NCBI GenBank assembly: GCA_029977205.1 | Contig: JAPOLI010000013.1 | Span: 1 to 42,844, forward strand | Length of the DNA stretch: 42,844 bases | Origin: a bacterium | GTDB taxonomy: Bacteria; Actinomycetota; Thermoleophilia; Miltoncostaeales; Miltoncostaeaceae | Direction of reading: 5' to 3' | Shown here: one piece after another, positions 1 to 42,844 of the stretch | Numbering within the stretch: position 1 is the first letter of the stretch | Layout: every line of letters starts with the position of its first letter | Notes under the pieces: generated by a model | What the model was told of the DNA's origin: nothing | Seen by the model: only the letters and a program-made list of their open reading frames with translations | The model's database searches: none | Position numbers and translations under genes: made by a program

Positions 1-34
1 CCTGCCGAGAGGTGGTGCTCGGGGACTTGGCTCC

Positions 35-131
35 GGCGAGGGAGCCCCACTGCGCGTGGGCGGTTCCGCTTAAGGCTGCTTCCTTCCGGACCTGACCTGG
101 TTCACGGTCGCCCACCGAATGGGACCTCGCC
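35..131 (-). ncRNA. ffs: Signal recognition particle RNA, small bacterial (4.5S-like) type
   Basis: On the minus strand this holds the universal SRP domain IV core (AGGTCAGGTCCGGAAGGAAG) that binds Ffh. The ends pair: GGCGAGG at the 5' end (131-125) is complementary to CCTCGCC at the 3' end (41-35), giving a closed 97-nt hairpin RNA of the short type that lacks an Alu domain. The RNA works with Ffh and FtsY to deliver membrane proteins co-translationally. The next 130 bases upstream (132-263) hold two short hairpins and no gene that I can see. The ends are set by pairing and could shift by a few bases. Confidence 0.93.
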
Positions 132-263
132 TTCAATGCTTCGTCATCCGAGCCCATGCCTCCGAGAAGGATCCTCGGGCGGGGATTCAGCCCCGCTGTA
201 GCGGATTGCGGATACAGGGCACCGCTAGCTCCCCGCCTAGCACGGTCACACGGTGAGGATACT

Positions 264-611
264 TCAGCCGGACTGCTTGCGCGCATCGGCCTCTGCCTTT
301 GCCTGCGCGCGGGCCTCGGCCTTGGCCGCCTTGGAGTCCGCTTTCTTCTCGTCAGCGTCCTTCGGCATGATGCGCGGGCTGATGCGCTCGCCGCGCTTGC
401 GGGCGTTCATGGCACCGAAGATCGCCGCCACGCCGCCCCCGATCATGGCCATGGTGAGCGCGATGTAGAGCCACACCACGGCACCGCCCTGCGCACCCGT
501 GATGGCCCACATGATCGTGCCCCACGCGAGGCCGATGAGCATCCCGAGGGCGATGGTGCGGAACCTGCGGGCGTCGCCGCCCTTGCTGCGCATGCGATCG
601 CTGACTCCCAT
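264..611 (-). CDS. Small two-helix membrane protein of unknown function
   Basis: A 115-residue protein with a short basic N terminus and two hydrophobic segments at about residues 19-38 and 44-66. A highly charged Lys/Ala/Glu-rich tail follows from about 70 to the end, probably cytoplasmic and helical or disordered. I recognise no family. The ATG has no Shine-Dalgarno sequence, but TACACT lies 6 nt upstream, so a leaderless transcript is likely. It is divergent from lysC, and the SRP RNA gene follows it on the same strand. Confidence 0.7.
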
Positions 612-617
612 GGCGGC

Positions 618-646
618 AGTGTACGGATGCTCACGGCGACTACAAT
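618..646. promoter_or_regulatory. Back-to-back divergent promoters for the small membrane protein and lysC
   Basis: The minus-strand -10 candidate is TACACT (complement of 618-623), 6 nt before the ATG at 611. The plus-strand -10 candidate is TACAAT (641-646), about 30 nt before the lysC start. Exactly 17 bp separate them, so each -10 box sits where the other promoter's -35 element would be. Neither has a consensus TTGACA. Assignment rests on position and base composition only. Confidence 0.45.
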
Positions 647-676
647 CGCCCGCTGGCCCGCCCCGAGGAGGTCCAC

Positions 677-1912
677 ATCGCCATCAGGGTCATGAAGTTC
701 GGCGGCTCGTCCGTCGCCGACGCCGCGAAGATCAGGAATGTCGCGCACCGCATCGCCGCCGCGCGTGAGCAGGGTGACGACGTCGTCGCCGTGCTCTCGG
801 CGATGGGGAAGACCACCGATGGCCTCGTGTCCCTCGCGGACGAGATCTCGCAGTCGCCGGCGCCGCGCGAGATGGACATGCTCCTGTCCACCGGGGAGAG
901 GGTGTCGTGCGCGCTGATGGCGATGGCGCTGCACGACCTCGGGCACGAGGCGGCGTCGTTCACCGGCTCGCAGGCGGGAATCCTCACCGACACGGCCCAC
1001 ACCAAGGCGAAGATCATCGACATCAAGCCCGATCGGCTGCGCGAGCAGCTCGGCCAGGGCCATGTGGTGCTCGTGGCGGGCTTCCAGGGGATGTCCACCG
1101 ACCGGAACGTCACCACGCTCGGTCGCGGTGGCAGCGACACGACGGCGGTCGCCCTCGCGGCTGCCCTCGGCGCTGAGGTATGCGAGATCTACACGGACGT
1201 CACCGGCGTGTTCACGGCAGACCCGCGCATCGAGCCAGGAGCCGCCCGGCTTCCCCTCATCAGCCACGAGGAGATGCTCGAGATGGCGGCGTCCGGATCG
1301 AAGGTGCTCGCGCTGCGATCGGTCGAGGTCGCGCGCCTGCACGACGTGCCGCTGCACGTGCGGTCATCATTCATCCCCGATGAGGGGACCTGGATCACCA
1401 AGGAGACTCCCATGATGGAGAGGGCGTTCGTGTCGGGCATCGCGCACAAGAGCGATGAGGCAAAGGTCTCGCTGCTCGGCGTGGAGGACCAGCCCGGCGT
1501 GGCGGCCACGGTGTTCACCGCGCTCGCCGATGCCCACATCAACGTGGACACGATCATCCAGAACGTCGGGGTGGACGGCCGCGCCGACCTCTCGTTCACC
1601 GTGCCGCTGCCGGACCTGCGCAAGGCGCTCGACGTGATCGAGTCAATGGGTGAGTCCCTGCCGCACCGCGAGACGATCTCGGACGACCAGATCGGCAAGG
1701 TCTCGCTCGTCGGAGAGGGCATGCGCTCGAACCCGGGCATCGCCGCGCTGATGTTCCGCACGCTCGCTGCCGAGGGCATCAACATCCAGATGATCGACAC
1801 GTCGACCATCCGCATCACGGTGGTGATCGCGCGCGGCGAGGTGGATCGCGCGGTGCGGGCTCTTCACGAGGCGTTCGACCTGGCCAGCGAGGCGGAGCGC
1901 CGCAGTGTTTAA
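677..1912 (+). CDS. lysC: Aspartate kinase
   Basis: Phosphorylates L-aspartate to aspartyl-4-phosphate, the entry step to lysine, threonine, methionine and diaminopimelate. The N terminus has the [10 protein letters not shown]/aspartate-binding motif, followed by the amino-acid kinase domain to about residue 245. Two ACT domains follow ([14 protein letters not shown] and [16 protein letters not shown]), the usual site of feedback inhibition. Start choice: the first ATG (692) would begin directly at MKFGG and lose the first beta strand, and it lies 20 nt from the strong Shine-Dalgarno GAGGAGGT (665-672). That site is 5 nt from an in-frame ATC at 677, which would give the family-typical N terminus [10 protein letters not shown] (411 residues). 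I therefore mark 677; 692 is the fallback (406 residues). The 3' end overlaps asd by 8 nt, so the two are probably translationally coupled. Confidence 0.95.
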
Positions 1913-2912
1913 CGTGGCCGTCGTCGGCGCCACAGGCGCCGTCGGCTCCACGATGATCCGCGTGCTCGAGGAGCGGGGATTCCCGGTCACCGAGCTCAGG
2001 CCGCTCGCGTCCGCCCGGAGCGCGGGCAGCGTCGTGGAGTACCTCGGCAAGCCATTCGAGGTGCAGGAGCTCACCGAGCAGTCATTCGAGGGCATCCAGA
2101 TCGCCCTGTTCTCGGCGGGCGGGCAGCGCTCCCGCGACTTCGCCCCGGCCGCGGTCGAGGCGGGCGCCGTGGTCATCGACAACTCGTCGGCGTTCCGGAT
2201 GGATCCGGCGGTGCCCCTGGTGGTGCCCGAGGTCAATGAGGATGACCTGCGCGGCCACGAGGGAATCGTCGCGAACCCGAACTGCGTCGCCGCACCGCTC
2301 GTCGTCGCCCTCAAGCCCATCGCCGACGCGGTGGGGCTGGAGCGCGTGATCGTGTCGTCGTACCAGTCGGTGAGCGGCACCGGCGCCGCGGCCATCGAGG
2401 AGCTTCGCGCGCAGACCGCCGGCAACCTGGCGGGTGATGAGCCCGCGCCGTCGGTCTATCCGCACCCCATCGCCTTCAACGTCCTCCCGCACATCGACGT
2501 GTTCGAGGACAGCGGCTACACGGGCGAGGAGGTCAAGGTGGGCAATGAGACCCGCAAGATGCTGCACCTGCCCGATCTCGCGGTGTCGGCCACCTGCGTG
2601 CGCGTGCCGGTGATCCGCTCGCACTCCGAGGCGGTGCACATCGAGACAACGGAACCCATCACGGCTGATGCGGCGCGCGAGCTGCTCATGCTGGCCCCGG
2701 GCGCCGTGGTGCTCGATGAGCCCGCGAGCAATACCTACCCGCTTGCGCGTGACGCCGAGGGCCGCGATGAGGTGTTCATCGGGCGGATCCGCGCAGACGC
2801 CTCGCACCCCAGGGGGCTGGCCATGTGGATCGTGGCCGATAACCTCCGCAAGGGCGCCGCGAGCAACGCCGTGCAGATCGCGGAGAGCCTCGTGACCCAC
2901 GGGTGGCTCTGA
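1905..2912 (+). CDS. asd: Aspartate-semialdehyde dehydrogenase
   Basis: NADPH-dependent reduction of aspartyl phosphate to aspartate semialdehyde, the second step of the aspartate pathway and the direct continuation of LysC. The 335-residue length is normal. The N-terminal dinucleotide-binding motif VGATGAVG is at residues 8-15, and the catalytic cysteine (C127) is in NPNCVAAPL. The start is GTG inside the end of lysC (8-nt overlap), which gives the expected N terminus. Three hairpins follow before the convergent gene on the minus strand. Confidence 0.96.
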
Positions 2913-2931
2913 CCCAGCGGCTGGCCCGGCG

Positions 2932-2997
2932 CACCGGACCCTGACCGGTGGTCCCGAGCGGCATGGCCGCGCGGCGCCGGACCGGTGCCGCCGGCAC
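2932..2997. terminator. Hairpin cluster between convergent genes
   Basis: Three short perfect stems lie between asd and the convergent TPM-like gene: 2932-2937 with 2945-2950, 2958-2962 with 2966-2970, and 2985-2989 with 2993-2997. None is followed by a T tract on either strand, so an intrinsic terminator is only suggested by location. Confidence 0.35.
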
Positions 2998-3018
2998 AGT
3001 CGGTCGACCGGCTACGGG

Positions 3019-4047
3019 CTAGGGGGACTCCGTGACCGAGTCGAAAGGGACGGGGCCCGCGGCCGTGGGCACCATCCTGCGCGTCTGGGGATGTCCCTCC
3101 GCGGCCTTGTCGCGGCAGGCCGCGCACGATGGACGCACCATGTCGTCCGGGCGCATGACGGCCTCGGTGCTCGCGGGACCGTGCGCGGGATCGCATCGGC
3201 ACAGTCCCTCGAACGGGTTGTCGGGGGACGGGATCCCGGCCTCGCGCTCGGCGTCGCGAAGCAGCGCGAACGCCTGGCTGATGAGCGACTCTGCCGCCGG
3301 CACCTCGTCGGGGCGCGTGGCCTGGTCAAGTTCAGCCTGTGCCCGTCGGGCCACGCGCGTCGCCGCGTCGAGCCGGTCGTCGGCACGCGCGTGGTGCTCC
3401 GGGAGCACGGCCAGCACGTCCAGGCGTGCGCCGATGGCATCAAGGCGCACGCGCGCCAGCGCGGTGCGGTCCACCATCTCCTCCCGGCGCACGCGCCGGT
3501 TGCGACGGATTCCAAAAGCCGCTGCCCAGACGCCGCCGATCAGTGCGATGCCGAGGAGTCCGAGCAGGGCACGGGTCGAGTCGCTGGAGGATGGCGCGAG
3601 GGGCGGTCCGGCTGCCGCCCGGGCGGCGGCATCGGCCCGCTGCACCGGGTCGGTGATCGCCCCGACGCGGGCAGCACGGAGATCACGGGTCATGGCGGCC
3701 TGTGTGCGTGGTCCTGCGACCCCTGTCGCCCGATTGGGCGCAACGGCCACCACGAGGCCCGCGAAGCCCAGCCTGCGGCGAAGCGCGGCGGCGTAGGCGC
3801 GCATCGACGATGCCCCGGCCGGGCCGGCGACCACGGCGATGCGCACCGGGCGCCCGGCGCGCTCGAGGTCGTCGGCCACGGCGTCGAGGCGGGCCTGCGC
3901 ATCCGCTGCGCCGGGGCCGCCGACGGCGGGACTGACATACGCGGACCCCTGTCGCAGGGCCTCGAGCGCCGGATCGGCGAGCGCCGGCGAGGTGAGGATG
4001 AGGGCGGCCAGCAGCGCCGCGAGCAGCGCGATGGCGCGGGTGATCAC
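3019..4047 (-). CDS. TPM-like secreted/membrane protein with C-terminal cysteine cluster
   Basis: A 342-residue protein. A signal peptide covers about residues 1-25 and ends at ALADP. An alpha/beta extracytoplasmic region (about 28-140) resembles the TPM family. One membrane segment lies at about 159-181, followed by an Arg-rich stop-transfer stretch. A helical, coiled-coil-like cytoplasmic part follows (190-280), with a C-terminal Cys/His patch (CRCDPAHG and CAAC, about 290-320) that could bind metal. This layout is seen in actinobacterial TPM-type proteins of uncertain role. The GTG start overlaps the GNAT gene stop (GTGA), so they form one operon. Function is unproven. Confidence 0.65.
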   Translation of the reverse strand: MITRAIALLAALLAALILTSPALADPALEALRQGSAYVSPAVGGPGAADAQARLDAVADDLERAGRPVRIAVVAGPAGASSMRAYAAALRRRLGFAGLVVAVAPNRATGVAGPRTQAAMTRDLRAARVGAITDPVQRADAAARAAAGPPLAPSSSDSTRALLGLLGIALIGGVWAAAFGIRRNRRVRREEMVDRTALARVRLDAIGARLDVLAVLPEHHARADDRLDAATRVARRAQAELDQATRPDEVPAAESLISQAFALLRDAEREAGIPSPDNPFEGLCRCDPAHGPASTEAVMRPDDMVRPSCAACRDKAAEGHPQTRRMVPTAAGPVPFDSVTESP

Positions 4048-4652
4048 GCGGGCAGCGCGGCGCGGCCCCGCACGGGGCGGCGCTCGCCGATCACGGCCTT
4101 TGCCCGCTCGGCGAGCCCGGGGACGACGCCGCCGAGCTCCATGCGCATGAGGCTCACCTGGCCATCGGTTCGCACGGCGCGGAAGCCGAGGCGCTCGAGC
4201 ATGTCGAGGTCGAACAACGTGTGCCCCAGTGCCGCGCGCTCCTCGGGTGCGACTTCATCGGGGTAGCGCATGGCGAAGGCCTCGATTGCCTGCATGCCCC
4301 GCCCCTTGATGTCGGCGAGGGCCTCGAGAACCAGGCGCTCGATCGAGCCAGCCGGATCGGGGCCTGTGACGTATGCGCATGTGATGAGGGCACTGTCGCG
4401 GCCGGGTGGACCGGCCGGCAGGACGCGCGCCCGGGGAAAGGCCGTGGCCGGTCCGTACTGCAGCACCCCGAGAACGGACTCGCCGTCGCTCAGCATGCGC
4501 CCCCATGGCCCGAATGCGTGCTCCGTGCGATGCGCCCAGCGATCGCGCTCGGACTCATCGCTGGTGCCGCGGAGGGTCTGCCAGAAGACGCAGTCCGTGC
4601 AGCACGACGGGAGATCGCGCACGGACGCGCGCGTGAGCGGAACGGGACGCAC
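4044..4652 (-). CDS. GNAT-family N-acetyltransferase with N-terminal CxxCxFW motif
   Basis: A 202-residue protein resembling the actinobacterial GNAT group that starts with a CxxCVFW motif (here CTDCVFWQ at about residues 18-25). The central part (YGPATAFPRARVLP, then ITCAYVTGP and a helix ending in IEAFAMRYP) fits the GNAT fold, with a C-terminal LERLGFRAVRTDGQVSLMRMEL strand region split across the motif. The substrate is unknown. The start is GTG, with TAGATT 6 nt upstream and no Shine-Dalgarno sequence, so it is probably leaderless. It overlaps the TPM-like gene by 4 nt. Confidence 0.7.
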   Translation of the reverse strand: MRPVPLTRASVRDLPSCCTDCVFWQTLRGTSDESERDRWAHRTEHAFGPWGRMLSDGESVLGVLQYGPATAFPRARVLPAGPPGRDSALITCAYVTGPDPAGSIERLVLEALADIKGRGMQAIEAFAMRYPDEVAPEERAALGHTLFDLDMLERLGFRAVRTDGQVSLMRMELGGVVPGLAERAKAVIGERRPVRGRAALPA

Positions 4653-4658
4653 GCCCGC

Positions 4659-4664
4659 AATCTA
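4659..4664 (-). promoter_or_regulatory. Candidate -10 box (TAGATT) for leaderless GNAT transcript
   Basis: TAGATT on the minus strand ends 6 nt before the GTG at 4652. It matches the TANNNT-N6-8-start pattern seen repeatedly in this window. Confidence 0.5.
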
Positions 4665-4685
4665 GGCGACGCCGGGGACGTGACG

Positions 4686-4769
4686 AAAAAGGCGCTCCGA
4701 GCACCCCCGGTGCCTGGCACCGGGGGTGCTCGGAGCGGGGAAACCCGCACGGCCTCGCGGCCGTGCGGG
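4686..4769 (-). terminator. Tandem intrinsic terminators of the sdh operon
   Basis: For minus-strand transcripts leaving the sdh operon there are two strong hairpins. The first to be transcribed is an 11-bp stem (4744-4754 with 4759-4769, loop TCGC), followed by UUU. The second is a 22-bp perfect stem (4693-4714 with 4716-4737) with almost no loop, followed by a run of five U (complement of A at 4686-4690). This is the clearest intrinsic terminator in the left half. Confidence 0.85.
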
Positions 4770-4782
4770 GCACCGCGTCGGG

Positions 4783-5667
4783 TCAGGCGCCGACGGTCGC
4801 CAGCACGTCGTCGACCGGCGTGAAGTGGCGCTTGAACTCCATGGACTGCGTGGGCATGCCCAGGGCGAGGCCGATCAGCTGCGGCAGGTGCAGGACAGGC
4901 ATCGCGTACTCCTCGCCCATCAGCTGCTCGGTCTTGCGCTGGTAGGCGTCCATCGCCAGGTGGCAGAGCGGGCAGGGCGTGACCATCGCCTGCGCGCCGG
5001 CGTCACGGGCGCCTGCGAGGGCCACGTGGCTCTCGCGCAGCGCGACCTGCTCGCGGGCGAGGATGATCGGGAACCCACAGCACCGGCTCTTGCCGTCGTA
5101 GTCGGCCACCTCGCCGCCCAGCGCCGTGATGAGGCGCTCGAGCGACTGGGGCCTATCGGGGTCCTCGAAGCCCATCACCGACGACGGCCGGAGCAGCTGG
5201 CAGCCGTAGTACGGGGCCACCCGGAGGCCATTCAGGCCCTTCGGGCCGCGCTGCTCCAGCAGCGAGAGGCCTTCCTCGGTGGCGAGGTACCAGAGCAGGT
5301 GCGTGACGTCGATCGTGCCCTGGTACGGGCGCGCACCGGCATTCACCAGCTCGCCGTTGACCTGCTCGAGCAGGCGCGGGTCCTCCTTCACCATCTTGTT
5401 CGCGCGACGCAGGTTCAGCGTGCACACGTTGCAGATGGTGAGGATGTCCGCGCCCATCTCCTCGGCCTCCGAGAGGATGCGCACGTTGAGGGCGAGGTAG
5501 AGGTTGGGCTTGGCCTCGGCGATGTCGCCGGCGCCACAGCAGGTGGCCTGCGGCATCGGCAGCAGCTCGATGTCCAGGAGCGGCGCCAGGGCCTTGGTGG
5601 TCGCGTTGAGCTCCTTCGAGCTGAACTCGGCCACGCAGCCGGGGTAGTAGGCGAACTGACGCGGCAC
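4783..5667 (-). CDS. CCG-domain subunit of succinate dehydrogenase (SdhE/HdrB-like)
   Basis: A 294-residue protein with two complete cysteine-rich CCG motifs, CXnCCXnCXXC: C11, C43-C44, C79, C82 and C156, C196-C197, C232, C235. These motifs bind noncubane Fe-S clusters in HdrB, and this architecture is known for SdhE of class E succinate:quinone oxidoreductases. The gene begins with GTG overlapping the sdhB stop by one base, so it is the third gene of sdhA-sdhB-sdhE. No SdhC/SdhD-type haem b membrane anchors follow; tandem terminators do. It probably links the SdhAB dimer to the membrane or to a quinone or thiol acceptor. A thiol:fumarate reductase-like role is the main alternative. Confidence 0.85.
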   Translation of the reverse strand: MPRQFAYYPGCVAEFSSKELNATTKALAPLLDIELLPMPQATCCGAGDIAEAKPNLYLALNVRILSEAEEMGADILTICNVCTLNLRRANKMVKEDPRLLEQVNGELVNAGARPYQGTIDVTHLLWYLATEEGLSLLEQRGPKGLNGLRVAPYYGCQLLRPSSVMGFEDPDRPQSLERLITALGGEVADYDGKSRCCGFPIILAREQVALRESHVALAGARDAGAQAMVTPCPLCHLAMDAYQRKTEQLMGEEYAMPVLHLPQLIGLALGMPTQSMEFKRHFTPVDDVLATVGA

Positions 5668-6620
5668 TAGATGGTCTCCTTGACGTTCTTCATGAGCTTC
5701 GTGACCTGGTCACGATCCTGCACCTTGTGGGTGAGCGGCGATGCCGGCAGCTTGCCCTTCTGCAGCATGCGGAGCGCCAGCGGGGCGTTGAACGCGCCAC
5801 CGACAGGGTCGGTGAAGCCGCCGACCAGCTGCTCGTTGAGCTTGCCACCCGTCTTCATCGAGATGAGGAAGGCCTTGGCGTGGCGTGCGCCCTTGTCCTT
5901 CGTGACCTTCTCCTGGAAGGCGATGGCGCCGAGCTTTTCGATGGCGTCACGCGGGTCCACGCCCTTCGGGCACCGCTCGTTGCAGAACATGCAGCGGGTG
6001 CAGTCCCAGATGCCGTGCTCGCCCGAGTACAGCTTGGCGCGGTCCTTGCGCTGCGAGTCGCGCTCGTCGGCGGCGAAGCGGTAGCCCCACGCGAACGCGG
6101 CCGGACCCACGAACTCGGGATCCGCGGCAAGCGAGTTGCACTCCGAATAGCAGGCGGCGCACAGGATGCACGCGCTCTCCTTGGCCACCTTCTCCATGGC
6201 CGCCTTGGGCACGAGGCGCTCCTTGTCGGGCGCCGGGCCGTCGGGGATCAGGAACGGCTTGACGGCCTTGAACTTCTCCCAGAACGGCGTCATGTCGACG
6301 ACCAGGTCCTTGATGGGGGCGAAGTTGCCGATCGGGTCCACCTGCAGGGTGCTCGACCCGCTCTCGGCCTTGGCCTCCTCGACCTGGGTCATGCAGGCGA
6401 GCACCGTCTTGCCGTTCACCTTGCACGCGCATGAGCCGCAGATCGCCGAGCGGCAGGAATACCGCACCGCGAGGGTGCCATCCTGCTCGTTCTGGATGCG
6501 CAGGAGGGCGTCCAGAACGGTGGTCTTCTCCTCGTGCTCGAGCGCGAAGTCCTGGTGGAACGACTCGAGGTCGCCCGAGTCCGGCTGGTACCGGAATACG
6601 CGGAACGTGGTGGCAGCCAT
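5667..6620 (-). CDS. sdhB: Succinate dehydrogenase iron-sulfur subunit (class E type)
   Basis: A 317-residue subunit carrying electrons from the SdhA flavin. The N-terminal [2Fe-2S] domain has C56, C61, C64 and C76. The C-terminal domain has C151, C154, C157 and C217 for a [4Fe-4S] cluster. The third cluster is unusual: besides C161, C207 and C213 there is a cysteine at 210 (CTRCMFCNERCP), where classical SdhB has a non-cysteine residue and a [3Fe-4S] cluster. That extra ligand predicts a second [4Fe-4S] cluster, as described for class E enzymes. The C terminus is longer than usual, with about 80 residues after the last cluster. It overlaps sdhA and sdhE by one base each. Confidence 0.93.
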   Translation of the reverse strand: MAATTFRVFRYQPDSGDLESFHQDFALEHEEKTTVLDALLRIQNEQDGTLAVRYSCRSAICGSCACKVNGKTVLACMTQVEEAKAESGSSTLQVDPIGNFAPIKDLVVDMTPFWEKFKAVKPFLIPDGPAPDKERLVPKAAMEKVAKESACILCAACYSECNSLAADPEFVGPAAFAWGYRFAADERDSQRKDRAKLYSGEHGIWDCTRCMFCNERCPKGVDPRDAIEKLGAIAFQEKVTKDKGARHAKAFLISMKTGGKLNEQLVGGFTDPVGGAFNAPLALRMLQKGKLPASPLTHKVQDRDQVTKLMKNVKETI

Positions 6621-8305
6621 CAGTAGGACCTCACCTGGGGCTCGTACTTGGTCATGGTCACGGGCGAGTAGTCGAGGCGGATGTCGCCCTCGTCCAGGTA
6701 CGCCAGCGTGTGCTTCATCCAGTTGTCGTCATCGCGGTCCGGGAAGTCGGTGCGCGAGTGCGCCCCCCGGCTCTCGTGGCGGGCGATCGCGCCGGTCACC
6801 ATGCAGTCGGCGAGGTCGAGCAGGTAGCCGGTCTCGATGGTGTGGATGAGGTCGGTGTTGAACGTCTTGCCCTTGTCGTCCACGACCACGCCCTCGAACT
6901 TCTGCTTGAGCTCGTCCACCTTCGCCTTGGCCTCACGCAGCGGACCGTCGGCGCGGAACACGCCGACCTTCTCCTGCATCACGGCGGCCAGCTCGTCGCG
7001 GATCTCGCCCTGGCGCGGCCCGTTCTCGCGCGCGAGGAGCGCCTCGAGGCGATCCTGCGTGTCCTCAGCGGCGTTCGACGGAACCCGCGGCGCGGGAGCG
7101 TCCTTCGCGTACGCGGCGGATGCCTCGCCCGCGCGCGCGCCGAACACGACGGCCTCGAGCAGCGAGTTGCCGCCCAGGCGGTTCGCGCCGTGTACCGACA
7201 CGCAGGAGCACTCGCCCGCGGCGAACAGGCCCGGCATGTGCGGGGCGGCCCCCCAGTTGTCCACGTGCACGCCACCCATGTGGTAGTGCGCGCCGGGTCG
7301 GATCGGGATCGGCTCGTCGATCGGGTCGGTGCCCGCGAACGCGATGGCCAGCTCCCGGATCTGCGGAAGCCGCTCCATGATGCGGTCGCGGCCGAGGTGG
7401 CGGAGGTCGAGCAGCACGCAGCCGTCGACTCCGCGGCCCTCCTGGATCTCGGTCGCCTCGGCGCGCGAGACGACATCACGCGATGCGAGCTCCAGCTTGT
7501 TCGGGGCGTACTTGCTCATGAAGCGCTCCCCGTCCTTGTTCAGGAGATACCCGCCCTCTCCGCGGGCACCCTCCGTCACGAGCACGCCGTTCGCAGCGAG
7601 CGTGGTGGGGTGGAACTGCATGAACTCCATGTCCTTGAGCGGCACGCCCTTGCGCAGCGCCAGGCTCATGGCGTCGCCGGTCGACGCGTGCGCGTTCGTC
7701 GACGGGCGATACACGCGGCCTGCGCCACCGGTGGCCATGACGACGGCCTTCGCGCCGATGGTCTCGATGTTGCCGTGGATCATGTCGTAGGCCACGACGC
7801 CCACGGCGTTCCCGTTGTCGTCCGTCACGAGGTCGGTGACGAACCATTCCTCATAGGTCGGGATGTCGTACTTCACGCACACCGTGTACAGCGTGTGCAG
7901 GATCACGAGGCCCGTGAGGTCGGCCGCGAAGCACGTGCGCGGGAAGCCGGCGCCGCCGAACGGCCGCTGCGCGATCTTCCCGGAGTCCTCCTGGCGACTG
8001 AAGACCGCTCCCCAGTGCTCCAGCTGGTACACCTCGAGCGGCGCGCGCTGGCAGAGGATCTCGATGGCGTCCTGGTCGCCGATGTAGTCGGCGCCCTTGA
8101 CCGTGTCGAAGGTGTGGTTGTCGGTGTTGTCATCGGTCTCGTTCCCGAGCGCCGCGTTGATGCCGCCCTGGGCGGCGCCCGAGTGGCTGCGCACCGGGTG
8201 CAGCTTCGTCACGAGGGCGACGTCAACTCCCGCCTCGTGCGCTGCGATCGCCGCGCGCATCCCGGCAAGACCCGCGCCGACGACGACAACGTCGTGTTCG
8301 CGCAC
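6620..8305 (-). CDS. sdhA: Succinate dehydrogenase flavoprotein subunit
   Basis: Oxidises succinate to fumarate with covalently bound FAD. The 561-residue protein has the N-terminal dinucleotide motif [12 protein letters not shown], the FAD-linking histidine H41 in SHSGAAQGG, the substrate-site segments [15 protein letters not shown] and HYHMGG, and the C-terminal [12 protein letters not shown]. The start is GTG, preceded by GGAGG about 10 nt upstream. It is first in the sdhA-sdhB-sdhE operon. Fumarate reductase cannot be excluded by sequence alone, but linkage with sucCD and the propionyl-CoA genes fits a TCA-cycle role. Confidence 0.95.
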
Positions 8306-8365
8306 TTTTCCCTGACCTCCGGTTGATTGAGAGGGAACCCGCTATGCGAAGGCTACCGCAGGCGA

Positions 8366-8403
8366 GGGCCTTCGAATGTCCCTTCGGCGGGGACATTCGG
8401 CCC
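8366..8403 (-). terminator. Hairpin after the SpoIID/NlpC gene
   Basis: A 9-bp perfect stem (8374-8382 with 8390-8398) is extended by GGGCC/GGCCC (8366-8370 with 8399-8403) around a 3-nt bulge. It begins two bases after the upstream gene's stop codon and lies before sdhA. No U tract follows, so termination strength is uncertain. Confidence 0.5.
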
Positions 8404-8404
8404 T

Positions 8405-9655
8405 CTACGGGGAGTAGCGCCGCCCCCCGGCAAAGCGCTCGAAGTAACTCCCCGAGGCGATGTCGGTCACCTTCACCACGTCACCGGTCTGCGGGGCGTG
8501 GACCATCTGGCCATCGCCGATGTAGAGACCCATATGGCCGATGTAGCCCGAGGAGTCTGCGAAGAAGACAGTGTCGCCGGGCTTGAGTTGTGCGAAGGGC
8601 ACGTACGCGCCCACCCGTGCCTGGTCGTCGGCCACGCGGGGCAGCCTCATGCCGAGCTCCCCGTACACGTAGTAGACGAGTCCGGAGCAGTCGAAGCCGC
8701 CGGGCTTCGCCCCACCCCATCGGTACGGGGTGCCCACGAACGACATCGCGGTCTGCACGGCGATCCCGCCGACCCCGGGACGGGACCCCGGCACGACCGT
8801 GTTCTTCGCGAACGCCACCTGGCTGGGCTTCCCGGCCTCGGGCTGGAACGTGACCACGTCTCCGGGCACGACCGGGAACTCGGCCTCCATCGGCCGACCG
8901 CCCATCACCAGCGCCCAGCCGCGGCTCCCGTCGATGGCGGCGTTGGTCTCGGGGCGCTCGCCGTCGATGCCGAGGTACAAGGGCTCATCCGCCGTGGCGT
9001 TGAACTTCCCCGTCACCGTTGACTTCAGCAGCAAGGCGCGCGAGCGAGCGGCCACTGCTCCGGCCACGAGGGCCTCATTGCCCGTTGCCGCCCACTCGGG
9101 TGGCATCTCGCCCGGGAGCACGCCCTTGATGTAGTTCTCCGTGCTGGTCTGGTTGATGACGGCCATCGTGCGGCCGCTGCTCGTCACCACCCGGAGGCTG
9201 CCGCGATAGCGCAGCTCGAGTGGGTCCGACATCCGGATTCCGGTCTCGGCCCTCCCGCTGTCCAGGCGCACGGGGCCCTTGAACTTGAGCGACTTCGATC
9301 TGGGCCTGTCGAGGTCGGTCACGGCGAAGCCGGTCTTGCCGTATCGCTTCACGAGGATCCGATGACCGACAGGCACCGCGCGGCCCTTTCCGCGTCGCCC
9401 CTCGTCCACGAGGCGCAGCACCGTCTTGCCCTGCATCACGACCTGCTTCGCCTGGTCGGTCACGAGGATTCGTACCGTCTGCTTCGGCAGTTGCGTGAGC
9501 GTGCTGCCGGGGAACGCCATGCGCACGATCTGCTGGGCGGTCCGGCCCTGCTTTGCCTGCGCGAGCGCCTCGTTGCGCGTCATGGGCGCAGCCGTGGCGA
9601 TGGAACCGGCCATGGCGATTGCCACGCCGGCTGCGATCAGGGGCCGGACGAACAT
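8405..9655 (-). CDS. SpoIID-type lytic transglycosylase fused to NlpC/P60 endopeptidase
   Basis: A 416-residue exported cell-wall enzyme. The signal peptide is at about 1-23. A SpoIID/LytB-like domain spans about 120-260, with the YIKGVLPGEMP motif whose glutamate (E183) matches the catalytic residue of SpoIID. A C-terminal NlpC/P60 domain spans about 296-416, with C323 in FDCSGLV, H374 in GHMGLYIGDG and H386 as the likely triad. It would cut both glycan strands and peptide stems of peptidoglycan. An upstream in-frame GTG (9739) would add 28 residues ahead of the signal peptide, so I prefer the ATG at 9655, which has TACGTT 8 nt upstream. A terminator-like hairpin follows. Confidence 0.88.
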   Translation of the reverse strand: MFVRPLIAAGVAIAMAGSIATAAPMTRNEALAQAKQGRTAQQIVRMAFPGSTLTQLPKQTVRILVTDQAKQVVMQGKTVLRLVDEGRRGKGRAVPVGHRILVKRYGKTGFAVTDLDRPRSKSLKFKGPVRLDSGRAETGIRMSDPLELRYRGSLRVVTSSGRTMAVINQTSTENYIKGVLPGEMPPEWAATGNEALVAGAVAARSRALLLKSTVTGKFNATADEPLYLGIDGERPETNAAIDGSRGWALVMGGRPMEAEFPVVPGDVVTFQPEAGKPSQVAFAKNTVVPGSRPGVGGIAVQTAMSFVGTPYRWGGAKPGGFDCSGLVYYVYGELGMRLPRVADDQARVGAYVPFAQLKPGDTVFFADSSGYIGHMGLYIGDGQMVHAPQTGDVVKVTDIASGSYFERFAGGRRYSP

Positions 9656-9663
9656 CTTCTTCC

Positions 9664-9669
9664 AACGTA
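9664..9669 (-). promoter_or_regulatory. Candidate -10 box (TACGTT) for the SpoIID/NlpC gene
   Basis: TACGTT on the minus strand ends 8 nt before the ATG at 9655. The intervening bases GGAAGAAG could also serve as a weak Shine-Dalgarno sequence, so a leaderless reading is less secure here. Confidence 0.4.
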
Positions 9670-9769
9670 GCAGCGACGTCGTTGTCTGCCATCCGGGGCC
9701 GTCCCGGTGCAGCACACGATGTGAGAAATCCCCGCTCACAAGGGGTGACAGACGCCCTCCCGGGCCCGC

Positions 9770-10852
9770 CTACGCGCCTGCGAACACCCGGCCGAGGCGT
9801 TCCATCCCGATGGTGATCTCCTCGGGTGAGACTCCGGAGTATGCGAGGCGCAGCGTGTTGTGGTGCCCCTCGGTGAAGCAGGCCGACCCGGCGACGTATA
9901 CGACTCCCGCCTCCTGCGCCACCGGCAGCAGCGCGTCGGCCGACATGCCGTCGGGCAGTTCCAGCCACATGAAGAAGCCCCCCTCGGGGGGCGTGCAGAC
10001 CGTCCCCTCGGGCATCAGCGGGAGGCCGGCCGCCATGGCGTCGCGGCGCACGCGCATGAGCTCCGTGACCCGGGCGATGTTGGGCTCGAGAAGGCCGCGA
10101 TCACACACCTCGAACACGGCTGCCTCGGGAAGGTGGGCAGGCGAGATGTAGGTCTGGTTGGCGCGGGTGGTGAGCGTCGTGACGATGTCCGGCGGTGCGA
10201 TGAGATACCCCACGCGCAGACCGGGTGCGAGGGTCTTCGAGAACGACGACGAGAACATGACGCGCTCCGGCCCGCCGATCTCGTAGACGCTGGGCAGCGT
10301 CTCGCCCTCGAAGCGCAGGTGGCCGTACGGGTCGTCCTCGAGGATCCAGAAGTCGTACTGCTCGGCCAGCGCCACGAGCGCCCGGCGCTTCTCGAGCGAG
10401 ATCGTGGTGCCCGCCGGGTTCTGGAAGTTCGGGATCGTGTAGACGACCCGGGGCACGCGGCCGGACGCGCAGGCGGCGGCCAGGGCGTCGACGTCCATGC
10501 CGTCGTCCTCCATGGGGATCGCAAGGATCTCCATGCCGTGCATCTGGGCCTGCAGCAGCGCGCGGTCGTAGGTGGGTGCCTCGAGGCCGATGAGGTCACC
10601 TGGCGACAGGAACGCCTCGAGGAGGAACACGTAGCCCTCCAGCGATCCGTTCGTGATGATGACCCGGTCGGCCGTGGTGCCGTGGTGGGCGGCGAGCCAC
10701 TCGCGCAGGGGCGGATAGCCGCCCCCGGTGCCGTAGGACAGGATCACGGTCGGGTCGGCGGCGAGCGCCGCCTCGGTGCAGCGGGCGATGAGCCCGCCAT
10801 CGAGGGCTTCAGGGGCCGGGGCCCCGCGCGCGAAGGAGATGACGTCAGGCAC
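9770..10852 (-). CDS. PLP-dependent aminotransferase, class I/II (2-aminoadipate/MocR-like group)
   Basis: A 360-residue fold type I aminotransferase. The PLP-binding lysine is in SSSFSKTLAPGLRVGY. NFQNPAG and EDDPYG carry the conserved cofactor-contacting Asn and Asp, and there is a C-terminal substrate-binding arginine in NTLRLAYSG. It looks like the aminotransferase half of MocR/LysN-type proteins without the DNA-binding domain. Substrate cannot be told from sequence; 2-aminoadipate or an aromatic or branched amino acid is plausible. The start is GTG, with TAGACT 8 nt upstream and no Shine-Dalgarno sequence. It is not obviously in an operon. Confidence 0.88.
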   Translation of the reverse strand: MPDVISFARGAPAPEALDGGLIARCTEAALAADPTVILSYGTGGGYPPLREWLAAHHGTTADRVIITNGSLEGYVFLLEAFLSPGDLIGLEAPTYDRALLQAQMHGMEILAIPMEDDGMDVDALAAACASGRVPRVVYTIPNFQNPAGTTISLEKRRALVALAEQYDFWILEDDPYGHLRFEGETLPSVYEIGGPERVMFSSSFSKTLAPGLRVGYLIAPPDIVTTLTTRANQTYISPAHLPEAAVFEVCDRGLLEPNIARVTELMRVRRDAMAAGLPLMPEGTVCTPPEGGFFMWLELPDGMSADALLPVAQEAGVVYVAGSACFTEGHHNTLRLAYSGVSPEEITIGMERLGRVFAGA

Positions 10853-10860
10853 GGCGCGGC

Positions 10861-10889
10861 AGTCTAGACACGCGCCACCCCGGTAGCCT
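10861..10889. promoter_or_regulatory. Back-to-back divergent -10 boxes
   Basis: The minus-strand box TAGACT (complement of 10861-10866) serves the aminotransferase at 10852. The plus-strand box TAGCCT (10884-10889) lies 7 nt before a GTG at 10897, which now opens no real gene. The two boxes are 17 bp apart, the same geometry as at 618-646. Confidence 0.45.
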
Positions 10890-10903
10890 CACCGCGGTGG
10901 CGC

Positions 10904-10987
10904 ATGCATGCGATCCGCGCGGGCCACGACATGATGCTCGAGGACCCCTCGGGCACCGCCCGGCTGCTCGTGGAGATCGCCTCCTGA
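10904..10987 (+). pseudogene. Possible 3' remnant of an alpha/beta-hydrolase gene
   Basis: The reading frame encodes MHAIRAGHDMMLEDP, then SGTARLLVEIAS and a stop. The A-G-H-D-M-M-L-E segment looks like the end of many alpha/beta-hydrolases, where this histidine is the catalytic base, followed by the last helix. Nothing upstream supplies the rest of the enzyme: the aminotransferase starts 50 bases away on the other strand. A promoter-like TAGCCT with a GTG 7 nt later (10897) lies just before it, in a different frame. I infer an internal deletion that joined the start of a gene to its end. Chance similarity over 27 codons remains possible. Confidence 0.4.
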
Positions 10988-11014
10988 GCAGCCGGGCGGT
11001 GCGGGGGCCAACGG

Positions 11015-11884
11015 CTAGGCCAGGGTCTCAACCACGATCTCGGCGACCTCGGTGGGGTTGGTCCCCACGCGCACGCCGAGCGCTTCGAGCGCGTCCTTCT
11101 TGCCCTGGGCGGTGCCGGAGGAGCCGGTGATGATGGCTCCGGCGTGACCCATCTGCTTGCCGGGCGGCGCCTGGAAGCCGGCGATGTAGCCGACCACCGG
11201 AGTCGTCATGTTGGCGGCGATGAACTCACCGGCGCGCTCCTCCTCATCGCCGCCGATCTCCCCGACCATCACGACGAGGTCGGTGTCGGGATCCGCCTCG
11301 AACATGCCGAGGACGTCGATGAACGACGAGCCCACGATCGGGTCGCCGCCGATGCCCACGACCGTGCTCTGGCCGATGCCCATGTCACCGATCTCCTTCG
11401 AGATCTGGTACGTCAGGGTGCCGGAGCGGCTCACGATTCCCACCCGACCCGGCGTGAACACGTCTGTCGGCATGATGCCCACCGTCGCCTTGCCCGGGCT
11501 GATGGCGCCCGGGCAGTTGGGCCCCAGCAGGCGCTGGTCGCTGCGCCCGAGGTGGGTGTACACGCGCATCATGTCGTGGGCGGGGATGCCCTCGGTGATG
11601 GCGATGGTCAGATCGATTCCGGCGTCAAGTGACTCGTAGATCGCGTCCGTCGCGAATCGCGGGGGCACGAAGATCATCGAGGTGTTGGCGCCGGTGGCCT
11701 CCACGGCATCGCGCACGGTGTTGAACACCGGGATGCCCTCGACATCCTGCCCGGCCTTGCCCGGCGTGACGCCGGCCACCACGTTGGTGCCATATGCCTT
11801 GTTGCGGAGGGTGTGGAACTGACCCTCACGGCCGGTGACGCCCTGCACCACCAGCTTGGTGTTCTCATCGACCAGGATGCTCAC
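11015..11884 (-). CDS. sucD: Succinyl-CoA synthetase alpha subunit
   Basis: Interconverts succinyl-CoA and succinate with nucleotide triphosphate formation. The 289-residue subunit has an N-terminal CoA-binding Rossmann domain ([13 protein letters not shown]) and GPNCPG. The histidine phosphorylated in catalysis is H247, in QMGHAGAII. It overlaps the sucC stop by 4 nt, in the usual sucC-sucD order. It consumes or supplies the succinyl-CoA made by the methylmalonyl-CoA mutase operon a few kb away. Confidence 0.97.
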
Positions 11885-13029
11885 GAGGCCTCCTTCGCGA
11901 GCTCCACGGCGCGCTGGGCGGCCGAGAGCATCGTGGGCTCGACCACCACGTTGGCAGGGGCGCGCTCGGCGATGATTGCGCGCCCCGCCTCTGCGGCGGT
12001 CCCGTCGAGGCGCACGACGATCGGGAGCGTGGCCCCCAGCGTGTCGAGCGCGGTGAGGAGGCCTTCGGCCACCTCGTCGCAGCGGGTGATGCCACCGAAG
12101 ATGTTGATCATCAGCGACTTCACCTTGGGGTCGCTCAGCAGCACCTCGAGCGCGGTGGCCACTGCCTCCGCGTTCGACCCGCCGCCGGCATCCAGGAAGT
12201 TGGCGGGCTTGCCACCGGCGAGCGCCACCACATCGAGGCTGCTCATCACGATCCCGGCGCCGTTGCCCATGATCCCGACGTCGCCGTCGAGCTTCACGTA
12301 GGTGACGCCGCGCTCGTGCGCCATGCGCTCCTGCTCGTCGTCCGTGACGCTCTCCTTGAGCGCCGCCAGATCGGGGTGCCGGAAGAGCGCGTTGTTGTCG
12401 ATCGAGACCTTGGCGTCGAGCGCCACCACGCGATCATCCGCGGTCCAGATGAGGGGATTGATCTCAATGAGCGTGGCCTCGAGGCCGATGAATGCCTCAT
12501 ACGCCTTCGTGAGCGCATCGAGCACGCCCTTCTGCGCGGGCTCGTCGATCCCGGCGTGGTAGATCAGCCAGCGACCGTGGTGCGGCTGGAACCCGATCAG
12601 CGGGTCGACGTGCAGGCGCGCCAGTGCCTCCGGGTGCTCCTCCGCCACCGCTTCGATGTCCATGCCGCCCATGGCGGAGAGCATCACGAGGGGCTTCTTC
12701 GCCGAGCGGTCAAAGGTGACCGAGGCGTAGTACTCCTTCTTGATGTCCGAGGCGGCCTCGATCCACAGCCGCTTCACCGTGTGCCCCTTGATGTCCATGC
12801 CCAGGATGGCGTCGGCCTCGGTGAACGCCTCATCGGCGGTCGCGGCGAGCTTGATGCCGCCGGCCTTGCCCCGGCCGCCCACCTGCACCTGTGCCTTCAC
12901 CACCACCGTGCCGCCAATGGCCTCGGCGGCGGCCTTCGCCTGCTCGGGCGTGTCGGCAACCTCGCCCGATGGCACGGCGAGGCCGTACTCGGCGAACAGC
13001 TGCTTGCCCTGATACTCGAAGAGATCCAC
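11881..13029 (-). CDS. sucC: Succinyl-CoA synthetase beta subunit
   Basis: A 382-residue ATP-grasp subunit that binds the nucleotide and, with SucD, forms the succinate site. The N terminus (MDLFEYQGKQLFAEYG) and the glycine-rich VQVGGRGKAGGIKLA stretch are typical. The C-terminal ligase-CoA domain includes NIFGGITRCDEVAEG. The GTG start has AAGGGA about 7 nt upstream. It is first in the sucCD operon; the 109-nt gap upstream is shared with a divergent small gene. Confidence 0.96.
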   Translation of the reverse strand: MDLFEYQGKQLFAEYGLAVPSGEVADTPEQAKAAAEAIGGTVVVKAQVQVGGRGKAGGIKLAATADEAFTEADAILGMDIKGHTVKRLWIEAASDIKKEYYASVTFDRSAKKPLVMLSAMGGMDIEAVAEEHPEALARLHVDPLIGFQPHHGRWLIYHAGIDEPAQKGVLDALTKAYEAFIGLEATLIEINPLIWTADDRVVALDAKVSIDNNALFRHPDLAALKESVTDDEQERMAHERGVTYVKLDGDVGIMGNGAGIVMSSLDVVALAGGKPANFLDAGGGSNAEAVATALEVLLSDPKVKSLMINIFGGITRCDEVAEGLLTALDTLGATLPIVVRLDGTAAEAGRAIIAERAPANVVVEPTMLSAAQRAVELAKEAS

Positions 13030-13125
13030 CCGCGTCCCTTGTCTCGCTAACGGAAAGAGGCCCGCATCACAGGGGGTGCAGGCCGGTCGAGGACTCTACC
13101 CATGCCGCGGGTCCGGGCGGCCGTC

Positions 13126-13131
13126 TACCCT
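13126..13131 (+). promoter_or_regulatory. Candidate -10 box (TACCCT) for a leaderless transcript
   Basis: TACCCT ends 7 nt before the ATG at 13139, and no Shine-Dalgarno sequence is present. Confidence 0.5.
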
Positions 13132-13138
13132 CGCGTAC

Positions 13139-13432
13139 ATGTCGGGTGACAGGGCCACCGCGCAGCGGTTGGAGATGCTGCTCGTGCTGCAATGGCTCGA
13201 CGAGGGCATGGCCGTGAACGGGGACGTGATGCTGTCGGTGCCCACCGCGGCGGCGGAACTCGGCCTCGAGGGCGATGAGGGCCTGCTGTCGCTCATGGGG
13301 GCGCTGGGCATCCTCGAGGAGGAGGGCCGGGTGCAGGTCGAATGGCCGTCGCGGCCATTCGACTCGGCGGAGGCACGCGTGCTGCTCTCCCCGGATATCG
13401 CCCGCGATGCCGAGGCGCTCTTCGGGTCGTAG
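13139..13432 (+). CDS. Small helical protein of unknown function
   Basis: A 97-residue acidic protein, mostly predicted helix, with a short strand pair near 75-85 (GRVQVEWPSRPF). The pattern of helices followed by a small hairpin resembles a winged-helix fold, but there is no clear DNA-recognition helix, so this is only a guess. I chose ATG 13139 over an in-frame ATG at 13076 because TACCCT lies 7 nt before it and the extra 21 residues are Arg/Gly/Pro-rich, like untranslated GC-rich DNA. It is convergent with the gene at 13443, 10 nt away. Confidence 0.55.
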   Translation: MSGDRATAQRLEMLLVLQWLDEGMAVNGDVMLSVPTAAAELGLEGDEGLLSLMGALGILEEEGRVQVEWPSRPFDSAEARVLLSPDIARDAEALFGS

Positions 13433-13442
13433 GGGCCTCGGC

Positions 13443-14240
13443 CTAGCGCGAGAGCACGCGCAGGGCGGCCGCGGCGCCGATAGCGGCCCCCACGAGGCCC
13501 CCGATCACGAGCGCCGTCGTGCGGTTCGCTGCGGCAGGGTCGAGCACCGCCACGAGGCCCGCAGCGATGCCCACGCCGATGGCGCCAACGATGATGGCCG
13601 CCGCGGCAGCGATGCCGACGTCCCTCATGCTGGGCAGCTGCCACCCGCGGTCGGCCGTCGCGGCCACGGGGTCGGGGCCGCTGAACATCCGCACGTCCTC
13701 GGGGTCACGGGCTGTTGCCGCGATGCCGCTGGCCATGTCACGGAGGGTCTCGGGGTAGACGGTCGCCTCGCGGGCCAGTGCGCGCAGCGCCACGCCGGTG
13801 CGGGCAAGGTGCAGTGGATCACGAGGGAGAGCGCGCGCAAGGGAGGCCGCGGTGAGCGCTGCGGCCTCGGCGGGGTCGAGATCGCCGGCGCTGATGACCA
13901 CCTCGGCATCGTCGGGATCGTCACCCGGCTCCAGCACGAGGGTGGCGATCGCCGCTCCCGGTGGCGGAGAGACCTCGCCGGGTGGCACGGCCAGTCCGCC
14001 GATCTCGCACCGGCCCGTCAGGTCCACGAGGTCATCCGGTGCAGATGCCGCAAAGGCGCGGATCACCGCCTGGCGCCCCGGGCCGTCGGCGGCGGCCAGC
14101 CGGTCGGCCGCCAGCGCCACTCCGCACGCGAGCACGGCGCGGCGCACGGCCTCACGGTCCGCCCCATCAGGCTCGACGAGCGCTCCGGCCGATGCGCGCC
14201 CCGCGCCGCGGCGGCCAGCCCACAGGACGATGCGGGCCAT
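13443..14240 (-). CDS. Orphan membrane-anchored protein at the end of the carboxylase operon
   Basis: A 265-residue protein I do not recognise. Residues 1-205 are soluble, Ala/Asp-rich and acidic, with no clear motif. Two hydrophobic Gly/Ala-rich segments, at about 209-235 and 240-262, form a C-terminal hairpin anchor. The ATG lies one base after the stop of the carboxylase alpha gene, so it is the last gene of the mutase-carboxylase operon and likely co-translated. It has no known role in propionyl-CoA metabolism. Confidence 0.6.
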   Translation of the reverse strand: MARIVLWAGRRGAGRASAGALVEPDGADREAVRRAVLACGVALAADRLAAADGPGRQAVIRAFAASAPDDLVDLTGRCEIGGLAVPPGEVSPPPGAAIATLVLEPGDDPDDAEVVISAGDLDPAEAAALTAASLARALPRDPLHLARTGVALRALAREATVYPETLRDMASGIAATARDPEDVRMFSGPDPVAATADRGWQLPSMRDVGIAAAAAIIVGAIGVGIAAGLVAVLDPAAANRTTALVIGGLVGAAIGAAAALRVLSR

Positions 14241-14241
14241 C

Positions 14242-16020
14242 TCAGCCGATGACGGCGATGACCTCGTCGGCGGCCACCGACTGACCGGCCTCGACGCTCA
14301 CCGCGCTGATCGTCCCCGCGGTGTGCGCGGTGACCTCGTTCTCCATCTTCATTGCCTCGATGATGCAGATGACGTCGCCGACGGCGACCTCCTGGCCGGC
14401 CTCCACGGCCACGCTCAGCACCGTCCCCTGCATGGGTGAGAGCACGTCACCGGTGGCGTTGCCTCCGCCCGAGCCGTGGTGACCGCCGCCGCCCCGGCGC
14501 TCGCGCTTCTTCGCCGGCGCAGGCCCACCGCCCGCGGCGAGGTCCTTCTCGGGGATGAACAGGCGCACGTCGAACCTGCGTCCGCCGACCTCAGCCACCA
14601 GCGCGCGCTCGGCCATGGGCTCGGCCTCGGGCGCCTCGGGCGCGGCCGGCGGGGAACCATCACGAGCCGGCAGCGGGGTGTCCTCGGCGCTCATCGCCTC
14701 GAGCGCGTCGTGGCAGGCGCCGCCATCGATGAAATCCTGCTGGTTCAGCAGCCAGATGTGGAAGGGGATCAGCGTGGTCACTCCGTCCACCACGTACTCC
14801 TCGAGCGCGCGAAGCATCCGCAGCCGGGCCGTCTCGCGGTCGACGTCCCACGTGATGAGCTTGGCCACCATGGGGTCGTACATGTCGCTGATCACCGAGC
14901 CGCCCTGCACGCCGGAGTCCACCCGCACTCCGGGGCCGGCCGGCTCGCGGTAGGCGGTGATGGGGCCGGGGGTGGGCAGGAAGCGCCGCTCGGCGTCCTC
15001 GGCGTTGATGCGGCACTCGAACGCGTGGCCGCGCGGTGCCACCTCGTCCTGCGTGATCGAGACGGCCTCACCGGCCGCGATGCGCACCTGCTCACGGACG
15101 AGGTCGAGCCCCGTGACCATCTCGGTGACCGTGTGCTCCACCTGGATGCGCGTGTTCATCTCGAGGAAGAAGAACTCCTCGCCCGACACCAGGTACTCCA
15201 GCGTGCCGGCCGAGCGGTAGCCCACCGCCTCGGCCGCGCGCACGGAGGCCGCGCCCATCCGCTGGCGCAGGTCGTCGCTCACGATCGGGCTGGGGGTCTC
15301 CTCCACCAGCTTCTGGTGGCGGCGCTGCACCGAGCAGTCGCGCTCGCCGAGCCACAGGGTGGTGCCGTGGCCGTCCGCCAGCACCTGGATCTCCACATGG
15401 CGCGGCTGGGGCAGGTAGCGCTCGAGGTACACCGTGGAGTCGGCGAAGAACTTCTCGCTCTCGCGCCGGGCGCCCTCGAAGGCGGACTCCAGGTCGTCCG
15501 GCGTCAGCGCCACGCGGAATCCCTTGCCACCACCACCCGCCGCGGCCTTCACGGCGATGGGGTAGCCGATCTCCTCCGCGATCCCGGTTGCCTCGGCCAC
15601 GTCGGCCACGCCCTCCGTGACGCCGGGGACGATCGGCACGCCCGCGGCGTCCATGAGGGCACGCGCGGCGGTCTTCGACCCCATGGCGTCGATGGCGTCC
15701 GGCGGCGGGCCGATGAAGGTGATGCCGGCCTCCTCGCAGGCACGGGCGAACGGGGCGTTCTCGGCCAGGAAGCCATAGCCCGGGTGCACGGCCTGGGCGC
15801 CGGATGCCGCGGCCACCTCGAGGATCTTGGGGATGTTCAGGTAGGTGTCGGTGGCGGGCCCGGGGCCCAGCGAGTGCGCCTCGTCGGCGAACTGGACGAA
15901 CAGCGCGTCACGGTCCGCCTCGGAGTAGACGGCAACCGAACGGATGCCCATCTCGCGCAGCGTCCGCATGACGCGAATCGCGATCTCGCCCCGGTTCGCC
16001 ACCAGCACCGCATCGAACAT
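14242..16020 (-). CDS. Acetyl/propionyl-CoA carboxylase alpha subunit (biotin carboxylase + BCCP)
   Basis: A 592-residue two-function subunit. Biotin carboxylase (about 1-450) begins with [16 protein letters not shown], has the ATP-grasp loop KAAAGGGGKGF and the active-site segment EMNTRIQVEH. A Gly/His/Arg-rich linker (about 495-525) leads to a C-terminal biotinyl domain with the biotin lysine in EAMKMEN. It carboxylates biotin for transfer by the beta subunit encoded upstream. I chose the ATG at 16020, with a Shine-Dalgarno sequence (GAGGAG) about 8 nt before it; an upstream ATG would add 21 poorly conserved residues. It starts on the last base of the epsilon subunit stop. Between mutA and pccB, propionyl-CoA is the likely substrate, but acetyl-CoA is possible. 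Confidence 0.92.
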   Translation of the reverse strand: MFDAVLVANRGEIAIRVMRTLREMGIRSVAVYSEADRDALFVQFADEAHSLGPGPATDTYLNIPKILEVAAASGAQAVHPGYGFLAENAPFARACEEAGITFIGPPPDAIDAMGSKTAARALMDAAGVPIVPGVTEGVADVAEATGIAEEIGYPIAVKAAAGGGGKGFRVALTPDDLESAFEGARRESEKFFADSTVYLERYLPQPRHVEIQVLADGHGTTLWLGERDCSVQRRHQKLVEETPSPIVSDDLRQRMGAASVRAAEAVGYRSAGTLEYLVSGEEFFFLEMNTRIQVEHTVTEMVTGLDLVREQVRIAAGEAVSITQDEVAPRGHAFECRINAEDAERRFLPTPGPITAYREPAGPGVRVDSGVQGGSVISDMYDPMVAKLITWDVDRETARLRMLRALEEYVVDGVTTLIPFHIWLLNQQDFIDGGACHDALEAMSAEDTPLPARDGSPPAAPEAPEAEPMAERALVAEVGGRRFDVRLFIPEKDLAAGGGPAPAKKRERRGGGGHHGSGGGNATGDVLSPMQGTVLSVAVEAGQEVAVGDVICIIEAMKMENEVTAHTAGTISAVSVEAGQSVAADEVIAVIG

Positions 16021-16207
16021 CAGCGACTCCTCGTCTGGTCGGGGGCACGCTCCACTCCCTCGCGCATGGCAGCCCGGCGCCACGCCGAGCGGTAGGCGGC
16101 GGGGCCCGGATCGGGCGCGGCCGATGCGCTGAGCAGGGCCTGGACGGCGGCCGCGATGGCCGCGGCCTCGTCGGGTGACGGAGTGGGGGACACCTCGAGG
16201 ACGGCGC

Positions 16208-16211
<4 letters not shown>
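16020..16211 (-). CDS. Acyl-CoA carboxylase epsilon-type subunit
   Basis: A 63-residue protein encoded between the beta and alpha subunits and overlapping both. Its GTG sits in the beta stop (GTGA), and its TGA shares a base with the alpha ATG. The start [21 protein letters not shown] and the end [13 protein letters not shown] follow the layout of actinobacterial AccE/PccE subunits: a short strand, P-T-P-x-E-x-A-A-I helix, low-complexity linker, then a W-containing segment. In that lineage epsilon stabilises the alpha-beta complex. Identity is inferred from position plus weak motif similarity. A longer start at 16289 would lie inside the beta gene and is unlikely. Confidence 0.7.
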
Positions 16212-19371
<3,160 letters not shown>

Positions 19372-19485
19372 CAGGCGCGCCTCCGCGGCTCATCGCTCAC
19401 GCTCAGGAGGGCCCTCGCGTGCGGCGGCACGGTACCAGAACGGCGGGGTCCGGCCTGCTGTCCGCCACGTGTGATCAGGGCGCGA

Positions 19486-19491
19486 TAGCCT
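19486..19491 (+). promoter_or_regulatory. Candidate -10 box (TAGCCT) for a leaderless transcript
   Basis: TAGCCT ends 7 nt before the ATG at 19499; no Shine-Dalgarno sequence is visible. Confidence 0.5.
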
Positions 19492-19498
19492 CACGGCT

Positions 19499-19885
19499 AT
19501 GAGCGATCAGGAGCGCCGGCTCGATCCCGGCACGGGCCCCGGCGTGGGGGTGATCGAGGCCACCGACCCGTCGGTGGACGTCGAGGAGAACCTCTGGACC
19601 GACGACTCCGGCGAGGACCTGCAGGGCTGGTACTGCATCGCCACCGACCCGTGGCCATGCCCCGCGGAGGGCTGCGGCTTCGTGGCCAACCACATCACGG
19701 CCGCTCACCTCGTGATCTGCTGGCCGGAGATGGACGACCCGAACCTGCTCACCCATGCGCAGATCGCCAAGGAGGTCGGGCGCAACCCGCGGGTGGCCGA
19801 GTACCAGAGCGGCATGGGCCCGGCGTGCTCGTACTACCAGTGGATCGCCGCCGGCCGGCCCGTGCACGGCATCCGGGCGACCTAG
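19499..19885 (+). CDS. Small acidic protein with C2H2-like zinc-binding motif
   Basis: A 128-residue protein. Residues 1-40 are acidic and probably disordered. A possible zinc site follows: C54 and C59 (CPAEGC) with H65 and H70 (NHITAAH), then C74 and the aromatic W75. The C-terminal half is mixed, with LTHAQIAKEVGRNPRVAEY resembling a helix pair. I do not recognise a family. It is probably a monocistronic, leaderless gene. Its stop codon shares the palindrome CTAG with the stop of the convergent amidase. Confidence 0.6.
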   Translation: MSDQERRLDPGTGPGVGVIEATDPSVDVEENLWTDDSGEDLQGWYCIATDPWPCPAEGCGFVANHITAAHLVICWPEMDDPNLLTHAQIAKEVGRNPRVAEYQSGMGPACSYYQWIAAGRPVHGIRAT

Positions 19886-20643
19886 GGCGCGCGCGAGAGC
19901 AATCGCCGGGCGCGGAGGTCGCCGATGATCGCGGTGCTGAGCGCCCGTGAGATGAGCGCCGTCTTCCGCAGGAACCGGTTGTCCTCGGGCGCCGCGCCCA
20001 CCTCGACGATCACGCGTGATCCGGCCGTGGTGCGGTAGAAGCCGTAGAAGTGGTTCATGCGGCGGTTGGAGTTGGGCGGGATCACTCCGCGGAAGCGCCC
20101 CTGAGCGCCGTTGGCCCGGGTGAAGATGGACTTCAGCGCGATGGCGAGCCGCCGCGCCGTGGTGGCCGAGGTGCGCTCGACGCCCCTGCTCACCGTGGTC
20201 GCCGGAGTGCGGTGCGGGGCGCTGTCGCGGTACGGGGTGGGGCTGCCCGTGCCAGTGCCCTGCCCGTGGTAGTAGTTCTCGTTGCCGCCCCTGATGGCAT
20301 GCCCCACCATGGCGGCGCCGCCCCGCGAGTCGTGATGGATGCTCACGAAGGTGGCCCCGGCGATCCCCAGAGGGCTCACCAGCGCGGGCACCGGACGCGC
20401 GTCGACCCCGGCGGCCCGCAGCCGCCTGATCATCGCATTGCGGACGCGGCGGTTGAACTCCGACTCAGCACCAAAGGGGTTTCCCGATGCGCCGGTCTGG
20501 GCGAGGTATCCGGGCTCGCCGGGGCTGAGGTGCCCGGCCTGCACGATGACCACGGGCCGGGCGGCCGATACGGCGACAGGCACGGCCGGTGCGACGATGG
20601 CCAGGGCGGCGACAACGGCCAGGGCGGTGACGATGGAGCGCAT
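19882..20643 (-). CDS. N-acetylmuramoyl-L-alanine amidase (Amidase_3 family)
   Basis: A 253-residue exported enzyme that cuts the bond between MurNAc and the stem peptide. The signal peptide is at about 1-28. The zinc ligands of the family are visible: His in VQAGH (about 37), Glu in ESEFNRRV (about 60) and His in SIHHDS (about 103). The catalytic Glu is in VIVEVGA near residue 219. It has no cell-wall-binding domain. The start ATG has CATCCT 8 nt upstream, a near match to the TANNNT box. Confidence 0.85.
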   Translation of the reverse strand: MRSIVTALAVVAALAIVAPAVPVAVSAARPVVIVQAGHLSPGEPGYLAQTGASGNPFGAESEFNRRVRNAMIRRLRAAGVDARPVPALVSPLGIAGATFVSIHHDSRGGAAMVGHAIRGGNENYYHGQGTGTGSPTPYRDSAPHRTPATTVSRGVERTSATTARRLAIALKSIFTRANGAQGRFRGVIPPNSNRRMNHFYGFYRTTAGSRVIVEVGAAPEDNRFLRKTALISRALSTAIIGDLRARRLLSRAP

Positions 20644-20761
20644 GGGCGGGCAGGATGCCAGCGCCGCCGGATCACCCCCGCTGTGGGGTTCCGGGTCGCC
20701 CAGCGGCCCACGCGCGGCCGGGTGGGATGGCCACGGGGTGAAGGGGGTAACCCGGTCAGGA

Positions 20762-20767
20762 TACGCT
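20762..20767 (+). promoter_or_regulatory. Candidate -10 box (TACGCT) for leaderless pgsA
   Basis: TACGCT ends 7 nt before the ATG at 20775, and no Shine-Dalgarno sequence is present. Confidence 0.5.
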
Positions 20768-20774
20768 GTGCCCT

Positions 20775-21350
20775 ATGGCCGGTCGTACCGCGATGAACCC
20801 CGCGCTGGCCGTCACCGCGGCCCGGATCGCCCTGATCCCCGTGGTGATGGTGCTCATCCTCATCGACGACGAGGGCGGGCGATACTGGGCGTTCGCCCTC
20901 TACGTGGTGGCCGCGGCGACGGACACCCTTGATGGCTGGCTCGCCCGCTCGCGTGGCGAGGTCACGGTGGCGGGCGCCTTCCTCGATCCGCTGGCCGACA
21001 AGCTGCTGGTCACCGGTGCCCTCCTCTGCCTGATCGAGGTCGGCGAGGTATCGGCATGGGTCGCCATGGTGATCATCACGCGCGAGTTCGCGGTCACCGG
21101 CCTGCGCCTCGTCGCGGTTCGTGAGGACCTCGTGATTCCCGCGAGCAACCTCGGCAAGCTCAAGACACTCAGCCAGAACGTGGCCATCGCGTGGGTGATC
21201 CTGCACATCGCTCCGCAGTGGCAGTACGACGCCCTGCTGTACCTGGCCGTCGCGCTCACCGTCATCTCGGGCGCCTACTACTTCATCATGGCGCGGCGCC
21301 GGCTCTTCGAGGGCCGTGTCCCCGCCCCCGACGCCACCGGAGATCCGTGA
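20775..21350 (+). CDS. pgsA: CDP-diacylglycerol-glycerol-3-phosphate 3-phosphatidyltransferase
   Basis: Makes phosphatidylglycerol phosphate from CDP-diacylglycerol and glycerol-3-phosphate in the cytoplasmic membrane. The 191-residue protein has several membrane segments and the full CDP-alcohol phosphatidyltransferase signature: DTLDGWLARS, then GAFLDPLADK with four metal-binding aspartates. The family includes other CDP-alcohol transferases, but length and the partner gene favour PgsA. The last four bases (GTGA) are shared with the plsY start, so the two phospholipid genes are co-translated. Confidence 0.9.
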   Translation: MAGRTAMNPALAVTAARIALIPVVMVLILIDDEGGRYWAFALYVVAAATDTLDGWLARSRGEVTVAGAFLDPLADKLLVTGALLCLIEVGEVSAWVAMVIITREFAVTGLRLVAVREDLVIPASNLGKLKTLSQNVAIAWVILHIAPQWQYDALLYLAVALTVISGAYYFIMARRRLFEGRVPAPDATGDP

Positions 21351-21955
21351 ACCAGGCTCTCGTCCTCGTCATCGCATACCTGCTGGGGTCCATCCCCTTT
21401 GCCTATCTGGCCGGCCGCCTCAATGGCGTCGACCTGCGCACAGTCGGCAGCGGCAACCTCGGCGCCACGAACGTGTTCCGCACGCTCGGGCGCACGGTCG
21501 GGGTCACCGTCATGGTGCTCGACATCGCCAAGGGCGCGTTCGCGGTGCTCATCGCCCAGTGGGTCGTCGGCGGGCCCTGGTGGCCCATCGCCGCCGGCGC
21601 GCTGGCGATCCTCGGGCACGTCTTTCCGGTGTGGACCGGCTTTCGCGGGGGCAAGGGCGTGGCCGTCGGCGCCGGTGCGCTGCTCGGCCTCGTGCCCGCG
21701 GCGAGCGGCACGCTGATCGTGCTCTGGCTCCTGATCGTCGTGCTCACCCGCTACGTCTCGGTGGCCAGCATCGCGTGCGCCGTCGCCGCCGCCCCGCTCG
21801 CCTGGGCCTTTGGCGCGCCCTGGCCGTACGTGGTCTTCATTGGTCTCGCGGGGCTCTTTGTCATCGTCAGGCACCGCCAGAACATCGTGCGTCTCCTCGG
21901 CGGCACCGAGAACCGCATCCAGCTCGGCCGCAAGGGCGCGCCGGATCCCACCTGA
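21347..21955 (+). CDS. plsY: Acyl-phosphate:glycerol-3-phosphate acyltransferase
   Basis: First acylation step of phospholipid synthesis, using acyl phosphate. A 202-residue polytopic membrane protein with the conserved PlsY loops GSGNLGATNVFRTLG (motif 1), GHVFPVWTGFRGGKGVA (motif 2) and HRQNIVRLLGGTENRI (motif 3). I chose the GTG at 21347 because it overlaps the pgsA stop and gives the standard N terminus; a longer open frame upstream is a shadow of pgsA. A long palindromic element follows within 30 bases. Confidence 0.94.
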   Translation: MNQALVLVIAYLLGSIPFAYLAGRLNGVDLRTVGSGNLGATNVFRTLGRTVGVTVMVLDIAKGAFAVLIAQWVVGGPWWPIAAGALAILGHVFPVWTGFRGGKGVAVGAGALLGLVPAASGTLIVLWLLIVVLTRYVSVASIACAVAAAPLAWAFGAPWPYVVFIGLAGLFVIVRHRQNIVRLLGGTENRIQLGRKGAPDPT

Positions 21956-21981
21956 GTCGCATCGCCCCGCGCTGTCGCGAC

Positions 21982-22185
21982 GCCCGGGGTTCAGCAGTAC
22001 CCCCGCCGAACACGCACGAGAGACAGCAGGCCCGTCACATCGGGGTGGCGGCGATCGCAGCCGGGGATGATGCATGTGCGGCCCCCGCACATGCCAATCC
22101 CGTTTCGGCGAGTGGCCGCCACCCCGGTGTGACGGGCGTGCTGCACTGCTGCGCTACTCGGAGGAGGTCGTGCTGAACCCCGGGC
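21982..22185. repeat. 204-nt nested palindrome (foldback element), unknown type
   Basis: Three inverted repeats share one centre near 22083.5. The outer arms 21982-21996 and 22171-22185 pair perfectly (15 bp). The middle arms 22024-22052 and 22115-22143 pair over 29 positions with one G-G mismatch and one G-T. The inner arms 22072-22081 and 22085-22094 pair perfectly (10 bp, loop CCC). The segments between are partly complementary, for example about 10 of 13 positions next to the outer arms. As RNA it would form one rod of about 100 bp. It lies between convergent plsY and folE2. No transposase, target-site duplication or U tract is visible. Candidates: a miniature foldback transposon, an old inverted duplication, or a structured RNA that also terminates both genes. 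Confidence 0.85.
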
Positions 22186-22209
22186 CCGCCCGGCGCGAGG
22201 CGCTGCGGC

Positions 22210-23199
22210 TCAGGTGCCGCCGTCGAGCCATTCGGCGAGGCTGAGGTGACGGGCGGCGTGCTGGCCGCCGGCGACCTCAGCGCGCATCTCCCCGAGTAGG
22301 CCGTGGCGCCCGGCCTCGACGTCGTGGGTGTGGATCGTCTCGTAGTTCTCCTGGTGCGCGGAGACGAAGGCGCCGTCGGGCAGATCGGGGAAGCGCTCGA
22401 TCAGCCCCGCGATCATCTCGCGCACGGAGTCCTCGACGAAGCGCGGGCGCCGGTGGGCCCGGTCGACCACGTACAGCTCATCGGGGCGCTTGAGGAGTTC
22501 GTAGATCTCCGAGGACATGCCGTCCTCCACGATCTCGATGAGCGTATCGGCGGCCACCTCGCGGCCGTCGGGGCTGCCCACGATCAGGGTTCCGCGCGCC
22601 CGCTGGTTGTGGGTGGCGACGGGCACGCGGGCGATGATCCGGTCGATTTCCTCCGAGGTGAAGCCGTCATCTGCGAGGGCCGCCTCGGCCTGTTCGCGCA
22701 CAAGGCCCTGGGCGCACGGGCACGCGTTCATCCCCTGGGCCGACACGCCGACCGCTCGCCGGCTGCTGCCGACGCGCGCGGCGGCGGTACCGATGAGGCC
22801 ATACATCTCCTGCGTGGCCACGTCGGTCACGGGCGTGCGCTTCTCCACCGGGTACCGGGCCCGGATGGTGGCCATGCCCCGGACGGCGCCCTGGCGCTCG
22901 ACGACGCAGCGGGCGATGTCCTCGGCGAGCGCTTCGATGGCCACGGCCTCGTCGATGAGCACCGAGTCGATGGCCTCATTGACCTCCTCCTCGAAGCGCG
23001 ACATGTGGACGCCCTTCTGGTCGGGGTCGAGGTCCACGACGCACTCGACCGTTGCGTCCATGTAGTGCTCCGACCCGCCGAAGGCCAGGCGGATCGCCTT
23101 GGCCGAACGCGACACGCCCGCGCTCGACAGGCCGATGCGCGTGGCTGGGGAGGCCTCCTGGAGGTCCTCGGAGAATTCGATGGGGTGGTTGCTGGTCAT
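22210..23199 (-). CDS. folE2: GTP cyclohydrolase FolE2 (type IB)
   Basis: Converts GTP to 7,8-dihydroneopterin triphosphate for folate or related pterins. The 329-residue length is usual for GCYH-IB. Features include the metal-ligand cysteine region MNACPCAQGLVREQ, the THNQRARGTL histidine segment and a C-terminal SAHQENYETIHTHD stretch. I chose the ATG at 23199 (MTSNHPIEF), with GAGGAC about 7 nt before it; an upstream start would add 24 Arg-rich residues. It follows bolA and grxD with an 11-nt gap, so it is the third gene of that operon. FolE2 enzymes can use metals other than zinc. Confidence 0.92.
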   Translation of the reverse strand: MTSNHPIEFSEDLQEASPATRIGLSSAGVSRSAKAIRLAFGGSEHYMDATVECVVDLDPDQKGVHMSRFEEEVNEAIDSVLIDEAVAIEALAEDIARCVVERQGAVRGMATIRARYPVEKRTPVTDVATQEMYGLIGTAAARVGSSRRAVGVSAQGMNACPCAQGLVREQAEAALADDGFTSEEIDRIIARVPVATHNQRARGTLIVGSPDGREVAADTLIEIVEDGMSSEIYELLKRPDELYVVDRAHRRPRFVEDSVREMIAGLIERFPDLPDGAFVSAHQENYETIHTHDVEAGRHGLLGEMRAEVAGGQHAARHLSLAEWLDGGT

Positions 23200-23210
23200 G
23201 CGCGCTGTCC

Positions 23211-23549
23211 TCAGGCGGGCAGCATCTGCTGCAACTCGCCGTCCTGGAAGAGTTCGGTGACGATGTCGCATCCGCCCACCAGCGTGCCGTCGACGAAGAG
23301 CTGGGGGATCGTCGGCCAGTCGGACCAGCCGGAGAGCACCATGCGCACGCGAGGGTCCTCGAGGATGTTGCGCGCGCCGTACTCGACGCCGAGGTGATCG
23401 AGGATCTGCACGACGCGCATCGAGAACCCGCAGGCCGGCGCGTCGGGCGTGCCCTTCATGTAGAGGAACACGCGGTTGGCCGCGACCTCCGCCTTGATCT
23501 GGTCGAGGATCTGCTCCTCGGTCATCGTGCTGACGTCGCTGCTCATCAT
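23211..23549 (-). CDS. grxD: Monothiol glutaredoxin (CGFS type, Grx4/GrxD)
   Basis: A 112-residue monothiol glutaredoxin with the active-site motif CGFS in APACGFSMRVVQ and the downstream WPTIPQLFVDG (cis-Pro) and GGCDI glutathione-binding segments. CGFS glutaredoxins hold [2Fe-2S] clusters with glutathione and partner with BolA. Here the ATGATG start overlaps the bolA stop, and folE2 follows. As mycothiol-type actinobacteria lack glutathione in many lineages, the thiol used here is open. Confidence 0.93.
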   Translation of the reverse strand: MMSSDVSTMTEEQILDQIKAEVAANRVFLYMKGTPDAPACGFSMRVVQILDHLGVEYGARNILEDPRVRMVLSGWSDWPTIPQLFVDGTLVGGCDIVTELFQDGELQQMLPA

Positions 23550-23779
23550 GCCTCCGGAGCCCGCGTCTTCAGCGCGAGCGCGTGGATCTGGCCGTCATCG
23601 ATGCGCGCCTGGACGGCGGCGTACACGGCCTTGTGCTGGTTGATTCGGCTCATGCCCTCGAACTGCGGGGCGATCACCACCGCCGACAGGTGGTCTCCGC
23701 CGCCATGGTCCTGCACGTCCACCTGCGCTCCGGGGAGCGCGGTTTCGATCATGGCACGGATCTCGTCGAGGTCTGCCAT
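23546..23779 (-). CDS. bolA: BolA-family protein
   Basis: A 77-residue BolA/IbaG-like protein. The HGGGDHLSAVVIAPQFEGMSRINQHKAVYA core contains the conserved histidines, and the C terminus IHALALKTRAPE matches the family. BolA proteins bind CGFS glutaredoxins around a shared [2Fe-2S] cluster; that partner gene overlaps this one. It is first in the bolA-grxD-folE2 operon, and the ATG has TATCCT 7 nt upstream with no Shine-Dalgarno sequence. Confidence 0.92.
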   Translation of the reverse strand: MADLDEIRAMIETALPGAQVDVQDHGGGDHLSAVVIAPQFEGMSRINQHKAVYAAVQARIDDGQIHALALKTRAPEA

Positions 23780-23786
23780 GTGCGGG

Positions 23787-23792
23787 AGGATA
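23787..23792 (-). promoter_or_regulatory. Candidate -10 box (TATCCT) for leaderless bolA-grxD-folE2
   Basis: TATCCT on the minus strand ends 7 nt before the bolA ATG at 23779. Confidence 0.5.
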
Positions 23793-23797
23793 GGCCC

Positions 23798-25819
23798 TCA
23801 GGCGCTCCGGAGCGCCGAGAGCAGTGCCTCGGGGTCCACCGCCGGTGCCTGGCATGTGAAGCCGCTGCACGCGTAGGCGGCGGGCGCTCCGTCGACCAGC
23901 GGCCGCCCCGCGAGGAGCGGAGCGGCCGCCGCCGCCCGGGGGTCCGCCGGGTCGCCCGCGGCGATCACCGCATATGGCCCGGTGAGCATCCGCGCGGCAT
24001 CCACCAGGGCCACCGTGCGGGGATCGTCGAGGGGGCCCGCGACCGCCACCTCGACGGGCCGCGAGGCAAGGAGATCCGCCGTTGCGAGTGCCCGTCCGAA
24101 CGCCTGCGGCCATCGCTGGGCCTGCGCGGACACCAGGGCCACGGCGCCAGCCGCGGCGTCGCGGTAGGACGCCTCGCCCGTGAGAAGGTGCAGTCGTGCG
24201 AGCACCCAGGCGGCCTGCGAGTTTCCGGAGGGCGACGGATGGTCCTCGAGGTCGCGGGTGCGCGCGATGAGGGCGGGGGCATCTGCGCCCGACATGAAGA
24301 AGCCCGCCCCGGAGGGATCGGCGAAGAGGGCCAGCATGGCATCGGCCAGCCCGCGGGCGGCCTGGAGCCACGTCGGATCGAAGTCGGCCGCGTACAGGGC
24401 GAGTAGGCCATCGACCATGTCGGCGTGGTCCTCGAGCGAGCCGAGGTGCCGGGCCCGGCCACCCGCGTGCACCCGCATGAGGCGGCCATCCACCATCAGT
24501 GCCCCGAGGACGAAATGCGCGGCGTCGCGCGCCGCGTCGATCCAGTCGTCGCGCCGCAGGCCCATTCCGGCCTCCGCCAGTGCGCCGATGGCGAGGCCGT
24601 TCCATGACGCGATGACCTTGTCATCGCGGGACGGCGCGGGCCGCTGCGCGCGCGCCGCGTACAGGGAGGCGAGTGCCCCGGGCGCGACCTCGATGTCGGG
24701 CGCCACCACGCGCAGGATGCTCCGACCCTCGAAGTTCCCGCGCTCGCTCACGCCGAAGCGCGCGATGACCGCCTCGGCGTCCGCGCCACTCAGCACCTCG
24801 CGGATCTCGGCAGGAGTCCAGGTGAAGTACGCGCCCTCGCCACCGGGTGAGTCGGCGTCCTGCGCCGCGGCGAACCCGCCGCCGTCCACGCGCATCTCGC
24901 CCAGCAGGTACGCGGCGATCCGCTCGGCCACGAGGGCATGGTGCGCGGCCCCGGTGAGGCGCGCGGCCGCGGCGTAGTCGCGGAGCAGCAGGGCGTTGTC
25001 GTAGAGCATCTTCTCGAAGTGGGGCACGAGCCAGATGTCGTCCACCGCGTAGCGATGGAACCCGCCGCCCACCTGGTCGCACACGCCGCCGGAGGCCATG
25101 GCATCGAGCGTTCCCACCGCCATGGCGAGGGCGTCTCCGTGCGGATCGCGACCAGCCCAGTGACGACGCAGCAGGAGGTCGAGCACCACGGATGGCGGGA
25201 ACTTCGGGGCGCCCCCGAAGCCGCCGTGGGCATCGTCGTACAGGTCGCCGAGGCGCGCGACCGCCTGCGCGACTGCGTCCTCAGAGGGTGGCGCACCGGG
25301 CACCTCCACCACTGACTCCTGCCGGATGCCGTCGACGAGGGTCGACGCCTGGCGCATCACCTGCTCGCGGCGCTCGCGCCAGGCCTCCGCCACGCCATCC
25401 AGCACCTGCATGAAGGACGGCATGCCGTGTCGCGGCTCGGGTGGGAAGTACGTGCCTGCCCAGAACGGTTCACCCGCCGGGGTGAGGAAGACCGTCATCG
25501 GCCAGCCGCCGTGCCCGGCCATCGCCATGGTGGCCTGCATGTAGAGCGCGTCCACGTCGGGCAGCTCCTCGCGGTCCACCTTCACGCAGGTGAACATGGC
25601 GTTCATCGCGCGCGCGGTGGCTGGGTCCTCGAAGGACTCGTGGGCCATGACGTGGCACCAGTGGCACGACGAATAGCCGACCGAGAGCAGCACAGGCACA
25701 TCGCGATCCCGTGCGTCGGCGAAGGCGGCGGGGCCCCATGGCCACCAGTCCACCGGGTTTTCTGCGTGCTGCCGGAGGTAGAGCGAGGCCTCGTCGGCCA
25801 GTCGGTTGCGTCCCCCCAT
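23798..25819 (-). CDS. DUF255 / YyaL-SSP411 thioredoxin-domain protein
   Basis: A 673-residue protein. The N-terminal thioredoxin-like domain begins with [21 protein letters not shown] and has the redox motif C52-H-W-C55 in SSCHWCHVM. The remainder is an alpha/alpha-barrel resembling N-acylglucosamine 2-epimerases and glycoside hydrolases ([30 protein letters not shown]). Its biochemical role is not settled. I chose the ATG at 25819 because it gives the family N terminus; the frame is open for another 358 codons upstream, but that DNA is the divergent J-domain gene on the other strand. Confidence 0.9.
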
Positions 25820-25911
25820 GCATGCGATGCTCGCACCGCCGCGCGTGCTGGCGCCCGCGAGCGGGACGCGGGCCGACGGCTCGGCCTGTCGGGGCCGCCC
25901 CAGGGCTGCAC

Positions 25912-25917
25912 TAGCGT
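25912..25917 (+). promoter_or_regulatory. Candidate -10 box (TAGCGT) for a leaderless transcript
   Basis: TAGCGT ends 7 nt before the GTG at 25925; no Shine-Dalgarno sequence is present. Confidence 0.5.
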
Positions 25918-25924
25918 TCGCGTC

Positions 25925-26992
25925 GTGGACGATCCCTTCGCACGAGCAGCGGGCGCCCAGCCGCCCCGCGGTGATGCGGCCCGCTGGCGTCAGGTCGCGC
26001 TGCTCGCCGTGGCCGCGTCCCTGGGCGATCGGGACGCGCGTCCCCGCCTGGCCGCGGCCCTGCAGTCGCTCGATCACCCCGTCGAGGCCGGTCGCGCGCT
26101 CACGGCAGCGCCCGATGATGATCCCTGGACGCGATGGTGGGCTGTGCTGGCCGTGGGGCAGGGCGAGGGCGCGGAGGGCCTCGACGCCGCGCTGGCCGCC
26201 GCACGCGCGGTGGCTCCGGATGGTCCTGACGGCCGGGAGGTCGCCCGCCGCCTCGACGACCTGGCGGCCGAGCTCTCCGCGCTGCGGGGCGACGCCGACG
26301 CCGACGCGCGCGCGCTCCTCGGCCATCGTGCCCAGCCGGATCGCCGGGTCATGCTCGCCGGCCGATCGAGCGCTGCCTTCATCGTCGACCCGTCGTGGGA
26401 GTCGCTCTCGCTCGTGCGCCTTGCCCCGTCGGACGGGCCGTCGATGTCGAACTCCGCGCATCACCGCCTCGACGAGGTCATCGCGCTCGTGCGCCAGGGG
26501 CAGTCGGGGCAGGGGCGCGTCGTGCCCGGCGATGCCCCCACCGCCGCCGATCCCGACGTGATGCTGGAGCTCCTGCGACAGGACTCGGCGTCGCGTGACC
26601 GCGCGCTGGCGTCCCTGGCCGAGGAGGTGCGGGAGGAGCGCGCGCGGTTGGCAGAGCGCCAGCAGGCGATGGATGATGAATGGGGCGACATCCAGGCGGA
26701 GAAGGCCCGCCTGCGCACGTTGGCCCAGGGCCTGCTCGAGAAGCAGCAGTCGGCCAGCGTCTCGGCCCCCACCAGTGCCGCCGAGGCCGCGGACCTGCTG
26801 GGCCTCGGCCCACGGCCGTCGCCGGATGAGGTGGAGCGCGCCTGGCGCCGTCAGGTGGCCCGCTGCCACCCCGATCGCGTCGCCGACCTGCACCCCGATC
26901 TCCAGGAGCGCGCCGTGGGGATGACCGTCGCGCTCAACGCGGCGAGAGAGATCCTGCTGGGGACACCGTCCCCGGCGCGCGGCCGGCGCTGA
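25925..26992 (+). CDS. Protein with C-terminal J (DnaJ-like) domain
   Basis: A 355-residue soluble protein. The N-terminal 120 residues are Ala/Leu-rich repeated helices, possibly HEAT-like. A central charged coiled coil (about 220-275) follows. A C-terminal J-domain-like module has the HPD motif at about 315-317 in [18 protein letters not shown], after the [22 protein letters not shown] helix. A J domain at the C terminus, as in DjlA-type co-chaperones, suggests it recruits an Hsp70 to some client. The GTG start is supported by TAGCGT 7 nt upstream. An in-frame upstream extension covers the divergent DUF255 gene and is rejected. Confidence 0.72.
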
Positions 26993-27037
26993 ACCGCAGG
27001 CCCACCGCGGCTCGCGGGGCGCCCACGCCCGCCATGG

Positions 27038-27283
27038 TCAGTCCCAGTCGTCCTCCACCGCGAGGCGGGCGTACTCGCGCCATTCGCCGAGGATGGTGCG
27101 CACGTCGCGCGGATGGATGCCGGGATGAAGCCGCGTGATCAGGTCGACCGCCATGCCGTCCGCATTGCGCACGGGCGGGTCCTGCAGCTCGTTGAGGACG
27201 GTCCAGACGTCATCCTCGTGCAGGCCGGGTCGCTCGCCGAGGATGAAGGCCGCGGCCTCGCCCAGGTCGAGCTCGTCGTCCAT
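27038..27283 (-). CDS. Small acidic helical protein downstream of the acyl-CoA ligase
   Basis: An 81-residue acidic protein, mainly helical, ending in VEDDWD. Two similar helical units (LHEDDVWTVLNEL and IHPRDVRTILGEW) suggest an internal duplication around a D-V-x-T-(I/V)-L core. The ATG overlaps the stop of the upstream ligase (TGATG), so the two are co-expressed. I recognise no family. Confidence 0.6.
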   Translation of the reverse strand: MDDELDLGEAAAFILGERPGLHEDDVWTVLNELQDPPVRNADGMAVDLITRLHPGIHPRDVRTILGEWREYARLAVEDDWD

Positions 27284-28914
27284 CAGGCGCTGATGGTCGG
27301 ACCGCTTGCGACGCGGTCGTACACGTCGTCGCCCAGGCCCATCTCGCGCAACTCCACCTTGCGGACGCGCTCGGTAGGCGTCTTGGGGAGGTGCTCCATG
27401 AAGCGCACGTACCGCGGGACCGCGAAGTAGGGCATCTTGTCGCTGCAGTAGGTGAGCAGCTCGTGCGGGTCGGGCACTCCCTCACGGGGCACGACGCAGA
27501 TGAGGATCTCCTGCTCCGACCCCGCGCCCTCGCTGGCGGCGACGCCCACCGCCGCGGCCTCGAGCACGCCCGGGTGCGATGCCACGATCCGCTCGACCTC
27601 CATCGACGACACGTTCTCGCCACGGCGGCGGATGTAGTCCTTCACGCGGTCCTTGAAGTAGAGGTAGCCCTCCTCGTCCATCACCCCGAGGTCGCCGGTG
27701 TGGAGCTTCAGGTTCTTGAAGTCCTCGGCGGTCTTCTCGGGCATGCCCGCGTACGCGCGCATGACGATGTTGGGCAGCTTCATGTCCACCACGATCTCGC
27801 CGGGTTCCCCCGGGGGCAGGGGCAGGTCGGTGCCGGGCTGCACCACGCTCACCACGAACCCGGGACTGGCCTTTCCACACGACCCGGGCTTCTCGATGCC
27901 GGGTGGCACGTAGGTGACCATGCCGGTCTCGGTGAGCCCGTACCCCTCGTGCCAGCGGATGCCGAAGCGCTCCTTGAACTCGTAATAGATGTCCTTGGGC
28001 GCCGGCATCGCCATGATGCGACGCACCGAGTGGGCGCGATCGTGCTCGCCAGGCTCGGTGTTCCAGATGAAGTAGTTCATGGCGCTGACGGTGTTGAGGA
28101 TCGTCGCCCCGCAGTCAGTGACCTCGCGCCAGAAGTTGGTGGACGAGTAGCGGGCCGAGAGCTGGATGCGCGCGCCGGCGATCAGCGCCGGGTAGCAGTT
28201 GAGCACCTGGGCGTTGCTGTGGAACAGGGGGAGGCACGTGTAGAAGACGTCCTCCTCGGTCACCCCGCACACCTCGATGTACGTGCGGCCCGAGAAGTAG
28301 TCGGATGCGTGCTGCTTGATCACCCCCTTGCTGCGCCCCGTCGTGCCGGACGTGAACATGATGCGCGCATCGTCCACCCAGCCGACCTCCACCCCGGGGT
28401 CGGAATCCGGCGCATCCTCGAGCACTGCGAACGGCTCGTGCACGACGCCGGGATCGGGACCGTGAGGGGCGCCGGATGACCAGATGAACACATGCTCGAG
28501 CACGGGCAGTTCATCGGCTACGTGGTCGAGGCGGTCGAGCAGGTCGTCCGAGATGACGAGGAAACGCGACTGGGGGAGGTTGATGACCCATGAGAGGAAG
28601 TCGCCGCGGTAGGCGAGGTTGATCGGCGATTGAACCCCGCCTGCGCGCAGGATCCCGAACCAGAGCGCCACCTGGTCAACGGAGTTGGGCATGAGCGTGC
28701 TCACGCACTCGCCCTTCTGGAGGCCGCGCGCGATGAGGGCGTTGGCGATGCGATTGGCACGTGCATCGATCTCGCCGTAGGTGGTCCAGTCGCCGTCGCC
28801 GAACCGGATGTACGGGCGATCCGGGTGCTCCTCGGCGCGCTCGCGGAGGATCCTGGGGAGGACCCACCCCGTGACGTCCTCCTTCGTGTACCAGTCACTC
28901 CACTCGGCGGTCAT
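27283..28914 (-). CDS. Acyl-CoA synthetase (AMP-forming), CaiC-like
   Basis: A 543-residue member of the ANL superfamily that activates a carboxylate through an acyl-adenylate to its CoA thioester. The P-loop-like motif [16 protein letters not shown] is near residue 195, followed by the A5 motif [10 protein letters not shown], the A7-A8 region [20 protein letters not shown] and a C-terminal [14 protein letters not shown]. The overall pattern is closest to crotonobetaine/carnitine-CoA ligases and medium-chain acyl ligases; the substrate is not determinable. I chose the ATG at 28914 (MTAEWSDWY) because TACCCT lies 6 nt upstream; the longer frame runs into rpmG on the other strand. Confidence 0.88.
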
Positions 28915-28920
28915 GCGCGG

Positions 28921-28955
28921 AGGGTACCGGCCCTGCCAGGGCGCTGTGGTACCTT
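28921..28955. promoter_or_regulatory. Divergent -10 boxes for acyl-CoA ligase and rpmG
   Basis: Minus strand: TACCCT (complement of 28921-28926), 6 nt before the ligase ATG. Plus strand: TACCTT (28950-28955), about 31 nt before the rpmG GTG, which has its own Shine-Dalgarno sequence. Neither has a clear -35 element. Confidence 0.4.
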
Positions 28956-28986
28956 CCCGAGCCCGCCAACGACCGGAGGCTTCCCT

Positions 28987-29151
28987 GTGGGCAAGACCGG
29001 CCAGCGCATCGCCGTCACCCTGGCATGCCAGGACTGCAAGAGGCGCAACTACCAGTCGAACAAGAGCAAGCGCAACACGCCTGACCGCGTGTCGCTCTCG
29101 AAGTACTGCCGCTGGTGCGGCCGCCACACGGAGCACCGCGAGACGCGGTAG
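28987..29151 (+). CDS. rpmG: 50S ribosomal protein L33
   Basis: A 54-residue L33 of the zinc-binding type: CQDC (about 16-19) and CRWC (about 42-45) are the four ligands, and the basic [13 protein letters not shown] stretch is typical. The start is GTG, with GGAGG 7 nt upstream. It stands before tRNA-Trp, secE and nusG, the standard actinobacterial order. Confidence 0.95.
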
Positions 29152-29161
29152 GGCAGTACCT

Positions 29162-29234
29162 AGGGTCGTAGCTCAATTGGTAGAGCACCGGTCTCCAAAA
29201 CCGGGGGTTGGGGGTTCGAGTCCCTCCGGCCCTG
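29162..29234 (+). tRNA. tRNA-Trp (anticodon CCA)
   Basis: A 73-nt cloverleaf. The acceptor stem AGGGTCG pairs with CGGCCCT, with one G-T pair. The anticodon stem CCGGT/ACCGG closes the loop CTCCAAA with anticodon CCA. The T arm carries TTCGAGT. The discriminator base is G, as expected for tryptophan. The 3' CCA is not encoded. It lies between rpmG and secE. Confidence 0.97.
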
Positions 29235-29273
29235 TCCAGCAGATCGCGACAGACTGAGAAGGCCGCCAGGCAG

Positions 29274-29654
29274 ATGGCACGCATTCGCCCCTCAAAGGGC
29301 CAGACCTCCGGGGAGCCAGGCCCCGACGACACCGGTCCCGGTGGGGCCGAGCCGCCGCCCGTACCCAAGAGGCGGCGCAACAAGAAGTCGTCGGGTGGCG
29401 GCCAGAAGGCGCAGCCGCGTCCCCGCCAGCAGCCCAAGAACGAGAAGTCGGGCGCGGTCACCAAGTCGGTCCAGGAGGGCCGCAGTCGCCGCTATGTCGG
29501 CGAGGTCGTGACCGAGCTCAAGAAGGTGACCTGGCCCAATCGGGCTCAGCTGTTCCAGGCCACCGCTGTCGTCCTCATCTTCGTCGCCATCGTGGCGATC
29601 TATCTCGGCGTCGTCGACGTGCTCATGAGCTCGCTCGTCGACGCCATCTTCTAG
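29274..29654 (+). CDS. secE: Preprotein translocase subunit SecE
   Basis: Essential clamp subunit of the SecYEG channel. The 126-residue protein has an N-terminal disordered extension of about 65 residues rich in Pro, Arg and Lys. The conserved amphipathic helix follows (RRYVGEVVTELKKVTWPNRAQL), then one membrane helix (about 100-120). I chose the ATG at 29274 because the longer in-frame start lies inside tRNA-Trp. It is followed 9 nt later by nusG. Confidence 0.94.
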   Translation: MARIRPSKGQTSGEPGPDDTGPGGAEPPPVPKRRRNKKSSGGGQKAQPRPRQQPKNEKSGAVTKSVQEGRSRRYVGEVVTELKKVTWPNRAQLFQATAVVLIFVAIVAIYLGVVDVLMSSLVDAIF

Positions 29655-29663
29655 GAGACGTAC

Positions 29664-30206
29664 GTGCTGCGCTGGTATGTCATCAACACCTACTCGGGCC
29701 ACGAGAACAAGGTGAAAGCCAACATCCTTCGCCGGGTCGAGACGCAGCACCGCACGCGCTCGATCCGCGACGTCATCGTCCCCACCGAGCAGGTGGTGGA
29801 GACGAACAAGGATGGCCAGAAGGTGCAGACCGAGCGGCGCACCCTCCCCGGATACGTGCTCGTGAACATGGACATGACCGACGACGACGCCTGGTCGCTC
29901 ATCAAGGACACGCCCGGGGTCACCGGCTTCGTCGGCGCCACCAAGAACGATGACCACCGCCCGCCGCCGCTGTCGCGCACCGAGGTGGACCGCCTGCTGC
30001 ACACCCAGACCGAGACCCGCACCAAGGTGCGCGCCGAGTTCACGGTGGGCGAGAGCATCAAGGTGATCTCCGGCCCGCTGTCCGACTTCACCGGCGAGAT
30101 CGCGGAGATCAACGCCGAGCAGGGTCGCGTGAAGGTGCTCGTGTCGATCTTCGGCCGCGAGACGCCGGCCGAGCTGTCGTTCGACCAGGTCAAGAAGCTC
30201 ACGTAG
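29664..30206 (+). CDS. nusG: Transcription termination/antitermination factor NusG
   Basis: A 180-residue NusG that binds RNA polymerase and contacts Rho or ribosomal protein S10. The NGN domain begins LRWYVINTYSGHENKVKANI and includes LPGYVLVNMDMTDDAW-like residues. The C-terminal KOW domain has GESIKVISGPLSDFTGEIAEI. The start is GTG with GGAG 6 nt upstream. It is last of the secE-nusG unit; a new promoter precedes rplK. Confidence 0.96.
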   Translation: MLRWYVINTYSGHENKVKANILRRVETQHRTRSIRDVIVPTEQVVETNKDGQKVQTERRTLPGYVLVNMDMTDDDAWSLIKDTPGVTGFVGATKNDDHRPPPLSRTEVDRLLHTQTETRTKVRAEFTVGESIKVISGPLSDFTGEIAEINAEQGRVKVLVSIFGRETPAELSFDQVKKLT

Positions 30207-30260
30207 GAGGACGCGCGCGGCGGGCCCGCGCATGTCGCTGGTCATTCGCGCGCGCGGATG

Positions 30261-30266
30261 TATGAT
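30261..30266 (+). promoter_or_regulatory. Promoter -10 (TATGAT) for the rplK operon
   Basis: TATGAT is preceded 16 nt upstream by TGGTCA (30239-30244), a 4/6 match to TTGACA. The rplK ATG is 45 nt downstream. The same -10 hexamer occurs before rpoB. Confidence 0.6.
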
Positions 30267-30310
30267 CCCGGGCCGCTCGAGACGGTCCCAGTCCGGAAGG
30301 TCACGCCACC

Positions 30311-30736
30311 ATGGCGAAGAAGGTCCTGCAGGTCATCAAGCTCCACATCCCCGCGGGGGGTGCCTCGCCGGCCCCGCCGGTGGGCCCTGCGCTGGGCGCC
30401 GCGAGCATCAACATCATGGATTTCTGCAAGGCGTTCAACGCCGAGACGCAGAACCTCGGCGGGGTCATCACCCCGGTCGAGATCTCGGTGTATGAGGACC
30501 GCTCGTTCTCGTTCATCACCAAGACCCCCCCGGCGGCCGTCCTCATCAAGGAGGCCATCAAGCTGCCGAAGGGCTCCCCGGAGTCGCACCGCACCAAGGT
30601 CGGCACCATCACGCGCGCCCAGCTGCAGCAGATCGCCGAGACCAAGATGCAGGACCTCAACGCGAACGACATCGACGCCGCCATCTCGATGATCGCGGGC
30701 ACCGCCCGCTCGATGGGCGTCACGGTGGAGGGCTAG
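30311..30736 (+). CDS. rplK: 50S ribosomal protein L11
   Basis: A 141-residue L11 that forms the base of the factor-binding stalk with 23S rRNA helices 43-44. The N terminus [27 protein letters not shown] and the C-terminal [20 protein letters not shown] are typical. A Shine-Dalgarno sequence (GGAAGG) precedes the ATG. rplA follows after 2 nt. Confidence 0.97.
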
Positions 30737-30738
30737 GG

Positions 30739-31455
30739 ATGGCCAAGCACGGCAAGCGCTACGACGACGCCAAGGCGCAGATCAACCCCGAGGGCAAGTA
30801 CCACCCCCTCGAGGCGTTCCGCCTGCTGGTCAGCCAGGAGGTCGCCCGGTTTGACACCACCGTCGAGGCCCACTTCCGCCTGGGCGTGAACGTCCGGCAC
30901 GCCGAGGAGCAGCTGCGCGGAACCATCGCGCTTCCGCACGGAACGGGGCGCGCCGTGACCGTGGCCGTCTTCGCCGAGGGCGAGAAGGCGCGCGAGGCCG
31001 AGGAGGCCGGTGCCCAGTTCGTCGGTGGCGAAGACCTCGTGAAGAAGGTGGAGGAGGGCTTCAGCGACTTCGACGTGGCCATCGCCACCCCCGACATGAT
31101 GGGTGCTGTCGGCCGGCTTGGTCGCGTGCTCGGCCCGTCGGGGAAGATGCCCAACCCCAAGACCGGCACCGTCACGTTCGACGTCGGCAAGGCCGTTACG
31201 GACGTCATCGGCGGCAAGGTCGAGTACCGCACCGATCGCGCGGGCATCGTGCACATCAGCGTCGGCAAGAAGTCGTTCACGCCGGAGCAGCTGACCGAGA
31301 ACTACGGCGCCATCCTCGACGAGATCATGCGCGCGAAGCCGGCGTCAACAAAGGGCCGGTACATCACGTCCATCAGCGTCGCCCAGACCATGGGCCCGGG
31401 CATCGACGTCGATCCGCAGTACACGCAGAACCTGCTCGAGGAGGCCACCGCCTAG
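30739..31455 (+). CDS. rplA: 50S ribosomal protein L1
   Basis: A 238-residue L1 of the ribosomal L1 stalk, with MAKHGKRYDDAKAQI at the N terminus and the signature GRLGRVLGPSGKMPNPKTGTV. In many bacteria L1 also represses its own operon by binding the mRNA. The 177-nt gap to rplJ holds a structured leader. Confidence 0.97.
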   Translation: MAKHGKRYDDAKAQINPEGKYHPLEAFRLLVSQEVARFDTTVEAHFRLGVNVRHAEEQLRGTIALPHGTGRAVTVAVFAEGEKAREAEEAGAQFVGGEDLVKKVEEGFSDFDVAIATPDMMGAVGRLGRVLGPSGKMPNPKTGTVTFDVGKAVTDVIGGKVEYRTDRAGIVHISVGKKSFTPEQLTENYGAILDEIMRAKPASTKGRYITSISVAQTMGPGIDVDPQYTQNLLEEATA

Positions 31456-31632
31456 GGGCGCGTCGCCGACACGGCATACCGACCGAAGATCACGGGGGCG
31501 CGCGATGCGCGCCTTGAACCAGGGGGAGACCCCGACCCGCGTGAGGACGGAGCCACAGGGAGCATGCGGGGCACGACGCCCCGCGCGCCTCCTCCCGGCC
31601 CGCCCCGCGTGGCCAGAGGAGGAGGTGAGGAA
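31456..31632 (+). promoter_or_regulatory. rplJ leader with Shine-Dalgarno-sequestering hairpin (L10-leader-like)
   Basis: This 177-nt stretch between rplA and rplJ holds a 7-bp hairpin (GCGGGGC with GCCCCGC, about 31568-31583). It also holds an anti-Shine-Dalgarno tract CCTCCTC (31588-31594), which can pair in two registers with the purine run that includes the rplJ ribosome-binding site (GAGGAGG at 31616-31622 or 31619-31625). L10 leaders that bind the L10-L12 complex are known at this position. I infer translational autoregulation; the protein-binding kink-turn was not identified. Confidence 0.6.
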
Positions 31633-32463
31633 CTGAACAGGGAGCAGAAGGCAGAGGCCATCGCGATGATCGCGGAGCGCCTCACCACCACTGACACCGT
31701 CATCGCGACGGCGTTCCACGGCCTGAGCGTGCGAGAGGTCGAGGAGCTGCGCGGGAAGCTCCGCGAGGCTGACGGCCAGTTCCAGGTCGTGAAGAACACG
31801 CTGGCCCGTCGCGCATGTGACGAGACCGGCCGGGATGCCCTCCTGGAGTACCTCGAGGGGCAGACCGCGCTGGTCTGGGCCGCCGGCGACCCGGCCGCGA
31901 TCGCGAAGGCGCTGAACACGTTCGCCAAGGCGACCGAGAACCGCCTCGCGATGAAGGGCGGGATCCTCGACGGCGCCCCGGTATCGGCCGACGAGCTCAA
32001 GAAGCTCGCCGCGCTGCCGCCGCGCGATGAGCTGCTCGCCCGCCTCGTAGGCGGCGTGGCCAGCCCGCTGCAGGGCACCGTCAACGCCCTGAACAGCATG
32101 CTGTCGGGCCTTGCCGTTGCCCTGGGCCAGTACCACGCCCAGCGTGCGGCCGAGGCACCGGCTGAGGAGGCACCTGCCGCAGAGGCAGAGGCCCCGGCAG
32201 CCGACGGTGCCCCCGCGGAGGATGTCCCGGCAGAGGACGCATCGTCCGCCGAGGCCGAGGCCCCTGCGTCGGAGGCGACTCCGGCTGAGGAGGCACCTGC
32301 CGCGGACGCGGACGCCGCGCCAGGCGCCGACACCACTGATGACACCACTGAGGCCGAGCCTGAGGCAGCGGCCGATGACACCCCGGAGGCCGTGCAGGAG
32401 CCGGCAGCCGACGACAACGCGGACGCCGAGCCGGCTGCCGACGAGACCACAGAAGGAGACTGA
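31633..32463 (+). CDS. rplJ: 50S ribosomal protein L10 with long acidic C-terminal tail; probable CTG start
   Basis: L10 anchors L7/L12 dimers to the ribosome. The protein core (about 1-172) begins (M)[16 protein letters not shown], as in other L10 proteins, and includes [14 protein letters not shown] and [11 protein letters not shown] chose the CTG at 31633 because a near-perfect Shine-Dalgarno GGAGGTGA (31621-31628) lies at ideal distance and the family N terminus begins exactly there. The upstream in-frame ATG (31564) would translate the leader into 23 Pro/Arg/Gly residues. Residues 173-276 form a tail of almost only Ala, Glu, Asp, Pro and Thr, with no Lys or Arg after its start. L10 is usually 165-180 residues, so the tail is about 100 extra. 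Confidence 0.93.
32158..32303 (+). repeat. 23-bp direct repeat within the rplJ acidic tail
   Basis: Bases 32158-32180 and 32281-32303 are identical over 23 bp and lie 123 bp (41 codons) apart in the same frame. They suggest the tail grew by in-frame duplication or slippage. Confidence 0.85.
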
Positions 32464-32465
32464 CC

Positions 32466-32858
32466 ATGGCGATGACCACCGAGGAGTGGATCGACGAGCT
32501 CAAGGCCATTTCGGTCCTCGAGCTGAGCGAGCGCATCAAGGCGCTCGAGGAGACCTTCGGCGTGAGCGCCGCGGCGGCACCGGTGGCGGTGGCCGCTGCG
32601 CCGGCCGCAGGCGGCGGTGGGGGCGAGGGCGGCGGCGACGCCGACCAGGACTCATTCACCGTGACGCTGGACGCCGCGGGCGACAAGAAGATCCAGGTGA
32701 TCAAGGTCGTGCGCGCCGTTACCGGACTCGGCCTCAAGGAGGCCAAGGACCTCGTCGACGGCGCCCCGGGCACCGTCAAGGAGGGCGTGGCCAAGGATGA
32801 GGCCGAGCAGATCAAGTCGCAGCTCGAGGAGGCCGGCGGCAGCGTCTCGCTGTCGTAG
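32466..32858 (+). CDS. rplL: 50S ribosomal protein L7/L12
   Basis: A 130-residue stalk protein that recruits translation factors. The N-terminal dimerisation domain ([24 protein letters not shown]) is followed by an Ala/Gly hinge (about 35-58) and the C-terminal domain ([24 protein letters not shown]). It starts 2 nt after rplJ with GGAG about 8 nt upstream. A strong terminator follows. Confidence 0.97.
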
Positions 32859-32905
32859 GACCCCCATGGGTTCCGCGCGCGCGCATCGCTGATGCACGTG
32901 CCGAG

Positions 32906-32944
32906 CGGCCCGGGTGGCTCTGTGCCACCCGGGCCGTTTGCTTT
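32906..32944 (+). terminator. Intrinsic terminator of the rplKAJL operon
   Basis: A perfect 13-bp G+C-rich stem (32906-32918 with 32924-32936) with loop TCTGT is followed by TTTGCTTT. The next gene's ATG is only 20 bases past the stem, so it may also act as an attenuator. Confidence 0.85.
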
Positions 32945-32956
32945 GCTGGACTTGGA

Positions 32957-34423
32957 ATGGTCCGCCTCCTCATCGCACTATCCGGCGCCGCCTGCGCGGT
33001 TGCCGCGGTGTCACCCGCCGTGGGCGTGGTGTCCCAGGGAGCGTTCCGCGTGGGCGCGGACGCCGCGTGGGCGCGCGACATCACGGGCGCGGGCACGCGC
33101 GTCGCGGTACTCGACCAGAGCTTCGGCGGACTTGCCGAATCGATCGCGGAGGGTGAGCTCCCGCCGCGTGATCAGATGCAGACCATCTCGTTCGATCCCG
33201 AGTACGGCCTCGATGGGCGGGACAGCCTGGGCGCGGTCGGGGAGCACGGGACCCGCATGGCGGAGATCGTGCACGACGTCGCGCCCGGCGCGCAGCTCGT
33301 GCTGGTGAATTACGAGGGGATCGAGGGGTTCCAGCAGGCCGCCGCGTGGATCGCGGCCAACGGAATACCCGTGGTGAGCCACTCCAACTCGTTCCTCGGA
33401 GGATCCTTCGACGGTGCCGGTGTGGCCGCCCGTACGGTGGATGCGCTCACGGCCCAGGGCGTGCTGTGGATCAACTCGGCCGGCAACTTCGCCCAGCGGC
33501 ACTGGCGAGGGGTTCCATCGCCTGCGGGCACCGAGATACCCATCGCCCCCGCCGCGGGCGAGACCATCCTCGTCGGGTTCGGGTGGAGCGATCCCGCTCT
33601 GACGGCGACCCTCAGCGTGCAGCGCCAGCAGGCCGACGGGTCCTGGGTGCAGGTCGCCGCCGCGGATGCCACCCGCATGACGTCGCCGGTGCCCGTGGAC
33701 GGAGGTGCGTGGCGCCTCGTCGTCACGCGCACGGGCGGGCCCGAGGCCGCGGTGGACGTGTTCTCCCGTACCGTCGAGTTCGGCGTGCTCGCCGTGCCGG
33801 ACGGCAGCATCGCGACGCCCGGGGACGCCGCGGGTGCGCTGTCGGTGGGCTCCGTGCGCTGGCAGCGGAGTGTTGTCGCCCCCTACTCATCGCGCGGCCC
33901 CACCGTGGATGGGCGACGGAAGCCCGACATCGTCGGCCCGGCCTATGTCACTGCCAATGCGCGCTTCCCGGGCACTGCGGGCACCTCGGCGGCCACTGCC
34001 CATGTCGCAGGGGTGGCCGCGTTGATACGCGATGAGCGCGCCGTGCGCGGGCAGCCGATCGACGTCTGGGCCCTCCGCGCGGACATCCTCTCCCGCGCGC
34101 AGGATCTCGGCACGCGCGGCCCCGACACGGAGACCGGATTCGGCATGGCGCGCTTCGACGTGGTGCGTCCGCGTGTCCGCGTCACGGCGACTCCGGGCCC
34201 GTCCTCCACCGTGCGCGTGCGCGCGTTCGACACGGGCACGGTGCGGTCCGTGGCGCTCACGTTGAATGGACGGCGGGTCCGCACGGCCAAGGGGCCGGCG
34301 ATGCGCCAGCGGGTGTGGTTGCGCACGGGTCGCAACCGGCTGCGCGTGGAGGTGACTGACATCGCCGGGAATACCGCGGTGGTGAACCGCGTGATGGTGC
34401 GCCGGGACCGGTCGCGACGATGA
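32957..34423 (+). CDS. Secreted subtilisin-like serine protease (S8), no prodomain
   Basis: A 488-residue exported protease. The signal peptide is at about 1-27. The S8 catalytic residues are all present: D53 in VAVLDQSFGG, H97 in EHGTRMAEIV, oxyanion N177 in INSAGN and S344 in GTSAATAHVAG. A beta-rich insert of about 120 residues (185-300) separates Asn from Ser. The C-terminal Ig-like module ends with RVEVTDIAGNTAVV. No I9-type propeptide fits between signal peptide and catalytic domain. It overlaps the next protease gene by 4 nt and lies 20 nt after the rplL terminator, with no room for a normal promoter downstream of it. The start ATG has only a weak GGA as ribosome-binding site. Confidence 0.88.
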   Translation: MVRLLIALSGAACAVAAVSPAVGVVSQGAFRVGADAAWARDITGAGTRVAVLDQSFGGLAESIAEGELPPRDQMQTISFDPEYGLDGRDSLGAVGEHGTRMAEIVHDVAPGAQLVLVNYEGIEGFQQAAAWIAANGIPVVSHSNSFLGGSFDGAGVAARTVDALTAQGVLWINSAGNFAQRHWRGVPSPAGTEIPIAPAAGETILVGFGWSDPALTATLSVQRQQADGSWVQVAAADATRMTSPVPVDGGAWRLVVTRTGGPEAAVDVFSRTVEFGVLAVPDGSIATPGDAAGALSVGSVRWQRSVVAPYSSRGPTVDGRRKPDIVGPAYVTANARFPGTAGTSAATAHVAGVAALIRDERAVRGQPIDVWALRADILSRAQDLGTRGPDTETGFGMARFDVVRPRVRVTATPGPSSTVRVRAFDTGTVRSVALTLNGRRVRTAKGPAMRQRVWLRTGRNRLRVEVTDIAGNTAVVNRVMVRRDRSRR

Positions 34424-36561
34424 GGGTGGCGCTCACCTGCGCCGGCATCGCCGCCGTCATGGCGGCACTGCCGCTGGCTCCCTCCACCGGTGCGCCGGCT
34501 CCCACCGGGGTCGTTCCGATCACGATCACGGCGAGGCCGGGTCAGACCGACGCCGTGGCGCGCGGGCTCGGCACATCGGGCCTGCGCGTGGTGCGCCGTC
34601 ACGGCCGCGAGCTGCAGGTCATCGCATCCCCCGATCGCATCCCGGCGATCCGCGGCCTGCCGGGCGTCGCGGCAGCGAGATCGGCACCGGGTGGCAATGG
34701 CGAAGGTGATCCGGGCTCCCTCGGCCCGGCCGTGAAGACCCGCGCGCCCGTTCGCTCGGAGGGCTTCGAGCGCGTCGGGGCGGACGCCCTGCAGTCCCTC
34801 GCCCGGGATGGCAGGGGCGTGACGATCGCCGTGCTCGACCTGGGCTTCGGGACCACGGGGATTCCTGCGATGCAGGCCCGGCGTGAACTGCCGCCCACCG
34901 CCCGCCTCGAGACACGGTCGTTCGATGCCGTCTGGGGCCTGGCTGGGCGCAATGCCTATGGGAACACCACCAACCACGGCGAACTCGTGGCGCAGACCGT
35001 GTACGACTACGCGCCAGCCGCGCGCTACGTGTTCGTGAACTACCACACGGAGCAGGACTTCCAGGCCGCCGTCGACTGGCTCATCCAGCGTCGCCCCGAC
35101 GTCGTGGTGCACAGCAACAGCTTCCTCGAGGGGCCATTCGACGGCACCGGACCTGCGGCCCAGGCCGTTGATCGTGCCGCTGACGCCGGGATCGCCTGGG
35201 TCAACTCGGCCGGGAACTACGGTGATCGGCACTGGGAGGGCGAGTGGGCCGATGCCGACAAGGACGACGTCCTCGACTGGCCCACCACTCCCGGCTGGAC
35301 GTTCACGGTGGCGCCGGGCAAGCCCATCACCTTCGCGCTCAGTTGGGATCAGGCTGAGGGCGCGGAGGAGTCGGACCTCGACCTCGTGCTCGAGAAGCGC
35401 ACTGCCGGAGGGGGATGGGGTGAGGTCGCGGCCTCGCGTGACTCGCAGGTCGACGGCGCACGACCGGCCGAACGGATGACGGGGGTCCCGTCCGGCGACG
35501 GAGGTGAGTTCCGCCTGCGGGTGGTGCACGCCGCGGGACCGGAGCCCTCGGGCCGCCTCACCCTGTTCTCGCGCGAGGTCACCATGAAGGAACTCGGCGA
35601 CCCCGGCCCGGGCAGCATCCCCACCCCCGGGGATGCCGACGGCTCGATCACGGTCGGCGCCGTGGCCTGGTCCACCAATTCGCTCCGCGCGTACTCGTCA
35701 CGTGGGCCCACGGATGACGGGCGCATGAAGCCCGACATCGTCGCGCCGACCAACACGAGCGTGCGGAGGGGCACGAGTCGGCGCGCGGTGGGTGGTACAT
35801 CCATCTCGGCGCCGAACGCCGCAGGGGCGATCGCGCTCATCATCGGATCGCGCCGTCGCCTGGGCACGCCGATCGACCTGGCGGGCCTCGGGGACCTGCT
35901 CGCCACCGACGCCCTCGACCTGGGCCCGGCGGGGCCGGACGACATGTTCGGTGCAGGACGGGTGCGCGTTGACGTCGACCCTCCGCAGATCTTCCTGACC
36001 GCCCGCATCCCGCGTGTGGTCTCATCGCTCCCGGTCCGCGTCAAGGGGCGGATCGAGGACGCATCGCGCCTCGCGCTCTGGACCATCGACATCGACGGCC
36101 GCCGGGCCATGCTCAAGCACGGCACGACGCCCCTCTCCGTTGCGCTGGGCCGACGCCGGCTTCGCGACGGCCGCCGTACCCTCGTGGTGCGGGCCAAGGA
36201 CTGGGCGGGCAACACGTCGTCTCGCCGGGTGCGGGTGCTGGTCGATACCCGGGCGCCCCGGATCCGGTTGTTCCGCGTTGAGCGCGTCGGGTCGGGCACG
36301 GCCCGTCGCGCGGCGGGTGGCTCCGTGCGCCCCGCCCGCGCGGTGCTCGTCGCCCAGGACGTCAGCGCGTCGGTGCTCCGGATCGCCGTCGTCGCGGCGG
36401 ACGGGAGCGAGGTGCGGCGCAGGGTGCGGTTCCGGGGGACCGCGCGGCGACGGATACCGCTCGGGGCCCTCGCCGCCGGGCGCTACACGGTGACCATCAC
36501 CGCGTCCGACGCGGCGGGTCATGAACGCATCACCACTCGCACGGTGCGAATCAGGCCGTGA
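34420..36561 (+). CDS. Secreted subtilisin-like serine protease (S8) with prodomain-like segment and Ig-like repeats
   Basis: A 713-residue exported paralogue of the preceding gene. The signal peptide is at about 1-25. An I9-like propeptide region (about 31-90, VVPITITARPGQTDAVARGL to PAIRGLPGVAAARS) precedes the catalytic domain with D140 (IAVLDLGFG), H186 (NHGELVAQTV), N266 (NSAGN) and S461 (GTSISAPNAAG). A beta-sandwich insert (about 280-400) sits between Asn and Ser. Two Ig-like modules follow (about 540-713), each with a D-x-A-G-(N/H) turn: DWAGNTSSRR and DAAGHERITT. The start ATG lies in the stop of the upstream gene (ATGA). Confidence 0.9.
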   Translation: MRVALTCAGIAAVMAALPLAPSTGAPAPTGVVPITITARPGQTDAVARGLGTSGLRVVRRHGRELQVIASPDRIPAIRGLPGVAAARSAPGGNGEGDPGSLGPAVKTRAPVRSEGFERVGADALQSLARDGRGVTIAVLDLGFGTTGIPAMQARRELPPTARLETRSFDAVWGLAGRNAYGNTTNHGELVAQTVYDYAPAARYVFVNYHTEQDFQAAVDWLIQRRPDVVVHSNSFLEGPFDGTGPAAQAVDRAADAGIAWVNSAGNYGDRHWEGEWADADKDDVLDWPTTPGWTFTVAPGKPITFALSWDQAEGAEESDLDLVLEKRTAGGGWGEVAASRDSQVDGARPAERMTGVPSGDGGEFRLRVVHAAGPEPSGRLTLFSREVTMKELGDPGPGSIPTPGDADGSITVGAVAWSTNSLRAYSSRGPTDDGRMKPDIVAPTNTSVRRGTSRRAVGGTSISAPNAAGAIALIIGSRRRLGTPIDLAGLGDLLATDALDLGPAGPDDMFGAGRVRVDVDPPQIFLTARIPRVVSSLPVRVKGRIEDASRLALWTIDIDGRRAMLKHGTTPLSVALGRRRLRDGRRTLVVRAKDWAGNTSSRRVRVLVDTRAPRIRLFRVERVGSGTARRAAGGSVRPARAVLVAQDVSASVLRIAVVAADGSEVRRRVRFRGTARRRIPLGALAAGRYTVTITASDAAGHERITTRTVRIRP

Positions 36562-36661
36562 TGACCGCTCGCCGGGGCGCGTGGCTCCCCGATTTCGCAA
36601 TATTCCCCCAACGGGCGCGACCCAGCGCCACGGAATCATCGTCACGTCAACGAGGTACCAC

Positions 36662-36895
36662 ATGCCGCTTGACCGCGAAGTGAAGAGCAAGCTGAGGGAC
36701 CGGGTGTCCCTCGCCAACAAGTCGAACGTGGAGGAGGTCGCCGCCGAGGTCGACGCCGCACGGGCGACCCTTCCCGAGGACGACAAGGACTACGCGCGCC
36801 TTACCGGATGGCTCGAGGACCTGGAGCACGTCGCCGGGGGCAAGGTAATCGGGCGCACCGGCGACCCGGGCGCCCAGCCGGACGGCATGGGCTGA
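36662..36895 (+). CDS. Small charged helical protein of unknown function
   Basis: A 77-residue acidic, Lys/Glu/Asp-rich protein predicted to be helical (residues 4-60), with a Gly-rich end. I recognise no family. I chose the ATG at 36662 with GAGG 7 nt before it; the in-frame ATG at 36521 lies inside the protease gene and gives a Pro/Arg-rich extension. The preceding 100 bases hold an A/T-rich patch (around 36592-36604) that could be a promoter. A 10-bp hairpin follows. Confidence 0.55.
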   Translation: MPLDREVKSKLRDRVSLANKSNVEEVAAEVDAARATLPEDDKDYARLTGWLEDLEHVAGGKVIGRTGDPGAQPDGMG

Positions 36896-36910
36896 GACAG
36901 GCCCGTCGCA

Positions 36911-36942
36911 GGCCCGCCGGAGCGTCCTACGACCGGCGGGCC
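36911..36942. terminator. Hairpin between convergent small genes
   Basis: A perfect 10-bp stem (36911-36920 with 36933-36942) around a 12-nt loop that contains the stop codon of the minus-strand gene (36927-36929). It could end both convergent genes, although it has no U tract. Confidence 0.5.
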
Positions 36943-37430
36943 CGCGACGTCCTGCCGGCGATGAGGCGCTGAAGGCGCCGCGTCTCGGCCAGCGCATTCA
37001 CCTGCCTGCGGTCCGCCGCGCTCCAGTGCCCGCGGCGCAGGCGCTCCTCACGCCCCTCCCGGGCCTCAACCCACCGCTCGTAGCCGTGGATCAGGCTGTT
37101 TATCGAGTCGGTCAGCTGGATGGCCGAGGGCGTTGCCCGGAACGGGCCGTCATCGAGGGTGAGACCGGCGCGTGGACTCCAGCCGAGCTCGCCGGATCCG
37201 TCGTCTGCGACGACCCGGAGGTCGTCGGGTCCGACGCGCACCTGGGTGTCCTGCCACTCGCGCTTGAGCACCCCCGGCTCCACGGCCGGCCGGAAGCCGA
37301 ACGCGCGCAGGCGTCGTCGCTCCTGCGCCGTCGACCACACCTGATGGGTTGAGTCGAGGAGGGGCACGAGGCGCTCGGTGATCGCCGCTGTGCGATCATC
37401 GTCGGTCAGTGCGGAGGCATCGTCTGCCAC
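36927..37430 (-). CDS. Protein of unknown function divergent from rpoB
   Basis: A 167-residue protein, Arg/Glu/Asp-rich, probably soluble. It has N-terminal helices (DRTAAITERLVPLLDSTHQVW), a central strand region (VRVGPDDLRVVADDG then LGWSPRAGLTLDDG) and a C-terminal Arg-rich helix (RLQRLIAGRTSRARRS) that could bind nucleic acid. I recognise no family. I chose the GTG at 37430 rather than an upstream ATG at 37550, because the latter would run through the rpoB promoter and leader. CATACT lies 6 nt before the GTG. Confidence 0.55.
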   Translation of the reverse strand: MADDASALTDDDRTAAITERLVPLLDSTHQVWSTAQERRRLRAFGFRPAVEPGVLKREWQDTQVRVGPDDLRVVADDGSGELGWSPRAGLTLDDGPFRATPSAIQLTDSINSLIHGYERWVEAREGREERLRRGHWSAADRRQVNALAETRRLQRLIAGRTSRARRS

Positions 37431-37493
37431 GTCGTGAGTATGGCGAGCGTTCCGGGCGCGCGCCGTATCCGGGGCATGCAGGGGATGAATGTG

Positions 37494-37499
37494 TATGAT
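37494..37499 (+). promoter_or_regulatory. Promoter -10 (TATGAT) for rpoBC
   Basis: TATGAT lies 173 nt before the rpoB TTG, with no clear -35 hexamer. The same hexamer precedes rplK, fitting coordinated ribosomal and polymerase genes. The leader includes a hairpin (AATGCC, 37531-37536, with GGCATT, 37546-37551). Confidence 0.55.
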
Positions 37500-37672
37500 G
37501 GCCGTTCCGCCGTCGCCGCCCCTTGCGCCCAATGCCCGGCGCGGCGGCATTCGGTGGTCGCGTACGACGTGCCCGAACCGCTGCCCGCCAACATACTCCG
37601 CGTCTTCGCGCCAGCGGCGCCCGCTGCCGCCTGCCCATACATCACCGAGCTCACGTCAGGAGGCTCTGCGAC

Positions 37673-42844
<5,172 letters not shown>

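Follow-up and report, generated by a model that had tools for sequence, protein, structure and literature searches.

A stop-to-stop palindrome between plsY and folE2

The window that we analyzed is a 42,844-nt stretch of DNA from a Miltoncostaeaceae genome of 1.71 Mb in 116 contigs. In it, plsY (positions 21341 to 21955, forward strand; TIGR00023, 183 bits against a cut-off of 137) converges on a gene for a folE2/mptA-type GTP cyclohydrolase (22210 to 23271, reverse strand; TIGR00294, 265 bits against a cut-off of 220), and a palindrome lies between them. With small indels allowed, its halves align as inverted copies over 260 nt (21953 to 22212), from the stop codon of plsY (TGA, 21953 to 21955) to that of folE2 (TCA, 22210 to 22212). 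A first-pass annotation of the window had drawn this palindrome slightly too short, at 21982 to 22185, but had correctly recognized three inverted repeats on one shared center near 22083.5, including a 15-bp perfect run within the outer arm. On the forward strand, the outer arms (21982 to 22009 and 22158 to 22185; 28 nt, 86% complementary) and the main arms (22024 to 22052 and 22115 to 22143; 29 nt, 93%, locus-specific outside ~22042) are both centered on 22083.5, and the apical 10-bp hairpin GCATGTGCGG-CCC-CCGCACATGC (22072 to 22094, pairing 22072 to 22081 with 22085 to 22094) is centered within half a base of it.

The earlier description of two inverted 100-bp halves holds for the arms but not for two asymmetric zones, which are the conserved zones of the palindrome. 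The outer zone is a loop with a left side (~22010 to 22023) related to GAAAAAGCGCGAGAGGCGG in other species and a right side (22144 to 22157) related to CCGCACTGCTGTGGTTATC; 2 of its 14 positions pair symmetrically. The tip-proximal zone consists of GATCGCAGCCGGGGATGAT on the left (22053 to 22071), which is nearly invariant in family-A copies, and CAATCCCGTTTCGGCGAGTG on the right (22095 to 22114). An 85-nt core (22042 to 22126) is common to all copies of the family described below and scores 105 bits (E = 4e-22) with our covariance model, R1. At plsY-folE2, palindromes running from stop to stop with species-specific outer sequence are also found in genomes G006, G007, G015, G018, and G019, and all five keep the outer asymmetric loop, as does a 200-nt element of G001 and G006.

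Folded as RNA, the palindrome reached −157.7 kcal/mol (z = −14.0), which none of 200 shuffles equaled; the opposite strand gave z = −13.0. The best symmetric pairing was 69 of 135, compared with 55 ± 2.4 in shuffles (shuffle maximum, 64). A chance palindrome or assembly artifact has a negligible probability. Palindromes do give fold-back contig ends in this genus (contigs L102 and L103), but the present one is internal to a 42.8-kb contig and asymmetric, and several independent studies yielded MAGs that contain copies. That recovery, the fold z score, the matches in multiple genomes, and the covariation among family-A copies together refute this explanation.

We agree with the first-pass annotation that the palindrome encodes no protein and has no obvious target-site duplication; none is visible, with the empty sites at hand being too diverged for exact alignment. 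Integron attC boxes (RYYYAAC/GTTRRRY) do not occur between 21949 and 22218.

A repeat family confined to one genus

BLAST against the genome itself, a check proposed in the first-pass annotation, found the central 70 to 95 nt at five further places, so that the family has copies at six places in all. These copies share the asymmetric core, and their outer arms are palindromic yet different at each place. At E ≤ 0.001, a search of 80 related genomes yielded copies in 17 of the 19 other members of the genus (G009 was marginal) and in 0 of 61 genomes outside it. Covariance model R1, built on the 85-nt core, matched 17 of the 20 genus genomes, with 1 to 13 matches in each; G008, G009, and G014 had no match. 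Over 149 Thermoleophilia genomes, 0 of the 133 outside the genus were matched. Both the core and the pairing of this dispersed palindromic element are conserved among relatives. The earlier concern that the palindrome might be single copy with unconserved pairing fails because the element is multicopy and its pairing is conserved.

A core-pattern scan of 84,980 species genomes returned 49 contigs, all from MAGs; none comes from beyond this genus, as far as the labels (some evidently wrong) and a kinship search show. The pattern was absent from viral, phage, and plasmid collections. The host genus is a single genus of Miltoncostaeales (Thermoleophilia), uncultured lake actinobacteria. The first-pass annotation knew of no described family that matches. 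No Rfam model reached its gathering score, and only the miRNA hairpin models MIR1437, MIR839, and MIR904 appeared, far below cut-off. In the parts of the literature available to us, no paper combines Miltoncostaeales with palindromic elements, and those mentioning Miltoncostaea concern other topics.

Grouped by flanking DNA, the ~91 copies fall into ~15 intergenic positions, most of them common to several species (up to 13). By simple ORF calling plus Pfam, the flanking pairs include radical SAM/YCII, sigma-70/MOSC, ftsH/folP, and HPPK/DUF2469; further flanking genes are S8 peptidase/glutathione peroxidase, fructosamine kinase/chlorite dismutase, integrase/metallophosphatase, BioY/dnaK, and Lon. 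Neighboring genes are arranged in all orientations, with convergent pairs common, and most copies sit 3′ of genes. At the divergent ettA/trx pair, the palindrome ends at CCTAGAGG/CCTCTAGG, plausibly a symmetric pair of −10 boxes (promoters and genes were read by eye), and both genes are apparently leaderless. On contigs L110 (around 2538) and L291, ettA and trx are divergent, and −10-like boxes (TAGGCT) stand symmetrically at both ends of the palindrome.

The element is thus multicopy, intergenic, palindromic, noncoding, and lineage restricted, as is expected of an interspersed palindromic repeat, but it is not conserved as a whole unit: the 85-nt core alone is common to the copies, and the arms differ by locus. 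Some within-genome drift is visible in the apical stem, where CATGTG/CACATG occurs in four of the six G000 copies and is rare elsewhere.

A role as a bidirectional terminator of transcription, or as a protector of mRNA ends, between convergent genes is unlikely. Stop-to-stop symmetry would suit such a role, as would the convergent arrangement (by simple ORF calling) at plsY/folE2, radical SAM/YCII, fructosamine kinase/chlorite dismutase, and integrase/metallophosphatase. However, an intrinsic terminator with a T tract (a G+C-rich hairpin followed by a T run) was found on neither strand of the palindrome, the stems are much longer than those of terminators, and the conserved asymmetric tip is not needed for termination. 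Copies also lie between codirectional genes and upstream of the divergent ettA/trx pair, and the genes abut in species that have no element.

Paired stems that change rapidly

Stem pairing statistics were computed on 30 family-A copies. Among these, 98.9% of stem cells pair (83.2% when shuffled), 166 cells are changed on both sides (45 when shuffled), and the covariation score is 0.383 compared with 0.084 ± 0.009; slid structures reach at most 47% pairing. RNAalifold recovered only the tip from an alignment of mixed subfamilies because these are out of register, and the analysis was redone on family A. The stems are locus and species specific, yet 93 to 99% complementary, with double-sided changes at most of the variable pairs. 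The stems of five species at locus VI are unrelated to one another, and each is self-complementary. Within-copy arm identity exceeded between-species identity at 8 of 13 loci, was tied at 1, and was lower at 4, in a comparison using a fixed window that often overran the arms. A diverged inverted duplication, proposed in the first-pass annotation, fits the arms well, but their apparent continual rehomogenization goes beyond simple divergence.

Across all arms, 3,043 positions are paired and 232 are mismatched. On the core strand, G·T and T·G mismatches (49) are as frequent as A·C and C·A mismatches (52; binomial P = 0.84), and few pairs in the family-A pair table are of G-U type. Insertion of the core into preexisting palindromes was considered and rejected: long hairpins otherwise occur at 0 to 1.5 per 100 kb in these genomes and are too rare to provide a pool of ready-made sites.

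Core inversions and empty sites

Between species, the core is opposite in direction at 8 of 12 orthologous loci. At plsY-folE2, it runs one way in G000, G007, and G013 and the other way in G011, G015, G018, and G019. Some core inversions may be assembly flips, which may contribute at contig ends. Four contigs (L102, L103, L226, and L231) end in long near-perfect fold-backs through such elements; these ends are probably assembly artifacts and may reflect mixtures of orientations in the sampled population. L102 and L103 appear to be a single G006 locus assembled twice as fold-backs: one is flanked on each side by ettA, and the other is flanked on each side by the gene that neighbors ettA in G003 and G010. 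The plsY-folE2 cases in G000, G007, G018, and G019 lie inside contigs, and such flips do not explain them.

Several orthologous positions are empty. In G009 and G014, 15 to 17 nt separate the stops of plsY and folE2; in G002, G003, G010, and G017, the two stops abut. The ettA-trx spacer of G014 is 53 nt long and has no hairpin, and the radical SAM-YCII spacer of G018 is ~60 nt long. At this last position in G000, G005, and G019, species-specific inverted sequence lies on both sides and extends from the spacer through the TGA into the last sense codon. The radical SAM protein ends in NTPA* in G000, G005, G011, and G019, where GCC TGA C is an inverted copy of the YCII end; elsewhere it ends in NTAV* (G007), NTGV* (G016), or NTAVE* (G018), and the YCII end is stable between species. 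The inverted copy at this locus passes through both stop codons and has altered the last residues of the protein, a pattern to be expected if one flank were copied in inverted form across the hairpin.

Covariation is normally taken as proof of a functional RNA. A structured RNA (a leader, small RNA, or rod-like 3′ untranslated region) whose pairing is maintained by transcript-level selection would account for the very strong covariation, the conserved internal loops, and the position of most copies 3′ of genes. We nevertheless regard it as improbable, and of the options raised in the first-pass annotation, it proved the weakest supported: G·U pairs are not in excess over A·C mismatches on the core strand, the core is frequently flipped in place, the ettA-trx copy lies upstream of both divergent genes, sister species have the same genes with no element, and Rfam offers nothing beyond subthreshold miRNA hairpins. 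The combination of strong covariation with in-place inversion, no extra G-U, and a locus upstream of both genes points instead to a DNA copying process.

Proposed template switching around a constrained tip

Our preferred reading, to which we assign a probability of roughly 60%, is a genus-restricted, noncoding, interspersed palindromic DNA element in which template switching during replication homogenizes, extends, and flips the arms about a constrained core. Published work attributes both arm homogenization and spacer inversion to template switching between the arms of an inverted repeat (PMC8604942), and the origin and upkeep of hairpin stems have been proposed to depend on it as well (PMC8794818). 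Both hallmarks of a template-switched quasipalindrome were found here in species-level comparisons of MAGs, that is, between species and not within a strain. With a conserved asymmetric hairpin tip of ~85 nt in a gene-to-gene spacer, the nascent strand would, during replication of one arm, switch template to the complementary arm. Such a switch would homogenize the arms and turn substitutions into matched pairs, would occasionally flip the tip in place, and would copy one flank outward in inverted form as far as a selected sequence, such as a stop codon or −10 box. Matched double changes, missing G-U intermediates, inversions, and outward reach would all be explained in one step. This mechanism is suggested by sequence comparison.

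Template switching of this kind would not account for the survival of the asymmetric segments, which must be constrained, because it would otherwise erase them. Subfamily B, which is found mainly at ettA-trx and is conserved there in about ten species, argues for constraint in place beyond mere recopying between loci. A protein that recognizes the tip in hairpin or cruciform form may be what constrains the internal loops. We tentatively suggest that the tip is a DNA hairpin or cruciform recognition site for a dedicated protein of the host or element, acting in chromosome organization or element movement. Such a protein would need just the tip, internal loops included, and any perfect stem, which would leave the stem sequence free to be rewritten by template switching. 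The data require no host function other than constraint on the tip.

Probable dispersal of the tip and comparison with known repeats

The dispersal of copies and the existence of empty sites suggest mobility, with loss possible at single loci, and a trans-acting factor probably dispersed the tip, along with the related 200-nt version, in the past. The first-pass proposal of a foldback mini-transposon was right as to a dispersed, nonautonomous repeat, but terminal repeats and a linked transposase are absent, no target-site duplication is visible, and the ends are variable. Movement of a REP/BIME- or MITE-type element by a transposase of the HUH (RAYT/IS200) or DDE type that targets its ends seems doubtful. 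The element is dispersed, intergenic, and palindromic, copies of the 200-nt G006-type form at several loci of G001 and G006 are 92 to 96% identical, and 11 of the 20 genus genomes have one or two Y1_Tnp (RAYT-like) genes (e.g., L243, at G000:C62 52291 to 52617). However, the ends are the variable, locus-specific part of the element and do not form conserved terminal inverted repeats, and no target-site duplication was seen. Y1_Tnp is absent from G007, G013, G015, and G019, which have 9 to 13 copies each, and present in G014, which has none; the four Y1_Tnp loci that we read contain none of these elements. A RAYT link through PF01797 was rejected, there being no correlation with the element and no nearby copies.

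The best reading is that the element is an interspersed palindromic repeat of an ERIC/YPAL-like kind that belongs to no known family and is notable for a conserved tip on self-templating arms. ERIC (127 bp) and YPAL/RU-2 (about 168 bp) of enterobacteria are likewise lineage restricted, intergenic, multicopy, nonautonomous, and 100 to 200 bp long (PMC2759123). They share whole repeat units, whereas the Miltoncostaeales element shares its tip only and has locus- and species-specific arms; the likeness drawn here is one of kind. REP/BIME elements with RAYT (Y1 transposase) are also small dispersed extragenic palindromes, but REPs are mostly 20 to 50 nt (PMC12306157), in comparison with 85 to 260 nt here, where copies are few and uncorrelated with Y1_Tnp genes. 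Mitochondrial double-hairpin and repetitive hairpin-forming elements of fungi and sponges are, in the portions of the accounts available to us, similarly dispersed, intergenic, and without coding capacity (PMC4478555, PMC2800124); they are organellar, and the likeness noted here is a resemblance. Quasipalindrome template-switch hotspots show the same arm homogenization, spacer inversion, and double substitutions without G-U intermediates (PMC7202029, PMC8604942, PMC8794818), but they are single short inverted repeats, in contrast to a repeat family in which a constrained core would sustain the process through many species.

Read in this way, the family would be a natural, replicated record of arm-to-arm copying over about 20 species and 15 loci, reaching coding ends, and it raises the question of what keeps an asymmetric tip constant amid rewritten surroundings. 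If the tip is indeed recognized by a protein, this would be a kind of bacterial repeat undescribed in the papers searched, in which one arm templates the other and the palindrome grows to the gene borders. The family also calls for caution in RNA discovery and in MAG assembly, where such palindromes give fold-back contigs.

Related and separate hairpin repeats

At plsY-folE2, the palindrome of G006 resembles that of the window in its outer asymmetric loop and has a different tip. The 200-nt palindromic form of this G006 type is present at several loci of G001 and G006 (L226 to L232 and L192). By eye, CGCAGNCGG/TCGGCGAGT is common to the tip surroundings of the 85-nt-core family and of the G006 200-nt form. 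A third type, in G012, is apparently separate and forms tandem arrays in other species. A distinct hairpin repeat of ~100 nt (GCGCGGTTATCCCGTCGGTCGCGAATCGGAATCGCGA...) forms tandem arrays with a spacing of roughly 140 bp in many genus genomes; arrays lie at L222 (G004:C15 11918 to 12488), L223 (G003:C45 14803 to 15244), L224, and L225. The window itself contains, at 4693 to 4737, a perfect 22-bp palindrome, CGCTCCGAGCACCCCCGGTGCC-T-GGCACC.... Long hairpins with GGTGYCWGGCACTTAAC, akin to this palindrome, were seen at L262:8511–8577, L267:18335–18386, and L242:797–852, and the contig stretch that holds the last of these also has a Y1_Tnp gene; hairpins of this type are possibly a separate RAYT/REP-type family.

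Follow-up and report, generated by a model that had tools for sequence, protein, structure and literature searches.

Overlapping S8 protease genes in Miltoncostaeaceae, of which only the second encodes a prodomain

Members of the Miltoncostaeaceae (Thermoleophilia), a little-studied actinobacterial family, carry two paralogous S8 protease genes that overlap end to start, and only the second of the two encodes a prodomain. The pair, hereafter S1 (first, 488 aa) and S2 (second, 713 aa), was analysed in a window of 42,844 nucleotides, the whole stretch of DNA under study (Table 1). Judged from related sequences, the S1 ancestor had a prodomain and later lost it. Given precedents in other subtilases, it is plausible that the S2 prodomain helps S1 in trans. 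Tandem duplication, prodomain loss in S1, a shared message, and action of the S2 prodomain on S1 would together explain the locus, and we place this whole explanation somewhat short of an even chance.

A sequence-only reading of the locus had described two paralogous S8 proteases placed between rplL and rpoB and sharing 4 nt, and the ORFs and Pfam matches bear this out. Both proteins match Peptidase_S8 (PF00082; 82.3 bits for S1 and 79.6 bits for S2, cut-off 21.8) and are 41% identical over 424 aligned columns. The location between the two genes stands, whereas direct abutment on rpoB does not, since a 77-aa ORF and a minus-strand ORF intervene. The accompanying view that rpoB usually follows rplL needs qualification for Thermoleophilia, where an interrupted junction is not unusual outside the family: among 24 class relatives (21 measurable, two whose rplL and rpoB matches fall on separate contigs, and one with neither match), the match-to-match gap was at most 450 nt in 12 of the 21 and exceeded 700 nt in 9 of the 21. 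Since this gap is often interrupted in Thermoleophilia, the position of the pair is incidental and carries little meaning. Three genomes (G020, G031, and G026) keep the 77-aa ORF and the minus-strand ORF in the interval without the pair, and on both grounds the location was rejected as a meaningful feature.

Table 1 Features of the S1/S2 locus, in positions of the window.
Feature	Position	Strand	Evidence or remark
rplJ, upstream of S1/S2	31564-32463		Pfam
rplL (ribosomal protein L7/L12), upstream neighbour	32466-32858	+	Pfam PF00542 (105.4 bits), PF16320 (74.4 bits)
17-bp GC-rich stem-loop with T-rich tail, 3' of rplL	32902-32940	+	RNA fold; likely ribosomal-operon terminator
TGCTTTGCT, extended -10-like element	32939-32947	+	Probably drives the pair as a leaderless promoter
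S1, prodomain-less S8 protease, start signal-peptide-like	32957-34423	+	488 aa
ATGA, S2 start codon overlapping S1 stop codon	34420-34423	+	Sequence; 4 nt common to both ORFs
S2, prodomain-bearing S8 protease, start signal-peptide-like	34420-36561	+	713 aa
S2 prodomain, residues 32-88	34513-34683	+	AlphaFold2 secondary structure
Conserved 77-aa ORF, outside the pair	36662-36895	+	No Pfam match; kept in pair-less genomes G020, G031, G026
Conserved ORF upstream of rpoB, outside the pair	36927-37550	-	Recurs in relatives
rpoB, downstream neighbour (start codon tentative)	37703-41458	+	Pfam RNA_pol_Rpb2 domains

The complete catalytic triads proposed for both proteases are found throughout the aligned sequences. 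Assigned by motif rather than from coordinates, the triad is D53/H97/S344 with oxyanion Asn N177 in S1, and D140/H186/S461 with N266 in S2. All four residues are invariant in 26 of 26 S1 rows (alignment A2, which omits G014, G005, G029, and G019) and in 23 of 23 S2 rows (alignment A1, hand-picked and omitting G012, G018, G030, G004, and start-cut rows). These conserved residues suggest that both enzymes are catalytically active, and their signal-peptide-like starts suggest export. Purifying selection acts on both genes, with pN/pS of 0.10-0.53 across 10 genome pairs. In the predicted models, the expected beta-rich insert is seen between the oxyanion Asn and the catalytic Ser of each protein (residues ~182-270 in S1 and ~272-386 in S2), and S1 has one Ig-like domain (~405-482) where S2 has two (~523-711). 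The catalytic folds resemble those of subtilisins (Z ~32-34.5). Subtilisin entries fill the 50 rows of the VIA structure lists, with no Csp protein among them, though the best whole-model Foldseek matches of S1 and S2 are Csp germination proteases. The S1 model, predicted without any prodomain, has a mean pLDDT of 89.7; high confidence of this kind carries no information on folding kinetics.

The confinement of the prodomain to S2, first noticed in the window, proved to be real and family-wide. In S1, the catalytic domain directly follows the signal-peptide-like start, whereas S2 interposes residues 32-88. AlphaFold2 predicts a beta-alpha-beta-beta-alpha-beta arrangement for this segment (E32-38, H43-52, E57-61, E64-69, H71-78, and E83-88; local pLDDT 67-86). 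This order of elements is the hallmark of Inhibitor I9. Pfam I9 was not among the S2 matches up to E 1, and pro-subtilisin E (3whi) aligns to residues 30-519 of the S2 model. S1 lacks a prodomain in all 30 family sequences examined (29 relatives and the window), and nothing resembling a hidden one was found in the upstream frames of the 29 relatives. The S1 matches of G032 and G024 that seemingly reached the S2 prodomain were not upheld once these frames were read. S2 carries the prodomain in 28 of 29 sequences having a readable N terminus, the window included. In G012, the S2 prodomain is cleanly lost, with no remnant in other frames, and both triads and the overlap persist. S1 and S2 form sister clades apart from the outgroups (SH-aLRT 99 each) in a tree made by a quick method only, in which rows shorter than 350 residues were dropped, leading residues were trimmed from S2_G030, S2_G018, S1_G014, and f6 rows, and the eight outgroup rows do not form one side of any branch. 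Since S1 and S2 are sister clades and the outgroup proteases inspected carry a prodomain-like stretch, this comparison identifies the condition of S1 as a loss.

Examination of synteny in relatives revealed that the arrangement recurs across the family and is not due to chance. Both genes were found in 29 of 42 family genomes. Three further genomes yielded S1 alone, but in each the contig breaks off within S1 or shortly beyond it, and the G016 contig still includes the beginning of S2 before it stops; no genome among the 42 was shown to have S1 yet lack S2. G023 has S2 only, and since its assembly is without rplL and rpoB matches, the absence of S1 there is uninformative. Comparison of the adjacent pairs places the S2 start inside the S1 end in 25 of 25 (by 4 nt in 23 and 22 nt in two). 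The pair was found apart in one clade (G021, G032, and G024), in which S2 lies on another contig, S1 is still near rplL or rpoB, and both genes are kept. Since S2 is relocated in these genomes, the earlier idea that the pair works as one unit is refuted in the sense of an obligatory genetic unit. With its conserved overlap and no promoter motif before adjacent S2, the pair looks built for co-expression. Coupling would also set the ratio of a stable hetero-oligomer of S1 and S2 acting as the working unit, like CspC/CspA. The overlap in every adjacent pair fits such an assembly, as do the Foldseek matches of both proteins to the Csp group, in which CspC and CspA heterodimerise according to the available text of PMC12880746; with separate loci in one clade against it, we consider the hetero-oligomer unlikely.

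The stem-loop 3' of rplL is likely the terminator of the ribosomal operon. The RNA fold of positions 32870-32960 reaches -57.4 kcal/mol (z -5.6 versus shuffles), and a comparable stem is seen in many genus relatives; the terminator scan did not list the stem-loop. Comparison of relatives further reveals a conserved motif, TGNTTNNNT, 7-10 nt upstream of an in-frame S1 start in 25 of 27 S1 loci, against a mean of 0.78 and a maximum of 5 of 27 in shuffled upstream stretches. The motif precedes none of 17 adjacent S2 genes and four of five relocated S2 genes with an in-frame start, and it is also present in G036 and G027, whose rplL genes are 6.1 and 9.6 kb upstream, respectively. The TGNTTNNNT element is probably a leaderless promoter of S1. 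A sigma-70 scan, whose consensus does not cover TGNTTNNNT, gave no site. The idea that the pair is expressed solely by readthrough from the ribosomal operon was rejected, as the stem-loop and TGNTTNNNT, kept in G036 and G027, fit a separate promoter better.

We consider that a secreted S8 protease with both a prodomain and a beta-rich insert may have duplicated in tandem at or before the base of the Miltoncostaeaceae, after which S1 would have lost its prodomain. A leaderless-type promoter immediately 3' of the rplL terminator would drive S1, and S2, without a promoter of its own, would be translated from the S1 message via overlap coupling. Both enzymes, presumed active from their conserved residues, would be exported, and the S2 prodomain, freed or still attached, would most likely assist S1 folding outside the membrane and restrain S1 until its release. 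The coupling would thereby provide S1 with a folding helper. In a putative two-step secreted cascade, S1, having no folding problem, would instead cleave the S2 prodomain linker, or the reverse. The linker (residues 90-111) is of low confidence in the S2 model and S1 has no segment to shed before it can act, both in keeping with a cascade, but S2 with its full triad could process itself, and a cascade seems highly improbable to us.

As for help of S1 by the S2 prodomain, ASP with its downstream-encoded ORF2 and the trans-acting CspB prodomain are precedents, and a weak co-variation signal points toward it. Prodomain distances track the S1 catalytic domain with a partial r of 0.32 (6 of 1000 permutations), compared with -0.28 for S2's own catalytic domain; an earlier control with the S2 catalytic domain alone had given 0.51 (0 of 2000), which became 0.32 with a ribosomal-protein clock and squared terms. 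Since the permutations ignore the tree, we treat this co-variation as suggestive only. When each genus supplies one to three genomes, 10 in all, the value is 0.21 (164 of 1000) and not significant. The signal is not concentrated on the S1 face expected to contact the prodomain (0.19 versus 0.30 for the rest), and other domain pairs behave similarly (for example, 0.30 between the S1 insert and the Ig domains of S2). The P3 control with S1 gives -0.08 (20 genomes, two without P3 excluded). At the position equivalent to subtilisin Glu112, S1 of the window has Ala130, which counts against help in trans, though this position is acidic in 20 of 26 S1 rows. The absence of the prodomain from S2 of G012 and the separated genes of G021, G032, and G024 also argue against it. 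The CspB prodomain works in trans and is highly specific for its own enzyme in the available text of PMC3567191, and by analogy this specificity, with S1 and S2 only 41% identical, would likewise disfavour such help.

Alternatively, S1 may fold prodomain-free, its insert and Ig-like domain lending stability, with the two enzymes co-produced for a shared extracellular task at different specificities. G012 keeps both genes with a prodomain in neither, and one clade keeps S1 without a neighbouring S2. In CspB, the jellyroll insert makes the enzyme more rigid (available text of PMC3567191), and S1 itself is modelled confidently without a prodomain, silent as the model is on kinetics. This reading leaves unexplained why coupling is strict across many genera and why no genome could be shown to carry S1 without S2, and the accessible part of a subtilase survey gives ASP as the exception to propeptide-assisted folding; we regard prodomain-free folding as possible but rather doubtful.

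No publication describing the pair was found by title or abstract opening in the Miltoncostaeaceae, in-trans propeptide, and tandem-subtilase literature. The folding helper of a secreted subtilase is generally part of the same chain, and the exception named in the survey, ASP, is one of two subtilases without a propeptide in the survey's set. If the S2 prodomain acts on S1, the helper became common property after duplication and one copy then dropped its own. A family-wide coupled pair with one prodomain-free paralog offers a natural test of shared prodomain dependence between enzymes and of its loss, with built-in controls in G012, which lacks the S2 prodomain as well, and in the clade whose S1 and S2 lie apart. 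That an active secreted protease would be folded by the prodomain of a second active paralog on the same message, with the coupling kept over the family's age, is a proposal we advance with considerable doubt.

Among known systems, the pro-subtilisins (subtilisin E, BPN', and Tk-subtilisin) share the topology of the S2 prodomain and the catalytic fold of both enzymes, but are single chains with the prodomain in cis and without a partner protease. The Bacillus alkaline proteases KP-43 and SubHal are the best PDB profile matches of S2. Their C-terminal part is a beta-barrel, to which the S2 insert aligns weakly (11.7 and 8.2 bits); this part follows the catalytic domain in KP-43 and SubHal, whereas in S2 it interrupts that domain between Asn and Ser. 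CspA, CspB, and CspC of clostridial spores are likewise a set of paralogs; their S8 domain has a jellyroll insert, and the CspB prodomain can act in trans (available texts of PMC3567191 and PMC12880746). The S1 and S2 inserts are candidate counterparts of that jellyroll, lying at the corresponding place and being beta-rich in the models, and whole-model Foldseek ranks Csp first. The Csp proteins described in these texts carry prodomains, unlike S1, and S1 and S2 differ from them in their signal-peptide-like starts and Ig-like domains. The NCBIfam CspBA model scored 26.5 for S1 and 27.0 for S2 against a cut-off of 1250, and the CspC model 25.2 for S2 against 675. In Aeromonas sobria, ASP requires ORF2, encoded just downstream (available text of PMC5638518). 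ASP is a secreted S8 protease that, like S1, is without a propeptide, and its helper gene adjoins it downstream; the prodomain is likewise missing from 30 of 30 S1 sequences, and the gene downstream of S1 encodes its protease paralog. ASP is kexin-like, according to the survey and a reference title, and kexins carry a P-domain (PMC3567191, as available), a family not among the S1 Pfam matches up to E 1. ORF2 is described as a chaperone protein, whereas the partner of S1, on which S1 would putatively depend, is a paralogous protease with a triad of its own.

S1 and S2, the first and second S8 protease genes between rplL and rpoB, form a real and conserved pair of coupled paralogs with an unusual prodomain loss. 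Both products exceed the Pfam S8 cut-off and share 41% identity. By motif and alignment, S1 has its catalytic triad at D53, H97, and S344 and its oxyanion Asn at N177; the corresponding S2 positions are D140, H186, S461, and N266. All eight positions are invariant in the aligned relatives (26 S1 and 23 S2), and purifying selection acts on both genes (pN/pS 0.10‒0.53). The sequence-only reading of two overlapping S8 paralogs with full triads is borne out.

Features around the protease pair.
Feature	Position	Strand	Description
rplJ	31564-32463		L10 with a long acidic Ala/Pro/Glu/Asp-rich C-terminal tail
rplL	32466-32858		Upstream neighbor of the pair; rpoB lies beyond the pair
Stem-loop	32902-32940		17 bp, 3' of rplL; RNA fold z -5.6
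S1	32957-34423	+	488 aa, S8 protease
S2	34420-36561	+	713 aa, S8 protease; ATGA common to S1 end and S2 start
Small ORF	36662-36895	+	Conserved; kept where the pair is absent; no Pfam match
Minus-strand ORF	36927-37550	-	Conserved; kept where the pair is absent; no Pfam match

The S1 profile matched at 1e-30 in 35 of the 42 family (Miltoncostaeaceae) genomes. Both genes are present in 29; three have S1 only (G005, G016, and G029), and in each of these the contig breaks off within S1 or shortly past it, five have only S2 or part of it (G002, G015, G023, G035, and G065), and five have neither (G020, G031, G061, G062, and G026). Since the rplL‒rpoB interval is present without the pair in G020, G031, and G026, the absence there is real. 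The 24 class relatives from outside the family showed no tandem pair. G041, G051, and G056 carry single distant homologs, and the region taken around these holds no ribosomal-cluster match. The relatives are labeled mostly Thermoleophilia or unspecified actinobacteria, and several Miltoncostaeales or Miltoncostaeaceae. Two contigs (L082 and L085) are titled Bifidobacterium breve MAG; their ribosomal clusters are Miltoncostaeaceae-like, and the record names look wrong.

The weight that the sequence-only reading gave to the location finds no support: in 9 of the 21 class relatives from outside the family in which the gap could be measured, rplL and rpoB are >700 nt apart. In the family itself, the interval also holds two other conserved ORFs, whether or not the pair is present. 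Other sequence separates rplL from S1 in G036 (L071; 6.1 kb) and G027 (L068; 9.6 kb), while S1, S2, both ORFs, and rpoB remain together. An L10 tail similar to that of rplJ is also found in L098 and in the four genus relatives that were read; in five other relatives read, L10 ends about 60 residues past its core.

In all 25 adjacent pairs, an in-frame S2 start lies inside the S1 end, with an overlap of exactly 4 nt (ATGA or GTGA) in 23 and 22 nt in two; the same ATGA is visible in G016, outside these 25, whose contig ends just inside S2. TGNTTNNNT stands 7‒10 nt before an in-frame S1 start in 25 of 27 genomes (all but G025 and G034), compared with a mean of 0.78 and a maximum of 5/27 in shuffled upstream stretches. 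Relatedness inflates counts of this kind, but the motif is kept across most genera. Within 60 nt before adjacent S2, the motif was found in 0/17. Where S2 lies away from S1 (G021, G032, G024, G035, and G023), the motif precedes an in-frame start by 8‒10 nt in four of five; G023 has the motif there without the in-frame start. The strongest evidence for a probable promoter role of TGNTTNNNT, and for dependence of adjacent S2 on the S1 message, is this gain of the motif where the genes are separated. The closeness of the -10-like element to the start codon suggests that the message is leaderless.

AlphaFold2 models (mean pLDDT 85.0 for S2 and 89.7 for S1; input alignments with 32 and 37 sequences) agree with the earlier assignment of a prodomain to S2 only. 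S2 residues 32‒88 form beta-alpha-beta-beta-alpha-beta, the element order of the subtilisin prodomain, and pro-subtilisin E aligns from model residue 30 onward (rmsd 7.1, 315 residues); Pfam I9 gave no match. Only a signal-peptide-like helix precedes the S1 catalytic domain. The beta-rich insert noted between Asn and Ser appears in both models (spacing 167 in S1 and 195 in S2), followed after the catalytic domain by one Ig-like domain in S1 and two in S2. A quick maximum-likelihood tree was built from 70 rows (29 S1, 30 S2, and outgroups); in it, S1 and S2 each form one side of a branch (SH-aLRT 99), together separate from all outgroups. As judged by eye, a prodomain-like stretch precedes the catalytic domain in the outgroup proteins inspected. 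This topology and the outgroup prodomain place the duplication at or before the family base and indicate that S1 then lost its prodomain. In G012 (L046:11301-11700), the S2 prodomain is cleanly deleted, so that neither protease has one.

Whether the S2 prodomain helps S1 in trans is a matter on which we lean slightly toward doubt. The prodomain loss in S1, the constant company of S2, the coupling, and precedents count for it: Aeromonas ASP requires the chaperone ORF2, encoded just downstream (PMC5638518), and supplying the CspB prodomain in trans restores folding, though with high specificity (PMC3567191). Corrected for ribosomal proteins and for S2, the S2 prodomain distances track those of the S1 catalytic domain (partial r 0.32, 6/1000 permutations, 22 genomes), and do not track S2's own catalytic domain. 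On the side against trans help, this signal is not localized to the expected S1 face, is lost with 10 genomes, and is equaled by another domain pair. Also against it, G012 keeps both triads though its S2 prodomain is gone, and S1 and S2 are apart in G021, G032, and G024; that S1 folds independently is nearly as probable as trans help.

The top Foldseek matches of both proteins are the clostridial germination proteases CspB, CspA, and CspC; VIA, unlike Foldseek, places plain subtilisins highest for both (Z about 32‒34.5). With the S2 profile, the S2 insert aligns weakly to the C-terminal part of the Bacillus alkaline proteases SubHal and KP-43. In kind, S8 proteases, Csp-like inserts, and external folding helpers are already known.
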